Assembly (NCBI RefSeq): GCF_018866305.1
Contig: NZ_CP076456.1
Span: 1,798,001-1,862,000, forward strand
DNA: 64,000 nt
Source of the DNA: Arthrobacter sunyaminii
Lineage (GTDB): Bacteria > Actinomycetota > Actinomycetes > Actinomycetales > Micrococcaceae
Reading direction: 5' to 3'
Under the pieces are notes generated by a model that was not told where the DNA came from, made no database searches, and saw nothing but the letters and a program-made list of their open reading frames with translations. The number at the start of each line of letters is the position of its first letter. Within the stretch, counting starts at the first letter, position 1. A program made the position numbers and the translations under genes. Positions 1 through 64,000 of the stretch are shown here, piece by piece.

Positions 1-1
1 T

Positions 2-391
2 GAAGCGTCGGAGTGGATGGCGGCTTCGGACAAGTACGGACTGGACAGGGTATTCCTGGTGGCGCCGTCGTCCACCCCCGAACGCATGAAAAGCACCGTC
101 GCGGCCAGCCGGGGCTTCGTCTATGCGGTGTCCATCATGGGTGTCACCGGCGCACGCACATCAGTGAGCACCGCCGCCAAGGACGTCGTTTCCGCTGCCC
201 GCGCGGCAGGCGCGGAGCGCGTCTGCGTAGGCCTGGGAGTTTCCAACTCCGGCCATGTCCGTGAAATCGGCGCGTACGCGGACGGGGTGATCGTGGGCAC
301 CGCCCTGGTGGCCGCACTGCGCGACGGCGGTGTCCCCGCCGTGGCGGACCTGACCCGTGAACTCAGCACCGGAACCCGAAAGAGCAACTAA
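2..391 (+). CDS. trpA: Tryptophan synthase alpha subunit, C-terminal part (partial)
   Basis: Only the last 129 codons are inside the window; the reading frame is open to the left edge. TrpA cleaves indole-3-glycerol phosphate to indole and glyceraldehyde-3-phosphate and passes indole to TrpB. Visible family features are the VTGART stretch of the mobile active-site loop, and the phosphate-binding end of the TIM barrel (GLGVSNSG followed by ADGVIVGTA). The TAA stop shares its last A with the ATG of lgt, so the two genes are translationally coupled. A trp-to-lgt junction is common in actinobacteria. Only the missing N-terminus is in doubt. Confidence 0.95.
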   Translation, partial: EASEWMAASDKYGLDRVFLVAPSSTPERMKSTVAASRGFVYAVSIMGVTGARTSVSTAAKDVVSAARAAGAERVCVGLGVSNSGHVREIGAYADGVIVGTALVAALRDGGVPAVADLTRELSTGTRKSN

Positions 392-1431
392 TGCACCTGA
401 CGTCCGTGATTGCCCCGGCCAGCATTCCCAGCCCGCCCGCGGACTTCAGCAGCTTCTCGCTGGGACCGCTGACCATCCACACCTACGCACTGTGCATTCT
501 GGCCGGCATCATCCTGGCCCTGTGGATGACGTCGGTGCGCTGGAAGCGCCGTGGACTGCCTGAGGAGGCCGTGTGGGATATTGCCATCTGGGCCATCCCG
601 TTCGGCATCATCGGCGGACGGCTGTACCACGTCATCTCCTCGCCGGCCGCCTATTTCGGTGCCAACGGTGACCTCTCCCTGATTCCGCAGATCTGGCGGG
701 GCGGGCTGGGCATCTGGGGTGCGGTGGCCCTGGGCGCCGTGGGAGCCTGGATCGGCTGCCGGCGCGCCGGCATTAAGCTCTCCACCTTCGCCGACGCGGG
801 CGTGCCCGGTCTGCTGCTGGCCCAGGCCGTGGGCCGCTGGGGCAACTGGTTCAACCAGGAACTCTTCGGCAGCCCCACGGACGTGCCTTGGGGGCTGGAA
901 ATCGACGCGAACAATCCAAACTTTCCGGATGGAACAGCACCGGGAACCCTGTTCCATCCGACCTTCCTCTATGAGTCGCTCTGGTGCCTCGCCGGAGTGG
1001 TCCTGCTGCTTGCCCTGGACAAAAAATTCCGGCTGCGCGGCGGCCGGCTGTTCTGGATCTACGCTGCCTACTACACCCTGGGCCGGCTGTGGATCGAGAT
1101 CCTGCGGATCGACGACGCTGAAATGATTACGTTCTTCGGCGTCACACAACGGCTGAACGTATGGACCAGCATTGGACTGCTTGTCTTCTCTGTGGCGATG
1201 TTCATTTTCCTGACAATCCGCGCCAAAAAGGGGCAGGAAGGGTCCCTGTACCTTCCCGGGCACGAGCCGGAATCCGCGACGGCGGAAGGTGAGTCAGGTA
1301 ACAAGACGGAAACAGAACCTTTTGGTTCCGAATCCGGTGCATCATCGGAACAGGCGCGTGCTAATCTCGCAGAGACAAAAAGCGAGGACACTGATTCTCG
1401 CCGGCCCGGGACACCGGGTACTGCCAAGTAG
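391..1431 (+). CDS. lgt: Prolipoprotein diacylglyceryl transferase
   Basis: Integral membrane enzyme that transfers diacylglycerol from phosphatidylglycerol to the lipobox cysteine of prolipoproteins, the first step of lipoprotein maturation. The 346-residue product has the expected series of hydrophobic helices. It also has the Lgt signature region around [13 protein letters not shown] and the later [10 protein letters not shown] motif. After the last membrane helix (about residue 270) comes a polar tail of about 75 residues rich in Glu, Ser and Thr; such tails are common in actinobacterial Lgt and absent from the E. coli enzyme. The start overlaps the trpA stop (TAATG). Two lipoproteins encoded in this window (start codons at 22541 and 50030) would be substrates. 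Confidence 0.95.
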
Positions 1432-1619
1432 CACCGGCCCGGGCCACCCTCGCGGCGGGTGCTGCTGCCACATCGCCGTGGCCGCCCGGACGGGGCCGCG
1501 GGAACCACACCGTTGGCCTGTCCGTGAACACTCAAGACACCGCGGAACGTTTCACCTTCCGCCGTGGGGCCAGCGTCGTCCCCTCCCACCGCTCAATCAG
1601 GGGGAAGGACTTACCTCTC
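1432..1619. other. lgt-gltB intergenic leader
   Basis: 188 bases of GC-rich sequence containing the GGCCCGGGCC palindrome near 1437. I see no clear promoter hexamers. The only confident element is the ribosome binding site GGGGGAAGGA at 1600-1609, ten bases before the chosen gltB ATG. An in-frame GTG at 1524 would extend GltB by 32 residues but has no ribosome binding site, and those residues are unlike GltB propeptides. Confidence 0.5.
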
Positions 1620-6207
<4,588 letters not shown>

Positions 6208-6215
<8 letters not shown>

Positions 6216-7665
6216 CCCACGCGGATTCTTGAAAGTACGCGACCGCGAAACGCAGCCGCGCCGGCCTGTTCCCGTTCGCATCATGGACTGGAAAGAGGTG
6301 TACGAAGCCCAGGAGAAGGGCGTGCTGAAGGCCCAGGCCGGACGCTGCATGGACTGCGGCATTCCGTTCTGTCATCAGGGCTGCCCGCTGGGAAACCTCA
6401 TTCCGGAATGGAATGACCTGGTGTGGCGGGACAAGGGCCGCGACGCCATTGAACGGCTGCATGCCACCAACAACTTCCCGGAGTTCACCGGCAGGCTGTG
6501 CCCCGCCCCGTGCGAATCGTCCTGCGTGCTGGGCATCAACCAGCCGGCAGTGACGATCAAGCAGGTTGAGGTCTCGATCATTGACCAGGCCTTCGATGAA
6601 AACTGGGTGACCCCGCACGCTCCCGAGCGGCTCACGGACAAAACCATCGCCGTCGTCGGCTCCGGACCTGCGGGACTGGCCGTGGCCCAGCAGCTCACCC
6701 GCGCCGGGCACACCGTTGCCGTATACGAGCGCGATGACAAGATTGGCGGCCTGCTGCGCTACGGGATTCCCGACTTCAAGATGGAAAAGGCGCAGATCGA
6801 CCGCCGCCTCGACCAGATGCGCGCCGAAGGCACCCGCTTCCGCACCGGCGTCGAAGTGGGCCGTGACATCAGCTGGGAACAGCTGCGCCGGCGGTACGAC
6901 GCCGTGGTGGTGGCCACCGGAGCCACCGTGCCCCGGGACCTGCCCATCCCCGGCCGCGAACTGAACGGCGTGCACTTCGCGATGGAATACCTGGTGCAGG
7001 CAAACCGTGCCGTGGCCGGGGAACGCGTGAAGAACTCCATTTCCGCCGAGGGCAAGCATGTGGTGATCCTCGGCGGCGGGGACACCGGTGCGGACTGCCT
7101 GGGTACCGCGCACCGCCAGCAGGCGGCGTCCGTCACCACCCTGGCCATTGGCAAGCAGCCGCCGGCGGAGCGCGCCGCACATCAGCCGTGGCCGATGTAC
7201 CCGACACTGTTCGAAACTGCCAGCGCACACGAAGAGGGCGGGGAGCGCACCTACCTGGCTTCCACCGTGGAATTCGTGGGTGAGAACGGCCAGCTGACCG
7301 GGGTTCGGATCGCCGAAACAGAATTCGTGGACGGACGGCGCGTCCCCAAAGCCGGCACCGAGCGGGTTATTCCGGCAGACCTGGTGTTCCTCTCGCTGGG
7401 GTTCACCGGTCCGGAACCGGCCGGACTGGCCGAGCAGGTGCACACCGAGTTCGACGAGCGCTCCAACGTGGTGCGCGACGGCTACTACATGACGAAGACG
7501 CCGGGCGTCTTTGCCGCCGGTGACGCCGGACGCGGCCAGTCGCTGATTGTCTGGGCGATCGCCGAAGGCCGTGCCTGTGCTGCGGCGGTGGACCAGTGGC
7601 TGACCGGTTCCACCCGTCTGCCGGCACCGGTGGCTCCCAGCGACCGGGCCATCTCTGTGCTGTAG
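6208..7665 (+). CDS. gltD: Glutamate synthase (NADPH) small subunit
   Basis: 485-residue partner of GltB that oxidises NADPH and feeds electrons through FAD and iron-sulfur clusters to the large subunit. The N-terminal part carries the cysteine-rich cluster region (CMDCGIPFC, then [10 protein letters not shown]). It is followed by an FAD-binding Rossmann motif (GSGPAGLA) and an NADPH-binding motif (GGGDTGAD). The GTG start overlaps the last 8 bases of gltB, with GGAGG at 6197-6201 as ribosome binding site. The length is typical. The gene is followed by a perfect 19-bp hairpin. Confidence 0.97.
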
Positions 7666-7699
7666 GTCCGCACCTGGTGCGGCCCGCCCGTACAGCCTC

Positions 7700-7744
7700 C
7701 TCAGCATGAGGCCGCCGGATCTCGACCGGCGGCCTCATGCTGAG
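7700..7744 (+). terminator. Long hairpin terminator after gltD
   Basis: Perfect 19-bp inverted repeat (arms 7700-7718 and 7726-7744) around a 7-base loop, between gltD and the convergent TetR gene. There is no T tract, so intrinsic termination is inferred from the stem and position; it could serve both strands. Confidence 0.75.
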
Positions 7745-7789
7745 CTGCCCTGGGGGCCAGCTGTGCTGATGCCCAGGTAGCCTGCGTGC

Positions 7790-8419
7790 CTAGGCGTCCT
7801 GGTGCAGGGCAGCCAGGGCCCGGACAGTCAGGGGCAGCAGGTCTTCCCCGTCGGCCCGGACCCACGATTCCAGGGCGACGGTTGCCGCCGCCCACATGAC
7901 CGCCACCTCCACGCGCGCGGCGAGCTCGTCACCTTGGCCCAGCTGCCGCAGATAGGTCGAGGTCATCTCTGCCAGGAGCGACTGGTTGTACGCCGCGGCG
8001 CTTGCGCGCAGCACGCGGTCCTCCCGCATCAGCCGGCGCAGGGTCCGGTATTCACTCCGCCTAGGCTCGTAATCCGTCGCGGCCTGCCGCAGGGACTGAT
8101 GAAGGGCCTGCCGGGGCGGGGTGCTGCGGCTGCGGAATTCGAAATCCGCTTCCATGTTGTCCAGGGCAAGCCTCGTGTTGTGGAACAGCGCGGCGTCCTT
8201 GGTATCGAAGTACCTGAAAAACGAACTGCGGGAAACTCCTGCCGCTTCCACAATCTGGTCCACGGTGACGGCCGCGAACCCATGCTCGGCGAACAACTCC
8301 CAGGCTGTTGTCACGAGCTGGGCCTGCACCTGGGCTTTCTTGCGTTCCCTCAGCCCGCGGGGAGGAGTGCCGGCTGAGCCGCCGTCGGCCCCCGACCTGT
8401 TTTCCGACGCGCTCTCCAA
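7790..8419 (-). CDS. TetR/AcrR-family transcriptional regulator
   Basis: 209-residue DNA-binding repressor. The N-terminal TetR helix-turn-helix is clear: an AWELFAEHGF stretch, then TVDQIVEAAGVS and SSFFRYFDTKD. The variable C-terminal ligand domain contains the MREDRVLRA region seen in many actinobacterial TetR proteins. No ATG lies upstream of the domain. I chose the TTG at 8419 because AGGAG stands 7 bases before it; the frame stays open further upstream but without another good start. The target is unknown; the neighbouring divergent gene is pyk, but I see no obvious palindrome between them. Confidence 0.85.
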   Translation of the reverse strand: MESASENRSGADGGSAGTPPRGLRERKKAQVQAQLVTTAWELFAEHGFAAVTVDQIVEAAGVSRSSFFRYFDTKDAALFHNTRLALDNMEADFEFRSRSTPPRQALHQSLRQAATDYEPRRSEYRTLRRLMREDRVLRASAAAYNQSLLAEMTSTYLRQLGQGDELAARVEVAVMWAAATVALESWVRADGEDLLPLTVRALAALHQDA

Positions 8420-8631
8420 AATGCTGCTCCTGACACTGGCTGGCGGTTGTCTGTTCCGGCGTTCAAGCTTACTAGGATGCCGGCCGGGAAGCTCCCGAGA
8501 TCCGTGAGAGGCAGCTGGGGGGGTGGTTGCTTGCCGCCCTCGCCGGCTGCCTGAGACAAAAAACACTGGCAGCTGTATCCAAGGACGCCTGCTATGCGGC
8601 CCGTCTCCATGCGTAATCGGCGCAGGACGAC

Positions 8632-8644
8632 TAGGCTTGAGCTT
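8632..8644 (+). promoter_or_regulatory. -10 element of leaderless pyk promoter
   Basis: TAGGCT at 8632-8637 is followed by 7 bases and then the pyk ATG at 8645, which places transcription start at or next to the A of the ATG. No ribosome binding site precedes the ATG. No good -35 is visible. Confidence 0.6.
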
Positions 8645-10156
8645 ATGAGACGTGCAAAAATTGTGGCCACATTCGGCCCAGCAATCGCAAGCTACGAAAA
8701 CACCCTCGCGGTTCTCAGCGCCGGAGTGGACGTAGCCCGCATGAACATGAGCCACGGAGATCACGACGTACACAATTCTGTGTATGAGAACGTGCGCCGG
8801 GCATCCGAGGAACTGGGCAAGCCGGTAGGCATCTTCGCTGACCTGCAGGGGCCCAAGATCCGTCTTGGCCGCTTCATGGACGGCCCGCACTACCTGAACA
8901 AGGGCGACGTCTTCACGATCACCATTGAAGATGTTCCGGGCACCAAGGATATTGTCTCCACCACGCACAAGGGACTGCCCAACGACGTCAACGTGGGGGA
9001 CACCCTCCTGATTGACGACGGCAAGGTCTCCGTCCGTGCCACTGCCGTTGATGACGTCAAGGTGGTCACCGAAGTGACCGTTCCCGGCCCCGTGTCCAAC
9101 AACAAGGGCCTGAACCTGCCGGGTGTGGCGGTAAGCGTGCCCGCCATGAGCGACAAGGATGAGGCAGACCTGCGCTGGGCCATCCGCCGCGGCGTGGACA
9201 TGGTTGCGCTGTCCTTCGTCCGTAACGCCGTTGATGTGCGCCGCGTCCACGAAATCATGGACGAGGAAGGCCGCCGCGTTCCGGTCATCGCCAAGATCGA
9301 GAAGCCGCAGGCCGTGGCTGCCATCGAGGAAATCATTGACGCCTTCGACGCCATCATGGTTGCCCGTGGCGATCTCGGTGTGGAGCTTCCCCTCGAAGAC
9401 GTTCCCCTGGTGCAGAAGAACGCCATCGAGCTGGCCCGCCGCTGGGCGAAGCCGGTCATCGTGGCCACCCAGGTGCTGGAATCCATGATTGACAGCCCGC
9501 GGCCCACCCGCGCTGAAGCCTCCGACTGCGCCAACGCCGTACTTGACGGTGCCGACGCCGTGATGCTCTCGGGCGAGACGTCAGTGGGCAAGTACCCGAT
9601 CGAGACCGTGACCACCATGGCCCGGATCATCGAGTCCACCGAAGAGCACGGCCTGAACCGCGTGCCGGCCCTGGGCTCCAAGCCGCGTACCCGCGGCGGC
9701 GCCATTACCCGTGCCGCTGTCGAAATCGCAGACCAGCTCGATGCAAAGTTCGTCTGCACCTTCACCCAGTCCGGTGACTCGGCCCGCCGGCTTTCCCGTC
9801 TGCGCCCGAAGAAGCCGGTGCTGGCTTTCACCCCTGTGGAAGAGACCTACCGCTACATGAGCCTGTTCTGGGGCATCCAGCCCATGCTCGTGGAGTTTGC
9901 GGAGAACACTGACCAGATGACTGCCCAGGTGGACCGGACGCTGTTCGAGAACGACCTGGTGGACATTGACGACATCGTGGTGATCGCAGCCGGTTCGCCT
10001 CCCGGACAGGCGGGTTCCACCAACTCGATCAAGGTCCACAAGGCAGGGGACATCGCTGATGCAGGTCAGCGCCTTGACGGCCAGATGCGCGTCAAGGAGA
10101 AGGTTGGCCCGTGGCCGATCAAGAACTCCAACAAGGGCAAGGCCAAGTCCATCTAA
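8645..10156 (+). CDS. pyk: Pyruvate kinase
   Basis: Glycolytic enzyme making pyruvate and ATP from phosphoenolpyruvate and ADP. The 503-residue product starts MRRAKIVATFGPA, as actinobacterial Pyk proteins do. It carries the substrate and Mg-binding core (MNMSHG, then DLQGPKIRLG), the active-site motif IAKIEKPQA with its catalytic Lys, and MVARGDLGVELP. The C-terminal allosteric domain follows. An upstream in-frame ATG at 8594 would add 17 non-conserved residues, so I chose 8645, which sits right behind a leaderless-type -10 element. The gene is monocistronic, with a strong terminator immediately downstream. Confidence 0.96.
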   Translation: MRRAKIVATFGPAIASYENTLAVLSAGVDVARMNMSHGDHDVHNSVYENVRRASEELGKPVGIFADLQGPKIRLGRFMDGPHYLNKGDVFTITIEDVPGTKDIVSTTHKGLPNDVNVGDTLLIDDGKVSVRATAVDDVKVVTEVTVPGPVSNNKGLNLPGVAVSVPAMSDKDEADLRWAIRRGVDMVALSFVRNAVDVRRVHEIMDEEGRRVPVIAKIEKPQAVAAIEEIIDAFDAIMVARGDLGVELPLEDVPLVQKNAIELARRWAKPVIVATQVLESMIDSPRPTRAEASDCANAVLDGADAVMLSGETSVGKYPIETVTTMARIIESTEEHGLNRVPALGSKPRTRGGAITRAAVEIADQLDAKFVCTFTQSGDSARRLSRLRPKKPVLAFTPVEETYRYMSLFWGIQPMLVEFAENTDQMTAQVDRTLFENDLVDIDDIVVIAAGSPPGQAGSTNSIKVHKAGDIADAGQRLDGQMRVKEKVGPWPIKNSNKGKAKSI

Positions 10157-10181
10157 CACGGACTTCACCTCGTTCCATCAG

Positions 10182-10219
10182 AGCTGCCCGGCCGGGGTTT
10201 TCCGGCCGGGCAGCTTTTT
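10182..10219 (+). terminator. Rho-independent terminator of pyk
   Basis: Perfect 14-bp GC-rich stem (10182-10195 and 10202-10215) with a 6-base loop, followed by TTTT. Confidence 0.93.
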
Positions 10220-10227
10220 ACTGTAAC

Positions 10228-10258
10228 GATATCCAGTTCCATCCATTGATATCCAGTT
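10228..10258 (+). repeat. Two direct repeats of GATATCCAGTT, 20 bp apart
   Basis: GATATCCAGTT occurs at 10228-10238 and 10248-10258, a spacing of two helical turns, in an unusually AT-rich patch directly after the pyk terminator; CCAGATATG follows at 10261-10269. This could be a protein-binding site for the next gene. The rest of the 10259-10460 stretch shows no gene or clear promoter, apart from the ribosome binding site of the next gene. Confidence 0.5.
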
Positions 10259-10460
10259 TTCCAGATATGCCGCCCCTCCTTACCCATGTGCCTACTCACC
10301 CACGGTTCGACCACCCGTGCCCGGGGGGCAGAACCAATCCCGGACAGCGGGGGATGACCTGCACTGTTTCGCTAGTCGCGGCTGCGTATCGACGTTGGAC
10401 CATGGCACTGCTCAAGCGCTCGGGCGATGATCATGAGTACGGCCTGAGAGAGGAGCAGCT

Positions 10461-10853
10461 TTGAGCTACTGGGACAATTTTTGGGACATCCTTTGGTGGG
10501 TTTTCACCGTGACAGTCCTCTTTGCCTATTTGTTTACCCTCTTTGCGGTGATCAGCGACTTGTTCCGTGATCGCGGACTGAGCGGCTGGGCCAAAGCTGT
10601 GTGGGTTATCTTTCTGGTGCTGTTTCCGTTCCTCACAGTCCTCGTTTATCTCATCGCCCGCGGGAGGGGAATGAATGAACGGGCCAGGAGGGAGTCACAG
10701 GAATTGCAGAACTCCACGGAGGAATACATTCGCCGGGTTGCGGCCTCTTCCCCCAGCGACGAAATCTCCAAGGCCAAGGACCTGCTTGACGCCGGTGCCA
10801 TCACCCCGCAGGAATTCGAAACCATCAAGGGCAGAGCGTTGTCCGCGGCCTGA
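10461..10853 (+). CDS. Small membrane protein with PLDc_N-like and SHOCT domains
   Basis: 130-residue protein with two hydrophobic helices (about residues 10-32 and 44-64) separated by a short basic loop, the layout of the phospholipase-D-nuclease N-terminal (PLDc_N) family. It ends with a short SHOCT module (EISKAKDLLDAGAITPQEF), an oligomerisation motif common at the ends of small membrane proteins. No catalytic residues are visible, so a structural or envelope role is inferred. The start is TTG, supported by GAGAGAGGAG five bases upstream; no ATG is available before the first helix. It ends just before a bidirectional terminator. Confidence 0.85.
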   Translation: MSYWDNFWDILWWVFTVTVLFAYLFTLFAVISDLFRDRGLSGWAKAVWVIFLVLFPFLTVLVYLIARGRGMNERARRESQELQNSTEEYIRRVAASSPSDEISKAKDLLDAGAITPQEFETIKGRALSAA

Positions 10854-10864
10854 TGCCGAGCGCA

Positions 10865-10899
10865 AAAAACCCCGCCCGACGACGTCGGGCGGGGTTTTT
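10865..10899. terminator. Bidirectional terminator
   Basis: 17-bp inverted repeat (10865-10881 and 10883-10899) with an A tract on the left and a T tract on the right. It lies between two convergent genes, so it works for both. Confidence 0.93.
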
Positions 10900-10923
10900 C
10901 TTGGCGGGGTCGCCTGAGAAGCC

Positions 10924-11529
10924 TTAGTTGACCTGGTTGATGATGGTCTCGGCGACTTCACGCATGCTCAGGCGGCGGTCCATGGAGGTCTTCTGGATCC
11001 AGCGGAAGGCCTCGGGTTCCGTGAGGCCCATCTTGGTGGTCAGCAGCGATTTGGCGCGCTCCACCAGCTTGCGGGTGGCGAACTGCTCCTTGAGGTCGCT
11101 GACCTCTTCCTCGAGGGCCTTGATTTCCTCGTGGCGGGACAGCGCAATCTCGATCGCGGGAATCAGGTCAGCGGGGGTGAAGGGCTTGACCACATAGGCC
11201 ATGGCCCCAGCCTCGCGGGCGCGTTCAACCAGTTCCTTCTGGCTGAAGGCGGTCAGCAGGACAACCGGCGCGATGCGGGCCTTGACGATCTGCTCAGCTG
11301 CCGTGATGCCGTCCATGACGGGCATCTTGACGTCCATCAAGACCAGATCGGGCTTCAACTCGGTGGCAAGGGCAACGGCCTTCTCGCCGTTGTCGGCTTC
11401 ACCAACGACGTCGTATCCCTCACCGGTGAGGATTTCCACGATGTCGAGGCGGATCAGCGTCTCATCTTCGGCGACAATGACGCGCCGCGCCGGCGTGTTG
11501 GACGGGGCGGGCTCGGTGGACTCAGACAC
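10924..11529 (-). CDS. pdtaR: ANTAR-domain response regulator (PdtaR)
   Basis: 201-residue two-domain regulator. The receiver domain (about residues 15-130) has the acidic pair (AEDE), the phosphoacceptor Asp66 (LVLMDVKMP) and the conserved lysine in VVKPF. A coiled linker leads to a C-terminal ANTAR domain (about 140-200, ERAKSLLTTKMGLTE to REVAETIINQ), which binds tandem RNA hairpins to prevent termination. The layout matches Mycobacterium PdtaR (Rv1626), which acts with the histidine kinase PdtaS; no kinase lies next to it here. The start is GTG, with GAGGAG five bases upstream. I found no target double hairpin in the window. Confidence 0.93.
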   Translation of the reverse strand: MSESTEPAPSNTPARRVIVAEDETLIRLDIVEILTGEGYDVVGEADNGEKAVALATELKPDLVLMDVKMPVMDGITAAEQIVKARIAPVVLLTAFSQKELVERAREAGAMAYVVKPFTPADLIPAIEIALSRHEEIKALEEEVSDLKEQFATRKLVERAKSLLTTKMGLTEPEAFRWIQKTSMDRRLSMREVAETIINQVN

Positions 11530-11626
11530 AGGTGCTCCTCAGAATGCGGTTGACTGCCGTGTGCGAACTGACAGTTCACACAAATAGCCTATCCGCATGT
11601 AGAGTAGATTCGCGCCCAACACGGAA

Positions 11627-11646
11627 TGTGAACTTTGTGATTCACA
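11627..11646 (+). repeat. TGTGAA/TTCACA inverted repeat upstream of tRNA-Leu
   Basis: TGTGAA (11627-11632) and TTCACA (11641-11646) form an inverted repeat, and TGTGATTCACA (11636-11646) is a tighter palindrome inside it. Another TTCACA lies at 11575-11580, followed after 19 bases by TAGAGT, a possible tRNA promoter. Function unknown. Confidence 0.35.
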
Positions 11647-11657
11647 CCGCAGGGCTG

Positions 11658-11742
11658 GCCCGAATGGCGGAATTGGCAGACGCGCTGCACTCAAAATGCA
11701 GTATCGAGAGGTGTGTGGGTTCGAGTCCCACTTCGGGCACCA
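11658..11742 (+). tRNA. tRNA-Leu (anticodon CAA)
   Basis: 85-base tRNA with encoded CCA. The acceptor arms GCCCGAA and TTCGGGC pair perfectly. The D-loop contains TTGGCAGA. The anticodon stem CTGCA/TGCAG encloses loop CTCAAAA, giving anticodon CAA, which reads TTG. A variable arm of type II length and the T-loop GGTTCGAGTCC are present. Confidence 0.97.
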
Positions 11743-11788
11743 AAGAAAATCGTCCAGACATTGTTCACGGATGAGTCGCGACACAGGT

Positions 11789-11823
11789 AACACCCCGGTC
11801 TTCGGACCGGGGTGTTTTCTTTT
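11789..11823 (+). terminator. Terminator after tRNA-Leu
   Basis: Perfect 12-bp stem (11789-11800 and 11805-11816) with a TTCG tetraloop, followed by the T-rich TTCTTTT. Confidence 0.92.
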
Positions 11824-11856
11824 GCGCCGGACAGCCGGACAGCCGGAACGCTGCGG

Positions 11857-12105
11857 TCACGGACACCGCAGGCATTCATGCTGCACCTGCCACCCCTCAA
11901 GACTTGTCTGGACCACCTGCTCCAGGGATGAAACATTGCTGAGGCGGAGGAGGTCTTTCAAATCGTCCGGGCTGGTCGCGGAAATGACAGGACAAAGGTC
12001 GCCTGCTGGGCTGACATGGCCTTCCTGCACCCCTGTGTGGCTGCGCCGGTAGTCAGCGATACGGCCCTCTGGAGCGGTTGGGTCAGTTGATTCTGTCGAA
12101 GACAT
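11857..12105 (-). CDS. Possible small hypothetical protein
   Basis: 82-codon open frame on the reverse strand, filling most of the otherwise empty stretch between tRNA-Leu and the iol promoter. Its codon choice looks coding, with mostly G or C in third positions and no rare-codon runs. The product has alternating hydrophobic residues towards the C-terminus and ends CLRCP. I recognise no family. No ribosome binding site or clear leaderless -10 precedes the ATG; a GTG at 12153 would lengthen it by 16 residues. Its start overlaps the iol promoter region. It could be non-coding. Confidence 0.3.
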   Translation of the reverse strand: MSSTESTDPTAPEGRIADYRRSHTGVQEGHVSPAGDLCPVISATSPDDLKDLLRLSNVSSLEQVVQTSLEGWQVQHECLRCP

Positions 12106-12118
12106 TGACAGGACAAAG
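11985..12118 (+). repeat. Two 13-bp direct repeats TGACAGGACAAAG
   Basis: Identical 13-bp sequences at 11985-11997 and 12106-12118, 121 bp apart. The second overlaps the -35 of the iol promoter. Read on the other strand the core is TGTCCTGTCA, one mismatch from the KGWCHTRACA motif I recall for corynebacterial IolR. Inferred IolR operator pair. Confidence 0.5.
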
Positions 12119-12133
12119 TTGGGGGCACAGGAT
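12105..12133 (+). promoter_or_regulatory. iol operon promoter
   Basis: Consensus -35 TTGACA (12105-12110), 17-bp spacer, and -10 CAGGAT (12128-12133). It lies 75 bases before the iolC start and overlaps the putative IolR box at 12106-12115, consistent with repression. Confidence 0.7.
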
Positions 12134-12208
12134 GTGCATGTGACTGCGGTCACGCTTTAGCCAATAAGGGCGGCGGCGCCGTCCCCAGCGGAAAGGCCGG
12201 CGGACACA

Positions 12209-13201
12209 GTGCCTCACGAAGTGCTTACCATCGGACGGATCAGCGTTGACATCTACCCGCAGGACATTGGAGTGGATCTGGCGGATGTCACCTCCTTTGC
12301 CAAGTACCTTGGCGGATCACCATCCAACGTTGCGGTCGCCGCGGCCCGGCACGGGCGCAGGGCCGCCGTCATCACCCGGACCGGTGACGATCCGTTCGGA
12401 AAATACCTGCACCGGGAACTGTTGAGGTTCGGCGTCGACGACAGCTATGTCACTGCCGTTCCGGAGCTCCAAACCCCCGTGACCTTCTGCGCGATCATGC
12501 CGCCGGAGGACTTCCCCCTGTATTTTTACGGCCGGTTTCCAACGGCGCCCGATCTGCAGATCGCGGCCGAAGACCTGGACATGGACGCCGTCCGGCAGGC
12601 AGGTATCTTTTGGTCCACGGTGACAGGCCTGAGCCAGGAATCCAGCCGGGGAGCGCATTTGGCCGCCCACCGTGCCCGGCCAAGGGAGGCGCTGGGACCG
12701 GAACAGCACACGGTCCTTGATCTGGACTACCGGCCGATGTTCTGGTCCGGGGAGGATGAAGCCCGAGAACAAATCCACAGCATCCTTCCGTACGTCACGG
12801 TTGCGGTGGGCAATACCAAGGAATGCTCGGTGGCGGTGGGAGCAGGAACGCCCGAAGAACAGGCTGACAGGCTGCTTGCCGAAGGCGTTGCGTTGGCGGT
12901 GGTCAAACTGGGGGCTGACGGAGTCTTGGCAAAAACCCCAACCGAGTGCGTGATCTCTCCGCCCGTTCCGATGGAGACGGTGAACGGGCTTGGAGCCGGA
13001 GATGCCTTTGGCGGCGCGTTATGCCACGGGCTGCTGGCGCGGTGGCCCCTGGCCGCAGTGCTGGAATACGCCAACGCAGCGGGTGCGCTGGTGGCATCGC
13101 GGATCTCCTGCGCGGATGCCATGCCCACGCCCACGGAAGTTCTCGAGCTGCTGACCGAACGCGGCCGGATGGTGCCGGAACTCCTGGAGGCAACTACGTG
13201 A
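12209..13201 (+). CDS. iolC: 5-dehydro-2-deoxygluconokinase
   Basis: PfkB-family sugar kinase that phosphorylates 2-deoxy-5-keto-gluconate in myo-inositol breakdown. The 330-residue protein has the N-terminal substrate-binding motif (KYLGGSPSNVAVAAARHG) and the PfkB signature near the C-terminus (LGAGDAF, catalytic Asp265). The start is GTG, with GAAAGG at 12191-12196 upstream; no ATG precedes the conserved GRISVDIY. It is the first gene of a seven-gene forward run and overlaps the next gene. Context with iolD, iolE, iolG and iolB fixes the substrate better than the sequence alone does. Confidence 0.92.
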   Translation: MPHEVLTIGRISVDIYPQDIGVDLADVTSFAKYLGGSPSNVAVAAARHGRRAAVITRTGDDPFGKYLHRELLRFGVDDSYVTAVPELQTPVTFCAIMPPEDFPLYFYGRFPTAPDLQIAAEDLDMDAVRQAGIFWSTVTGLSQESSRGAHLAAHRARPREALGPEQHTVLDLDYRPMFWSGEDEAREQIHSILPYVTVAVGNTKECSVAVGAGTPEEQADRLLAEGVALAVVKLGADGVLAKTPTECVISPPVPMETVNGLGAGDAFGGALCHGLLARWPLAAVLEYANAAGALVASRISCADAMPTPTEVLELLTERGRMVPELLEATT

Positions 13202-14136
13202 ACGGCTTCGATGACAACCCGCGACGCTACGAGCACCTGACCAGCCTCCGGCTGGAGGACCCCGGAGCCGTCAGCCGCGCGGCTGCCGAACGCCGTCCCC
13301 ACCCCGGACCACGGCTGGGGAAACAAAACTTTATTGTTGCAGCCGATCATCCGGCCCGCGGCGCCCTCGCCGTAGGCAAGCAGTCCATGGCGATGGCAGA
13401 CCGCCATGATCTTCTGGACCGGTTGCTATCCGCGCTGGCCCATCCGGCAGTGGACGGTGTGCTGGCCACAGCCGACATCATGGATGACCTGCTCCTGCTG
13501 GGTGCTCTGGACGGCAAACTGCTGTTCGGCTCCATGAACCGGGGCGGGCTGGCCGGTTCCGTCAATGAACCCGACGACCGGTTCACGGGCCACACCGCGG
13601 CCGCGCTGCAGTCGCTGGGCGCCACCGGGGGCAAAATGCTCGTCCGCATCTGCCTGGGAGACCCGGCAACGGTCAGCACGCTGGAATCAGCCGCGAAAAC
13701 CATCGACGCCCTCGCAGAGCGGCACCTGGTGGCAATGGTGGAACCGTTCATGTCCGTGTGGGATCACGGCGGCCTGCGCAACGACCTGACCGCCGACGCC
13801 GTCATCACCTCCATTGCCATCGCCTCGGGACTGGGTTCCACCAGCGCCTATACCTGGCTGAAGCTGCCCGTGGTCCCCGACATGGAGCGGGTTCTGGCAG
13901 CCACCACCATGCCCGCTGTCCTGCTCGGCGGAGACCCGTCCGGGTCCCCGCAGGACACCTTGAACCGCTGGCAGGCGGCCTTGAAACTGCCCGGCGTCCA
14001 GGGCCTGACCGTAGGCAGAACCCTGCTGTACCCCAAAAGCGGTGACGTCGGCGAGGCCGTGGCCGCGGCGGCCTCGCTGCTCAACAACCACCCGGCACGG
14101 ACCTTTGTCCCCGAACAGGAAGTGCCTGCACCATGA
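13198..14136 (+). CDS. Cgl0159-type (beta/alpha)8 aldolase of inositol catabolism
   Basis: 312-residue protein of the actinobacterial Cgl0159 / DeoC-LacD-like aldolase family found in iol clusters. By position it should cleave 6-phospho-5-dehydro-2-deoxygluconate to dihydroxyacetone phosphate and malonate semialdehyde, the step done by IolJ in Bacillus. Barrel features include FIVAADHPARG at the first strand and GGKMLVRI mid-protein, whose Lys is a candidate Schiff-base residue. The GTG start overlaps the iolC stop, with GGAGG at 13186-13190; the frame is open further upstream but only inside iolC. It ends with an ATGA overlap into iolD. The exact reaction is inferred. Confidence 0.82.
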   Translation: MNGFDDNPRRYEHLTSLRLEDPGAVSRAAAERRPHPGPRLGKQNFIVAADHPARGALAVGKQSMAMADRHDLLDRLLSALAHPAVDGVLATADIMDDLLLLGALDGKLLFGSMNRGGLAGSVNEPDDRFTGHTAAALQSLGATGGKMLVRICLGDPATVSTLESAAKTIDALAERHLVAMVEPFMSVWDHGGLRNDLTADAVITSIAIASGLGSTSAYTWLKLPVVPDMERVLAATTMPAVLLGGDPSGSPQDTLNRWQAALKLPGVQGLTVGRTLLYPKSGDVGEAVAAAASLLNNHPARTFVPEQEVPAP

Positions 14137-16112
14137 AAACGCGCAGCATGACGGTGGCCCAGGCTGTGGTCGAGTTCCTGGGCAAACAGTACGTTGTGGA
14201 CAGCATCGGGGGTGTGGACTACCGCGAGCGCCTGATCCCCGGCATCTTCGGCATCTTTGGCCACGGCAACGTTGCCGGGGTGGGCCAGGCACTAAAACAG
14301 GAGCAGGTCCGGGACCCGGATGTGATGCCCTATTACCAGGGACGTAATGAACAGGCGATGGTGCATCAGGCGGTGGGATACGCACGGCACGTACGCCGGC
14401 GCGCCACTTATGCGGTGACCAGCTCCATTGGGCCGGGAGCCACCAACATGCTCACCGGGGCTGCCGTGGCCACCACCAACCGGCTTCCCGTGCTGCTGCT
14501 CCCGGCAGACACCTTCGCCACCCGGGCGGCGGATCCCGTGCTGCAGCAGCTGGAGCGTCCGGACGCTTACGACATCACCGTCAATGACGCCTTCCGCCCG
14601 CTGTCCCGGTACTTTGACCGGGTGGTCCGGCCGGAACAGCTCTATTCGGCCTTCCTCAACGGTCTGCGGGTCCTTACGGATCCTGCCGACACCGGCGCGG
14701 TCACCATTTCGCTGCCCCAGGATGTCCAGGCCGAGACACTCGACGTGCCCGCAGAATTCCTCGCGGAGCGGGAATGGCGCATCCGCCGCCCTGAGCCCGA
14801 CGAGGATGACATCCTCCGCGCCGCCCAGCTGATCCGCTCAGCCCGGCGTCCGCTGATCATCGCGGGAGGCGGAGTGCTGTACGCGTTCGCCACCGCTCAG
14901 CTGGCGCGGCTGGCCGAACTCACGGGCATACCGGTTGCCTACACCCAGGCCGGCGTCGGATCGCTGCCCTGGGACGCTCCGTACTGCCTCGGCGCTGTCG
15001 GTTCCACCGGCACGACGGCGGCCAACACCGTCGCACACGACGCGGACCTGATCATTGGCATCGGCACCCGCTACGAGGACTTCACCACGGCCTCGCGCAC
15101 GGCTTTCCAGGATCCGGACGTGAAGTTCGTGAACATCAACGTGGCACCGCTGGACGCGTACAAGCTGGGCACCGCGCTGCCAATCGTGGCTGATGCCCGC
15201 AAGGCGCTGCTTCGACTGACGGAGGCCCTGTCCGGTTACCGCGTTGGTGCGGACCTGGAGCAGCTGGTGGCAGCGGAAAAGAAGCGCTGGAACGCCACTG
15301 TGGACGAGGTTTTCGACACCCGGCATGTTCCGCTGCCCAGCCAAAACGAAATCATCGGAGCCGTTCGCCGCGCTACCGCCGCACGCGACGTCGTCGTCTG
15401 CGCTGCCGGATCCCTGCCCGGCGACCTGCACAAAATGTGGCGCATTGCCGACCCCTTCGGCTACCACGTGGAATATGCCTTCTCCACCATGGGCTATGAA
15501 ATCCCGGGCGGACTGGGAGTAAAACGCGCCGCCGTTGACGAGGCACGCCGTGCCGGGAACGGCGAGGCGCCGCGCGACGTCGTCGTCATGGTGGGTGACG
15601 GCTCCTACCTGATGATGCACACCGAACTGGTCACCGCCGTAGCCGAAGGCATCAAGCTCATAACCGTCCTGATCCAGAACCACGGATACGCCTCCATCGG
15701 GGCGCTGTCCGAGTCGCTGGGCTCGCAGCGGTTCGGCACCCGTTACCGGACGCTGGATCCCGTGCACCGAACCTTCGACGACGGCGATTTGCTGCCCGTT
15801 GATCTCGCGGCAAATGCGCAATCACTGGGCGTTCGCGTCATCCGGGTGGAGCCCGGTGACAATGCAGTGGCCGATCTGGAGACGGCCGTCGCCAAGGCCA
15901 AGGCCGAACCCGAGGGCAGCGGGCCGGTGCTGATTCACGTCGAGTCCAATCCGCTGATCGATGCTCCCGATTCCGAATCCTGGTGGGACGTTCCCGTAGC
16001 CGGCGCCTCCGAACTGGAGTCCACCCGGGATGCCCACAGCACCTACCTCCGGCACAAGGCCGCACAGAAACCGTTGATCGGTGACGCAGAGACAGGACCG
16101 GCACATGACTGA
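14133..16112 (+). CDS. iolD: 3D-(3,5/4)-trihydroxycyclohexane-1,2-dione acylhydrolase
   Basis: Thiamine-diphosphate enzyme that opens the inositol-derived ring to 5-deoxyglucuronate. The 659-residue chain has the three ThDP-enzyme domains: an N-terminal PYR domain with the conserved glutamate region around YYQGRNEQAMVH, a central domain, and a C-terminal PP domain with the GDGSYLMM and NHGYASIG parts of the ThDP/Mg motif. Length and the GPGATNM motif fit IolD rather than acetolactate synthase. It overlaps the preceding gene by ATGA and the following gene by 8 bases. Confidence 0.94.
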   Translation: MKTRSMTVAQAVVEFLGKQYVVDSIGGVDYRERLIPGIFGIFGHGNVAGVGQALKQEQVRDPDVMPYYQGRNEQAMVHQAVGYARHVRRRATYAVTSSIGPGATNMLTGAAVATTNRLPVLLLPADTFATRAADPVLQQLERPDAYDITVNDAFRPLSRYFDRVVRPEQLYSAFLNGLRVLTDPADTGAVTISLPQDVQAETLDVPAEFLAEREWRIRRPEPDEDDILRAAQLIRSARRPLIIAGGGVLYAFATAQLARLAELTGIPVAYTQAGVGSLPWDAPYCLGAVGSTGTTAANTVAHDADLIIGIGTRYEDFTTASRTAFQDPDVKFVNINVAPLDAYKLGTALPIVADARKALLRLTEALSGYRVGADLEQLVAAEKKRWNATVDEVFDTRHVPLPSQNEIIGAVRRATAARDVVVCAAGSLPGDLHKMWRIADPFGYHVEYAFSTMGYEIPGGLGVKRAAVDEARRAGNGEAPRDVVVMVGDGSYLMMHTELVTAVAEGIKLITVLIQNHGYASIGALSESLGSQRFGTRYRTLDPVHRTFDDGDLLPVDLAANAQSLGVRVIRVEPGDNAVADLETAVAKAKAEPEGSGPVLIHVESNPLIDAPDSESWWDVPVAGASELESTRDAHSTYLRHKAAQKPLIGDAETGPAHD

Positions 16113-17019
16113 GAACAAGCTCATCATCGGAACCGCACCGGATTCCTGGGGCGTCTGGTTCGCCCAGGACCCCCGGCAAACCCCATGGCAGCGTTTCCTG
16201 GACGAAGCGGCCGAAGCCGGTTACCGGTGGATCGAACTGGGACCGTACGGCTACCTGCCTTCCGATCCGGTCCGGCTGGCGGATGAGCTGGGGCAGCGCG
16301 GCCTGCAGGTCTCCGCCGGAACCGTCTTCACGGCCTTTCACCGCGGCGCCGATCAGTGGGAGGAAGCATGGGAGCCGGCCCGCCGGGTTGCTGAACTCAC
16401 GGCGGCCATGGGCGGGCAGCACATGGTGGTGATTCCGGCGATGTGGCGCGACGACGTAACCGGAGAAGCGATCGAGAGTTCCGACCTTACGCCGGAACAA
16501 CTCCAGGACCTGTTTCTCGGCCACAACCGGCTGGGAAAGGTGCTGGCCGAGGATTACGGACTGCAGCAGCAGTTCCACCCGCACGCCGACTCGCACGTAT
16601 GTGCGCAGCCGGACATTGAACGCTTCCTGCAGGAAACCGATCCCGCACTGGTGTCCCTGTGCCTGGACACCGGACATGCGCAGTACGGAGATGCGGACAG
16701 CGTGGAGCTGATGACCACCTACCCGGAGCGCATCGGCTACCTGCACCTGAAACAGGTGGATCCGCAGGTCCTGGACACGGTCCGCCGGGAGAACCTGACC
16801 TGGGCCGCGGCAAACCGGGCCGGGGTCATGAGTGAACCACCGGGGGGACTGCCTGATCTGTCCCTAATCATCGCGGCGGCCGAGGAACTGAACCGGCCGC
16901 TGTTCGGGATCGTGGAGCAGGACATGTACCCGGTGGCCAATCTGGATGTACCCCTGCCGATCGCCCGCCGGACCCGCAACTACCTGCTCTCCTGCGGTTC
17001 ACGGACGCGCGTTTCCTAG
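16105..17019 (+). CDS. iolE: Myo-inosose-2 dehydratase
   Basis: TIM-barrel metalloenzyme that dehydrates 2-keto-myo-inositol to the dione used by IolD. The 304-residue product begins with GTAPDSWGVWF, characteristic of IolE. It keeps the likely metal ligands of the AP-endonuclease-2-like fold (Glu in RWIELGPYGY, HPHADSHV, CLDTGHAQYG, HLKQVD). ATG 16105 is chosen over GTG 16081 because the homologous region starts there and it overlaps the iolD stop by 8 bases. The length is typical. Confidence 0.92.
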   Translation: MTENKLIIGTAPDSWGVWFAQDPRQTPWQRFLDEAAEAGYRWIELGPYGYLPSDPVRLADELGQRGLQVSAGTVFTAFHRGADQWEEAWEPARRVAELTAAMGGQHMVVIPAMWRDDVTGEAIESSDLTPEQLQDLFLGHNRLGKVLAEDYGLQQQFHPHADSHVCAQPDIERFLQETDPALVSLCLDTGHAQYGDADSVELMTTYPERIGYLHLKQVDPQVLDTVRRENLTWAAANRAGVMSEPPGGLPDLSLIIAAAEELNRPLFGIVEQDMYPVANLDVPLPIARRTRNYLLSCGSRTRVS

Positions 17020-17077
17020 CTGCCGCCTTACCCAACTTTCGCAACCAGCTCCGCAAGGATCACCTAAGGAGGCTCCT

Positions 17078-18094
17078 ATGAGCCGGAATCTCAGCGTTGC
17101 CGTCATCGGTGCCGGACGCATGGGCGTTGACCATATACAGCGCCTGGCCCGGCGCACCCACGGGGCGGAGGTAAGCGCCGTCGTCGACATCGATCCTGCC
17201 CGGGCAGCCGCCGCAGCCGCCGGTGTTCCCGGTGCCGCTGCCCTGACCGACATCCGCGCAGCACTTGAGGACCCGCGCACGGACGCTGTGCTGATCGCAA
17301 CGCCCGGCTTTCTGCATGAAGACGCATTGCACGCCGCGCTCGCCCGGGACATCCCCATCCTCTGCGAAAAACCCCTGACCCCGGACTCGGTGTCGGCCTG
17401 GCGGGTGCTGCAGGCGGAGGAGAAGCTGGGCCGCAAACGCATCCAGGTGGGCTTCATGCGCCGCTATGACGCCGAGTATGCGCATCTGGCCGAGCTGATC
17501 CGCAGCGGAGAACTGGGCGAGCTGCTGATGCTGCACCACCAGCACCGCAACCCCGCCACACCGCCCGGATTCAGCAACGAAATGCTGATCAACGACTCCG
17601 TGGTGCACGAGTTTGACGCCGTCCGGTTCTTTAGCGCGGAAGAGATTACCTCGGTGCGGGTGCGCACCGGCAAGACCACCCGCAACGCCCCGGCGGGCAT
17701 GAATGACCCGCAGCAGGTGCTAATGGAAACAACCTCGGGTGTGCTGGCCGACGTGGAGATCTATGTCAATGCCCAGTACGGCTACGAGGTGGGCACCCAG
17801 GCGGTGTTCGAGCAGGGAGTAGTGCGGATCGGAAACCACGCCGGCCCGTACCTGAGCGCCCGCGGACGCTGGGGCGGCACCGTCCTGCCGGGGTTTGCCG
17901 AGCGGTTCAGCGCCGCCTACGACCGCGAAATCCAGTCCTGGGTGGACGCTGCCCTGCAGGGGGACATCGGCGGGCCCAGTGCCTGGGACGGATACGCGGC
18001 GGCGGCCTGCTGCGAAGCCGGCGTCGAAGCGCAGAAAACCGGCCGTACGGTTGCCGTTGAGCTTCACGAAAAGCCCCTGCTGTACCAGAGCTGA
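17078..18094 (+). CDS. iolG: Inositol 2-dehydrogenase (Gfo/Idh/MocA family)
   Basis: NAD-dependent oxidoreductase that oxidises myo-inositol to 2-keto-myo-inositol, the first step of the pathway. The 338-residue protein has the N-terminal Rossmann motif VIGAGRMG, the EKP active-site motif (LCEKPLT) and DSVVHEFD in the C-terminal catalytic domain. ATG 17078 follows a perfect AAGGAGG at 17066-17072; this is the only gene of the run with a sizeable (58-bp) gap before it, so it may be translated more strongly. Members of this family can use other polyols; the operon argues for inositol. Confidence 0.9.
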   Translation: MSRNLSVAVIGAGRMGVDHIQRLARRTHGAEVSAVVDIDPARAAAAAAGVPGAAALTDIRAALEDPRTDAVLIATPGFLHEDALHAALARDIPILCEKPLTPDSVSAWRVLQAEEKLGRKRIQVGFMRRYDAEYAHLAELIRSGELGELLMLHHQHRNPATPPGFSNEMLINDSVVHEFDAVRFFSAEEITSVRVRTGKTTRNAPAGMNDPQQVLMETTSGVLADVEIYVNAQYGYEVGTQAVFEQGVVRIGNHAGPYLSARGRWGGTVLPGFAERFSAAYDREIQSWVDAALQGDIGGPSAWDGYAAAACCEAGVEAQKTGRTVAVELHEKPLLYQS

Positions 18095-18151
18095 CCACGG
18101 CGCCGGTGCGATGCAGAGCAATGCGTTGCCAGCGAAAGAGGAGTGCGAACA

Positions 18152-19054
18152 ATGAAGATTGCCTTGGACCCAACGCCGTTCCATCACAGCCACTCGCTGC
18201 TGGAGTTTCCGCAGCTGGCCGCAGATTTGGGATACGAATACCTGCAGCTCACGCCGCATCCGGATTTTCTGCCGTTCTTTACCCATCCCAAAGCTGACGA
18301 CGCCCTGGTAGCCGACCTGAAAAAGGCCTGTGCCGAAGCAGAAGTTGAGATTGCCTCGGTCCTGCCGGTGCTGCGGTGGTCCTCGCCTGACGAAAATCTC
18401 CGCGAGACTGCGGTGCGCTACTGGAAGCGGGCCGTGCAGATCGCCGTCGACCTCGGCACCGTGCAGCTGAACACAGAATTTGGCGGACGCCCGGAACAAC
18501 CGGAAGAATCCGAGGCCGCTTTCTACCGCTCCATGGAGGAGCTGGTGCCGGTGTTTGAGCGCGAGGGACTCCACGTGGCCATAGATCCCCACCCCGATGA
18601 CTTCGTTGAGGAAGGCCTGGCCGCATGGCGGGTGATCCGGGGTGTCAATTCGCCAAATCTCGGCTTTGTCCTTGTCGCTGCTCATTCTTTTCATCTGGCG
18701 GACGCGCCGGGTGACATTCTGGCCGCCGTGGGGGAGCAGCTGCGGGTTGTCCATATGGCGGACACCATGAACCACCGTGCATCGCACGGCCTGCGCTACA
18801 TCACCAACCCGCCGGGCAATACCGTCCGGGTGCACCAGCACCTGAAGATCGGTGACGGAGACGTGGACTGGCAGGAGCTTCTCGAGGCTCTGTCCGGCAA
18901 CGGATTCCTGGACCGCACAGAGTCCGTCATGGTCTCCAGCGTCTTCGCTGAAGATGAAAACGCCCACGAAGTATCCCGCTACCAGCTCACCACCATGATG
19001 GACATGATCCGCGGACGCGGGGATGCCCCGGAACGGACGGAGGACAAGCAATGA
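18152..19054 (+). CDS. iolH: IolH-like sugar phosphate isomerase/epimerase
   Basis: 300-residue AP-endonuclease-2-fold TIM barrel (xylose-isomerase-like). Metal-ligand candidates are visible in [21 protein letters not shown] and [10 protein letters not shown]. In iol clusters this position is filled by IolH or IolI; IolI interconverts inosose isomers, while the role of IolH is poorly defined. I favour IolH because the protein begins [11 protein letters not shown] and lacks the IolI start. ATG 18152 has AAAGAGGAG eight bases upstream; an in-frame GTG at 18143 is part of that site. It ends with an ATGA overlap into the transporter gene. Confidence 0.75.
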
Positions 19055-20550
19055 GCGCGACCAACCAGCCCGAACGGGGCATCAGTCCTGAGCAGGAACC
19101 CGGGCGCATCAGGGATCGCGGCCAGTCCCCGGACGCCGGGATGAAACCCAACAAGGCGCTCAAACGCATCACCGCGGTCAGTACGCTGGGCGGCCTGCTG
19201 TTTGGCTATGACACAGGCGTCATCAATGGAGCGCTGCCCTTCATGGAGGACGATCTGGGCCTGACGCCGCTGACCACCGGGCTGGTCACCAGTTCGCTGC
19301 TTGTCGGTGCTGCCTTCGGTGCGCTGTCCGGCGGCAGGCTCGGGGACCGCTATGGCCGCCGGCGCCTGATCATGGGATTGGCCGCCGTGTTCCTGCTGGG
19401 AACCATCGGAGTGTCGCTGGCACCGAACGTTGCCGTCATGGTGGCTTTCCGTTTCATTCTTGGCCTGGCAGTGGGCGGAGCCTCGGCCATGGTGCCGGTG
19501 TTCCTGGCGGAAATGGCCCCGGCCCACCTGCGCGGACAGATGGTGACCCGGAACGAGCTGATGATCGTCAGCGGCCAGCTGCTCGCCTTCGTGACCAACG
19601 CGGTACTTGGCAATGTCTGGGCTGACGAGACGCACATCTGGCGGTGGATGCTGGTGCTCGCGACCCTGCCCGCCATCGGACTGTGGATCGGGATGCTCCG
19701 GGTACCGGAGAGCCCGCGCTGGCTCGCCTCGATCGGGAGCTTCCCCGAAGCCTTCGAAGTGCTCAAGAAGATCCGGACCGCGGCGGTGGCACGGAAGGAA
19801 ATTGACGACGTCCGGGCGCTGGCGCGTGAGGACTATGAGGCGAAGAAGGGATCCTTCAAGGATTTGCGGGTGCCGTGGATGCGGCACATATTCTTGATCG
19901 GCGTAGGGGTGGCGATCTGCCAGCAGATCACCGGCGTGAACTCGATCATGTATTACGGCACCGAAATCCTGAAGCAGTCCGGATTCGGCACGCAGGCCGC
20001 GCTGACAGCAAACATCGCCAACGGTGTGATCTCCGTCCTGGCAACCTTCGCGGGGATCTGGCTGCTGGGCAGGGTCGGCAGGCGCCCAATGCTAATGGTC
20101 GGCCAGATTGGAACCATTACCGCACTGTCCCTGATCGGTCTCTTTTCGCTGCTGCTGCCCGAGGGCACCGGGCGCGGCTTCGTGATCCTGGCGCTGACCG
20201 TCACCTTCCTCGCATTCCAGCAGGGTGCCATTTCACCGGTCACATGGCTGATGCTCTCGGAGATCTTCCCGCTGAAGATCCGCGGGCTGGGGATGGGCAG
20301 CACCGCCTTCATCCTCTGGATGGTCAATTTTGCCGTAGGTTTCAGCTTTCCCATGCTCACGGCGGGCCTTGGAATCTCCGGCACGTTCTTCCTTTTCGCG
20401 GGACTCGGTGTGTTTGCCGTGCTCTTCGTCAAGGCGTATCTGCCCGAAACACGCGGCAAGTCACTGGAGGAACTGGAGGAGCAGTTCCACGCCAGGGATG
20501 CCGCAGCACTTCGCCGGCCAGGTCCGGCGCGGGCCGCGGCGGTCGGGTAG
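19051..20550 (+). CDS. iolT: MFS sugar porter, probable myo-inositol transporter
   Basis: 499-residue major facilitator with 12 predicted membrane helices. Sugar-porter signatures are present: [16 protein letters not shown] in helix 1, [11 protein letters not shown] in loop 2-3, PESPRWL after helix 6, and [12 protein letters not shown] at the end. An unusual 30-residue polar N-terminal extension precedes helix 1. The gene is last in the forward iol run and overlaps the IolH-like gene, so proton-coupled inositol uptake is the natural reading. The ABC importer encoded at 22541-25561 may be a second route. Confidence 0.87.
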
Positions 20551-20587
20551 GTGTACTCAGACAGCAGGGTCCCGGTCAGACGGCAGC

Positions 20588-21487
20588 TCAGGAGGTGAAC
20601 GGGAGCCGCGGGTCCATCGGCTGTCCGTCCCAGGTTTTCCGGATCCAGCCGTGGTGCGGATCGTCGCTGATCAGCCACTCCCGCACCCGGCCGGGACCGG
20701 CCATAATGTTGAGGTAGTAGAGGTCGTATCCCGGGGCTGCCATGGCCGGGCCGTGCCAGCCGTAGGGGACGAGCACAACATCGCCGCTGCGGACTTCGGC
20801 CCTGACATCGATCGGCCTTTCATCGGAGGCGTAGACGCGCGCATAGCCCACCGCGTCAACGTCCTCCGGAACCGGTGAACCCGCAGCAGCCCGCGTTTCA
20901 AAGTAGTAGATCTCCTCCAGGGACGTCTCCCCGTCCTTCTCCTCATCATGCTTGTGCGGGGGATAGGAAGACCAGTTGCCGGCAGGGGTGAGGACTTCGC
21001 AGACAATGAAGCGGTCCGCTTCCAGTGCGGCCGGGGTGCCGAAGTTGTGGACCTGCCGTGAACAGGTTCCCGATCCCCGCAGCTCCACCGGGGTTTCCTC
21101 CGCCGTGACCAGCCGCACCGGATAACTCTCGTGCGCCGGGGCCAGGGCCACAGCAACCTTGCCGCCATTGTCCGAGGAGACCGTCAGCGGCGTCCGGACC
21201 CCTGAATAGAGGACATCGGTGGCGCCGGCAAAGACCGAGTTCCTGCCCCGCAGCGGATACGTGGTTCCGTCAACCAGGACCGTAAAGGCTCCAACAAGCG
21301 GGATGACCAGCCGCTCTTCATCCGCTGCCGGCAGCGACACCGACTCCCCGGGCGCCAGTTCCGTGACCTTTAGGCCGGTGTGTGACCATCCCGGAATCCT
21401 GGCGGCGCTGTCCGTTGCTCCCAGCGAAACCTGCCACCCGCCGTCGGCGGCCGAACCCAGCGGATAGACCCAAGGTGTTTCCGACAT
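20588..21487 (-). CDS. iolB: 5-deoxy-glucuronate isomerase
   Basis: Bicupin enzyme that isomerises 5-deoxyglucuronate to 2-deoxy-5-keto-gluconate, the substrate of IolC. The 299-residue protein carries the cupin metal motif SYPPHKHDE with the matching EIYYF strand, and the second-cupin stretch VLVPYGWHGP. It is transcribed opposite to the main iol run, 28 bases downstream of the GntR regulator, so iolR-iolB form their own operon. The tails of iolB and iolT are 37 bases apart with no clear terminator. Confidence 0.94.
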   Translation of the reverse strand: MSETPWVYPLGSAADGGWQVSLGATDSAARIPGWSHTGLKVTELAPGESVSLPAADEERLVIPLVGAFTVLVDGTTYPLRGRNSVFAGATDVLYSGVRTPLTVSSDNGGKVAVALAPAHESYPVRLVTAEETPVELRGSGTCSRQVHNFGTPAALEADRFIVCEVLTPAGNWSSYPPHKHDEEKDGETSLEEIYYFETRAAAGSPVPEDVDAVGYARVYASDERPIDVRAEVRSGDVVLVPYGWHGPAMAAPGYDLYYLNIMAGPGRVREWLISDDPHHGWIRKTWDGQPMDPRLPFTS

Positions 21488-21515
21488 CCGAATCTCTTTC
21501 CCGGGGTGTGCACCC

Positions 21516-22256
21516 CTAGCGCTGAACCAGTGTCATCTCGAAGCTGTAGGAATCGGCACGATACACGTGGCGTCCGGTTTCGACGTTGCGTCCGGCATCG
21601 TCCACTGCGGTGCGTTCCATGGTTACCAATGCGTCACCGGGCGCGATGTCCAGCAGCTCCGCCTGCCGTTTGTCGGCAACGGCGGCACCGATGCGCTGGG
21701 TGGCCAGCCTCAAGTTCACTCCGGCATCCCGCAGGAGCTGGTAGAGGCCCTGCTCCCGGAGGGCTCCCTCGGTGATTTCCGTGATGTCATCGCGCACCCA
21801 ATTCTCCATGAGTGCCAGCGGCTTGCCGCCGACGGTGCGCAGCCGGGAGAAGTGGTAGGTGCGCACGCCCTTGGGCAGTTCCAGCGTCTCTGCGACGGCC
21901 CGTGCTGTCTGGCCGTGCCGGAAGTCGAGTACCGCGGTGGCGGGTTTTTGTCCGGACCCCTGCAGATCATCGAACAGGCTGGTCAACTCCAGGTGGCGGC
22001 GAACCTGGTTTGATACCACCTGAGTGCCAACACCGCGCTTGCGGACGAGCAGCCCGGCACGGACCAATTCGTCCATGGCCTTGCGCATAGTGGGCCGGGA
22101 CAGGTTCAGCTTGCCGGCCAGGTCAATCTCGTTGTCCAGCCTGGAGCCGAATTCCAGGACGCCGCTGTGGATGGCTGCTTCAATTCCCTGGACCACTTGG
22201 TGGTACAGGGGCACGGGGGAGGACCGGTCAATCGGAATATTGAGCTCCGGACTCAT
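21516..22256 (-). CDS. iolR: GntR-family regulator, probable IolR
   Basis: 246-residue HutC-subfamily GntR protein. The N-terminal winged helix shows PLYHQVVQGIEAAIHSGVLEFGS and LSRPTMRKAMDEL; the C-terminal UTRA ligand domain contains VRTYHFSRLRTVGGKP and ends with the YRADSYSFEM strand. The start has GGAGG six to ten bases upstream. It lies between iolB and a divergent ABC importer, both inositol-related, so it most likely represses the iol genes in the absence of an inositol intermediate. The name rests on context and on the motif match described for the sites at 12106 and 22409. Confidence 0.85.
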   Translation of the reverse strand: MSPELNIPIDRSSPVPLYHQVVQGIEAAIHSGVLEFGSRLDNEIDLAGKLNLSRPTMRKAMDELVRAGLLVRKRGVGTQVVSNQVRRHLELTSLFDDLQGSGQKPATAVLDFRHGQTARAVAETLELPKGVRTYHFSRLRTVGGKPLALMENWVRDDITEITEGALREQGLYQLLRDAGVNLRLATQRIGAAVADKRQAELLDIAPGDALVTMERTAVDDAGRNVETGRHVYRADSYSFEMTLVQR

Positions 22257-22408
22257 TGCTGGACCTCCGTAGTTTTCCCGGTCTGCACCGCACCATGTAA
22301 GGACAAAAACGTTTGCTGTCGAGTGTAACAGCGGTCACTCCGCCGGAGGGATCGCTCACCAATTCTCGCGAACCTGTCTCCTGACAAGCGCTTCGGGTAA
22401 GGCGAGTA

Positions 22409-22418
22409 TGTCCTGACA
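22409..22418 (+). promoter_or_regulatory. Putative IolR operator
   Basis: TGTCCTGACA fully matches KGWCHTRACA, the corynebacterial IolR motif as I recall it. It lies 5 bases before the -35 of the ABC importer promoter. A near copy, TCTCCTGACA, is at 22377-22386. Binding is inferred. Confidence 0.55.
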
Positions 22419-22423
22419 AATGA

Positions 22424-22451
22424 TTGACATGGTCATGCTTGTCGATATATT
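22424..22451 (+). promoter_or_regulatory. Promoter of the sugar-type ABC importer
   Basis: TTGACA (22424-22429), 16-bp spacer, and TATATT (22446-22451): a near-consensus sigma-70 promoter about 90 bases before the lipoprotein gene. Confidence 0.7.
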
Positions 22452-22540
22452 TGGACTTCCAAGTGCCGAAGCGGGGCGGCGCCCCTCCGGCTGCCGGCTG
22501 CTGGCTACTGGGCCGGGCCGTGAAGACAAAGGAGACTTTA

Positions 22541-23536
22541 ATGTCACTCAATTTTTCCCTGCGCAGACTGGCAGCATCGGTGCTGCTGGTTCCTGCGCTG
22601 GCCCTGGCAGGATGTTCCAGTTCCGGCGGGAGGACCCCCGAAGCGGACAGCGATAACGGAGGTGCCGTTGCCGGCACTGACCGCATCAAGATTGCCCTGA
22701 TTACCCACGCGGGTCCGGGAGACACCTTCTGGGACATCGTGCGCAAGGGTGCTGAAGAGGCTTCGGCGAAGGACAATGTTGAGCTTCTGTACAGCTCGGA
22801 TCCTGAAGGCGGCCGGCAGGCCCAGCTGATTGAGCAGGCCGTGGAGCAGGGCGTGGACGGCATTGCCGTCACCTTGGCGAAACCGGATGCCGTCGCCTCA
22901 GCGCTCCAGAAGGCGGAAGCCGCCGGCATTCCGGTGGTGAGCCTGAACTCAGGGGAGGACCGATCTGTTGAACTCGGCGCCTTCACCCACTTTGGTTCCA
23001 ATGAACAGCTCGCCGGAGAAGCGGTGGGGCAGCGGCTGGCGTCGGACGGGTACGCTCATCCGATCTGCGTGATCCATGAGCAGGGCAACGTGGGACACGA
23101 AGCCCGCTGCGCCGGTGTCAAGGCCAAGGTGCCGGGCACCGAAATCCTGTATGTCCAGGGAACCGACATGACCCAGGTCGAGTCCACCGTGACAGCCAAG
23201 CTGCAGGCAACAGCGGATGCCGACGTCGTCGTCGGGCTGGGCGCGCCGTATACGCTCACCATCCTGAAGTCCGTGGAGTCTTCCGGCAGCGAGGCCAAGG
23301 TAGCCTCCTTCGACCTCAACCCCGACCTCGCCAAGAGGATTGCCGACGGGGAAATCATTTTCACGGTGGACCAGCAGCCCTGGCTTCAGGGCTACGGAGC
23401 AGTTGACGCGCTCTGGCAGAACTCCCGCGGAGGCTTCGAGCTCGGAGGCGGCCAGCCGGTGCTCACCGGTCCCACCATCATCGATTCCTCGAACGCCGAA
23501 CAGGTTGCGGTCTTTGCCGCTGACGGCATCCGCTGA
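22541..23536 (+). CDS. Sugar ABC transporter substrate-binding lipoprotein (probable inositol)
   Basis: 331-residue periplasmic-binding protein of the ribose/xylose (Peripla_BP_4) type. The signal peptide ends in a lipobox (LALAGC, Cys25), so the protein is membrane-anchored by Lgt action. The mature domain begins IKIALITHAGPGDTFWDIV and carries the SDPEGGRQAQLIEQAV stretch typical of the group. ATG 22541 follows AAAGGAGA by six bases; the long open frame upstream is intergenic. It is first in an importer operon divergent from iolR. Inositol as the ligand is inferred from context and operator motifs. Confidence 0.87.
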   Translation: MSLNFSLRRLAASVLLVPALALAGCSSSGGRTPEADSDNGGAVAGTDRIKIALITHAGPGDTFWDIVRKGAEEASAKDNVELLYSSDPEGGRQAQLIEQAVEQGVDGIAVTLAKPDAVASALQKAEAAGIPVVSLNSGEDRSVELGAFTHFGSNEQLAGEAVGQRLASDGYAHPICVIHEQGNVGHEARCAGVKAKVPGTEILYVQGTDMTQVESTVTAKLQATADADVVVGLGAPYTLTILKSVESSGSEAKVASFDLNPDLAKRIADGEIIFTVDQQPWLQGYGAVDALWQNSRGGFELGGGQPVLTGPTIIDSSNAEQVAVFAADGIR

Positions 23537-23593
23537 TGCGCCGGTCCGGCCCGGGCACGATTGCGGCCCCGGACATGATGAAAGTGAAACCCC

Positions 23594-24643
23594 ATGACGG
23601 CTAATACCATCACCCCCGCCGGTCCGGCTGCCGACGAGCGGGTTGCCTCCAAGAGCAGGATGGCCAAACTGCTGGGACGCCCGGAAATCGGGGCGCTGGT
23701 GGGTGCCATCGCCTTGTTTGCCTTCTTCTCAGTGGTTGCACCGGTGTTCCTGCAGCCCGGCTCCATTGCCACCGTCCTGTACGGCGCCTCCACCATCGGC
23801 ATCATGGCCGTGGGTGTCTCGCTGCTGATGATCGGCGGGGAGTTTGACCTGTCCACCGGTGTTGCCGTTATCAGCTCGGCCCTGACGGCATCACTTTTCA
23901 GCTGGTACTTTTCGACGAACGTATGGGTGGGCGTTGCGCTGGCGCTGGTGGTGTCGCTGGCGGTTGGCTTCATCAACGGGTGGATTCTGGTCAAGACCAA
24001 GCTCCCGTCCTTCATCGTCACTCTCGCAACCTTCCTCATGCTCACCGGGCTTAACCTGGGCCTGACCCGGGCCATCGGCGGAAGCGTTTCTTCACCGTCC
24101 ATCTCGACCATGGACGGTTTCGATTCCGCCAAGGCCGTGTTCGCCTCGTCCGTCACGCTGGGCGGAGTGGAGGTCCGGATCACCGTCTTTATCTGGATTG
24201 CCCTGGTTGCCGTGGCTTCGTGGATCCTGCTGCGCACCCGAATGGGTAACTGGATATTTGCATCCGGCGGTGATGACTACGCCGCCCGCGCCGTCGGTGT
24301 TCCCGTGGTGAAGACCAAGATCGGCCTCTTTATGGGTGTTGGCTTCTGCGCTTGGATCCTGGGCATGCATAACCTGTTCGCGTTTTCGACCGTGCAGTCC
24401 GGTGAAGGCATCGGCAACGAATTCCTCTACATCATTGCGGCCGTGATTGGCGGTTGCCTGCTGACGGGCGGTTACGGCTCCGCCATTGGCGGCGCCATCG
24501 GGGCGTTTATCTTCGGCATGGCCAACAAGGGCATTGTGTACGCGGAATGGAATCCGGACTGGTTCAAGTTCTTCCTGGGCCTCATGCTGCTGCTGGCCAC
24601 CATGGTGAACATGGTGGTCAAGCGCCGGGCCGAACAAAGCTAG
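23594..24643 (+). CDS. Sugar ABC transporter permease (RbsC-like)
   Basis: 349-residue permease of the BPD_transp_2 / RbsC family with 9-10 hydrophobic helices. The family hallmark IGGEFDLSTG, here after helix 3, and the C-terminal VIGGCLLTGGYGS motif that contacts the ATPase are both present. The ribosome binding site is weak (GAAAGTGAAA). It lies 57 bases after the lipoprotein gene and 15 bases before the ATPase gene. It likely carries the same substrate as the lipoprotein, probably inositol. Confidence 0.88.
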   Translation: MTANTITPAGPAADERVASKSRMAKLLGRPEIGALVGAIALFAFFSVVAPVFLQPGSIATVLYGASTIGIMAVGVSLLMIGGEFDLSTGVAVISSALTASLFSWYFSTNVWVGVALALVVSLAVGFINGWILVKTKLPSFIVTLATFLMLTGLNLGLTRAIGGSVSSPSISTMDGFDSAKAVFASSVTLGGVEVRITVFIWIALVAVASWILLRTRMGNWIFASGGDDYAARAVGVPVVKTKIGLFMGVGFCAWILGMHNLFAFSTVQSGEGIGNEFLYIIAAVIGGCLLTGGYGSAIGGAIGAFIFGMANKGIVYAEWNPDWFKFFLGLMLLLATMVNMVVKRRAEQS

Positions 24644-24658
24644 AGACGGAGACAACAC

Positions 24659-25561
24659 ATGGACAGCAGGAAAAACCACGCCGACGGCGGTGCAGCCGCT
24701 GTGCCTGAGGCTGGGCTGCCGGCTCCGGAGCATCTGCTGCGGCTCGACAAGGTGGGCAAACACTACGGCAACATCATTGCGCTGCACGATGTCACCATGG
24801 ATGTGGATGCCGGCAAGGTCACCTGCGTGCTGGGCGACAACGGCGCCGGCAAATCGACGCTGATCAAAATCATTGCCGGACTGCACCCGCATGATGAAGG
24901 AACCTTCACGGCGCTCGGGGCGGAACGCCACTTCATGTCTCCGCGCTCCGCGCTGGACCTGGGCATTGCCGCCGTCTACCAGGACCTGGCTGTTGTTTCC
25001 CTGATGCCGATCTGGCGCAACTTCTTTCTCGGCTCTGAACTCACCACGGGCTCGGGGCCGTTCAAAAGGCTCGACGTTGCGCGGATGAAGGAGATCACCA
25101 GGAAAGAGCTGCAGGCCATGGGCATTGACCTGCGCGATGTGGAGCAGCCGGTGGGTCAGCTTTCCGGCGGCGAGCGCCAGTGCGTGGCCATTGCCCGTGC
25201 CGTGCACTTCGGTGCGAAGGTGCTGATCCTGGATGAACCGACGGCAGCCCTGGGCGTCAAGCAGTCCGGGGTGGTCCTGCGTTACATCCTGCAGGCCCGT
25301 GACCGCGGACTCGGCGTCATCTTCATTACCCACAATCCCCACCATGCCTACCCGGTGGGGGACCGCTTCCTGCTGCTCAAGCGCGGGCGTTCCATCGGCT
25401 ATTACAGCAAAGAGGACGTCACCTTGGACCAGCTGACCGCCCAGATGGCCGGCGGCGCCGAACTCGAAGAACTGGCCCAGGAACTTGAGGCCCTGGGCAG
25501 CCACCGCGAGGTAGTTGCCGAGGTTCAAGCCGAAGTGGGCAGAGGGCCGGCGCGCACCTAG
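24659..25561 (+). CDS. Sugar ABC transporter ATPase, single nucleotide-binding domain
   Basis: 300-residue ATPase with one complete cassette: Walker [10 protein letters not shown], signature LSGGERQ and Walker [12 protein letters not shown]. Sugar ABC importers of the RbsA class usually have two fused cassettes of about 500 residues; this one-domain form resembles FrcA-type ATPases and presumably works as a homodimer. The N-terminal 25 residues are a variable lead-in. It ends the importer operon; no terminator is obvious before the convergent exonuclease gene 27 bases further on. Confidence 0.87.
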
Positions 25562-25588
25562 CAACGGGCCTTCACGCCAGGGGTACCG

Positions 25589-26527
25589 TTACGCAAACCG
25601 GTTAAAGGCCTCCAGCAGCCGTTTCACGGATCCGCCGAGGTTCCATTCCGTGCCGAGGCGCTCCAGCTCGGCGCGTTCGTTGCCGGTAATCGGCGCCAGC
25701 TCCGCGCCCGCCTCGTCCAGCCTGGGCAGGTCCAGGTCACGGGCCACCCGAACGACGTCGGGCGCAACCTCCAGATACTCTGACGCCTTGGCGAGCTTGG
25801 ACCGCACCGGCGCCGAGAGTCCGCTGTCCGGGTCTGATGCCGCAGCCAGCAGGGCGTCCAGCGTGCCGTACTCGCCCAGCAGGGATGCCGCTGTTTTTTC
25901 CCCGATCCCGGCGACGCCGGGCAGCCCGTCCGAGGCGTCTCCGCGCAGGGTGGCGTAGTCCGCATACTGCTGCGGCAGCACCCGGTATTTCGCCACGATC
26001 GAGGCTTCCGTCAGCACCTCGAGGTTTTTCATCCCCCTTGCCGTGTAGATCACGCGAACCCCGCGCCCGTCGTCAATGACCTGAAAGAGGTCCCGGTCCC
26101 CGGTGACGGCGTCCACGGGCAGATCGGCGCCGCTCGCGTAGGTGCCGATCACGTCGTCGGCCTCATATCCGGGAGCGCCGACGACGGCGACGCCGGCCAG
26201 CTCCAGCGTGCGCCGGATCATGGGAATCTGCGCCTCGAGCGGATCCGGCACGGTTTCGACGTCGGGGGCATCGTCAACGGTCTCGGCCACCCGGTGCGCC
26301 TTGTAGGTCGGCAGCAGGTCCACGCGCCACTGCGGACGCCAGTCATCATCCCAGCAGGCAATCAAATGCGTCGCCCCGTAGTCGGCGGTGAGGCGGGTGA
26401 TCATATCCAGGAGGCCGCGGACGGCGTTGACCGGTGTCCCGTCACTTCGCCGGATGGTGTCCGGCACTCCGTAGAAGGCACGAAAGTACAAGGATGCGGT
26501 GTCAAGCAGCATCAGGCGCTGGTTCAT
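25589..26527 (-). CDS. 5'-3' exonuclease (FEN / PolI N-terminal-like)
   Basis: 312-residue stand-alone nuclease related to the 5'-3' exonuclease domain of DNA polymerase I. Metal-binding acidic residues are seen in LMLLDTASLYFRAFYG, ACWDDDWRP, GYEADDVIGTYA and VTGDRDLFQV. A helix-hairpin-helix DNA-binding segment follows (DGLPGVAGIGEKTAASLL). It probably removes 5' flaps or RNA primers alongside PolA; actinobacteria often carry such an extra copy. A leaderless-type -10 stands six bases before the ATG. It is divergent from the Nudix gene. Confidence 0.92.
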   Translation of the reverse strand: MNQRLMLLDTASLYFRAFYGVPDTIRRSDGTPVNAVRGLLDMITRLTADYGATHLIACWDDDWRPQWRVDLLPTYKAHRVAETVDDAPDVETVPDPLEAQIPMIRRTLELAGVAVVGAPGYEADDVIGTYASGADLPVDAVTGDRDLFQVIDDGRGVRVIYTARGMKNLEVLTEASIVAKYRVLPQQYADYATLRGDASDGLPGVAGIGEKTAASLLGEYGTLDALLAAASDPDSGLSAPVRSKLAKASEYLEVAPDVVRVARDLDLPRLDEAGAELAPITGNERAELERLGTEWNLGGSVKRLLEAFNRFA

Positions 26528-26533
26528 ACGCCG

Positions 26534-26539
26534 ATCCTT
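26534..26539 (-). promoter_or_regulatory. -10 element of leaderless exonuclease promoter
   Basis: On the reverse strand AAGGAT is followed by six bases and then the ATG at 26527. No ribosome binding site is present. Confidence 0.45.
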
Positions 26540-26585
26540 GCACGGACCGTCTTCGGGACGGTAGGACTGCCCCGGGAGGAAGCCC

Positions 26586-26591
26586 TAGGAT
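26586..26591 (+). promoter_or_regulatory. -10 element of leaderless Nudix promoter
   Basis: TAGGAT, six bases, then ATG at 26598; no ribosome binding site is present. Confidence 0.6.
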
Positions 26592-26597
26592 GAGCCC

Positions 26598-27086
26598 ATG
26601 ATCCACAGTGCAGGCATTCTGCTGTACCGCCGTGCCCCGGCGTCCGACGGCGTCACCGGTCGGCTGGAAGTGTGGCTTGGCCATATGGGCGGCCCGTACT
26701 GGGCGCGCAAGGATGCGCATGCCTGGTCCATTCCGAAGGGCGAGTATCTTCCCGGTGAGGAGCCGCTTGCTGCGGGGCTGCGCGAATTCGGCGAGGAAAT
26801 GGGCGTGCCGGCACCGGCTGCAGACTACGCATCCCTGGGCAGCTTCCGGCAGTCCGCCAAGAAGACCATTACGGTTTTCGTTGCTGAAGCGGATTTTTCC
26901 CCGGGGCGGATTCTCAGCAACACGTTTGAGCTGGAGTGGCCGCCAGGCTCGGGCACTGTTCGGGAGTACCCGGAAATCGACGTCGCCGGCTGGTTCGATG
27001 AGGCCGCGGCACGCACCAAAATCGTCAAAGGACAGGTGCAGGTTCTGGACGCACTGAAAGTGCGCCTGGAGGGGCTGCACGGATGA
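26598..27086 (+). CDS. Nudix hydrolase
   Basis: 162-residue Nudix pyrophosphohydrolase. The Nudix box is complete: G, five residues, E, seven residues, then REFGEEMGV (within KGEYLPGEEPLAAGL and the following residues). The protein begins SAGILLYRR and has the WSIPKGE lead-in of the class annotated as NTP pyrophosphohydrolase or diadenosine polyphosphate hydrolase. The true substrate cannot be read from sequence. Divergent from the exonuclease, with separate leaderless promoters packed into 70 bases. Confidence 0.92.
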   Translation: MIHSAGILLYRRAPASDGVTGRLEVWLGHMGGPYWARKDAHAWSIPKGEYLPGEEPLAAGLREFGEEMGVPAPAADYASLGSFRQSAKKTITVFVAEADFSPGRILSNTFELEWPPGSGTVREYPEIDVAGWFDEAAARTKIVKGQVQVLDALKVRLEGLHG

Positions 27087-27215
27087 TCCGACCCCGGAAG
27101 GTCCACTGCGGCGCCTGACCGTATCGCCGTCCCGGTGCCGCGGATACTCTCGAAGAAGCAGGGCTGAACCACAACTTCAGCCTGAGCATCAGTCCGCCTT
27201 CCGGAGGTGCGTTCC

Positions 27216-28631
27216 ATGCCAGCTCATACAGTTACCAATGAATCGCAGAATCCTCCTGAATCCCGTTCACGCGGCATCGGGTTCTATGCCTCCCCCCGCA
27301 CATGGCTGCTCCCGCTGCTGGTGCTCCTGATTCTGGGCGGAGCCGGCACGGCCCTGTACATTGGCGGGCTCGGCAGTCCGGGAGATCATCTGAAGCACTT
27401 CCCCATTGCGGTGGTGAACCAGGACCAGGGAACCGATACGCCGGACGGCGGCCGCGAGGACCTGGGCTGGAACATTACGGACCAAATGAAGCAGGGATTT
27501 GGCAGCTCGGACAAAATCGAGCTGCGGGAGCTGTCCTGGAACGAGGCCCAGGATCAGATGCGCAAGGGACAGATCCACGGGACAGTGGTGATTCCCGAGT
27601 CGTTTTCAGCGGATGCCACTGCACTGGTTTCCGGTTCGCTCAGCGCCGAAGAGGTGTCCCGGCCCACGGTCACCGTCTACACCAATCCCCAGGCCGGGCC
27701 GCTGGCCAGCAGCCTGGCCACTGAGGCCATAGATCCCGCCTTGGAACAGGCCAACCGCGCGCTGGGGGAGCAGCTCACAAAATCCGCGGAGGAAGCCCAG
27801 GCGCAGGCGCAGGCCGAACTGGAGCGCGAGCTGGAGCAGCTGGGCACGGCGCTGCCCTCCGAGCTGGAGCAGCAGGTGTCCCCGAAGATCGGCGGCACCT
27901 CAGCCGATCTGCTGGCGGACCCGATTGCCGTCAACACCAGCGTCTACTCTCCGCCGCCGGAGGGTGCTGCCCTGGGGATGGGGGCGTTCTTCTACTCCGT
28001 GCTGTTGATGGTGGTGGGAGTCAGCGGTTCCGTGGCCCTGCATTTCCTGCTTGACGCCCGGCTGGGGGTGGCGCCGATCGAGCTGGGTCCGCGTTTCACC
28101 CTTGGACCCCAGCGGCGCCCTGCCCGCTGGGTCACCTTCCTCGTGAAGTGGGGCATCGTGGTCATAGGGGCGCTCCCCACCGCGGGACTGATGATGTGGG
28201 TGGCCTCCGCCGTCGGAATGCCGATACCGCACGGCGGCTTGTTCTTCCTGACCACGTGGCTTTCCATCGTGACGGTGTCCGCGGTGACCTTCGCGCTGAT
28301 CGCCGTGTTCGGCAGCGCAGGCATGGTCCTGTCCCTGCTTTACGTGGTGTTTATGGGCCTGCCCTCGGCGACCGGCGTGGTGCCGCTGGAAGCGCTGCCC
28401 GGATTCTTCCGGTTCATTGCGCGCGGGGAGCCGCTCTACCAAATGACCATGGCCAACCGCGCCGTCCTCTACTTCGACGCCGATGCCAGTGCCGGGGTGC
28501 AAAGCGGAATCATCGGCATGCTCATCATCATTCTCATCGCCCTTGTGGTGGCACTGGTGTTCTCGGTGATCTATGACAAGGTGCTGGGCCGGCGGGGCGC
28601 ACGGATGGTCGCAGCGGCGTCGCCCTCCTGA
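27216..28631 (+). CDS. YhgE/SNG1-like (DUF3533-type) membrane protein
   Basis: 471-residue membrane protein with one N-terminal helix (about residues 30-50), an extracytoplasmic domain of about 200 residues, and five to six C-terminal helices. The domain begins with FPIAVVNQDQGT, the hallmark after the first helix in YhgE/Pip and SNG1-like proteins, and includes a heptad-rich Gln/Glu/Ala stretch (AQAQAQAELERELEQ). The C-terminal membrane part is ABC-2-permease-like. Start ATG 27216 follows GGAGG by 8 bases. Family members are linked to export or phage and toxin sensitivity, but the function is undefined. It is homologous to the two-part protein encoded at 31211. Confidence 0.82.
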   Translation: MPAHTVTNESQNPPESRSRGIGFYASPRTWLLPLLVLLILGGAGTALYIGGLGSPGDHLKHFPIAVVNQDQGTDTPDGGREDLGWNITDQMKQGFGSSDKIELRELSWNEAQDQMRKGQIHGTVVIPESFSADATALVSGSLSAEEVSRPTVTVYTNPQAGPLASSLATEAIDPALEQANRALGEQLTKSAEEAQAQAQAELERELEQLGTALPSELEQQVSPKIGGTSADLLADPIAVNTSVYSPPPEGAALGMGAFFYSVLLMVVGVSGSVALHFLLDARLGVAPIELGPRFTLGPQRRPARWVTFLVKWGIVVIGALPTAGLMMWVASAVGMPIPHGGLFFLTTWLSIVTVSAVTFALIAVFGSAGMVLSLLYVVFMGLPSATGVVPLEALPGFFRFIARGEPLYQMTMANRAVLYFDADASAGVQSGIIGMLIIILIALVVALVFSVIYDKVLGRRGARMVAAASPS

Positions 28632-28671
28632 GCAGGCCGCGCGGGCGGCGATAAACAGGACCGGACAGGGC

Positions 28672-29271
28672 TCACCTCTGGTCCCGGCCGCTTCCCGCAG
28701 GGCGGGCGCGCAGATGTGCGCGCTCGCCCTGCGGTCCGAACAGGGCGAGGAACTCGACGCTGTCACCGGTGGCATTGTCCATCCAATGCGGCACACGGGT
28801 GTTGAATTCGGCGGCTTCCCCGGAGCTCAGGACCAGTTCCTTCTCACCCAGCACCAGTCTCAGCTTTCCGCTGAGCACATAGAGCCACTCATAGCCCTCA
28901 TGCGTCTTGAGCTGCGGCTGGGACGGGGCGGCCTTGCCCGGAAGGATGTATTTGTAGGCCCTGATCCCTCCGGCCTGCTCCGTCAACGGAATGATGGTTG
29001 CCCCGTGCCGGCGGAAGGGCCGCATATGCACCCGCGGGTCCCCGGTGGCCGGAGCATCGACAAGTTCGTCAATGGTGACTCCGTAGATCCGGGCCAGGGG
29101 CATCAGCAGTTCGAGGGTGGCCCGCCGCTGTCCGGATTCCAGTCGGGACAAGGTGCTGACCGAGATTCCGGTGCCTGCTGATACTCCGGCCAGCGTGAAG
29201 CGTCTGTCGGTCCGCAGCGAGCGGAGCCTGGCGCCGACACCCTCGAGGGCAGTTTCCAAAGAGTCGTCCAT
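28672..29271 (-). CDS. XRE-family regulator with C-terminal cupin
   Basis: 199-residue two-domain regulator. An N-terminal helix-turn-helix of XRE type (RFTLAGVSAGTGISVSTLSR) is followed by a cupin domain (GYEWLYVLSGKLRLVLG and FNTRVPHWMDN) that probably binds a small ligand. ATG 29271 is preferred to ATG 29280 because CAAAAT lies seven bases upstream as a leaderless-type -10. It is divergent from the flavoprotein gene at 29388, which it may regulate. Confidence 0.87.
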   Translation of the reverse strand: MDDSLETALEGVGARLRSLRTDRRFTLAGVSAGTGISVSTLSRLESGQRRATLELLMPLARIYGVTIDELVDAPATGDPRVHMRPFRRHGATIIPLTEQAGGIRAYKYILPGKAAPSQPQLKTHEGYEWLYVLSGKLRLVLGEKELVLSSGEAAEFNTRVPHWMDNATGDSVEFLALFGPQGERAHLRARPAGSGRDQR

Positions 29272-29375
29272 GTGCCTCATTTTGCCACGGCGGCAATATT
29301 GTTTGCCGTTCCGCTGCTGCCCGCCGGAGACTTGAAGGACAAGGTCGCCGGCACGGTCGGCGCAGGGATGAAGGG

Positions 29376-29381
29376 CAGATT
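29376..29381 (+). promoter_or_regulatory. -10 element of leaderless flavoprotein promoter
   Basis: CAGATT, six bases, then ATG at 29388; no ribosome binding site is present. Confidence 0.45.
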
Positions 29382-29387
29382 CCGGTT

Positions 29388-30386
29388 ATGGATACAGCGG
29401 TGGACAGGAACGCGGAAAGCGGCGGCCGGTTCGACGTCGTCGTGATTGGCGGTGCCGCAGCCGGACTGAGCGGGGCGCTGGCCCTGGCGCTGGCCCGGAG
29501 GTCCGTGCTGGTGGTGGACGCGGGGGAGCCGCGCAATGCGCCGGCGGCCCACATTCACAATTATCTTGGCCGGGAGGGTGCGGCGCCGGCGGATCTTTAC
29601 AGCGCGGGCCGCGATGAGGTGCGCAGCTACGGCGGAACCGTGAGAACGGGTCGGATAACCTCGGTGACCCGGGGCGCCGACGGAGGATTCCTGGCGCAGC
29701 TGGCTGACGGAGAGCGGGTCCACGCCCGCCGGGTGCTGGCCGCTTCCGGGGTGGCAGACATCCTGCCGGATCTGCCTGGAATCGAGGAACGCTGGGGCAC
29801 GGCAGTGCTGCATTGCCCGTACTGCCACGGCTGGGAGGTCCGGGACAAAGCAATCGGTATTCTGGCCACTGATATCGCAGCGGCAATGCACCAGGCGCTG
29901 TTATGGCGTCAATGGAGCGCGGACGTGGTGCTGTTTCTCCACACGGCCGGAACCCCGGACGCTGCGCAGGCAGAGCAGCTCGCGGCACGGGGGATCCGGA
30001 CGGTTACCGGTGAAGTCACTGCCGTGGAGGGAGCCGCCGGTGCCGGTATCCGGCTGGCCGCCGGGGAGCTGGTGAACCGGGATGCCCTGGTGGTGTTTAG
30101 CCGTCTGCAGGCCCGGGCCGGGTATCTCGCGGAGCTGGGGATTGTCCCGGCCAATCAGTACATGGGTGAGGTGGTCTTCGGGACGGCGGTTCCGGTGGAT
30201 TTCACCGGCGCCACCCCGGTGCCCGGTGTATACGCAGCGGGCAACCTTGCCGCACCATCAGCGCAGGTGATGGCGGCGGCCGCCGCCGGCCTGATGGCCG
30301 GTGCCGCGATCAACGGGGACCTGGCGGCAGAGGAAACGGCGCTCGCCGTCGAGGCGGCACGCGCGCGTCCCGGATCTGCGGCGTGA
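29388..30386 (+). CDS. Thioredoxin-reductase-like FAD oxidoreductase
   Basis: 332-residue pyridine nucleotide-disulfide oxidoreductase. The FAD-binding Rossmann motif (VVIGGAAAGLSGALALA) is near the N-terminus, a CPYC redox motif (HCPYCHGWE) is mid-protein, and the closing FAD motif (VPGVYAAGNLA) is near the C-terminus. The central NADPH domain is degenerate (GILATDIAAAMH instead of a GxGxxA motif), which is usual for this thioredoxin-reductase-like subgroup. The substrate is unknown; it is unlikely to be the main TrxB. Next to a divergent XRE-cupin regulator. Confidence 0.87.
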   Translation: MDTAVDRNAESGGRFDVVVIGGAAAGLSGALALALARRSVLVVDAGEPRNAPAAHIHNYLGREGAAPADLYSAGRDEVRSYGGTVRTGRITSVTRGADGGFLAQLADGERVHARRVLAASGVADILPDLPGIEERWGTAVLHCPYCHGWEVRDKAIGILATDIAAAMHQALLWRQWSADVVLFLHTAGTPDAAQAEQLAARGIRTVTGEVTAVEGAAGAGIRLAAGELVNRDALVVFSRLQARAGYLAELGIVPANQYMGEVVFGTAVPVDFTGATPVPGVYAAGNLAAPSAQVMAAAAAGLMAGAAINGDLAAEETALAVEAARARPGSAA

Positions 30387-30387
30387 T

Positions 30388-31050
30388 TCAGGGCAGATAA
30401 ACCGCGGAGGGCTGGGTGAGGAAATCACCCGGATGGGTTACCGGTGCGGAGAGCATGCCAGCCGAGGCATCAATGAGGAAGTAGCCCACTCCGGTCCAGT
30501 TGGCCTTTTCCGCCCCGTCCTGGATGCGTGCCTCGTACTCGGCGGACACTCCCAGCACCATGTTGCCCAGGATCCAGGAGCGCCCGTACCGCGTGGTCGG
30601 AGCCAGCTCTCCGGTAGCCGCCTCCAGGCGCCCAATCAGGTCCTCGGTCAAGGGGTTGGCAAGGACAGATCCTGCGAGTACCTCCTGCATGGACGGTACC
30701 GCCCGCAGCTGGTAGACGAAGCGTGCCCGCCAGCTCGGCACCGGCAGCGACCCCAGGTGCTCGACCCACGGCAGGATCAGGCAGGCCAGCAGCTCCGGAA
30801 GAGCAGGGTTTGGATTGAGCCCGGCCGCCAATTCAGCCCGGCGGCGGCTCGTGTCCGCGGTGTGCCGGGTGACCAGGGCACGGATGAGCTCCTCCCGGCC
30901 ACCGAAGTGGTAGGCGACGGCGGAATGGTTGGCGGTGCCGGCATGTTCGGCGATCCGCCGGTTGGAGACGGCGTCTATGCCGAAGCGGGCGAAAAGTTCC
31001 TCGGCCGCGTCCAACAGTGCTTCGCGCGCCTTGTCACCGTGCTGCCCCAT
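30388..31050 (-). CDS. TetR-family transcriptional regulator
   Basis: 220-residue TetR repressor with helix-turn-helix DAAEELFARFGIDAVSNRRIAEHAGTANHSAVAYHFGGRE, here given as overlapping short landmarks: LFARFG, RRIAEHAG and YHFGGREEL. ATG 31050 is chosen because the family N-terminus begins there and AGAGGGA lies upstream; the frame stays open for 30 more codons through the operator. It is divergent from the fused YhgE-like membrane gene, and the intergenic region contains a perfect palindrome, so autoregulation and control of that gene are likely. Confidence 0.88.
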   Translation of the reverse strand: MGQHGDKAREALLDAAEELFARFGIDAVSNRRIAEHAGTANHSAVAYHFGGREELIRALVTRHTADTSRRRAELAAGLNPNPALPELLACLILPWVEHLGSLPVPSWRARFVYQLRAVPSMQEVLAGSVLANPLTEDLIGRLEAATGELAPTTRYGRSWILGNMVLGVSAEYEARIQDGAEKANWTGVGYFLIDASAGMLSAPVTHPGDFLTQPSAVYLP

Positions 31051-31102
31051 GGCCGATCCCTCTTTCAACGCCGTTCCGCCGATATTCCCTCGATTATCAA
31101 TT

Positions 31103-31120
31103 TTACGCCACTTGGCGTAA
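31103..31120. promoter_or_regulatory. TetR operator palindrome
   Basis: TTACGCC-ACTT-GGCGTAA: perfect 7-bp arms around 4 bases, midway between the divergent TetR and membrane protein genes. This is the size and placement expected for a TetR-family operator. Confidence 0.75.
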
Positions 31121-31210
31121 TTTTGACGAGTTGGTTCCACTAACCCGTCCGGCCGCCTCCGGCCCGGCGCACCCGCCCCGACTTCGTTGATCTATTACAG
31201 GAGCACGTTC

Positions 31211-33385
31211 TTGACCAATCCCCACCCGACCTCCGCTGACTCCCCGCCGGACACCGTCCCGGCAACGGAGGTTGAAGCTCCGGAGAGCCAAGTGTCTGAC
31301 GCGGCGGCCGCCAAGCGTGCGAAGGCCGAAAAGATCGGGCGCTACGTCGCGATGTTCATGATGCCGCTCCTGATGGTGTCCATGCTGGTGGGCGGTTACC
31401 TGGCCGCTATGCATTCACCGGAACCGCACAATATGCCCATAGCAGTCAGCGGCCCCTCGCAGCAGGCGGATTCGTTCACCGGGGCATTGGAGTCCGCCGC
31501 CCCGGATGCTGTTGACGTTCGGAGGGCGGCATCGGCAGAGGAAGCACGCCAGCTGGTGCTGGACCGCGAAGTTTCAGGTGCCGTGGTGCTGTCCGGCGGT
31601 TCGGCCACCGTGTACACCGCCGGTGCAGCCGGCGCCTCGCAATCCAGTACCGTCACCGCGCTCTTGGCTCCGCAGGTGCTCGGCCAGGGGCTGAACCTGC
31701 AGACCGAGGATCTCAAGCCGCTGCCGGACAACGACATGGCCGGCCTGGGGGCAATGTTCATGACGACCGCCCTGATGCTTGCCGGTTACATGCCGTTGAG
31801 CCTGGTGCTGTCCAACTCGCCCGAACTCCTCCGCTTCCGCCGCTTTGTTCCTCTGCTCGCAGGCTGGTCCGCTCTGATTGCCGCACTGGTGTGGACCGTC
31901 GTCGGCCCGATCATGGGTGTGGTTGAAGGCCACACCGCGGCCGTTCTGGGCATCTGCTGGCTGTCGGTCTTCGCCGTCGGCAGCGTCCAGTTGTTCCTGA
32001 CCCGTATCTTCGGTCCGATGGCTGTGCTGGTGGGCATGCTGTTCCTCATGGTGCTGGGGGTGCCGGCGTCCAACATGAGCATGTCCGTGCACACGATGCC
32101 CGCCCTCTACCCCTTCCTGCACAATTTCCTGCCGGCTGCCGCTACCGGTGAGTCGCTTCGATCGGTGCTCTACTTTGACGGGAACGGCGCCGCCGGGCAC
32201 CTGCTGGTACTGGTCATCGGCATCGTCGCCTCCCTGCTGCTGACTCTGGGGCTTGATGCCCTGAAGCGGCGCCGCAAGCCGGATGCCAAGCCGCCGGCCG
32301 TCAACGTGGCGTCGCTGCACGGCGGGCCGCGCCCGAAGAACCGGGTCTGGCGCTATGTCACCCTGGCATTCTTCCCGCTGGTCATGGTGTCGATGATGCT
32401 CACGATGATGCTGGGCGCCATGTACCAGCCCGCGCCCAGGGACATGCCGGTCGCCGTCGTCGGTGCCACCACTGAGCAGGCCGAACAAGCGGTTGCCGGA
32501 CTCGAAGAAAACATGTCCGGGCTCTTTGACCTGCGGGCACTGGATTCCGCCGATGAGGCCCGTGAGCAGGTCCGGGACCGGGAGATCACCGCAGCCTACG
32601 TCCTGCCGTCGGCAGAGAACCCCGCCGCAACCCTCTTCACCAACCAGGCCGCGGGCGTGAGCGCGCAGCAGGTGGTCAGCCAGGTGTTTGGCCAGGTGTC
32701 CGCCGGCCAGCAGATGGAACTGATCAAGGAGGACATTGCCCCGCTGCCGGGTCAGGACTCCATGGGCATGGCCACCATGTACCTGGCCATGGGCTGGATT
32801 ATGGCCGGGTTCATGATCATTGTGGTGGGCGCGACCGCCCAGCCGGCCAGCCGTCCGCTTCGCAAGCTCCTGCCGATCGCGGCCGGTTGGGCGGTAGGCT
32901 TCTCTGCCTTCCTGTGGGTGATCGTTGACGTCTTCGTTGGCGCCGTAGACGGGCACTTTTTCCAGCTGTGGGCGGTTGGAGCCATCGCCATTTTCTGCGT
33001 TGCCATGTTCACCGCGGTCTTTGAACGCCTGATCGGGATGCTCGCCATTCTTCCGGTGATTGGAATCCTGATGTTCCTGGGCGTTCCGGCCTCCGGGGCC
33101 GCGATGTCCATCTACATGGAGCCGGAGATCTTCCGTTTCCTGCACGAGGTACTGCCGATGCCGGCAGCAGTGGAGTCCATCCGTTCCATCCTGTACTTCG
33201 GCGGGGACACCGTTGCCTCCCACCTGCTGACCCTTGGCATATGGGGTGCTGCTTCCCTGGTGGTTGTCATCATCATCGACCGGATCAAGCCGCCCCGCAC
33301 CGAAGCCTGGCCGGTCGACGAGGCTCCGGCCCCGGCGGATCCGGCTGGTGACAAGGCTGCGGAGAAGGAGTTTGCTGCGGTGTAA
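31211..33385 (+). CDS. Membrane protein made of two fused YhgE-like halves
   Basis: 724-residue protein built from an internal tandem duplication with a repeat unit of about 337 residues. Residues 44-380 and 381-715 align in order: RYV with a hydrophobic helix ending MVSM; then NMPIAV or RDMPVAV; an extracytoplasmic domain with DREVSGAVVL or DREITAAYVL; five or so membrane helices; GVPAS; and SLRSVLYF or SIRSILYF. Each half resembles the YhgE/ABC-2-type protein encoded at 27216 but lacks its long heptad region. The start is TTG, with AGGAG seven bases upstream. Regulated by the divergent TetR gene; an export role is inferred. Confidence 0.8.
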   Translation: MTNPHPTSADSPPDTVPATEVEAPESQVSDAAAAKRAKAEKIGRYVAMFMMPLLMVSMLVGGYLAAMHSPEPHNMPIAVSGPSQQADSFTGALESAAPDAVDVRRAASAEEARQLVLDREVSGAVVLSGGSATVYTAGAAGASQSSTVTALLAPQVLGQGLNLQTEDLKPLPDNDMAGLGAMFMTTALMLAGYMPLSLVLSNSPELLRFRRFVPLLAGWSALIAALVWTVVGPIMGVVEGHTAAVLGICWLSVFAVGSVQLFLTRIFGPMAVLVGMLFLMVLGVPASNMSMSVHTMPALYPFLHNFLPAAATGESLRSVLYFDGNGAAGHLLVLVIGIVASLLLTLGLDALKRRRKPDAKPPAVNVASLHGGPRPKNRVWRYVTLAFFPLVMVSMMLTMMLGAMYQPAPRDMPVAVVGATTEQAEQAVAGLEENMSGLFDLRALDSADEAREQVRDREITAAYVLPSAENPAATLFTNQAAGVSAQQVVSQVFGQVSAGQQMELIKEDIAPLPGQDSMGMATMYLAMGWIMAGFMIIVVGATAQPASRPLRKLLPIAAGWAVGFSAFLWVIVDVFVGAVDGHFFQLWAVGAIAIFCVAMFTAVFERLIGMLAILPVIGILMFLGVPASGAAMSIYMEPEIFRFLHEVLPMPAAVESIRSILYFGGDTVASHLLTLGIWGAASLVVVIIIDRIKPPRTEAWPVDEAPAPADPAGDKAAEKEFAAV

Positions 33386-33429
33386 TCCGCCGCAGTTCCC
33401 GGTGCCCGTCCAGGTGCGCCGGTAACCCG

Positions 33430-33460
33430 GGGGGCCGCTGCTGATGCAGCGGCCCCCTTT
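33430..33460 (+). terminator. Terminator after fused YhgE-like gene
   Basis: 12-bp GC-rich stem (33430-33441 and 33446-33457) with a TGAT loop and a short T run. Confidence 0.85.
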
Positions 33461-33597
33461 GCGTTGCCGGGATAAACAGTTCCAAAGAAAGCTGAAAACG
33501 CCCTTGCCAGCCTTGCGCTCCCGATGTCGCCGCGCAGCTTTGCAGGTGCCGCGTGTCACAATCAGCGGATCAGCGCCGGCAGTGCCACCATATGGGC

Positions 33598-34566
33598 ATG
33601 TCTGCGAATACCGGCACCCCAGCCCCCCAGCAAACCCGGACCGGCGAAGAGCGCAGTGCCCGCGTGGCGGTCACGGTCTTTCCCCTGCTCATCCTTGCCG
33701 GGGGAGCGGTGGCCCTCTTCTTCCCGGAGCCTTTCACCGGTCTCTCCGCGTTTATCAATCCGGGCTTGATGCTCATCATGTTCGGCATGGGCCTGACCCT
33801 GACCCTGCCGGACTTTGCACTGGTGGTACGGCAGCCCCTGCCTGTGCTCCTCGGCGTCGTCGCCCAGTTTGTGATCATGCCGCTGCTGGGAGCCGGAATC
33901 GCCTGGGCACTGCAACTGAGTCCTGAACTGGCAGCCGGCGTGATCCTCGTAGGGTGCGCGCCCGGCGGTACAGCTTCAAACGTGGTGACCTACCTTGCCA
34001 GGGGCAACGTTGCCCTGTCGGTGGCCATGACCTCGGTGTCCACCCTGCTGGCACCCCTGTTGACGCCGCTGCTGGCGCTGTGGCTGGCCGGACGGTACAT
34101 GGCGGTTGACGCCGGTTCCATGGCCCTGTCCATTGTCCAGATTGTGCTGATTCCCGTGGTGCTGGGACTTGTGATCCGCTACGCAGTGCCCCGGCTGGTG
34201 GACCGTGTGCTCCCGGTCCTGCCGTGGATCTCGGTCCTGGCCATCACGTTTGTAGTGATTGCCGTAGTGGCCGGAAGTGCTGCTGCCATCGTCACCGCAG
34301 GCTGGCTGATCCTGCTTGCGGTCATCCTGCACAACGGCCTCGGACTGGGCCTGGGCTACGGCGCGGCGAAGCTCTTCCGCCAACCCGTAGCCTCCCGGCG
34401 CACCACGGCCATTGAAGTGGGCATGCAGAACTCCGGACTGGCAGCCGGACTGGCCAAGCAGTACTTCACGCCCGAAGCGGCCCTTCCGGCGGCTGTCTTC
34501 TCGGTGTGGCACAACGTTTCCGGTGCCCTGATGGCAGCTTTCTGGCGGAGCAGGAATTCCCGCTAA
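33598..34566 (+). CDS. Bile acid:sodium symporter family (BASS) transporter
   Basis: 322-residue membrane protein with nine to ten helices. BASS-family features are FGMGLTLTLPDF after helix 2, GCAPGGTASNVVTYLARGN in the conserved sodium-binding crossover, and EVGMQNSGLA near the end. It imports organic anions with sodium; bacterial members carry pantoate, keto acids or other metabolites, so no substrate is assigned. The start is uncertain: ATG 33598, ATG 33592 and GTG 33553 are all possible and none has a good ribosome binding site. Confidence 0.88.
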   Translation: MSANTGTPAPQQTRTGEERSARVAVTVFPLLILAGGAVALFFPEPFTGLSAFINPGLMLIMFGMGLTLTLPDFALVVRQPLPVLLGVVAQFVIMPLLGAGIAWALQLSPELAAGVILVGCAPGGTASNVVTYLARGNVALSVAMTSVSTLLAPLLTPLLALWLAGRYMAVDAGSMALSIVQIVLIPVVLGLVIRYAVPRLVDRVLPVLPWISVLAITFVVIAVVAGSAAAIVTAGWLILLAVILHNGLGLGLGYGAAKLFRQPVASRRTTAIEVGMQNSGLAAGLAKQYFTPEAALPAAVFSVWHNVSGALMAAFWRSRNSR

Positions 34567-34686
34567 CCCCGGGCCCTGTCCGGATGTGCGGGAGCAACGG
34601 GGATGCTTCCGGCGCAGGGCTACCGTTTGCGGTGCCTTAGCCGCTAGGGTGATGCCGTCCCGGCACTTCGAGGAAAGCAGGCGCCC

Positions 34687-35514
34687 ATGGCGTCCAAGAC
34701 CATCGTGATCACCGGCGGGTCCGACGGCGTCGGCGCGGCTGCCGCACGCAGGCTCGCCGCGGACGGCCACCACGTTGTGGTGGTGGGACGCTCGCGGGAG
34801 AAGACTGCCGCCGTTGCGAAGGACACAGGCGGCGAATTTCTGCTGGCTGATTTTGCCGACCTCAACCAGGTGCGGAACCTGGCCTCGGAGCTGCTGCAGC
34901 GTTATCCGCGCATCGATGTCCTGGCCAACAACGCCGGTGCCATCTTCGGCAAGGAGCGGCAGGTCACCGGAGACGGACACGAGATGACGTTCCAGGTGAA
35001 CTATCTGGCCCCGTTCCTGCTCACCCGCCTGCTGACGGACCGGTTGCTGGAGTCACGGGGGACCGTCATCAACACCTCGAGCATCGCGAACCGGCTCTTC
35101 GCCCGGGTGGATCTGGATGACCTGGAGTCGGAGAAGAACTACAACCCCCGCAGAGCCTACGGAAACAGCAAGCTGGAGCAGATCCTGTTCACCGAGGAAT
35201 TCGACCGCCGGTACCGTTCCCACGGTGCCACCTCGACGGCGTTTCATCCGGGCAACGTTGCCTCCGGCTTCTCGGGCGTCCGGGGGTCCGCCATGCACGC
35301 GCTTTACCAAACCCGGCTTGGGAAGCTGTTCCTGACCAGCCCGGAAAAGGGGGCCAGGACACTGGTGTTCCTGGCTGAAGGCACACCCGGCGAGGACTAT
35401 CCCACAGGCAAGTACTTTGAGCGGTGCAAGGTTGCCCGCCCGAACCGCCAGGCCCGGGACGGGGCCCTTGCACTGGGGCTGTGGAACCGGTCCGTGGCAA
35501 TGATCGAATCCTGA
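34687..35514 (+). CDS. Short-chain dehydrogenase/reductase, copy 1
   Basis: 275-residue NAD(P)-dependent SDR. It shows TGGSDGVG for cofactor binding, LANNAGA, FQVNYLAPFLL, the catalytic serine in NTSSIAN, and YGNSK as the YxxxK pair. The family resembles retinol-dehydrogenase/WW-domain-oxidoreductase-like SDRs; the substrate is unknown. AGGAAAG lies 10 bases before the ATG, and TAGGGT at 34644-34649 is a possible -10. The stop is two bases from the start of a paralogous gene, so the pair arose by tandem duplication and is co-transcribed. Confidence 0.92.
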   Translation: MASKTIVITGGSDGVGAAAARRLAADGHHVVVVGRSREKTAAVAKDTGGEFLLADFADLNQVRNLASELLQRYPRIDVLANNAGAIFGKERQVTGDGHEMTFQVNYLAPFLLTRLLTDRLLESRGTVINTSSIANRLFARVDLDDLESEKNYNPRRAYGNSKLEQILFTEEFDRRYRSHGATSTAFHPGNVASGFSGVRGSAMHALYQTRLGKLFLTSPEKGARTLVFLAEGTPGEDYPTGKYFERCKVARPNRQARDGALALGLWNRSVAMIES

Positions 35515-35516
35515 GC

Positions 35517-36335
35517 ATGATGCGCAAAACCATCGTGATCACCGGTGCCAGCGACGGTATCGGTGCTGCCGCCGCCAGACAGCTGGCCCGGCAGGGTCAT
35601 CGCGTGGTGGCGGTGGGGCGGTCGCCGTCGAAGACGGCTGCAGTGGCCGGGCACACCGGCGGCGAGTACGTCGTGGCCGATTTCGCCGCGCTGGACACTG
35701 TGCGGAACCTGGCGTTCCAGCTGCTGGCACGCTGCGGCGTCATCGACGTCCTGGCCAACAACGCCGGAGCAATGTTCGGCTCGAGGCGGCAGATCACTGA
35801 GGACGGACACGAAAGGACTTTCCAGGTGAACTACCTGGCGCCCTTCCTGCTCACCCAAATGCTGACCGACCGGCTGCTGGAGTCGGGCGGAACCGTGATC
35901 AACACTTCCAGCGCGGCCAACTTATTCGGACGCATCGATCCGGATGATCTGGAGCTGGAAAAGCGGTACCGTCCCTTTCGGGCTTATGCGGCAGCCAAAC
36001 TCGCACTGATCCTGTTTACACGCGAGTTTGACCGCCGTTACCGCCTCCGGGGAGCAACTTCCACAACCTTCCACCCCGGCCTGGTGGCCACCAATTTCCT
36101 AAGGGAGCACGGTGTGGCACCCGGCGCAGGGCATTCACCCCTGCGGCATCTGGTGCTGACTCCGGACAAGGGCGCCCGAACGCTGGTCTATCTTGCCGGG
36201 GCTGTTCCGGGGCAGGACTACGCGACAGGCGAGTATTACCGGCGGTGCAAGGTGGCGCGCCCTAACCGCCAGGCCCGGGACGGAGCGCTGGGACTGGGGT
36301 TGTGGAACCGGTCCGTGGCAATGCTGGAGTCCTGA
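35517..36335 (+). CDS. Short-chain dehydrogenase/reductase, copy 2
   Basis: 272-residue paralogue of the preceding SDR. Shared landmarks are TGASDGIG, LANNAGA, FQVNYLAPFLL, catalytic Ser in NTSSAAN, YAAAK, and an almost identical C-terminus (RPNRQARDGAL to LWNRSVAM). Two adjacent ATG codons (35517 and 35520) can start it; translation is probably coupled to copy 1. The substrate-pocket regions differ more than the cofactor regions, which suggests divergence of specificity after duplication. Not obviously linked to the GntR/ABC operon that follows. Confidence 0.92.
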   Translation: MMRKTIVITGASDGIGAAAARQLARQGHRVVAVGRSPSKTAAVAGHTGGEYVVADFAALDTVRNLAFQLLARCGVIDVLANNAGAMFGSRRQITEDGHERTFQVNYLAPFLLTQMLTDRLLESGGTVINTSSAANLFGRIDPDDLELEKRYRPFRAYAAAKLALILFTREFDRRYRLRGATSTTFHPGLVATNFLREHGVAPGAGHSPLRHLVLTPDKGARTLVYLAGAVPGQDYATGEYYRRCKVARPNRQARDGALGLGLWNRSVAMLES

Positions 36336-36350
36336 CTTTCCAGTACCTAT

Positions 36351-36372
36351 GTCCATTAGTCCACTAATGGAC
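36351..36372. promoter_or_regulatory. 22-bp palindromic operator of the GntR/ABC operon
   Basis: GTCCATTAG-TCCA-CTAATGGAC: perfect 9-bp arms. It abuts the -10-like TACGGT (36373-36378), which is followed after 6 bases by the GntR ATG. Position and symmetry indicate autoregulation by the YtrA-type protein. Confidence 0.75.
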
Positions 36373-36384
36373 TACGGTGTGGTC

Positions 36385-36747
36385 ATGTTCACAGGTGAGG
36401 GTCCGATCTTCCAGCAGCTTGCTGTGAGGATTGCCGACGACATCGTGGCGGGAACCTATCCCGAAGAGACCGCTGTGCCTTCGGCCACCGACTTCGCCAT
36501 GTTCCACCAAATGAATCCCGCCACCGCCAGCAAGGGCGTGAACATGCTCGTGGATCTGGGCGTGCTCTACAAAAAACGGGGCATCGGGATGTTTGTTGCG
36601 ACCGGAGCGCGGAAAGTCCTCCTTGCCCGGCGGCGCGATGAGTTTCGCAAACAATACCTGCAGCCGCTTCTTCGCGAAGCCGCGGTCCTTGAGATTCCGG
36701 CCGCCGAACTGCACTCGATGATCGACGATGAACAGGATCCGGCATGA
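36385..36747 (+). CDS. GntR-family regulator, YtrA subfamily
   Basis: 120-residue regulator: a winged helix (GPIFQQLAVRIADDIVAGTYPE, then MNPATASKGVNMLVDLGVLYKKRGIGMFV) followed by a short tail without a ligand-binding domain, the YtrA layout. The frame is open upstream, but homologues start at MFTGEGPIF, and ATG 36385 sits six bases behind TACGGT, a leaderless-type -10. Overlaps the ABC ATPase gene by ATGA. YtrA regulators normally repress their own ABC transporter operon and respond to cell-wall-active compounds. Confidence 0.9.
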   Translation: MFTGEGPIFQQLAVRIADDIVAGTYPEETAVPSATDFAMFHQMNPATASKGVNMLVDLGVLYKKRGIGMFVATGARKVLLARRRDEFRKQYLQPLLREAAVLEIPAAELHSMIDDEQDPA

Positions 36748-37649
36748 CCAACGCAATCGACATCCGCTCCATGAGCCGCACCTTCGGGCACTCGAAGGCG
36801 CTCGACGACATCACGCTCACCGTTCCGCCGGGCGCCATCTGCGGACTCCTTGGCCGGAACGGTGCCGGCAAAACGACCATCATGTCCATTCTCGCCGGCC
36901 AGGACCGGCCGAGCTCAGGCACAGCGGAAGTGTTTGGACAGAACCCCTTTGAGAATGAAGCTGCCCTATCCAAGATCAGCTTTGTCCGCGACAACCAGCG
37001 GTATCCCGACGGCTACCGGCTGCACCATGTCCTGCGCATCGCCCCCGAATTTGCGCCGAACTGGAACGCCGGCATTGCCGCGGAACTGGTGGAGGGATTA
37101 CGCATCCCGGACAGGACGCCGATCAAGAAATTCTCCCGGGGACAGCTTTCCGCCGTCGCCATTGTTCTCGCCCTGGCCTCGCGAGCCCCGCTCACACTCC
37201 TTGATGAGCCCTACCTGGGCCTTGACGTCACAGCCCGGGCGTTCTTTCACAACATGCTTCTCCGGGACTACACGGAGCACCCCCGCACGGTCATCCTGTC
37301 TACCCACCTCATCGAAGAATCCGAAGCTCTCTTTGACCGTGTAGTGATCGTTGACCGGGGCCGGGTGCGCGCCGATTGCGACAGCGACGAGACATCCAGC
37401 CTTGCCTTTACCCTGAGCGGGACCGCAGACGCTGTCGAGCGGCTCTCAGAAGGCAGGGCCCTTCTCCTCTCACACACAGTCGGCAACCTGAAATCGGTCA
37501 CCGTCAGCGGGACCGCCGATGACGATCTCCGAACCCAGGCGCGCACACTCGGAGCAACCGTTTCGCCGGCTACCCTCCAGGAACTCGTCGCAGCATTCGG
37601 GGCAGATGCACCGCAAGCGATTCGCACCAGGAAAGGGGCACACGCATGA
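36744..37649 (+). CDS. ABC transporter ATPase of YtrA-type operon
   Basis: 301-residue ATPase. Walker A is GRNGAGKTT and Walker B is LTLLDEPYLGLD, with switch His in LSTHLIEESEALFD. The signature is degenerate (KKFSRGQLSA instead of LSGGQ), as is usual in YtrB-like ATPases. A C-terminal domain of about 90 residues follows. ATGA overlaps on both sides couple it to the regulator and the permease. It probably exports or removes a cell-envelope-active molecule; the substrate is unknown. Confidence 0.9.
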   Translation: MTNAIDIRSMSRTFGHSKALDDITLTVPPGAICGLLGRNGAGKTTIMSILAGQDRPSSGTAEVFGQNPFENEAALSKISFVRDNQRYPDGYRLHHVLRIAPEFAPNWNAGIAAELVEGLRIPDRTPIKKFSRGQLSAVAIVLALASRAPLTLLDEPYLGLDVTARAFFHNMLLRDYTEHPRTVILSTHLIEESEALFDRVVIVDRGRVRADCDSDETSSLAFTLSGTADAVERLSEGRALLLSHTVGNLKSVTVSGTADDDLRTQARTLGATVSPATLQELVAAFGADAPQAIRTRKGAHA

Positions 37650-38356
37650 GCGCCGTCGTCTCAACCGTCAAAATCCACCTCAACCGGCGGACGGAAACCT
37701 TCGTTGTGCCACTCACCATCGCCGGGTCAGTCGCCATCATCTCCGTGCTCACCGCACTGATCTTCTGGCGTTCCGGCAGCCAACCGGGCAGCGAGGCGTG
37801 GATCCAGGGCTCCCAGAGCAATCCCGGAATTGTCTACGCACTGGTGGGTTTCTTCTGCTATCTCGGCGTTGCCAGTGTTGGAACAACGTTCCCGTTCGCG
37901 TTGGCTCTCGGGGCATCCAGGCGGTCATTCGTCGCCGGCACCATCATCTGGAACGCACTCACCGCCGCCTACGTCGCCCTGATCCTGGCTGCGCTCAATG
38001 CGATTGAGATCGCCACCAACCACTGGTTTGCCGGCTTCTACATCTTCGACATCTACGTCCTCGGCGGCGGCGACACACTGCGCCTGCTGCCGATCGTCTT
38101 CCTGGGAGTACTTGCCACACTTACCATCGGAGGAGTCTTCGCCGCAGCGTGGGTACGCTTCGGCGCTCTCGGCCCTCAACTCCTCGCAGGCGGCGTCGTC
38201 CTCATACTGGCGGTGGCGGTAATCATCCTCGTGCCCCAGGCGGCAGCAATTGCCGCCGCCTTCCACCTCTGGTGGCTTGCTGCCGCAGCCATCGGTGCGG
38301 TCGTGCTCTCCGCCACCGGAACCTGGCTGCTGCTGCGGCCGGCCACTGTGCGCTGA
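37646..38356 (+). CDS. ABC transporter membrane subunit of YtrA-type operon
   Basis: 236-residue hydrophobic protein with six predicted helices and no recognisable catalytic motif. It has the size and position of the membrane partner of YtrB-like ATPases. An ATGA overlap links it to the ATPase gene. A short arginine-rich cytoplasmic stretch (GASRRSFVAGT) after helix 2 is a plausible coupling helix. No terminator is clear before the convergent SorC gene. Confidence 0.82.
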   Translation: MSAVVSTVKIHLNRRTETFVVPLTIAGSVAIISVLTALIFWRSGSQPGSEAWIQGSQSNPGIVYALVGFFCYLGVASVGTTFPFALALGASRRSFVAGTIIWNALTAAYVALILAALNAIEIATNHWFAGFYIFDIYVLGGGDTLRLLPIVFLGVLATLTIGGVFAAAWVRFGALGPQLLAGGVVLILAVAVIILVPQAAAIAAAFHLWWLAAAAIGAVVLSATGTWLLLRPATVR

Positions 38357-38420
38357 CGGGCACACTGGAGTCCCGGGCGGATCCGGACCCATTGTCACCG
38401 GACCGGCCAGACGCATCCGC

Positions 38421-39425
38421 TCAGCAGGAGGCCAGCCTTCGGGCCGAGTTTTCATCCAGGATCAGGTCCGTCACCAGACCGGCGCGCAGCGCCCCCAGCA
38501 GGCTGGTGGTCTTGGCTTCCCCGGCCACCACGCAGATGCGGCGCGGGACCTGCCGCAGCTGGCCCAGCTCCGGGCCGGTGCTGCGGGCATTGAGGCTGAT
38601 GCCGTCCCAAGTGCCGTCCACGCGGTAGAACATGGTGGCTACGTCGCCCACCACGCCTTCGGCCATCAGATCCTCCAGATCCTCTTCATCGAGGTAGGCG
38701 CCGTTGTAAACGTGGCTTGGAACACCCGCCTCCATGGAGCCGACTCCGAAGATGGCGATGTTCATCCGGGCCTGCAGATCCAGCACGCGCTTCACGGGAC
38801 GTTCGCGCCACATGGCTTCCTTGGTCTCCGTGTGGTCGAAGAACGCGGGCACCGGGAACTGCACCACGCGTGCGCCGTAGGCATGGCCAAAACGCTGCAG
38901 GATTTCACTGGCATAGGTGATGCCCGAGGTGCGGAAATTGCCGGCACCATTCATCTGCACAACTGTGCTGTCATGGGTGTCCTTGACGCCCAGATGCTGG
39001 CTGACGGCGGTGAGCGTGGAGCCCCAGGCAACACCCACGATGGCGTCCGAATCAATCAGGGGATTGATGTGGTGGGCGGCTTGAACGGCAACACGCTGCA
39101 GAATCTGGGCGGGGGAAACCCCCTCCACCACGGGCACCACCTTGGCGTGGATTCCGAAGCGGGAGCTGATTTCCTTCTCCAGCGCCGGAGCCCGGTCCGC
39201 AGCGCTGTTGATCTTGATCTCCACCAGTCCGGTGCTGCGGGCATGCGAGAGCAGGCGGGAAACAGTGGAGCGCGAGATCCGCAGTTCGCGGGCGATGGCT
39301 TCCATGGTCAGGTTCTGCAGGTAGTACATCTGTGCCGCCCGCAGGGCGTCCCGGTCGCGTTCCGCCTGAGGGGTAATACCCTCCCCGTGCCGTGCAGCGG
39401 AACGCTTGGTGACACCAATGTTCAC
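38421..39425 (-). CDS. SorC/DeoR-type sugar-binding transcriptional regulator
   Basis: 334-residue regulator with an N-terminal helix-turn-helix (MEAIARELRISRSTVSRLLSHAR) and a C-terminal sugar-phosphate-binding domain (VGVAWGSTLTAVSQHL, VVQMNGAG, ILDENSARRL). I prefer GTG 39425, five bases after GGTGGAC, to the in-frame TTG 39440. The gene is divergent from glpD, so a role in glycerol or glycerol-3-phosphate control is likely, though the effector is not proved by sequence. A small inverted repeat lies in the shared promoter region. Confidence 0.9.
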   Translation of the reverse strand: MNIGVTKRSAARHGEGITPQAERDRDALRAAQMYYLQNLTMEAIARELRISRSTVSRLLSHARSTGLVEIKINSAADRAPALEKEISSRFGIHAKVVPVVEGVSPAQILQRVAVQAAHHINPLIDSDAIVGVAWGSTLTAVSQHLGVKDTHDSTVVQMNGAGNFRTSGITYASEILQRFGHAYGARVVQFPVPAFFDHTETKEAMWRERPVKRVLDLQARMNIAIFGVGSMEAGVPSHVYNGAYLDEEDLEDLMAEGVVGDVATMFYRVDGTWDGISLNARSTGPELGQLRQVPRRICVVAGEAKTTSLLGALRAGLVTDLILDENSARRLASC

Positions 39426-39475
39426 TTGTTGTCCACCCAATCCGCAAAGAACCTCATGTATCCATTATGTCAGGG

Positions 39476-39489
39476 TGCACGTTTGTGCA
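39476..39489. promoter_or_regulatory. Inverted repeat in the SorC-glpD intergenic region
   Basis: TGCAC-GTTT-GTGCA: 5-bp arms, between the divergent starts. Possible operator for the SorC-type regulator. Confidence 0.4.
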
Positions 39490-39568
39490 TCGGCTCGATG
39501 CCTGAGCCCTCAGGCTTCGAGCATGGATGGATATGGCAAAGCCGCCACAGAAGCGTTTGGAGATAGTC

Positions 39569-41308
39569 GTGGACAATTCCGTGAACCCCAACAAGGGAAA
39601 AACCGCCGTCCGTCCGGTGGTGCAGCAGCTGAAGGACCGCCCCCGGGCCTCAGTGCTGATCGTGGGCGGCGGCATCAATGGCGTAGGCACGTTCCGTGAC
39701 CTGTCGCTGCAGGGAGTGGACGTAGCACTCGTGGAACGCGGGGACTACTGCCAGGGCGCTTCCGGTGCCTCATCCCACATGATCCACGGCGGCATCCGCT
39801 ACCTGGAAAACGGCGAGTTCCGGCTCGTGCATGAGTCCGTCGTCGAGCGCAATGCGCTGCTCCGACTGGCCCCGCACTATGTAAAGCCGCTGCAGACCAC
39901 CATCCCGATCACCAGCACCTTCTCAGGCATCACCGCAGCCCCGCTGCGCTTCCTGACGCACAAGCAGGGCAAGCACACCGAGCGCGGCGCCGTGCTCATC
40001 AAAGCCGGCCTGCTGATGTACGACTTCTTCTCCCGCGGCGGCCGCGTGGCTCCGCGCCACAACTTTGTCGGCAAGAAGAAGTCCCTGCAGGAACTGCCCA
40101 AGCTGCGTTCCGACGTCAAGTACACCGCCACGTACTTCGACGCCTCGGTCCACAACCCCGAGCGCCTCACCCTGGACGTGCTGCGCGACGGACTCGAAGC
40201 CAATCCGCAGTCCCGCGCCAGCAACTACGTCTCGGCCGTGGGCACCACGGACGCCGGAACGCTGCTGCGCGACGAACTGACGGGCGAAGAATTCCTGTTC
40301 GAAGCCGACGTCGTCATCAACGCCACCGGCGCCTGGGTGGACGAAACCAATGATTCCTTCGGAAAGCGCACCTCCTTCATGGGCGGCACCAAGGGCTCAC
40401 ACATCGTCCTGGACCACCCGGAACTGCTTGAAGCCTGCAACGGCCGCGAACTGTTCTTCGAGCACACCGACGGCCGCATTGTCCTCATCTACCCGATGGG
40501 TGACCGCGTGCTGGTGGGCACTACGGACATCGACGCCGACATCACCGAGGACTCGGTCTGCACCGATGAGGAAATCGAGTACTTCTTCGAACTCGTTGCG
40601 CATGTGTTCCCGACCATCGACGTGCGCCGCGACCACATCGTGTACACCTTCTCCGGTGTCCGTCCGCTGCCCAAGCACGATGACACGCAGCCCGGCTTCG
40701 TGTCCCGCGACTACCGCATCGAAAAGCGCATGGACCGCCGCGCCGGCAAGAACGTCACCACCCTGTCTCTCGTGGGCGGCAAGTGGACCACGTTCCGCGC
40801 CCTCTCCGAAAACCTTGCTTCCGAAGCCATGACCGCACTGGGCATGCCGCGGAAGACGACGACGTCGGAGCTTCAGATCGGCGGCGGCAAGGACTTCCCG
40901 CGCACCGAAGCGGAAGAGCGACTGTGGGTCAACCGCACGGCCGGCGAGGTTGCCGACCGCGACCGCGTCCGCGTGCTGCTGACCCGCTACGGAACCCGCG
41001 CCACCGATGTTCTCGAGTTCCTGGCGAAGGGTGGAGATCAGCTGCTGGCCTCCACTCCCGAGCTGAGTACCCGTGAGCTCACCTACATGGTGGAAAACGA
41101 GCAGATCACCCGTCTGTCCGACATCCTGATCCGCCGCACGTCACTGGCCTTCCGCGGCCTGGTGACCGAGGAGATGCTCAATGAGCTGGCGGAACTGCTT
41201 GCTCCCCAGCTGGGCTGGGATGAGGAAGAAGCCCGGGTCCAGGTGCAGGGTGCACGCGACCTGCTGGTGAACAAGCACGGCATGAAGATTGGTGTGCCGG
41301 TAGCCTAG
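39569..41308 (+). CDS. glpD: Glycerol-3-phosphate dehydrogenase
   Basis: FAD enzyme at the membrane that oxidises sn-glycerol-3-phosphate to dihydroxyacetone phosphate. The chain of about 579 residues has the FAD motif VLIVGGGINGVG, the signature GASGASSHMIHGGIRYLE, and the C-terminal helical domain typical of GlpD. GTG 39569 is chosen because GGAG precedes it by 6 bases; ATG 39527 or 39533, lacking a ribosome binding site, would add 12-14 residues. Flanked by a SorC-type regulator and a strong terminator; no glpF or glpK is in the window. Confidence 0.93.
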   Translation: MDNSVNPNKGKTAVRPVVQQLKDRPRASVLIVGGGINGVGTFRDLSLQGVDVALVERGDYCQGASGASSHMIHGGIRYLENGEFRLVHESVVERNALLRLAPHYVKPLQTTIPITSTFSGITAAPLRFLTHKQGKHTERGAVLIKAGLLMYDFFSRGGRVAPRHNFVGKKKSLQELPKLRSDVKYTATYFDASVHNPERLTLDVLRDGLEANPQSRASNYVSAVGTTDAGTLLRDELTGEEFLFEADVVINATGAWVDETNDSFGKRTSFMGGTKGSHIVLDHPELLEACNGRELFFEHTDGRIVLIYPMGDRVLVGTTDIDADITEDSVCTDEEIEYFFELVAHVFPTIDVRRDHIVYTFSGVRPLPKHDDTQPGFVSRDYRIEKRMDRRAGKNVTTLSLVGGKWTTFRALSENLASEAMTALGMPRKTTTSELQIGGGKDFPRTEAEERLWVNRTAGEVADRDRVRVLLTRYGTRATDVLEFLAKGGDQLLASTPELSTRELTYMVENEQITRLSDILIRRTSLAFRGLVTEEMLNELAELLAPQLGWDEEEARVQVQGARDLLVNKHGMKIGVPVA

Positions 41309-41324
41309 GCACCCACCAAAATTC

Positions 41325-41369
41325 AAACAGCAGAGGGAGGACACCAGTGGTGTCCTCCCTCTGCTGTTT
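41325..41369. terminator. Terminator between glpD and convergent ManA-like gene
   Basis: Perfect 21-bp inverted repeat (41325-41345 and 41349-41369) with a 3-base loop; the ends are AAA and TTT, so it can act in both directions. Confidence 0.92.
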
Positions 41370-41387
41370 GTCTGCCGGGCGCCGCAG

Positions 41388-42503
41388 CTAGAGTGCCGAC
41401 GCCACGAAGACCTGGGACGGGCCGGTGAAGGTGGCCGTCACGGGCGCCCCGGCGTACAGGATCTTTGTTTCGGGAAGCATTTCAGCCGTGACCTCCTCCA
41501 CGGTGATGGAGGCGGGATCCATAGCAGCCAGCACAACGCTGAACGGCCCCACAATGACGGGCTTTGGATCTTTCCCCACAACCACCCGCCGCAGGTCCAG
41601 GTCGTCGCTCCACAGCGGTATGCGCTGCTCGCCGTCACCGAGCTCGAGTACGGGCAGGGCAGAAGGCTGCGGCTGTCCGGTGCTTATCAGCTGCAGCAAT
41701 TCGGTGAGGTCCACCTGCTCCGTGGTGAGGGCGGCGTGCAACGCATTATCGGAGATGCCCATAACCACCACAGCCTGGCCGGACAGATAGGTATGCAGGC
41801 ATCCGGGAGGGATCACGGTTGCCTCCCCGGGATTCAGCTGGATCAGTTTCATGCAGATGGCCAGCAGTATGCCGCGGTCGTGCGGGAAGAGCTGCTGCAG
41901 GCGGCGCACTGTGGCGACCGCCTCTGCAGCCGGTCCCTCAACGGACCGGCATCGCTCCACCGCCTCGGCTGTTTCCCGCAGGGCAGATTTGGTTTCGTCT
42001 GGCGACATGCGCAGAACGGAATGGATGGCAGTCTCATGGCGGAAGCGAAGGTAGGAACGCAGCCAGGGCAGTTCCAGCACGGACGCGATGGCCTCAAGTT
42101 CCTCGATGCTCCGTTCTCCGGCAAGCACCCGCAGGGGAGTGAGGGCTACTGCCACCTCACATTTCGGGTTGCGGTCCTTGTAGTGGCGGTTTCCGGCGTT
42201 CAGGGGCACGCCCCGGGCCTGCTCCCGTATGAAACCGGTCAGCGCCTGCTCCCAATGCGGGTGCAGCATGATCGGAGGCGGAACATCCGCGTCCAGGACC
42301 CGGAGGCTAAAGGGGAACGGCGAGCCGGTTTTGACTTCAGCATGGGGGACCGGAAGCGACCGGTCTCCGGCAAATTGTTCGAGCGTTTGCCGAAAGGTCG
42401 CGGGATCCCATTCAATGAGCAAACCGCGGGAAGGAAGCGGCGGAGGCCGATGAACAGGTGTTAGGGACCTTGAGACGGCGGAATCGGTACGCACTACAGT
42501 CAC
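41388..42503 (-). CDS. ManA-like type I phosphomannose isomerase homologue, altered metal site
   Basis: 371-residue cupin protein related to class I mannose-6-phosphate isomerase. The family's core strands are recognisable: LRVLDADVPPPIMLHPH, YKDRNPKCEVAVALTPL, VIPPGCLHTYLSG and GISDNALHAALT. Of the four zinc ligands known in E. coli ManA (Gln97, His99, Glu134, His264), His81, Glu116 and His237 are present but the Gln position is Met79. The N-terminal WG.. and AELWMG motifs are also degenerate. A changed substrate or lost activity is possible. The start is GTG 42503; GTG 42494 is an alternative. Confidence 0.75.
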   Translation of the reverse strand: MTVVRTDSAVSRSLTPVHRPPPLPSRGLLIEWDPATFRQTLEQFAGDRSLPVPHAEVKTGSPFPFSLRVLDADVPPPIMLHPHWEQALTGFIREQARGVPLNAGNRHYKDRNPKCEVAVALTPLRVLAGERSIEELEAIASVLELPWLRSYLRFRHETAIHSVLRMSPDETKSALRETAEAVERCRSVEGPAAEAVATVRRLQQLFPHDRGILLAICMKLIQLNPGEATVIPPGCLHTYLSGQAVVVMGISDNALHAALTTEQVDLTELLQLISTGQPQPSALPVLELGDGEQRIPLWSDDLDLRRVVVGKDPKPVIVGPFSVVLAAMDPASITVEEVTAEMLPETKILYAGAPVTATFTGPSQVFVASAL

Positions 42504-42630
42504 TTAAATCACCAAAATGGACCAGAGACGGAGGGACGGGGATCGGAGGGTCCGCTGTGGAAAATATCTGATCCTCTTAATTGTAGGCACTGCCGCAGCA
42601 GAGTAAACCCCTATCCGGAGGAGGCAAGCT

Positions 42631-42711
42631 GTGACGCTGCCCATCGATCGGCGGGCTGGTCTGCGGCGTCACAATCATGAATCCGCGGGCCTCCGGCCCG
42701 AAGAATCCTGA
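42631..42711 (+). CDS. Possible 26-residue small protein
   Basis: A short frame starting with GTG, preceded by the strong ribosome binding site GGAGGAGG (42617-42624, 6 bases away) and ending TGA just before the convergent carD-like gene. The product is arginine-rich and unlike anything I know. The ribosome binding site is the only real support; it may be chance. Confidence 0.25.
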   Translation: MTLPIDRRAGLRRHNHESAGLRPEES

Positions 42712-42717
42712 TACGGC

Positions 42718-43215
42718 TTAGGACGCCTCAGGTTCGGTGGCAGCGCACCACACGGCGTCAATCATGTCCGATGCTGCCTGCTCCGTAATAGCAAGCGCCA
42801 GCGACACTTCCGTCAACAGCGGCTGCCGTGCATGGCGCAGCATTTCCCGTTCCGCCTGGGAAAGCCCGTGCGAGTTGTTTCGGAGCATCAGATTGCGCAC
42901 GACGGCGGCAATCACCAGAGGGTCGCCCGTGGCCAGCTTTTCGGTATTGTCCTTAAACCGCCGGGACCACTGGTGATCCTCCTCGTCAGCCGGGCCCCGC
43001 AGGACCGAAAACAGCGTGTCCAGACCGGTTTGGTCCAGGACGGGCCGCAGGCCCACACGCTCAATCTGATCCAGGGGAACCCAGACCATCAGATGGGAGG
43101 CCTGCACTTCCAGGACCATGCAGTCCTTCTGCAGACGCGGATGGATTTGAAAAGAGCTGACCACTGCTGGGCCGTGATGGGGATGAACCAGAACCTGACC
43201 TTTGGAAAATGACAA
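42718..43215 (-). CDS. CarD-family regulator (paralogue)
   Basis: 165-residue protein with a CarD N-terminal RNA-polymerase-interaction domain (FSKGQVLVHPHHGPAVV and LMVWVPLDQIERVGLRPV). The C-terminal helical domain keeps the WSRRFKDNTEKLATGD stretch seen as WSRRYKxNxEKLxSGD in essential CarD. The conserved tryptophan that wedges the open promoter appears to be present in that region. The sequence departs from housekeeping CarD enough to suggest a second copy. The start is TTG with GGAGG 6 bases upstream, a setting expected to keep expression modest. Confidence 0.88.
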   Translation of the reverse strand: MSFSKGQVLVHPHHGPAVVSSFQIHPRLQKDCMVLEVQASHLMVWVPLDQIERVGLRPVLDQTGLDTLFSVLRGPADEEDHQWSRRFKDNTEKLATGDPLVIAAVVRNLMLRNNSHGLSQAEREMLRHARQPLLTEVSLALAITEQAASDMIDAVWCAATEPEAS

Positions 43216-43481
43216 TTGGCACCTCCGGCAGAAGCTGAAGGCCCGGCTCAATGCCCCAAACCGGTGTCACCAGTCAGCGGGACGATTGTTTCAACGGTTC
43301 ACCGGGAGAGTAGCGGCAAACAAATCTGAAAGCGCGGATGCAGCTGAACCGTACGGACGGAGCCGCCCACATCCGCGAGCCTGGCACTGCCTCCATTTTA
43401 CGCCGACCCCCACCCCTTCTGCCGAGTCCCGGGGGAACAAGTGCGGGCCGCTGCACCTAAATCCCTGATCCGGCTGCACTA
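43216..43481. other. Upstream region of the carD-like gene
   Basis: 266 bases with no supportable gene. The reverse strand contains the carD-like ribosome binding site (GGAGG, 43222-43226) and presumably its promoter; I cannot fix the hexamers. Confidence 0.4.
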
Positions 43482-43520
43482 AAAGGTGCTCCTGCCGGAC
43501 GGGCCGGCAGGAGCACCTTT
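43482..43520. terminator. Terminator of the sulfur-type ABC/flavoprotein operon
   Basis: Perfect 17-bp inverted repeat (43482-43498 and 43504-43520) with a 5-base loop and A/T ends, directly after the flavoprotein stop on the reverse strand. Confidence 0.92.
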
Positions 43521-43521
43521 G

Positions 43522-44751
43522 TCACCGGGCAGAGGCGGAGGCAGGAGCAGGAGCCTCACCCGCCCGCCACACGAAGTCGGGAATCGTACCGTTGATTTCC
43601 CAGTCGCCCACGATCCGTGACTTGTAGATGACCGGATTGTGGGAGGAAATGGTCCGGGCATTGCGCCAATGCCGGTCCAGCTGCAGTTCCTGCCGGGTTG
43701 AAGAGGCACCGAGGGCATTGAAGAGAAGGGAAGCTGCCCGCTGGACCTGCTCGGTCACCACAATCTGCGCCTGCGAAGAGGCGAACTCCACCGCTGTGAC
43801 CGCGGCGTCTGCGAGCGCAGGCGACGATTGGAGCTGCGCCTCGTAGGCTTCCTGCACCAGTTCGGCCACCCGGAGGGAAGCTGTTTCGGCAGAGAACGCC
43901 AGCGCTGATACTTCCCCCACCACCTGCTGCACCTGGATATCCGCGCTGGGCCGGGTGCCGTTTCCGTTGCTGAAGGTCCTGGTCCTCTTGCGCACTTCGG
44001 AGACTACGTCCCCGAGTGCCGCACGGGCTATGCCGGCAAGGGTCGCCACATGGATGAGCTGGTATACACCGGTGCTGTACGGCGGATGCGCCGCCTCCGT
44101 GATGACGTCCGCAGCGGGAACGAACACATTGGTGAAGACCGACGTTCCGCTGGCGGTCAGCCGCTGGCCAAAACCGTCCCAGTCATCGATTACCTCAACG
44201 CCCGGATTATCGCGGCGGACCAGGGCTATGACGTCCAGGCCCTCGGCTGTGCGGGCACCCGTCTGGATCCAGTCCGCGTACAGGCTTCCCGTCGTGTAGG
44301 ACTTGGTGCCGTTAACCCGGTAACCCGCACCGTCCACCGTGATGGTGGTGCTGACCCCGCCCACGGGGACCGGTCCGCTTTCGGTCCAGGCATTGCCCAC
44401 CACCGCCCCGTCTGCGATCCGGCGCAGCCACTTCGTGTTGTTGGCATACAGCAGGTCCTCCACGAAGGCGATGTGGCAGCGCAGGGCCTGGGCCAGATTC
44501 GATTCCGCCGCCGCCAATTCAATGAGCAGCCGGAAGAAGTCCGGGGCGGACACGCCTCCGCCGCCGAGTCCGGAGGGAACCCGCAGGGACGTGAAGCCCG
44601 CTTCGGCAAGGCGGCGGACTTCATCGTGCAGCAGGATGCGTCCGCTCTCCCGCCGGGCTGCACCCTGGGCGATGTCTGCAAACAGCGGGCGGAACCGGGC
44701 CGCCAGTTCCGCATAGCTGCGGGCGGAGGAAGCCAAAATCTCGGTGGTCAT
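43522..44751 (-). CDS. Acyl-CoA-dehydrogenase-fold flavoprotein (SfnB/DszC-like)
   Basis: 409-residue protein with the three acyl-CoA dehydrogenase domains: N-terminal helical, middle beta (WTESGPVPVGG, YRVNGTKSYTTGS, DDWDGFGQRLTASG) and C-terminal helical (ALGASSTRQELQLDRHWRNARTISSHNP). The GQRLTASG and HWRNARTISSHNP motifs match the DszC/SfnB monooxygenase branch rather than true acyl-CoA dehydrogenases, and I see no catalytic glutamate in the usual place. Such enzymes use FMNH2 to oxidise organosulfur compounds. Start ATG 44751 follows AAAGGA. It is last in an operon led by a putative SAM riboswitch, which supports a desulfurisation role. Confidence 0.85.
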   Translation of the reverse strand: MTTEILASSARSYAELAARFRPLFADIAQGAARRESGRILLHDEVRRLAEAGFTSLRVPSGLGGGGVSAPDFFRLLIELAAAESNLAQALRCHIAFVEDLLYANNTKWLRRIADGAVVGNAWTESGPVPVGGVSTTITVDGAGYRVNGTKSYTTGSLYADWIQTGARTAEGLDVIALVRRDNPGVEVIDDWDGFGQRLTASGTSVFTNVFVPAADVITEAAHPPYSTGVYQLIHVATLAGIARAALGDVVSEVRKRTRTFSNGNGTRPSADIQVQQVVGEVSALAFSAETASLRVAELVQEAYEAQLQSSPALADAAVTAVEFASSQAQIVVTEQVQRAASLLFNALGASSTRQELQLDRHWRNARTISSHNPVIYKSRIVGDWEINGTIPDFVWRAGEAPAPASASAR

Positions 44752-44786
44752 GAAAAGGGTCCTTTCGGGGAGGTCTATAGCGGGGT

Positions 44787-46484
44787 TCATGCGTGCAGAT
44801 CGGTGGCGGAAAGGCGCCGGGGCATCTGGGGCACGGCAGCGAGCAGGGCCTTGGTGTAGTTGGTTGTCGGAAAGTTGAAAAGCGATGACGCGCTGCCGGA
44901 TTCCATGACACGGCCGTCCTTCATCACCAGGACGTCGTCGCTCACGTGGTGGATTACGCCGAGGTCATGACTGATGAACAGATAGCTCAGGCCATGCTGT
45001 TCCTGCAGATCCGCGAGGAGATCCAGGACCTGGGCCTGGATGGACACATCCAGCGCGGATACCGGTTCGTCGAGCAGCAGCACGCGGGGCCGGAGCGCCA
45101 AGGCGCGGGCTATGGCCACGCGCTGGCGCTGCCCGCCGGAGAGGGTGAGCGGCTGCCGGCGAATCAGGTCCAGGGGCAGCCCAACCTGACCGAGCAGTTC
45201 CGCGGCGCGGTCCCGGCGTTCACCGGGCGTGCCGGTGCCCCCGGCCTCCAAGGCGTCGGTAATCACCCGCTCCACGCTGAAGCGCGGATCAAATGAGCTC
45301 AGCGGGTCCTGGTTCACCAGCTGGATGTCCCGCCGGTGCGGACGCCGCATCTCTTCGGTGACCGGTGCCCCCTGGACGTTCCCGGCCCACGGCAGCCCGC
45401 CGAGCCGGACCGTCCCCGCATCCGCCTCCGTAAGTCCCAGGACGATGCGCGCCGTCGTTGACTTGCCCGATCCGGACTCGCCCACGATGCCCAGGGTTTT
45501 GCCGGCCGGCAGGGTAAAGGAGACATTGTTGACCACTGTGCGGGAGGAGCCGTCCGGAGACACATAGGCCTTGACCAGGTTGCGGGCTTCGAGCGCCGGA
45601 GCCTCCGCGGAGAAAGCCGAGGCCCGTACCGGGCCTGCGGACTTCACTTGCCGGGGCAGGGACGAGAGCCGGGTGCCCTTGCCGCGGCCGGAGGGAACGG
45701 CATCGATCAGCTGTCGGGTGTACTCGTGGCGCGGGTTGCCCAGCACTTGCGCCGCCCGCCCCGACTCGACTATCCGTCCGTGCTGCATCACGGCGATTTC
45801 ATCGGCGAGCCGGCTAACCACGGCAAGATCATGGGAGATGAAGATCAGCCCGCGGCCCTGTTCCTTCAGGGCGGCCAGCAGTTCGAGGATCTGGGCCTGG
45901 ACGGTGGCATCCAGCGCGGTGGTTGGTTCATCGGCAATCACCAGCTGCGGATTAAGTACGGTGGCCTGCGCAATCAGCGCGCGCTGCCGCAGCCCGCCGG
46001 AGAGTTCACCGGAGCGCTGCCGCGCCCGGACCTCGGGATCGGTGATGCCGGCGGCGCGCAGGGCGGCGAAAACCCGTTCCTGGCGCTCCTCCCGTCCATG
46101 GACGCCGTGGGCACGGAGGGCTTCGTCGATTTCCCGGCCGACCGTGCGCAGGGGATCCAGGGACACGAGGGCATCCTGGAGGACATAGCCGATGTGCTTT
46201 CCCCGCAGCCTGCGCCACTGCCGCTCGGAAAGCCGGGCTGCATCGTGCCCGAGCACGTCCAGACGGTCCGCGGATACCCGGGCGTTGGGCGCATTGAGTC
46301 CCACGAGGGTGCGGGCCGTGACGGTTTTGCCGGATCCGGATTCCCCCACCAGGGCCAGCGCCTTCCCGGGGGCAAGGGCCAGCGAAACATCACGGACAAC
46401 GTCAATGGTGCCCCGCGCGGTGGAGAAGGAAACATTCAGGTTGTCGATGGCGAGCAGCGGCTGCTGCGGGGTGTGCGGTGTCAT
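44787..46484 (-). CDS. Peptide/nickel-type ABC transporter, fused DppD-DppF ATPase
   Basis: 565-residue ATPase with two full cassettes. The first has GESGSGKT, LSGGLRQRA and VIADEPTTALD; the second has GESGSGKST, LSGGQRQRV and LLLDEPVSALD. This is the fused form of the two ATPases that energise dipeptide/oligopeptide-type importers. The start lies two bases after the upstream permease stop. The substrate is set by the operon's lipoprotein and is inferred to be a sulfur-containing compound. Confidence 0.92.
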   Translation of the reverse strand: MTPHTPQQPLLAIDNLNVSFSTARGTIDVVRDVSLALAPGKALALVGESGSGKTVTARTLVGLNAPNARVSADRLDVLGHDAARLSERQWRRLRGKHIGYVLQDALVSLDPLRTVGREIDEALRAHGVHGREERQERVFAALRAAGITDPEVRARQRSGELSGGLRQRALIAQATVLNPQLVIADEPTTALDATVQAQILELLAALKEQGRGLIFISHDLAVVSRLADEIAVMQHGRIVESGRAAQVLGNPRHEYTRQLIDAVPSGRGKGTRLSSLPRQVKSAGPVRASAFSAEAPALEARNLVKAYVSPDGSSRTVVNNVSFTLPAGKTLGIVGESGSGKSTTARIVLGLTEADAGTVRLGGLPWAGNVQGAPVTEEMRRPHRRDIQLVNQDPLSSFDPRFSVERVITDALEAGGTGTPGERRDRAAELLGQVGLPLDLIRRQPLTLSGGQRQRVAIARALALRPRVLLLDEPVSALDVSIQAQVLDLLADLQEQHGLSYLFISHDLGVIHHVSDDVLVMKDGRVMESGSASSLFNFPTTNYTKALLAAVPQMPRRLSATDLHA

Positions 46485-46486
46485 GG

Positions 46487-47380
46487 TCAGACCTCTGCTT
46501 CGAGTCGGCGTTGCAGGTGATGGCCCACCACCGTGGTGGTCAGGGCCGCGAGAGTGATGAATATCCCGGGGAACGCGGCAATCCACCAGGCGATCTGGAG
46601 GTAGTTGCGCCCGTCGGCGAGCATTGCGCCCCATTCGGCGGCCGGCGGTTGCGCGCCGAGTCCGAGGAAGCTCAGGGAGGATGCCCAGACAATGGACTGT
46701 CCGATGCCGAGCGTGACGAGGACAAACAGAGGGCGCGCCACGTTGGGGATGATGGTGTGCCGGAGGATATGGGAGCGTGACCGGCCCAGGGACAGAGCCG
46801 TTTCCACATAGGGGGCGGCCACCACCTGCAGGGTCTGGGTGCGGAGCATCCGGGCGTAGCCGGGGGCGGATCCGATTCCCACGGCAACCGCGGCGGTGAC
46901 GACGCCGGTGCCGGAGACGGCGATCACGATCAGGGCCAGGAGCAGGCCGGGGAAGGCGAAGAGGATTTCGACGAAACGGCAGATCGCCGAGTCGAGCCGC
47001 TTGCCGGACACTCCGGCAGTAATGCCCAGTGCACCGCCCAGGATCAGTCCGATGGCCGTGGCCGCCAGGCCCAGAAGCAGTGATTGGCCGGTGCCGGCGA
47101 TCACCCGGGACAGGATGTCGCGGCCGTTCTGGTCGGTGCCGAACAGATGGGAGGCGCCCGGCGCCTGGAAGGCGTTGGCGGGATCAATCTCGTAGGGGTC
47201 CTGCCGCAGGAACAGGGAAGGGGCGACGGCGGCGAGCACCAGGAATACCAGGAGCGCGCCGGCTATCCACACACCGGCGGGAGTGCTGCGGACCAGCCGC
47301 AGGGTGCGCAAATGCGTCCCGCCGGTCAGCGGGTCGGCGGGCTCTTGCACTGTCGAGGCGGGTCTGGCAATCGTGGTCAT
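46487..47380 (-). CDS. Peptide/nickel-type ABC transporter permease (DppC-like)
   Basis: 297-residue inner-membrane permease with an N-terminal cytoplasmic lead and six helices. It has the DppC features FGTDQNGRDILSRVIAGTG after helix 1 and the ATPase-contact EAA loop YVETALSLGRSRSHILRHTIIPNV near the C-terminus. An ATGA overlap links it to the DppB-like gene, and it lies two bases before the ATPase start. Confidence 0.92.
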   Translation of the reverse strand: MTTIARPASTVQEPADPLTGGTHLRTLRLVRSTPAGVWIAGALLVFLVLAAVAPSLFLRQDPYEIDPANAFQAPGASHLFGTDQNGRDILSRVIAGTGQSLLLGLAATAIGLILGGALGITAGVSGKRLDSAICRFVEILFAFPGLLLALIVIAVSGTGVVTAAVAVGIGSAPGYARMLRTQTLQVVAAPYVETALSLGRSRSHILRHTIIPNVARPLFVLVTLGIGQSIVWASSLSFLGLGAQPPAAEWGAMLADGRNYLQIAWWIAAFPGIFITLAALTTTVVGHHLQRRLEAEV

Positions 47381-48378
47381 GCTGCACTTCCTGTCGGGTT
47401 GGTGCGGGGGTCCACCGCGCGGTAGAGGAGGTCCACGGCGAGGTTCACGAGGATGTAGACGGCGGCAATAATGAACACCACGGCCAGGGTTACCGGCATA
47501 TCGCGGTTGATGATGGCATCCACGAGGGAACGCCCCAGCCCGGCCCGGGCAAAAATGATCTCGGCGACGACGGCGGAACTCACCAGTGAGCCCACTGCCC
47601 ACGCGGAGAGCGTGAGGCCGGGCAGGATGGCGTGCCGCAGGGCATGCGTCAGCCGCACGGCGGCGTCGCTCAGCCCCCTGGCACGGGCGCTCAGGATGAA
47701 CGGCTGAGCCAGGGCTTCTTCGAAGGAGGACCGGGTGACCTGGGCGATGAACCCGGACAGGGGGATGGCCAGTGAGAGCGCCGGCAGGACGAGCGAGCGG
47801 AAGCCGTCGTCTCCGGCCACCGGGAACCAGCCCAGGATGACGGCGAAGAGGACCGCAAGCATGATGCCCACCCAGAACGGGGGAAGGGAAGCGAAGAACA
47901 CCTCCAGGGTCCGGCCGACGCCGTCGAGCAGGCGTCCGCGGCCCACCGTGAGGAGCGTGAATGCCAGGGCGATGACCCATGCGAAGGCCAGCGCCAGTCC
48001 GGCGAGCTGCAGGGTGGGAAGGATCTGCGGGCCGATGATCTCGATCACGGGAACCTTGAAGATATAGGACACCCCAAAGTCCCCGGTAATCAGGTTGCCC
48101 AGATAGGAGAGGTACTGCAGAAGAACGGGCCGGTCGAGTCCGTACTGGGCTCTTACCGCTGCCACCGTCTCGGGCGACGGGGAGGATCCGGCACCCCCGA
48201 GGATCGCTGTTACGGGATCGCCGGGCGTGAGGTGCAGGACAAAGAAGGTGAGGGTGACGGCCGCCCAGAGGACAAAAACGCTGCCGGCGGCCCGCTTACC
48301 GACAATGCGGCCGGTGCTGCCTCCGGACACCGTTGTGCGAGGTGCCGTGTTGAGGGGATCAAGGGATTGGGTGCTCAT
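47377..48378 (-). CDS. Peptide/nickel-type ABC transporter permease (DppB-like)
   Basis: 333-residue permease with six helices, the DppB-type early motif LTPGDPVTAILGG, and the EAA-loop region QPFILSARARGLSDAAVRLTHALRHAILPG. The N-terminal 25 residues are a polar lead. Overlaps both neighbours by four bases, so the transporter genes are tightly coupled. Confidence 0.92.
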   Translation of the reverse strand: MSTQSLDPLNTAPRTTVSGGSTGRIVGKRAAGSVFVLWAAVTLTFFVLHLTPGDPVTAILGGAGSSPSPETVAAVRAQYGLDRPVLLQYLSYLGNLITGDFGVSYIFKVPVIEIIGPQILPTLQLAGLALAFAWVIALAFTLLTVGRGRLLDGVGRTLEVFFASLPPFWVGIMLAVLFAVILGWFPVAGDDGFRSLVLPALSLAIPLSGFIAQVTRSSFEEALAQPFILSARARGLSDAAVRLTHALRHAILPGLTLSAWAVGSLVSSAVVAEIIFARAGLGRSLVDAIINRDMPVTLAVVFIIAAVYILVNLAVDLLYRAVDPRTNPTGSAA

Positions 48379-50030
48379 TGGGGATCCACCGCCGTGACGT
48401 CGTAGAGGTAGGGGAGGGAAAGGCTGGGTTCAAGGGTGAGGTTTGTCCAGCGGTCGCTGCGCAGGGCCACCTGGCTGGCCTGGTTGTAAAGCGGCAGCTG
48501 CAGGGCGTGGTCGCTGACGATCTGCTGGGCCTGGTGGTAAAGGTCCTTCCGGACGGCAGCATCGTCGGTGGCAAGTGCCGCGTTCAGGATCGAGTCCAGC
48601 CCGGGATTGCGAAAGCCCGATCCGTTGGCTACAAAGCCGGCAGACTCGGTGTATTCCGAGGAGAAGACAATGCGGAGCACATCGGCGGTGTTGGTGTTCC
48701 AGTAATCGGCGCGAAGGTCGTATTCGAAGGTGTTGCCCAGTTCGCTCACGGTTGCTGCGTCGCCGTTCTCGATCAGCACCTCGAAGCCGGCCTGCTTCGC
48801 TGTCGCCTGGATTTGAGTGACCAGCGCCTGGTGCGCAGCGGGCCAGGCTCCGGGGGTGTACGGGAAATGAACTCTCAGGCGCTCGCCGTCTTTCACCCGG
48901 TACCCTTCGGCGTCGTGCTCCGTCCAGCCGGCATCGTCGAGCAGGCGCGCTGCTTCGGCGGGGTCCGGGTCATAGACGTGCTCAAAATCGGGGGAGTAGA
49001 AGCCGGTGGTGGAGCTGAGCGGCCCGCCGGCCCGGGTGACGGTGCCGAAGTAGACGCTGTTGATGCCAGCGTCCACGTAAGCGCTGTGCAGGAAAGCCTT
49101 GCGGACGTTGAGATCGTCAAACGGCGCACGGGTGGTGTTGAGGATGAGGTTGGTAGGGTTTCCGGGCCGGTCACGCAGGGTCAGCTCCACGTTTCCGTCC
49201 GCTTCCGCCTCGGCAAAGTGGACCGAGGGCATGAGGTCCAGGGCGTCCGCCTGGCCTGCCCGCAGCAGGCCGTACCTGGTGGAGTCTTCGGGAACAATGC
49301 GCCATTCGATCTTCTCAATGTGTGCCGGGCCGTCATGCTGCGCGTAGGGCGGAGCGGAGTTGTAGTCTTCGTTGCGGACCAGGGTGACCTTGGACTGCGG
49401 GACGTAGTCCAGGATCTTGTACGGTCCCGAGCCCACCGGCGAGTGGCAGTTTTCCACTTGCGGCCGCTTCAGGGCCGCGGGTGACTGGATGCCGAGGAAG
49501 GGCTGGGCGAGCACCTCAAGGAACGCCGCATACGGGCGGTTCAGGGTGACGACGGCGGTGGTCGGGTCCACTACCTGCGTGGACTCGTAGGGTTTGAGGT
49601 AACCGCCTGCGGTACCTGACTGGGTGTTTGGATCCACCATGTGGTCCAGGTTTGCCTTCACTGCTTCCGCGGTGAGTTTTGTCCCGTCGGTGAACCAGAC
49701 GTCGTCGCGCACTGTGAATGTGTAGGTGAGGCCGTCGCCGGACACTGACCATGCTGTGGCGAGCCACGGGTGGATGGTGCCGCCGCTGTCCTGTGAAACG
49801 AGGGAATCCAGGTAGTTCGCTGCGATGGATGCCTGCGGCATGTCGCCGTCCACGTGGGGATCCAGGCAGGAAATGTCCTTGCCGGTGGCAAAGACAAAGG
49901 TGTCGCTGCCGCTGGCTGCGGCCGGCCCGCCGCAACCGGAAACGGCAGTGGCGAGCATGGCCCCTGCCGTGAGGACGGCGAGGGTGCGGGGTATCTGGGG
50001 ATGGGGTTTGGGAGGTCTTGCTGGGCTCAC
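48375..50030 (-). CDS. Peptide/nickel-type ABC transporter substrate-binding lipoprotein
   Basis: 551-residue SBP_bac_5-family protein. The signal peptide ends in lipobox VSGC (Cys33). The mature part has the family stretches CLDPHVDGDMPQASIAANYLDSLV and TYTFTVRDDVWFTDGT. GTG 50030 is favoured over ATG 50048 because AGGAG lies 6 bases before it. It is the first gene of the operon, about 110 bases downstream of a putative SAM riboswitch. Family members bind peptides, nickel complexes, glutathione or other solutes; a sulfur-containing ligand is inferred from the riboswitch. Confidence 0.9.
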   Translation of the reverse strand: MSPARPPKPHPQIPRTLAVLTAGAMLATAVSGCGGPAAASGSDTFVFATGKDISCLDPHVDGDMPQASIAANYLDSLVSQDSGGTIHPWLATAWSVSGDGLTYTFTVRDDVWFTDGTKLTAEAVKANLDHMVDPNTQSGTAGGYLKPYESTQVVDPTTAVVTLNRPYAAFLEVLAQPFLGIQSPAALKRPQVENCHSPVGSGPYKILDYVPQSKVTLVRNEDYNSAPPYAQHDGPAHIEKIEWRIVPEDSTRYGLLRAGQADALDLMPSVHFAEAEADGNVELTLRDRPGNPTNLILNTTRAPFDDLNVRKAFLHSAYVDAGINSVYFGTVTRAGGPLSSTTGFYSPDFEHVYDPDPAEAARLLDDAGWTEHDAEGYRVKDGERLRVHFPYTPGAWPAAHQALVTQIQATAKQAGFEVLIENGDAATVSELGNTFEYDLRADYWNTNTADVLRIVFSSEYTESAGFVANGSGFRNPGLDSILNAALATDDAAVRKDLYHQAQQIVSDHALQLPLYNQASQVALRSDRWTNLTLEPSLSLPYLYDVTAVDPQ

Positions 50031-50080
50031 GTCAGGCTCCTGAATCATCGCCCGGCGGAGGGCGACGCAGGTTCGCCGGC

Positions 50081-50116
50081 GTCAGCTTCGCCGTGCCGGG
50101 GCAGGGCGAAGCTGAC
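50081..50116 (-). promoter_or_regulatory. Hairpin between riboswitch and lipoprotein start
   Basis: Perfect 12-bp inverted repeat (50081-50092 and 50105-50116) with a 12-base loop, placed after the aptamer on the reverse strand. It lacks a T tract. It may be the expression-platform hairpin. Confidence 0.5.
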
Positions 50117-50137
50117 CAACGAAAGCGCGCAGCTTCT

Positions 50138-50230
50138 CCATCGGTCCTGGCAGTAGCACCGTTCCCCGCTGCTGGGCGGGGAGGGTTGCTGCGGCGTCGT
50201 CGATCCAGGTCTCTCGGCCGCTCGGGATGG
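50138..50230 (-). promoter_or_regulatory. Putative S-box (SAM-I) riboswitch
   Basis: Read on the reverse strand, 93 bases fold as an S-box aptamer. P1 is CCATC with GATGG at the two ends. P2 is GCGGC with GCCGC, enclosing CGAGAGACCTGG (the GAG-GA-TGG kink-turn region). The core AGCAACC follows. P3 is TCCCCGC with GCGGGGA. Then comes GGTGCTACTGCC, matching the conserved GGTGCyAa..CC of P4. The P2 loop CCTGG can also pair with CCAGG downstream. Position upstream of a transporter operon fits. A covariance-model search was not possible here. Confidence 0.82.
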
Positions 50231-50390
50231 TTAAGGAAAAGCTAGCCCATGGATCACGGCCGGGCCAGCGATGACCGTTTTTGACCTCATGGGCGTCTCG
50301 GTGCGTCATCGGCGGTCACAGAGGTTCACGGCGGTGCCATCCGGACCCGGGACCGGGCGCCCGGCCAAGAGTGTGCGATGCGCCACGAAA

Positions 50391-50437
50391 TTAGTTGACT
50401 AAGGGCAATTACTTATATAGTTGATCTAAATCAACTA
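50391..50437. promoter_or_regulatory. Promoter and two palindromes for the DHA2-MarR operon
   Basis: TTGACT (50395-50400) and TATAGT (50416-50421, short 15-bp spacing) form a likely promoter. TTAGT-TG-ACTAA (50391-50402) covers the -35, and TAGTTGAT-CTAA-ATCAACTA (50418-50437, perfect 8-bp arms) covers the -10 to +1 region. Both share the TAGTTGA core, so the downstream MarR protein probably represses here. Confidence 0.7.
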
Positions 50438-50451
50438 CTAGCAGGAGCCCG

Positions 50452-52269
50452 ATGTCCCCCGCAGAACGTCCCCCCGAAAAAAAGTCCGAGAAGAAGGCCA
50501 AGGTGCCCAAGCGGACCGCCTCCCCGGACGGGACCATGACTCACAAGCAGGTGCTGGAATCCCTTTCCGGCCTGCTCCTTGGCATGTTTGTCTCGATTCT
50601 GGCGGGCACGGTGGTTTCCACCTCCCTGCCGCTGATCATCTCGGACCTTGACGGCAACCAGTCCGCCTACACCTGGGTGGTGACGGGAACACTGCTGGCC
50701 ACAACGGTGTCAACGCCGCTGTGGGGCAAGTTTGCTGACCTGTTCAACCGCAAGCTGCTGATCCAGCTCGCTCTTGGCATCTTTGTGCTCGGCTCGGCCC
50801 TGGCCGGCTTCTCGCAGGACACCAGCACACTGATTGTCTTCCGCGTGCTGCAGGGTCTGGGTGCCGGTGGTCTCGCCGCGCTGAGCCAGATCATCATGGC
50901 TGACATCATCAGCCCGCGCGACCGCGGGAAGTACGCCGGACTCTTTGGTGCCGTCATGGCGGTGGGCACAGTGGGCGGACCGCTGCTGGGCGGTGTTGTC
51001 ACCGACGCCTTCGGCTGGCGCTGGAACTTCTTCATTGCCCTGCCGGTGGCGGTGGCTGCCATCATCCTGCTGCAGATGACCCTGCACCTGCCCCAGCACG
51101 CCAAGCGCAAGGTCCACATCGACTACTTGGGTGCTGTCCTGATCGCCGGCGGCGTGTCGCTGCTGATGATCTGGGTGACCCTGGCGGGCAACCAGTTCGG
51201 CTGGGGCTCGCTGGCCTCCTTCCTGATGGTCGCCGGATCCGCCTTGCTGCTGATCGCTGCCGTGCTGGTGGAATTCAAGTCCCCGGAACCGATCATTCCG
51301 CTGTCCATGTTCAAGAACCGCACCTTCACCCTTGCCGTCGTGGCGAGCATTTCCGTGGGCGTGTCCATGTTCGGCACTTCTGTGTTCCTGGCGCAGTACA
51401 TGCAGCTGGCCCGCGGCGCTACCCCCACCGAGTCCGGCCTGCTGACCATCCCCATGATGGCCGGCCTGCTGGTCTCCTCCACGCTGTTCGGAACGATCAT
51501 CAGCCGCACCGGCAAGTGGAAGGCCGTGATGATTTCCGGCGGTGTGCTCACCGTGGTGGGTTCCATCCTGCTGAGCACGCTGGCCTATGACACCAACCTG
51601 GTGCTGGTCGGCATCTACATGGCCGTTCTGGGCGCAGGCCTGGGTATGCTGATGCAGAACCTGGTGCTCGTGGTCCAGAACTCCATTGAGGTGAAGAACC
51701 TCGGTGTGGCCACCAGTGCGGTGACCTTCTTCCGCAGCCTCGGCGGCACCGTGGGCGTTTCCGTGCTGGGCTCGGTGCTCGGGACCATCGTTGCCTCCGA
51801 AATCAAGGACGGCATCGGTGCGCTGGCGCCGGCTGACCAGGCTGCGGCCGCCGTGGCCCTGGGCAGCGGATCCATCCCCAAGGTCTCCGAACTTCCTGAT
51901 GCCATTGCCGTGCTGGTGGAAAGTGCGTACGGCGTCGGCGTCGGCTCGGTCTTCCTGTACAGCGTTCCGCTGGCTGTCATCACGCTGCTGGCTGTCATCT
52001 TCATTCCGAACGCCAAGCTTGGCCGCCAGAATGCCGTACAGCTGAAAAAGGCCGCCGCAACCGCTGATCCTGCGGCGACCGCCGGCATCGCCGGAGCTTC
52101 CGCCCCGGCGGAGACCCAGGCATCCGACACCGCTGCGGATTCAGCGGCCCGGAACGAGCGTCCCTCACCGGCCGAGCTTGCACTGGCCGACGTGGCGACG
52201 GGCGCCGTAGCCCTGGTGGATCCGGTCTCACCGGTGAGGACTGCCAACCCGGAGAGCCAGCCCAAGTGA
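50452..52269 (+). CDS. MFS drug exporter, DHA2 (EmrB/QacA) family
   Basis: 605-residue major facilitator with 14 predicted helices. DHA2 signatures are visible: STSLPLIISDLDG in helix 1, GKFADLFNRK in loop 2-3, and motif C GAVMAVGTVGGPLLGG in helix 5. It exports hydrophobic or cationic compounds by proton exchange. A Lys-rich N-terminal lead of about 25 residues and an Ala/Thr-rich C-terminal tail of about 90 residues lie outside the membrane core. AGGAG precedes the ATG by 6 bases. Its stop overlaps the MarR gene, its presumed regulator. Confidence 0.92.
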   Translation: MSPAERPPEKKSEKKAKVPKRTASPDGTMTHKQVLESLSGLLLGMFVSILAGTVVSTSLPLIISDLDGNQSAYTWVVTGTLLATTVSTPLWGKFADLFNRKLLIQLALGIFVLGSALAGFSQDTSTLIVFRVLQGLGAGGLAALSQIIMADIISPRDRGKYAGLFGAVMAVGTVGGPLLGGVVTDAFGWRWNFFIALPVAVAAIILLQMTLHLPQHAKRKVHIDYLGAVLIAGGVSLLMIWVTLAGNQFGWGSLASFLMVAGSALLLIAAVLVEFKSPEPIIPLSMFKNRTFTLAVVASISVGVSMFGTSVFLAQYMQLARGATPTESGLLTIPMMAGLLVSSTLFGTIISRTGKWKAVMISGGVLTVVGSILLSTLAYDTNLVLVGIYMAVLGAGLGMLMQNLVLVVQNSIEVKNLGVATSAVTFFRSLGGTVGVSVLGSVLGTIVASEIKDGIGALAPADQAAAAVALGSGSIPKVSELPDAIAVLVESAYGVGVGSVFLYSVPLAVITLLAVIFIPNAKLGRQNAVQLKKAAATADPAATAGIAGASAPAETQASDTAADSAARNERPSPAELALADVATGAVALVDPVSPVRTANPESQPK

Positions 52270-52727
52270 CACCGCAGGAGCTGGGCCGGACAAAGGCCCT
52301 GCACGAGGTTGAGGAAAATCTGCGTCTACTCACGGAAACCGTTCGCAGCCGCATGCGGGACGCAGCCAAGGGCATCGACCCGACCCTGCCCCTGTTTGGC
52401 CTCAAAATGCTGCAACTGCTCAAGCGCGAGGGCCCGCTGCATTCCGGAGCGGCGGCAGACCTGCTGATGGTGGACAAAAGCGTCATCAGCAGGCAGTCGC
52501 GACAGCTCGAGGAACTGGGACTGATTGAGGTGCAGGCCGACCCCCGGGACGGCCGCGCCCGCGTGCTGGTCCTGACACCGGCCGCAGAGGAACGGGTGGG
52601 CGCTGTCCAAACCGGCATTATGCTGGACAGCCACATCCTGGATGACTGGTCGGCGGAAGAGCTGCATGAATTTGCCGGCTATCTCTCCCGGCTTCGCAGC
52701 CCCAGTACGCTGGCAGACGCGAGCTGA
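52266..52727 (+). CDS. MarR-family regulator of the DHA2 exporter
   Basis: 153-residue winged-helix regulator: LHSGAAADLLMVDKSVISRQSRQLEELGLIEVQADPRDGR contains the recognition helix and wing, given here as landmarks VDKSVISR and DPRDGRA. The GTG start overlaps the exporter stop (GTGA), so regulator and pump are one operon. The palindromes at 50391-50437 are the likely binding sites; ligand-induced release would switch on export. A strong terminator follows. Confidence 0.91.
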   Translation: MTPQELGRTKALHEVEENLRLLTETVRSRMRDAAKGIDPTLPLFGLKMLQLLKREGPLHSGAAADLLMVDKSVISRQSRQLEELGLIEVQADPRDGRARVLVLTPAAEERVGAVQTGIMLDSHILDDWSAEELHEFAGYLSRLRSPSTLADAS

Positions 52728-52747
52728 GGCCAGGCCCTGCGGATAAA

Positions 52748-52793
52748 GACAGAACAAGCCGGACCCGACAGGGGTCCGGCTTGTTCTGTCTTA
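52748..52793 (+). terminator. Terminator of the DHA2-MarR operon
   Basis: Perfect 19-bp inverted repeat (52748-52766 and 52772-52790) with a 5-base loop, then TTA. It probably also serves the convergent small gene. Confidence 0.92.
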
Positions 52794-52828
52794 CCGGCAG
52801 GGACTGCTGCGCCGGGAGGGCGGCATTC

Positions 52829-53116
52829 CTATTCCGCGGGGCGCTCCGACCCGGTATGAGGCGCCTCGGGACCCCTGGCATTCTGGTTTCGCCTGCGGCT
52901 GCGGGACGACAGCATGGAGAAGGCGGTGCTCAGCACAAAGAACTCGCTGACGAAGCCCATGGGGCTGGCCGGCAGGGGAGCAAACTGATGGAACAGCACC
53001 AGCGCTGACACCATGAGGATGATCGGATGTGCCCGCAGGATCCATTCCGCGGGCACCTCACGGGGCCACGGAAAGAAACCTTCGTCGGCAGCTGTGTCGG
53101 CGCGGGATATCTTCAT
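52829..53116 (-). CDS. Small membrane protein of unknown function
   Basis: 95-residue protein with two short hydrophobic segments (about residues 26-43 and 52-68) and a basic, disordered tail. I recognise no family. ATG 53116 is chosen because CAAGAT (53123-53128 on the reverse strand) precedes it by six bases as a leaderless -10; the longer frame upstream runs through the divergent VOC gene. Both genes would then start from promoters within about 50 bases. Confidence 0.6.
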   Translation of the reverse strand: MKISRADTAADEGFFPWPREVPAEWILRAHPIILMVSALVLFHQFAPLPASPMGFVSEFFVLSTAFSMLSSRSRRRNQNARGPEAPHTGSERPAE

Positions 53117-53161
53117 GGCTCCATCTTGCCAGATACAGGCCGAGGGAATATGTTTCCAGCC

Positions 53162-53533
53162 ATGGCTATCGCACGCACTCCCACCACTGTCATTGACTGC
53201 CCTGATCCCGCGGCACTTGCGACCTTTTACGGTGCCCTGCTGGATTGGACGGTGAACCTGCATGAGGATGAATCCTACGACGGCTGGACTGACATTACCG
53301 ATGCCACCGGCCAGCGCTATTGCTTCCAGCAGGTGGAAAACTACACGGCGCCGGTCTGGCCGGAACAGGACATTCCGCAGCAGGTGCATATTGATGTGGA
53401 TGTTGATGACCTGGATGAAGCCGAGGCGGCGGTGCTGCAGCTCGGTGCCACTAAGCATCCGTACCAGCCGGGTACCACCTTTCGCGTTTTTCTGGATCCG
53501 GCCGGACACCCGTTCTGCCTCTGCCTGGCGTAG
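53162..53533 (+). CDS. VOC-family (glyoxalase-like) protein
   Basis: 123-residue protein with two beta-alpha-beta-beta-beta modules of the vicinal oxygen chelate fold (TVIDCPDPAALATFYGALLDW, then HIDVDVDDLDEAEAAVLQLG and FRVFLDPAGHPFCLC). Actinobacteria carry many such uncharacterised single-domain proteins (often labelled glyoxalase/bleomycin resistance). ATG 53162 follows TATGTT by 7 bases, a leaderless arrangement; ATG 53150 in the same frame is an alternative. Confidence 0.88.
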   Translation: MAIARTPTTVIDCPDPAALATFYGALLDWTVNLHEDESYDGWTDITDATGQRYCFQQVENYTAPVWPEQDIPQQVHIDVDVDDLDEAEAAVLQLGATKHPYQPGTTFRVFLDPAGHPFCLCLA

Positions 53534-53735
53534 CGGTAATTACCCCTGATGGTGCGGGCGGGCGTCCATTCATTGGCCTGTACCAATATGTGGAGTCAAA
53601 ACCCCTGAATATGGCCACAGACCCTGTTTATTCATCTGTTGGAAAGGATAATAGGAGCTAGTCGGTCGGCAGTTATACCAGCATTGGCACAGTTAGTGCC
53701 GCAGATGCCGGATAGCCGGGGCAGGGGGCGAAGAT

Positions 53736-54584
53736 ATGACCGCAGAATGGCTTGTCTTCATAACTAGTCTGGTCTCTTTGCTGGCATGGCCGGCAGCCGT
53801 CGTCGTGCTTCTGTTTCTCTACAAGAAGCCGGTTATCAGTCTTGTCCTTGCACTGTCAGAGCGGATAGCGGAGTTAAAGGAAGTGTCGTCGCCCCTGGGC
53901 GGGGTCAAGTTTTTCCGTGAGCAGGTGGAGGAAACCATCGTGACACTCACGGAAGGAGCAGCCGAGGCGTCTTCCGCCGAACGGAGTATCCGCGCATCCG
54001 CCTCAACGTCCACCGGCGGCTCCCGTGAGGAAACGCCAAAACTCGTCCGGAGGGCGGACCGAGATAACCCGGAGAGCCATGGTTCGGATATCCGGAGGGG
54101 ATTGGCTCACCGGAGCGATTCGGCAGCGAGTGGATTGGCCGACCGGCGTCCTATTGCATATGCCGAGATGGCCGCAAACTGGATTGACGCAATCGAGAGA
54201 ATGAAACAGGCAGACGCTAGTGTTGCCACGCTTCGGGCCGGAACCTCAAAGTGGGCAACGTGGGTCAATAGACTGCAGGACATTGCAGACCTTGTCTCCC
54301 CGGCAGCTGCGGTGAAAGAAGCTTATTCCGAGGTGGAATATGCCGCTCAGGGATGGGTGAAACTGAAAGAACCCGAGGCGTCGCTAAAGGGTCATGACCT
54401 TATCCGGGCACTGAGAAATTCCGACACCCCCAGATACATCGCTGACAGCGTCGATCAACTCCGGTTACTTCGGAACTTCCTGGCCCATAACGGTGAATTC
54501 ATCAGTCCATCAATGGACATCCGTGAATACGCCTCCATAGCGTGGACTCTCATTGAAGGATTCCAGTCCCTGCAGCAGGAATAG
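53736..54584 (+). CDS. Membrane-anchored protein with HEPN-like RNxxxH motif
   Basis: 282-residue protein of unknown family. One N-terminal transmembrane helix (about residues 5-30) is followed by a helical segment, a low-complexity Ser/Arg/Asp-rich linker (about 75-140) and a helical C-terminal domain. That domain contains RNFLAH (Arg246 to His251), matching the R-x4-H motif of HEPN RNases, followed by the aromatic-rich helix IREYASIAWTLIEGF. Codon use is less GC-rich than in the neighbours, which suggests acquisition. The 3' end overlaps the convergent ABC exporter gene by 35 bases. A DUF4145-like or Abi-type role is possible but unproven. Confidence 0.75.
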   Translation: MTAEWLVFITSLVSLLAWPAAVVVLLFLYKKPVISLVLALSERIAELKEVSSPLGGVKFFREQVEETIVTLTEGAAEASSAERSIRASASTSTGGSREETPKLVRRADRDNPESHGSDIRRGLAHRSDSAASGLADRRPIAYAEMAANWIDAIERMKQADASVATLRAGTSKWATWVNRLQDIADLVSPAAAVKEAYSEVEYAAQGWVKLKEPEASLKGHDLIRALRNSDTPRYIADSVDQLRLLRNFLAHNGEFISPSMDIREYASIAWTLIEGFQSLQQE

Positions 54585-56421
54585 AGGCGCTCCTGGCGGC
54601 CAGCCGGGCAAACGCGCCGCCCGCTTCCCGCAGACGGGCGGGAGTGCCGCGCTCGACGATCTCTCCGGCGTCGAGCACCACCACCTGGTCCGCGTTCTCG
54701 ACGGTGGACAGCCGGTGTGCGATGGTCAGCGTGGTCCGGCCGGCGGACAGCCGCTCCAGGGCGGCCTGGACCTGCGCCTCGGTGGTGTTGTCCAGTGCCG
54801 AGGTGGCCTCGTCCAGCACCAGTACCGGCGGGTTGCGCAGGATGGTGCGGGCAATGGCCAGGCGCTGCTGCTCGCCACCGGAGAAACGGTGTCCGCGTGC
54901 GCCCACCAAGGTGTCCAGCCCTTGGGGCAGGGCGCCGATGGAGTCTGCGATCCGGGCCGCCGCCAGTGCCTGCCACAGCTGCTCATCCGTGGCTTCCGGA
55001 GCGGCCAGCAGGAGGTTTTCACGGACGGAGGCATGAATCAGGTAGGTGTCCTGTGACACTACGCCGACAATTCTGGCCAGATCCTCCGGCGCAATCTCCC
55101 GCAGGTCCACTCCGTCGATCGTGACGCGGCCGCTACTGACATCGTTGAGCCGCGGCAGCAGCGACGCCAGGGTGCTCTTGCCGGAACCGGTTGCCCCCAC
55201 GACGGCGGTGGCGGTACCCGGGGACAGTGTCAGGTCGATGCCGTGCAGAACGTCCGGACCGCCGTCGTACGCGAACCGCACACCCTCGAACCGGACTTCG
55301 CCGCGCACCGTGGCCGGGTCCAGCCGGACGGGATGTTCCGGCGCCTTGATGGCCGGAACCAGATCAAGGTATTCGAAGATCCGGGAAAAGAACGCCAGTG
55401 CGGTAACCCACTGCACGCCGATGTTCAGCAGGCCCATTACCGGCCGGAAGATGGTCCCCTGCAGGGCGGTGAAGGCAACCAGGGTGCCAATGGTCATGCC
55501 GCCGCTCGTGGCAGGGAAACCTGCGGCGAGATAGATGACGGCGGGAATGGCTGCGAAGACAATCTGCATGGTGGCCATCCGCCAGCGTCCGGCGAGCTGG
55601 CTGCGCAGCTCCAACCCCACGAGTTTCTCCGAGCGGGCGGTGAAGCGGCTGGCGTCGCGGGGAATGGTGCCCAGGGTTTTAGCCAGGCGCACGCCGGAAA
55701 CGGACAGGCCCTCCTCCACCTGGGTGTGCAGGGCGGCGAGTTCGCGCTGGCGCTCGTCGGTGACCTCGCGGCGGATTTTGGCGACGCGGCGGGACAGCCA
55801 GATGGCCGGCGGCAGTACGATCAGCGAGATCAGGCTCAGCCCGGGGGAGAGGGCCACCATCGCCACCGCGGTGGCAACCGCCGTCGTGAGGTTGGAGGCA
55901 ACACCGGTGGCGGTGGTGGTGACGACTGACTGCATGCCGGAGATGTCGTGCGTGAGGCGGGACTGGACTTCGCCGCCCCGGGTCCGGGTGAAGAAGCCCA
56001 GCGACTGGGACTGCAGGTGGGTGAAGAGGTTCACGCGCAGGGTGTGCATGACACGCTGGCCCATGGCCGTGGCCAGCCAGGTCTGCACCACACCGATCGC
56101 CGACGTGACGGCGGCAACTCCCACCATGGCAGCGGTGAGGAAGGCCAGGAGGCGGACGTTGCCGTTGGGCAGGGCATCGTCGATCACAGCGCGCACTAGA
56201 AACGGCTGCGCGAGCCCCACCACTGAAGCTGCGGTGATGAGCAGGACGACGACGGCGATGGTTCCCTTGTGCGGTGCGAACAGCGCCGCGATGCGGGAGA
56301 GTGAAACGGGATGCTGCTTGAGCTGTTTTTTGTCCGCCGGGTTGAGTTTCGCGGGTCCGCGGCCTCCGCGGCCGCCACCTCCGCCGTCGACGCCGGGGCT
56401 CTCGATTCCTGATATAGCCAA
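54550..56421 (-). CDS. ABC exporter, fused permease-ATPase
   Basis: 623-residue half-transporter. A Gly-rich N-terminus leads into a six-helix exporter membrane domain, then an ATPase domain with Walker A GATGSGKST, signature FSGGEQQR, Walker B VLVLDEATSALD and switch His in IAHRLSTV. It should homodimerise and export lipids, drugs or peptides. The divergent MarR gene 91 bases away is the likely regulator, and GGTTACC repeats lie between them. Confidence 0.93.
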   Translation of the reverse strand: MAISGIESPGVDGGGGGRGGRGPAKLNPADKKQLKQHPVSLSRIAALFAPHKGTIAVVVLLITAASVVGLAQPFLVRAVIDDALPNGNVRLLAFLTAAMVGVAAVTSAIGVVQTWLATAMGQRVMHTLRVNLFTHLQSQSLGFFTRTRGGEVQSRLTHDISGMQSVVTTTATGVASNLTTAVATAVAMVALSPGLSLISLIVLPPAIWLSRRVAKIRREVTDERQRELAALHTQVEEGLSVSGVRLAKTLGTIPRDASRFTARSEKLVGLELRSQLAGRWRMATMQIVFAAIPAVIYLAAGFPATSGGMTIGTLVAFTALQGTIFRPVMGLLNIGVQWVTALAFFSRIFEYLDLVPAIKAPEHPVRLDPATVRGEVRFEGVRFAYDGGPDVLHGIDLTLSPGTATAVVGATGSGKSTLASLLPRLNDVSSGRVTIDGVDLREIAPEDLARIVGVVSQDTYLIHASVRENLLLAAPEATDEQLWQALAAARIADSIGALPQGLDTLVGARGHRFSGGEQQRLAIARTILRNPPVLVLDEATSALDNTTEAQVQAALERLSAGRTTLTIAHRLSTVENADQVVVLDAGEIVERGTPARLREAGGAFARLAARSASIPAAGTGILQ

Positions 56422-56467
56422 AGGTCCTCCTGATGCTGCCGGTGTTGTACTCGGCAGCTAATACAGA

Positions 56468-56490
56468 GGTTACCTCACTATGTGGTTACC
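56468..56490. repeat. Two GGTTACC repeats between exporter and MarR genes
   Basis: GGTTACC at 56468-56474 and 56484-56490, 16 bp apart, just upstream of the MarR -10. The intervening CCTCACTATGTGG is an imperfect inverted repeat. Possible MarR operator. Confidence 0.4.
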
Positions 56491-56500
56491 GCGAAATGGG

Positions 56501-56506
56501 TAGACT
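56501..56506 (+). promoter_or_regulatory. -10 element of leaderless MarR promoter
   Basis: TAGACT, six bases, then ATG at 56513; no ribosome binding site is present. Confidence 0.6.
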
Positions 56507-56512
56507 GGGTTC

Positions 56513-56998
56513 ATGATAGATGCCTCCGCCGATCCGGCGGCCCTGGGAGACCTGATGCACGCCGCGTTCCGCGGACTTCGGAAGCGCTGGATGCTCCAGC
56601 TTGCTCCGTTCGATCTGACGCCGCACCAGTTTCGTGCTCTGAATGCCGTGGCGCGTGCTGCCCTCACATCCTCTGGATCGAAGGGTGAACCGGGGCCGGA
56701 GGAGACTCCGGGGCTGCGGCTGAAGGAGCTGGCGGAACGGCTGCGGATCGCTCCGCGGTCAGCCACCGAGGTAGTCGACCAGCTTGCTGCGAAGGGTCTG
56801 ATTGAACGGACGCCGCATCCAACGGACCGCCGGGCGACGCTGCTGGCGCTGACCGCTGAAGGGGAAAGCTTGCGGAAGCAGGTTTTGGCAGACCGGAAGC
56901 GGGAGGCTGATGAGTTTTTCTCGGTGTTGGAGCCCGCAGATCGAGCTGAGCTGGTTCGGATTCTGGGCGAGCTGGTACCGGAGCGCGGTGTGAACTGA
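56513..56998 (+). CDS. MarR-family transcriptional regulator
   Basis: 161-residue MarR protein: a helix before the reader head (LTPHQFRALNAVARAAL), the winged helix (RLRIAPRSATEVVDQLAAKGLIERTPHPTDRR, landmarks RSATEVVDQL and HPTDRR) and a C-terminal dimer helix. An insertion of about 15 residues (SSGSKGEPGPEETPG) sits before the DNA-binding helices. It is divergent from the ABC exporter, which it probably represses. Leaderless-type start. Confidence 0.91.
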   Translation: MIDASADPAALGDLMHAAFRGLRKRWMLQLAPFDLTPHQFRALNAVARAALTSSGSKGEPGPEETPGLRLKELAERLRIAPRSATEVVDQLAAKGLIERTPHPTDRRATLLALTAEGESLRKQVLADRKREADEFFSVLEPADRAELVRILGELVPERGVN

Positions 56999-57100
56999 GC
57001 TAGCTGGCGGTGCCTGCCGACTCGAAACTGCATGCATTGCTGGTTGGTCATGATGCAGATGTAGAGTTGATGTGATTTTTTCTGAATGAGAGGATGCGCT

Positions 57101-57577
57101 GTGGCATCTGCGGGACCGAAATGGCAGTGCATCATGTGCCAGAAAACCATGGCAGGAAAGCTGGTGAACGGCCTGGCGGGAAAACACTCCGATGGTGACG
57201 GCCAGCTGTGTCGAGGAAGCGGAAAGCCAGCTTATGACGGGTCAAAACGTCCGAAGATGGGATCTGTGAACTCATCGAAGCTCGACAAGGTGGTCCAGTC
57301 GCGACGGCAGGTTGCGCAAGGACGAGGCAAGCAAGGGCAAAAGGCGGTGCCTGGTGGACCTAGCAAGCCGCGTGGCGTTGCCGCGCAACGTCCTGACATG
57401 CTGCCAGCCAAAAAGGCAGTACCTGGAAAAGCGGCCATCAAGAAGCCAAAGAATCGGATCGAAGGGGAGCTGCACTGGTCCACATTCCAGGATATGCCCC
57501 GTCAGGATCTCGAGACCGACACGGGTTGGCGCAGGGTGAGGCTCGGGGCGCCTCAGGGGACAGGTAGGCGTCGTTAG
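57101..57577 (+). CDS. Small basic protein with N-terminal zinc-finger-like motif
   Basis: 158-residue protein of unknown family. Near the N-terminus it has CIMC, then His about 18 residues later and Cys after a further 7 (KHSDGDGQLC), a plausible C2HC zinc site. The rest is Lys/Arg/Gly/Pro-rich with low complexity, suggesting nucleic-acid binding, and ends in an acidic-aromatic patch and RRR. GTG 57101 is chosen because GAGAGGA precedes it by 6 bases; an ATG at 57086 overlaps that site. Confidence 0.6.
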   Translation: MASAGPKWQCIMCQKTMAGKLVNGLAGKHSDGDGQLCRGSGKPAYDGSKRPKMGSVNSSKLDKVVQSRRQVAQGRGKQGQKAVPGGPSKPRGVAAQRPDMLPAKKAVPGKAAIKKPKNRIEGELHWSTFQDMPRQDLETDTGWRRVRLGAPQGTGRRR

Positions 57578-57628
57578 GCGCTGAACGGTGTGTTGGAGGC
57601 ATGAGGCTTGCTCCTTTCGACATTTTGC

Positions 57629-57644
57629 ATACCCCCTAGGGTAT
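57629..57644. promoter_or_regulatory. CsoR/CstR-like operator
   Basis: ATACCCCCTAGGGTAT: ATACCC and GGGTAT arms around CCTA, the form of operators bound by CsoR-family copper or sulfane-sulfur sensors. TTGCAT (57625-57630) and CATGCT (57649-57654) could be the promoter it blocks. Confidence 0.6.
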
Positions 57645-57701
57645 CTGTCATGCTAGTGGGGGACGCAGCGTCCTGAAGCAAGCGAATTGGAGTTGGCAAG
57701 A

Positions 57702-57893
57702 ATGTGCAGAGCAGTCACCTGCCGGAAGTGCGGCAAAACCACCTGGGCGGGTTGCGGAAACCACGTGGATCAGGTCATGCGCGGCGTGGCAAAAAACGAT
57801 CGCTGCACCTGTAACACAGCAAAGACCGGGAAAACGGCTCCCGCCGCGGCAAAGTCCGGTGCAGGCTGGCTTGGGAAGCTGTTCGGCCGCTAA
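57702..57893 (+). CDS. Small cysteine-rich zinc-ribbon-like protein
   Basis: 63-residue protein with CRKCGKTTWAGCGNH and a later CTC, giving two or three CxxC-type pairs and a conserved His, followed by an Ala/Lys linker and a hydrophobic WLGKLFGR end. Similar short proteins occur widely in actinobacteria without a known function. ATG 57702 has GGAG nine bases upstream. A CsoR-like palindrome overlaps its promoter, which suggests control by copper or reactive sulfur; the cysteines could bind metal or persulfide. Confidence 0.8.
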   Translation: MCRAVTCRKCGKTTWAGCGNHVDQVMRGVAKNDRCTCNTAKTGKTAPAAAKSGAGWLGKLFGR

Positions 57894-57987
57894 CCGCGGT
57901 GCAGGCTAAGTCAGGTCCGGCGCGGTTGCCGCGCCGACCGGGCCGCCGGTTTCAGGGAGCCGGGCTTCGACCCGTCAGAATGGCGGG

Positions 57988-58554
57988 ATGGATATCAGCC
58001 CAAAGACTCCGCCCTGGCCGGCCATCGACCCGTCCCACGGAGACGTAATCCTTCGCCGGTTTCAGGATGAGGACGCCGCCATGGCGATGAAACTCGCCAC
58101 AGACCCCTACGTACCCACGGTGGGAACCCTGCCGGCCAACGCGACTCAGGACGAAGCCCTCGGGTGGGTCGAACGGCAGCGGCAGCACCACATCCGCGGA
58201 ACGGGGCTGGCCTTTTCCATCGCCGACGCCGGGACCGGCCGCTGCCTGGGCCAGATCGGACTGTGGCTCCGAGAGCTGGGACAGGGCCGTGCCCAGGCCG
58301 GCTATGCGGTCAGCCCGGACGCCCGCGGCCGCGGTGCAGCCGCCAATGCGTTGCTGGCACTGTGCGGTTTCGCCTGGTCCATTCCCGAGCTGCACCGGAT
58401 TGAGCTGTATATCGAACCCTGGAACACGGCCTCCGTCCGCACTGCGGAAAACGCCGGTTTCTCCCGCGAGGGACTGCTCCGCAGCCACCAGGAAATTGCG
58501 GGAGCCAGGCGGGACATGCTCCTCTATGCCGTTGTCCGGGAGGCAGCGCCGTAG
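57988..58554 (+). CDS. GNAT-family N-acetyltransferase (RimJ/RimL type)
   Basis: 188-residue acetyltransferase using acetyl-CoA. RimJ/RimL-like landmarks are GDVILRRFQDEDAAM at the start, the acetyl-CoA pyrophosphate loop AVSPDARGRGAA, and ELYIEPWNTASVRTAENAGFSREG. The acceptor (protein N-terminus, drug or small amine) cannot be assigned. CAGAAT stands six bases before the ATG, so translation may be leaderless. Confidence 0.92.
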   Translation: MDISPKTPPWPAIDPSHGDVILRRFQDEDAAMAMKLATDPYVPTVGTLPANATQDEALGWVERQRQHHIRGTGLAFSIADAGTGRCLGQIGLWLRELGQGRAQAGYAVSPDARGRGAAANALLALCGFAWSIPELHRIELYIEPWNTASVRTAENAGFSREGLLRSHQEIAGARRDMLLYAVVREAAP

Positions 58555-58567
58555 CCCGGGACCGTCA

Positions 58568-59191
58568 TCACCAGGGGGCCAGTTCCGTTTCCGGGTCCAG
58601 GGGTCCCCGGCCGGACAGCCATGCCATGAACGCTCGCCGGTCACCGGACGAGACGAGCCGGTCGGCAGCGCCGGCCAGCAAATTCTGTAAATCCCACGCC
58701 ACGTATTCCTCCGGCCAATCCGCGGGGGTGTAGCCGAGCCCCAGATCCACATGGTGCATCTCGATTTCGCGCAACCTGTGTGCCGGGCACGCCCACACGC
58801 CGTAGTCCGATCCACCGAGGAAATGACCGTTGGGCCATCCTGCCGCTGCGTACCGGTCGAAGACCTCCTCAAGCCGGGATTCGCTGGCTTCCAGATCGGC
58901 AACGAGCTCGTCTGCTGATCGCCCGGCACCCGCCTTGATTTCCTCCTCCCGCTGTTTGCTGCCGCCCAGGTACTTGGGCAGATCGAGTCCGTCCAAAGCC
59001 CCCGTTATTCGCCGGGCGTGGGAATCGGCATTGCGAGCCACATGCGTGAGAACGTGCCCCACGGTCCATCCGGGCAAAAGACTGGCAGCTCGGACATCGG
59101 AGTCCGTCAGCTTGTCCGCACTCCGCAGGAGCCGTGTGTGAGCTTCCTGGCACAGTTCCGATGCGCGCTGCGGATTGGCATCAAGATTCAT
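58568..59191 (-). CDS. Maleylpyruvate isomerase (MDMPI) family, mycothiol-type DinB fold
   Basis: 207-residue protein with the four-helix DinB/MDMPI_N fold. The metal-ligand histidines are in GWTVGHVLTHVARNADSH and in REIEMHHVDLGLGYTPADW. Members include mycothiol-dependent maleylpyruvate isomerase, and many use mycothiol in S-transfer; no gentisate pathway genes are nearby, so the specific reaction is open. Its ATG overlaps the last 11 bases of the upstream VOC gene, so the two form an operon. Confidence 0.88.
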   Translation of the reverse strand: MNLDANPQRASELCQEAHTRLLRSADKLTDSDVRAASLLPGWTVGHVLTHVARNADSHARRITGALDGLDLPKYLGGSKQREEEIKAGAGRSADELVADLEASESRLEEVFDRYAAAGWPNGHFLGGSDYGVWACPAHRLREIEMHHVDLGLGYTPADWPEEYVAWDLQNLLAGAADRLVSSGDRRAFMAWLSGRGPLDPETELAPW

Positions 59192-59627
59192 GGAGCCCGT
59201 TCCCTTCGGTTGCGGATTTGACTGCAGAAGCTGCTGCCGGCTCGTACCCGATCAGCCAGTGCAGGCCGTACCGGTCAACCACCTGCCCGTCGGAGGCGCC
59301 CCACGCCTTGGGGGCCAGCGGATCCACTATCCGGCCGCCGTCGGACAGCTGTGCAAACCATTTATGCAGGAGCGCCGGTTCGGCGGTTCCCAGCAGGGAG
59401 AGCATTACCCCCTGAACCTGAACGCTCTTTTCCTGCCGGCCGGCGTCCGCCCCGGCCAGCGTGACCACACCGTCAAGGACACCGTGGGCGATGGCACCGG
59501 GCGGACCGCCGCTGCCGAAGTCCGCGTTGGTGTGCAGGGAAAGCTCTCCGCCGAACACGCCGGCATAAAAGGTCAGGGCTTCGCGCGCAGTCCCCGGGAA
59601 AAGGACGTAAACCATGGGTGCCGTCAT
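59181..59627 (-). CDS. PhnB-like VOC-family protein
   Basis: 148-residue protein of the PhnB/3-demethylubiquinone-methyltransferase-like VOC group (VYVLFPGTAREALTFYAGVFGG, GADAG, GRIVDPLAPKAWGASDGQVVDRYGLHW, cited as landmarks FYAGVFGG and DRYGLHW). The true function of this group is unknown. Start ATG 59627 is chosen over the longer frame because TACCCT (59635-59640, reverse strand) lies seven bases upstream as a leaderless -10. First gene of a two-gene operon with the MDMPI-fold protein. Confidence 0.87.
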   Translation of the reverse strand: MTAPMVYVLFPGTAREALTFYAGVFGGELSLHTNADFGSGGPPGAIAHGVLDGVVTLAGADAGRQEKSVQVQGVMLSLLGTAEPALLHKWFAQLSDGGRIVDPLAPKAWGASDGQVVDRYGLHWLIGYEPAAASAVKSATEGNGLHES

Positions 59628-59693
59628 GCCGCTGAGGGTACATGATCGACGCCGGGTTGGGAGCGGTGGCGTCCCTCCCAACCCGGCGTGGGT

Positions 59694-60848
59694 TTACCAG
59701 CCCCGCTGATCGAAGCGGTGCATGAAGGCGGCCATGGCATCACGGGCCACAGCCTGCCCCGGAGCAAAGGTCCTGGTGCCGTTGGGCTGGGACCAGCCGG
59801 TGGAGATGCCCTGGTCTGCGAGCCACGAGATCTCCTTGTAAAACTGGTTTCCCGGGGTGACGTCAGTGAAGACGGATGTCTTGGGCGGGGTGTACGCCGG
59901 TGAACCGGCGCTGCGGTACAGGAAGGCGGCCATGGCATCGCGGCGGACGGTGTCCAGCGGACGGAAGGTGCCGTCCGGCCAGCCGGTGGTGATCTTGGTT
60001 CCGGCAAGCCAGGTCATTTCTTTGTAGAACTGCTGGCTGGGGGACACGTCCTTAAAAGGGGAGACGTTTTGCGGCCTGTGCTGGGGTGATTCCGCCAGCC
60101 GGTACAGGAAGGTCGCCATTGCGTCGCGGCGCACAGAGTCCAATGGACGGAAGGTTCCGTCGGGCCATCCGGTGGTGATGCCCTGCTCGGTCATCCAGCG
60201 GATATCCTCGGCAAAGGCTGAACCGTTCGGGACGTCCTTGAAAACGGCCGGCGGCATGGGGGCAATGCTGGCGAGATACTCTTCCGCCGTCGCAAACGTC
60301 TTTTGCGGCACCTGCCCGTACTGGTAGTACGTGGTGGTTCCCCACATGAAACCGTCCTGCTTGTCGAACGCGATTCCCACACCCATGACGTTGTCCGCGG
60401 GCCGGCTCATGTTGGCGTTGTGTCCGGGGGAATTGATCCACTGGTCCACCATGGACTGGCCCGTGCCGTAGCTGTTGTAGGCGACGCTCTCGGCAGCGGA
60501 GACAAAACCGGATTCAATCCGCTTGTCCTTGGCATAGCCTGAGGAGTGCTCCAGCGTTGTTGTGTCCGCCATGCGGGTGGACCACTCCTGGGCCACGAGT
60601 GAAGCGTTCGCACCGATCCGCAGCGGCTTGAGGCCTTTGCCTTTACGGAAGGCATTGATTCCGTTGAACACGTCAATAATCTGCTGCTTGCTCTGAGCGG
60701 GGGTGCTTTGGGGTGCGGCAAGCTCTGCGGGCGCAGGGACCGGCGCCGGTTCCACGGCAGACGCCGGGCCAGCCGTGAGCAGTCCTGCCAGCATCAGGGA
60801 TGTCGTGACGGCCATGGGTTTGGATAGGCGGCGGGAGCCGGGGCTCAT
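59694..60848 (-). CDS. Secreted CAP (SCP/PR1)-domain protein with three SLH repeats
   Basis: 384-residue exported protein. A signal peptide (about residues 1-32, ending GPASA) leads to a CAP domain (about 50-185: FRKGKGLKPL, WSTRMADTTTLEHSS, SVAYNSYGTGQSMVDQWINSPGHNANM, cited as landmarks LEHSS and SPGHNANM). Three S-layer-homology repeats follow, each with DxxxxxxFxxxIxWL and GWPDGTFRP-type segments. SLH repeats usually bind pyruvylated secondary wall polymers, anchoring the protein to the cell wall. The CAP His and Glu candidates are present. ATG 60848 has GAGAGG upstream. Confidence 0.9.
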   Translation of the reverse strand: MSPGSRRLSKPMAVTTSLMLAGLLTAGPASAVEPAPVPAPAELAAPQSTPAQSKQQIIDVFNGINAFRKGKGLKPLRIGANASLVAQEWSTRMADTTTLEHSSGYAKDKRIESGFVSAAESVAYNSYGTGQSMVDQWINSPGHNANMSRPADNVMGVGIAFDKQDGFMWGTTTYYQYGQVPQKTFATAEEYLASIAPMPPAVFKDVPNGSAFAEDIRWMTEQGITTGWPDGTFRPLDSVRRDAMATFLYRLAESPQHRPQNVSPFKDVSPSQQFYKEMTWLAGTKITTGWPDGTFRPLDTVRRDAMAAFLYRSAGSPAYTPPKTSVFTDVTPGNQFYKEISWLADQGISTGWSQPNGTRTFAPGQAVARDAMAAFMHRFDQRGW

Positions 60849-60943
60849 AAGGAAGTGCCTCTCAGTAGCGGTGCGGGTGGGTTTCAGCCTAACGGGTGCC
60901 CGTGAGGCACACTCTTCATGGCGCGGCGCGGGGCGGCAGCCGA

Positions 60944-60972
60944 TTGGAACTACAACGGCCTCGGGGCAGACT
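60944..60972 (+). promoter_or_regulatory. Promoter of DUF2254 gene
   Basis: TTGGAA (60944-60949), 17-bp spacer, and CAGACT (60967-60972), 38 bases before the DUF2254 ATG. Confidence 0.5.
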
Positions 60973-61009
60973 GGGATCACGTTTACTTTCCTTGTTCTGA
61001 GGGGTTCCC

Positions 61010-62383
61010 ATGGCTCATGGTTCAACATCTGCCGCCCGCCATCCGCACGAACCGCAGCCGCGGTTCCGGGTCACCCGGGAGGGACTACGGGCATCCCTGT
61101 GGTTCTGGCCAAGCTGCGCCTCGCTGGCGGCAGTGCTCCTGACCCTGCTGCTGATGCAGGTTCGCCCCGGCGATGACGTGGCCTGGGCGCAGTGGATCTG
61201 GCCCACCGGCGTCGACGCCGCGTCCAGCCTGCTGCAGACCGTCGCCACCAGCGTGATGACGGCCGCAACCGTCACGTTTTCGCTGACCGTGGTGGCGTTG
61301 CAGCTGGCCTCACAGCAGTTCTCGCCCCGCCTGCTGCGTGAATTCGCCCGTGACACGCGGACCCAGGCTGTGTTGGGCGTGCTGCTGGGTACATTCCTGG
61401 TCAGCATCACCGGCCTGTACGGGATGGATGCCAACCGCCCGGTGCCGGTGCTGGTGGTCGGCACGGTGTATGTGCTGGGAATTGCTTCCGGGATTGTGCT
61501 GCTGTTGTTCATCGGGCACATCGCCCGGTCCCTGCGGGTGGACACCATGATGCTCAACGCACATCAGGACTGCCTGGCGGTTCTCCGGGACACCTATCCG
61601 GTGTCCGAGACAGGGGAAGTGCAGGAGTTCGACCTGCCCGCGGGAGGCACACTTGTTCCCGGCGGGCGCAGCGGGATCATCCAGAGGATCGACCGGCAGC
61701 CGCTGATGAAAGTACTGCAGGATCGGGGACTGACCATGAGGATCATGGTTCAGCCGGGTGACCACGTTACGGTTGGCTCCCCGGTGGCACGGGTCTGGGC
61801 CGACGACGGCGGGCCGGTGCCGCTGGGCGCCGTGCAGAAGTCTCTGGCAGAGGCCCTGGACATCGGCTATGAGCGCACGCCGGAACAGGATGCCGCCCTG
61901 GGGCTGCGGCAGCTGACCGACATAGCCGTGAAGGCCATTTCTCCCAGTATCAATGACCCCATCACTGCGGCCCACGCCGCCGGGTACTGCGCAGACCTGC
62001 TGGTGGATCTGCAGCGGCGCCGGCTGGGGCCCGAGGCCCACCGGGATGACGACGGCGTGCTCCGCCTGGTGACCACGGGCCGGGACTACCGGTATTTTCT
62101 GGACCTTGTCTGCGGTCCGGTCCGCCGTTTCGCCCATTCGGAGCCCATTGTGCTCACCGCGGTGCTGCGGCTCCTGCGCGACTGCGCAGCCACCGCCGTC
62201 AACGATGCACAGAGCGAAGAGATCCGACGGCAGAGCTCGCTGGTACTCGAGACGGCACGCAACGAGATGGTGGCCGCGGACGACGAGGAAATCCGTGACA
62301 TGGGACGACGGGTGGAGGAGGCGCTCGCGGGGAACCTGGAGGCGGCCTTTACCGACCGGGCGGGAGAGACCCGTTCGGTGTAG
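61010..62383 (+). CDS. DUF2254 integral membrane protein
   Basis: 457-residue DUF2254 protein: four N-terminal helices (two near residues 30-90, two near 115-165) and a soluble C-terminal domain of about 280 residues. Family motifs include TVTFSLTVVALQLASQQFSPRLL after helix 2, LGTFLVSITGLYG, and KAISPSINDPITA in the soluble part. The biochemical function of the family is unknown. ATG 61010 has GAGGGG upstream. Divergent from the CAP-SLH gene. Confidence 0.9.
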   Translation: MAHGSTSAARHPHEPQPRFRVTREGLRASLWFWPSCASLAAVLLTLLLMQVRPGDDVAWAQWIWPTGVDAASSLLQTVATSVMTAATVTFSLTVVALQLASQQFSPRLLREFARDTRTQAVLGVLLGTFLVSITGLYGMDANRPVPVLVVGTVYVLGIASGIVLLLFIGHIARSLRVDTMMLNAHQDCLAVLRDTYPVSETGEVQEFDLPAGGTLVPGGRSGIIQRIDRQPLMKVLQDRGLTMRIMVQPGDHVTVGSPVARVWADDGGPVPLGAVQKSLAEALDIGYERTPEQDAALGLRQLTDIAVKAISPSINDPITAAHAAGYCADLLVDLQRRRLGPEAHRDDDGVLRLVTTGRDYRYFLDLVCGPVRRFAHSEPIVLTAVLRLLRDCAATAVNDAQSEEIRRQSSLVLETARNEMVAADDEEIRDMGRRVEEALAGNLEAAFTDRAGETRSV

Positions 62384-62501
62384 CCGGAGCAGAAACCCAA
62401 AGTGGTCGAATTCCCTGCGGCACACCGTCCGTCAGTTGATCAACCTTCAGCCCTGACCGCGGCCGCGCCGAGATAGGGGAAGTCCCGCGCCCAGCGAAGC
62501 C

Positions 62502-63623
62502 CTAGGGCTGGCGCCTGTCCACAGGCACCAACCCAGCGTCGGCACATCCCCGCGTCAGGCTCGCAAGGCCGAAGGCACTGAGAGGACTCGCCACGCCCGG
62601 GGCAAGATCCTGCCGGTCACACAGCTGCTCAGCTCCCCAGGCAATCAGCTCGCCGGTCAGCGTGTACACATTGGGGCCGGTGAGCTGTACGGCGGACAGC
62701 AGCTCCCCGTCCGTTCCCGCCACGGTGGCCACCACCTGTGTACGGGTTTTTGCCCGCCGGGCGCTGTCAGGTCCACCCGGTTTCCCGACGATCGGCGAGC
62801 TCAGTTTCTCCATGACGCGGCGGCCCCGGGGGGACTGTGCTACCGCAGAAGAGGCCGCGGACATCAGGCTCATGGCACGGCTGAACGGGGAAAACCAGCC
62901 GTTGTAAACCGATACGCTGTCCAGCTGGGGAAACGCATCGGGCAGGAAAAGAACTTCCGTGCCCGGGACCAGCAATCCCGTTTTATGTCCCCGGCGCGTT
63001 CCGATCACGGGAAAATCATGGACATCTGCCGCCGTCCGCACTTCAACCAGGCGTCCGTTGCTAAAGCGCACTGCCGGCAGGAACAGTCCGTCGCGCAGCG
63101 TGCTGCGGGTGCCGTGGCTCAGTCCAGGACGCAGCGAGCCGGACGTGAAGTATCCGACGTCGAGCTTGCGTCCGGCATCCCCGGCCTGCTGCGCAGCCAG
63201 GGCGCCGGCAAAGATTCCCGGGACATAGTCATACCCGAAGGCAGGCAACAGCACTGCGCCGGTTTCCTCCGACTGCCTCCCGAAGCGGTCCTGCAGCGTG
63301 CGGACAAACCCCACCTCTCCGGTGGTGTCGATGTAGCGGGCACCGGCCCGCACCGCTGCTTCGGCAACCCCCAGGCCGAACCGCTCGAAGGGGCCCACGG
63401 TACTGATCAGCACGTCGTCCTGTTCCAGCAGCCGGCGGATGCTCTCCGGATCCCCGGCGTCTGCGGCGGCGATTTCCAAGCCGGCGTGTTCCCGCGCCAG
63501 CCGGGCCAGGGCATCGACATTGCGTCCGGCCAGAAGCGGGCGCATACCCCGCTGCAGCAGTGAGCTCAGCACCAACCCACCGGTATATCCGGTGGCTCCG
63601 AACAGGACGATACGCCCGCTCAT
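62502..63623 (-). CDS. Saccharopine dehydrogenase-like / trans-acting enoyl reductase family protein
   Basis: 373-residue Rossmann oxidoreductase. The cofactor motif IVLFGATGYTGGLV is at the N-terminus, followed by DVLISTVGPFERFG and ARYIDTTGEVGF, typical of the saccharopine-dehydrogenase-like family that includes mycobacterial trans-acting enoyl reductases. The substrate is unknown, and no lysine or polyketide genes are adjacent. GGTGA lies six bases before the ATG. Confidence 0.88.
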   Translation of the reverse strand: MSGRIVLFGATGYTGGLVLSSLLQRGMRPLLAGRNVDALARLAREHAGLEIAAADAGDPESIRRLLEQDDVLISTVGPFERFGLGVAEAAVRAGARYIDTTGEVGFVRTLQDRFGRQSEETGAVLLPAFGYDYVPGIFAGALAAQQAGDAGRKLDVGYFTSGSLRPGLSHGTRSTLRDGLFLPAVRFSNGRLVEVRTAADVHDFPVIGTRRGHKTGLLVPGTEVLFLPDAFPQLDSVSVYNGWFSPFSRAMSLMSAASSAVAQSPRGRRVMEKLSSPIVGKPGGPDSARRAKTRTQVVATVAGTDGELLSAVQLTGPNVYTLTGELIAWGAEQLCDRQDLAPGVASPLSAFGLASLTRGCADAGLVPVDRRQP

Positions 63624-63700
63624 TGGTCGGTCACCGGCGCATAACGGGTGTCATCATCCATCGCTGTAGTCATGCCGCACAGCATACGCAGGTGAAGCCC

Positions 63701-64000
63701 CTAGGCCGACTGCAGATAGGCCAGAACGGCCAGCACCCGCCGGTGGTCGGCCGGGCTTTGTTCCAGCCCGAGCTTGGCGAAGATGGAAGTAATGTTTTTC
63801 TCCACCGCTCCGGCGGAAAGGAACAGTGTGCTGCCGACGGCGGCATTCGTGCGGCCCTGCGCCATCAGCGCCAGCACCTCCTGCTCGCGCGGGGTCAGCC
63901 GGTCCAGGTCCGATCGGTGCCGGGAGGCGCCCATGAGCTGCCGGACCACCTCCGGATCCAGCACGGTTTCGCCTCGCGCCAGCCGCGCCAGGGCGTCCAA
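63701..64000 (-). CDS. LuxR-family response regulator, C-terminal part (partial)
   Basis: The frame is open to the right edge, so only the last 99 residues are visible: the end of a receiver-linker region and a full LuxR (NarL/FixJ) helix-turn-helix (LTPREQEVLALMAQGRTNAAVGSTLFLSAGAVEKNITSIFAKLG, cited as landmarks LTPREQEVL and GAVEKNITSIFAKLG). Other members pair with histidine kinases; any kinase here would lie beyond the window. Confidence 0.9.
   Translation of the reverse strand: MDALARLARGETVLDPEVVRQLMGASRHRSDLDRLTPREQEVLALMAQGRTNAAVGSTLFLSAGAVEKNITSIFAKLGLEQSPADHRRVLAVLAYLQSA

Follow-up and report, generated by a model that had tools for sequence, protein, structure and literature searches.

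The reverse-strand operon at the centre of this analysis, located in a 64,000-nucleotide stretch of Arthrobacter sunyaminii DNA (hereafter the window), is probably one part of a SAM-repressed, two-component flavin sulfur-scavenging regulon that is spread over three loci and uses two riboswitch classes, SAM-I and SAM-IV. Under the proposed mechanism, plentiful SAM would bind the leader aptamer, P1 would form and the genes would be turned off, most likely via blocked ribosome binding. At low SAM, as sequence and folding suggest, a conserved downstream hairpin would take the 3' strand of P1 and the genes would be expressed. The importer encoded by the operon would then bring in an organosulfur compound, at a guess a thioether, sulfone or S-substituted peptide, and an SfnB/DszC-like flavin monooxygenase would oxidise its sulfur. 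Two further enzymes, each encoded elsewhere under its own SAM-IV riboswitch, would complete the pathway in trans: an NtaA/DmoA-family monooxygenase, which would break the carbon-sulfur bond, and a dedicated flavin reductase.

A Pfam scan together with refined starts recovered the gene order and the overlapping or near-abutting junctions described in an earlier note on this DNA. The first gene encodes an SBP_bac_5 substrate-binding lipoprotein (48375-50030, PF00496, E 1.8e-75) with a GTG start at 50030 and an AGGAG six bases upstream. It is followed by two BPD_transp_1 permeases, B (47377-48378, PF00528 and PF19300) and C (46487-47380, PF00528, start ATG 47380), which overlap the preceding gene by 4 bases each, then after a gap of 2 bases by a fused two-domain ATPase (44787-46484, two ABC_tran stretches of PF00005 plus oligo_HPY, PF08352), and after the 35 bases already noted earlier by an acyl-CoA-dehydrogenase-fold protein (43522-44751). 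For the family scans, the translations taken were slightly longer (43522-44757, 44787-46487, 46487-47386 and 48375-50048). The combination of SBP_bac_5, two BPD_transp_1 domains and an ATPase with both ABC_tran and oligo_HPY is that of the peptide/nickel/glutathione class of ABC importers, and we describe the system as a GsiB/NikA-type importer. The top NCBIfam match of the binding protein, TIGR04028 (the KPN_01854 family), reaches 202.7 bits of the 468.5 needed, and its top PDB sequence match is 1uqw YliB (E 4.7e-42), which we take to be the glutathione-binding GsiB. The operon includes neither a carbon-sulfur-cleaving gene nor a flavin reductase; consistent with the earlier remark that no reductase adjoins it, none of the five Flavin_Reduct and two FMN_red matches found genome-wide falls inside the window.

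The flavoprotein contains both DszC/SfnB motifs pointed out previously, GQRLTASG and HWRNARTISSHNP. We nevertheless rejected the names SfnB and DszC, as it fails both NCBIfam equivalog cut-offs, with 264.1 bits against 430.9 for SfnB (TIGR04022) and 107.2 against 850 for DszC (NF043015); six relatives at 48-58% identity likewise stay under the TIGR04022 cut-off (231-285 bits). In a Foldseek search with its AlphaFold model (pLDDT 86.0), ranks 1-27 are all PDB chains of DszC, TdsC, MsuC or MAB_4123 (TM 0.78-0.84), placing its acyl-CoA-dehydrogenase fold closest to S-oxygenases, as in group D flavin S-monooxygenases. Across 34 homologues His95, Thr156 and His373 do not vary, and they align with DszC residues that are presumably catalytic. 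The protein thus shares its fold and these residues with DszC/TdsC of the dibenzothiophene 4S pathway, but is only 25-28% identical to them, and the DszC RTHSLH motif is not conserved at its first His, which is Ile370 here. We keep gene identities at the superfamily level and describe the product as a flavoprotein with a predicted S-oxygenase-type fold.

By covariance model, the element in front of the operon is a SAM-I riboswitch (50135-50233, reverse strand), predicted to bind SAM. The cmscan match to RF00162 is full length and, at 49.6 bits, exceeds the gathering score of 44.4 (window-wide E 2.3e-8); it spans the S-box-like fold that the earlier note had read at 50138-50230 and had proposed to check with this very model. 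It is the top-scoring of three RF00162 matches in the whole 3.9 Mb genome. A riboswitch is found at or near the head of seven of 15 orthologous operons: six are led by SAM-I (the window, G021, G019, Arthrobacter agilis, G081 and G152), with a near-identical aptamer core in these six leaders, and that of A. castelli is led by SAM-IV, which lies about 280-320 bases before the start of the binding-protein gene.

Further along the leader, a predicted anti-P1 hairpin (50114-50146, reverse strand; arms GACCGAUGGAGAAGC and GCUUUCGUUGGUC) would compete with P1 for its 3' strand. Its arms are invariant, around a variable loop of four bases, in all six orthologous SAM-I leaders. It is present in the unconstrained and P1-blocked folds of four of these leaders and absent from those of the window and G021; the window arm region folded alone does form it, its arms pairing at -13.2 kcal/mol compared with a mean of -8.2 for shuffled sequences. 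Arm pairing is stronger than the shuffle mean in 20 of 21 leaders, with a shuffle-test fraction of at most 0.05 in 14 of the 21, while L066, L048 and L067 fall clearly short of this mark; four sites with a start directly after P1 were omitted from this test. The window leader thus appears to combine SAM-I membership with an alternative structure capturing the P1 3' strand. An AUG within P1 could open a leader peptide (19 codons in the window), an option that we considered and left as unlikely because the AUG is inherent in the P1 sequence, the conserved bases fit the hairpin with the four variable columns in its loop, and no well-spaced Shine-Dalgarno sequence was seen before the AUG.

In a second predicted hairpin (50035-50077, reverse strand), which has no U-tract, a CCUG lying upstream is paired to the Shine-Dalgarno AGGAG (50041-50037). 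No intrinsic terminator was seen 3' of the aptamer, and an intrinsic-terminator platform was rejected since the sole terminator-like site found precedes the aptamer. The conserved P1-competing hairpin, the Shine-Dalgarno-pairing hairpin and the lack of a U-tract together suggest that the operon is controlled at translation, though modelling did not reproduce the switching. Simple ON/OFF energy modelling of the six orthologous leaders supported P1 competition in four and reproduced no ON/OFF switching; in G021 the modelled Shine-Dalgarno pairing goes the opposite way to the ON/OFF model. It is rather unlikely, if a serious contender, that the riboswitch works instead on transcription, for example through Rho-dependent termination. 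Long GC-rich leaders suit Rho, and in five of the six leaders at least three of the five Shine-Dalgarno bases stay paired whether P1 is forced or blocked, so that switching may act on a step other than ribosome access. Against this, the Shine-Dalgarno-pairing hairpin adjoins the start in the P1-forced fold of five of the six leaders, the window among them; at four of the 22 riboswitch sites read, no more than about 17 bases separate P1 from the start codon, which fits translational control; and no intrinsic terminator is visible beyond the aptamer.

The earlier note had proposed a sulfur-starvation operon for import and desulfurisation. Its core stands, in that a SAM riboswitch leads an importer and an S-oxygenase-type flavoprotein; the SfnB/DszC name does not, and the substrate of the importer cannot be named. 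Desulfurisation would further require a carbon-sulfur-cleaving partner and a flavin reductase, and candidates for both were found elsewhere in the genome behind SAM-IV riboswitches. This makes the hypothesis stronger, at the price of a pathway divided among three loci. The candidate carbon-sulfur-cleaving partner is the product of a luciferase-like (NtaA/DmoA-family) gene at genome positions 203106-204458, the single match found in this genome, which passes TIGR03860 (563.5 versus 279.7 bits) and is led by a SAM-IV riboswitch at 202917-203031. A copy in G152 with 83% identity is also SAM-IV-led and lies convergent with the SfnB-like gene of the window-type operon, 111 bases apart.

The candidate supplier of reduced FMN in trans for the flavoprotein is a flavin reductase (PF01613) at 2397549-2397989, 3' of a SAM-IV riboswitch at 2397332-2397449. 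In all 16 reductase orthologues examined, from four genera, a same-strand SAM-IV riboswitch precedes the matched stretch by 42-107 bases; none of four paralogues examined has one upstream. No orthologue was found at E <= 1e-25 in four of 20 genomes (G081, G152, G012 and G001), of which G081 and G152 carry the orthologous operon and G012 a diverged one. The reductase stands beside such oxygenases in two of six neighbourhoods examined: in G084 a SAM-IV-led reductase precedes a DszC/SfnB-like gene, and in A. castelli a SAM-IV-led luciferase-like gene precedes the reductase. Neither the other four nor the genome of the window itself showed a recognisable enzyme of this kind alongside.

That the operon serves SAM-controlled methionine or peptide salvage, importing methionine-containing peptides or glutathione-like compounds with the flavoprotein as an accessory S-oxygenase or detoxifier and not a step to carbon-sulfur cleavage, seems unlikely. 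The class of the importer, its match to YliB and the missing carbon-sulfur-cleaving gene would be in keeping with such a role, but a luciferase-like gene was called inside or at the end of the orthologous operon in A. castelli, G084 and five of seven g8 loci, and within the genus a SAM riboswitch again leads S-oxygenase-type genes together with a MetN/MetI-type importer (L097). Genus-wide there are 60 RF00162 matches, of which the loci of 32, mostly the best per genome and many below the cut-off, were examined; using a sulfur-focused reference set, the first recognised gene was a sulfur or methionine gene at all 32 (SsuB-like 11, MetN-like 9, SBP importer 8, MetE-like 2, luciferase-like monooxygenase 1 and MetY 1), which favours the main reading. 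Action on a non-sulfur compound, such as an N-oxygenated or nickel-chelating one, with SAM control reflecting the need for methyl groups only, is very improbable: N-oxygenases such as KijD3 come next by fold (TM 0.78) and the binding protein is close to NikA-type proteins, but the 27 top-ranked chains are known S-oxygenases or MAB_4123, and a role in sulfur metabolism is indicated both by the SAM-IV partners and by the remaining SAM-riboswitch sites.

The scavenging of organosulfur compounds is usually ascribed to control by proteins that sense sulfate or cysteine, and the sulfone-sulfinate systems of Pseudomonas, SfnB/SfnG and msuEDC, are likewise under protein regulators. As described in PMC11852219 and PMC13352529, these systems combine an acyl-CoA-dehydrogenase-fold monooxygenase, a luciferase-like monooxygenase and a flavin reductase, the same three enzyme types as predicted here from genes; here, however, the window protein fails TIGR04022, the genes are scattered over three loci, and control is by riboswitch. 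PMC13352529 also describes Dms1-3 of Acinetobacter baylyi, group D enzymes oxidising dimethyl sulfide and DMSO, which we liken to the window protein by type, not by sequence comparison, and MsuE as one reductase serving many oxygenases; the word riboswitch is absent from its main text. The leader resembles those of SAM-I (S-box) regulons in its RF00162 aptamer with full core, the sulfur/methionine genes downstream and the P1 strand competition, but differs from known ones in governing an importer and a flavin S-oxygenase in an Arthrobacter-type actinobacterium. The only actinobacteria named in the accessible part of a 2013 survey (PMC3766115) are Corynebacteriaceae and Mycobacteriaceae. Literature searches, weak because most subscription journals lie outside their coverage, found no description of this arrangement, of a SAM riboswitch with sulfonate and monooxygenase (Arthrobacter included), of a SAM-IV riboswitch with a flavin reductase, of KPN_01854, or of DszC with His92 and His391.

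We tentatively propose, as a possibility, that a complete two-component flavin desulfurisation pathway operates in Arthrobacter-type actinobacteria as a riboswitch regulon, with SAM-I governing import and S-oxidation, and separate SAM-IV riboswitches the carbon-sulfur-cleaving enzyme and a dedicated reductase. If so, two RNA sensors of one metabolite would govern successive steps of a dispersed pathway as well as its shared electron supply. Importers, oxygenases and even a flavin reductase appear to stand under two classes of SAM-sensing RNA in an actinobacterial family; this linkage gives uncharacterised monooxygenases a physiological context, riboswitches of the same kind offer a way to find missing partners of split desulfurisation pathways, and there is here a natural test of why SAM-I and SAM-IV are used together in one regulon.

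The link between SAM riboswitch and operon is not universal, for eight of the 15 orthologous operons, all searched, have no Rfam SAM riboswitch above the gathering score, and a second search of four of these at E 0.05 turned up nothing of a SAM class. The only match in these four, at L253 to mir-3937, an animal-type microRNA family, is under the family cut-off and was taken as chance. None of ten control loci with paralogues of the binding protein (36-45% identity) has a SAM riboswitch; one of them, L268, combines an importer with SfnB-like and luciferase-like genes. G012 and G006 have diverged importer operons, likewise led by a riboswitch and containing an SfnB-like gene, beside which a luciferase-like gene was identified in G012. 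Seven of the eight orthologous operons lacking a SAM riboswitch share another conserved leader element.

The earlier note's proposal of an S-box fold is borne out by a full-length match to the SAM-I riboswitch family (RF00162) at 50233-50135 on the reverse strand, with 49.6 bits against a gathering score of 44.4. The genes claimed to follow it are likewise all present, namely those for a lipoprotein of the SBP_bac_5 family, a pair of permeases, an ATPase with two fused domains and a protein of the acyl-CoA-dehydrogenase fold (43522-44751), separated by 4-base overlaps, one 2-base gap and the 35-base gap. The likely start of the binding protein (SBP) is a GTG at 50030, with AGGAG six bases earlier. 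A CarD-family regulator gene (42718-43251, reverse strand) adjoins the end of the operon, and Rfam places one tRNA in the window, at 11658-11739 on the forward strand. RF00162 has three matches in this genome, the other two, at 42.0 and 41.6 bits, being slightly under the gathering score, and within the genus it is found at E 0.001 or better in 28 of 29 genomes, above the cut-off in 17. Downstream genes were examined at 32 of the 60 matches listed for the genus, for the most part each genome's top match; in every case the first one recognised belongs to sulfur or methionine metabolism: SBP importer (8), SsuB-like (11), MetN-like (9), MetE-like (2), luciferase-like monooxygenase (1) and MetY (1). 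Since the reference set used to name these genes was sulfur-focused and the tally takes in 32 of the 60 sites, it indicates consistency and is no unbiased survey. The 41.6-bit SAM-I-like riboswitch (L069 9238-11950; G000:C1:1964237 onward) heads a gene for a protein with a MetE-type catalytic domain, and an acyl-CoA dehydrogenase gene comes next. In a single 21 kb stretch of Arthrobacter sp. VKM Ac-2550 (L152), SfnB-like and luciferase-like genes are surrounded by three SAM-I riboswitches, one of them cut by the locus end, and one SAM-IV riboswitch.

Orthologues of the SBP, at 69% identity or more, were recovered from 13 of 245 family genomes, the next matches falling to 45%; together with G021, a genome outside that sample's matches, and Arthrobacter agilis UMCV2, this yields 15 orthologous loci. 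SAM-I heads six of these operons (the window, G021, G019, A. agilis, G081 and G152) and SAM-IV one (A. castelli, about 280-320 bases 5' of the SBP gene). In the remaining eight no SAM riboswitch of Rfam scores above gathering, and a rescan of four of them at E 0.05 brought up nothing of the SAM class. None of ten paralogous SBP loci (36-45% identity) has a SAM riboswitch, and as one of them (L268) contains both SfnB-like and luciferase-like genes, such clusters occur without the switch too. In A. agilis the match to the SfnB-like protein covers only about two thirds of it (L109 10001-10825, residues 3-278), with riboswitch and transporter still present; gene calling at this locus found no intact copy, and the gene seems to be cut short or broken. 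Another conserved leader element, with the core GCYTCGTTGAACACTAGCCGGTGA, lies upstream of the SBP gene in the seven loci of one genome group, g8 (L253-L259), in the place held by SAM-I in other genomes. It can fold into hairpins, and occurs as a single copy, always directly 5' of this operon, in each of 7 of the 10 g8 genomes searched. A scan of three of these loci at E 0.05 produced no Rfam match of the SAM class, and the element is a candidate for a new regulatory RNA or operator.

The window operon lacks a luciferase-like monooxygenase of the NtaA/DmoA family, the candidate carbon-sulfur-cleaving partner. Such a gene was called within the operon or at its end at five of the seven g8 loci and also in A. 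castelli and G084; these are minimum counts, since the simple ORF caller fused or overlooked genes at some loci. The A. castelli enzyme, which passes the NtaA/DmoA model TIGR03860 (517.3 against 279.7 bits), returned a single match from the window's genome, at 203106-204458; this enzyme also passes the model, with 563.5 bits, and its gene has a SAM-IV riboswitch (202917-203031) directly 5' of it. The gene is divergent from the SAM-I-like switch of 42.0 bits, which precedes an SsuB-like gene (under its cut-off) and an SsuA-family gene (over its cut-off). In G152, a SAM-IV-led copy 83% identical to this enzyme is convergent with the SfnB-like gene, 111 bases from it.

The other missing partner is a flavin reductase, and one of the five Flavin_Reduct matches in the genome (2397549-2397989) is preceded by SAM-IV at 2397332-2397449, its first ATG lying 54 bases 3' of the aptamer. 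Of 20 genomes of our choosing, 16 have an orthologue (E 1e-25 or better; best match per genome), and all 16 carry SAM-IV on the same strand, 42-107 bases 5' of the stretch that matched. All 100 sampled genomes of the family contain the common SAM-IV, mostly with one to seven matches apiece, but it is not frequent enough for this placement to be due to chance. It precedes none of four paralogues examined (33-49% identity; three more matches were left out), and the link of the reductase with SAM-IV is strongly conserved. Among six reductase neighbourhoods, the gene after the reductase is DszC/SfnB-like in G084, its 257 bits lying under the cut-off of the DszC model, and in A. castelli the reductase sits behind a SAM-IV-led gene pair, the second member of which has 53% identity to the luciferase-like enzyme of the window's genome; no such enzyme gene was recognised alongside in the other four. 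No orthologue at the same threshold was found in G081 and G152, which carry the orthologous operon, in G012, which has a diverged one, or in G001. What is new here is that candidates for the missing enzymes lie elsewhere in the genome, behind predicted SAM-IV riboswitches. Elsewhere, SAM-IV precedes a 146-residue ORF that matches nothing in Pfam, beyond which lies an Nramp-type metal transporter (L218 4455-6631; G000:C1:980454 onward), and a weak match (45 bits, cut-off 38) has no clear gene 3' of it (L219 3322-3458; G000:C1:3403321).

The flavoprotein, which had been likened to SfnB and DszC, misses the cut-offs of both models, scoring 264.1 bits on TIGR04022 (SfnB; 430.9 required) and 107.2 bits on DszC (850 required). 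As six relatives of 48-58% identity, found in Pseudomonas, Pantoea, Acinetobacter and Arthrobacter-type genomes, also fall below the TIGR04022 cut-off (231-285 bits), it represents a sister subfamily. Its AlphaFold model, built from 34 sequences (mean pLDDT 86.0, pTM 0.89), retrieves with Foldseek exclusively DszC, TdsC, MsuC or MAB_4123 chains at ranks 1-27 (TM 0.78-0.84), followed by N-oxygenases and acyl-CoA dehydrogenases. His95, Thr156 and His373, invariant across 34 homologues, align with a histidine, a serine and a histidine of DszC that we take to be catalytic, whereas the first histidine of the DszC motif RTHSLH is Ile370 in the window protein. The initial observation was right and the sulfur import and oxidation reading largely right in direction, with those two family assignments falling short. 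The system may be read as SAM-repressed scavenging of sulfur from a putative organosulfur substrate, with predicted SAM binding and putative reactions.

The literature searched yielded no paper joining SAM riboswitches with such importer, monooxygenase or flavin reductase genes. Acinetobacter baylyi uses group D enzymes for the oxidation of dimethyl sulfide and DMSO, and MsuE is a single reductase shared among many monooxygenases (PMC13352529), an arrangement that agrees with oxygenase operons lacking a reductase of their own. For Gordonia alkanivorans 135, the text gives sfnB as raised 312-fold on dibenzothiophene (qPCR), at odds with the negative DBT/sulfate log2 ratio in its table unless the sign convention differs (PMC11852219). 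In Ca. Pelagibacter, translation-blocking SAM-V switches govern methionine-related genes; unlike the SAM-controlled organosulfur import read here, its sulfur acquisition systems are described in that study as constitutive, with organosulfur import not raised under sulfur stress (PMC5069961). The actinobacteria listed in the consulted part of one survey are Corynebacteriaceae and Mycobacteriaceae only (PMC3766115), and the corresponding part of PMC8557817 contains nothing further on this operon.

In all six orthologous SAM-I leaders the aptamer is followed by an invariant GGAGAAGCU, a four-base variable loop, a likewise invariant GCUUUCGUUGGUC and a conserved block ending in the Shine-Dalgarno sequence, the two elements forming a hairpin with the 3' strand of P1, the closing helix of the aptamer. 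In 20 of 21 leaders this strand pairs with the next 40 bases more strongly than the average over 500 shuffles, and in 14 the shuffle fraction is 0.05 or less; these leaders are related and so not independent, and four sites with a start directly after P1 were left out. With P1 forced, five of the six orthologous leaders fold with a second hairpin that pairs the Shine-Dalgarno sequence, and no terminator-like site was found 3' of the window aptamer. We infer that the window leader may act by translational control; the folding models gave no clean release of the Shine-Dalgarno sequence, and G021 ran the opposite way. An AUG within P1 starts a 19-codon ORF (50140-50081, reverse strand), the first codons of which (MEKLxAFVG) are conserved in the six leaders, a pattern for which the hairpin also accounts. 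Short ORFs near the riboswitch loci of relatives (L073 3314-3676, L097 4098-4466 and L099 4237-4599) have the motif LSL-VT-KRARARGE in common.
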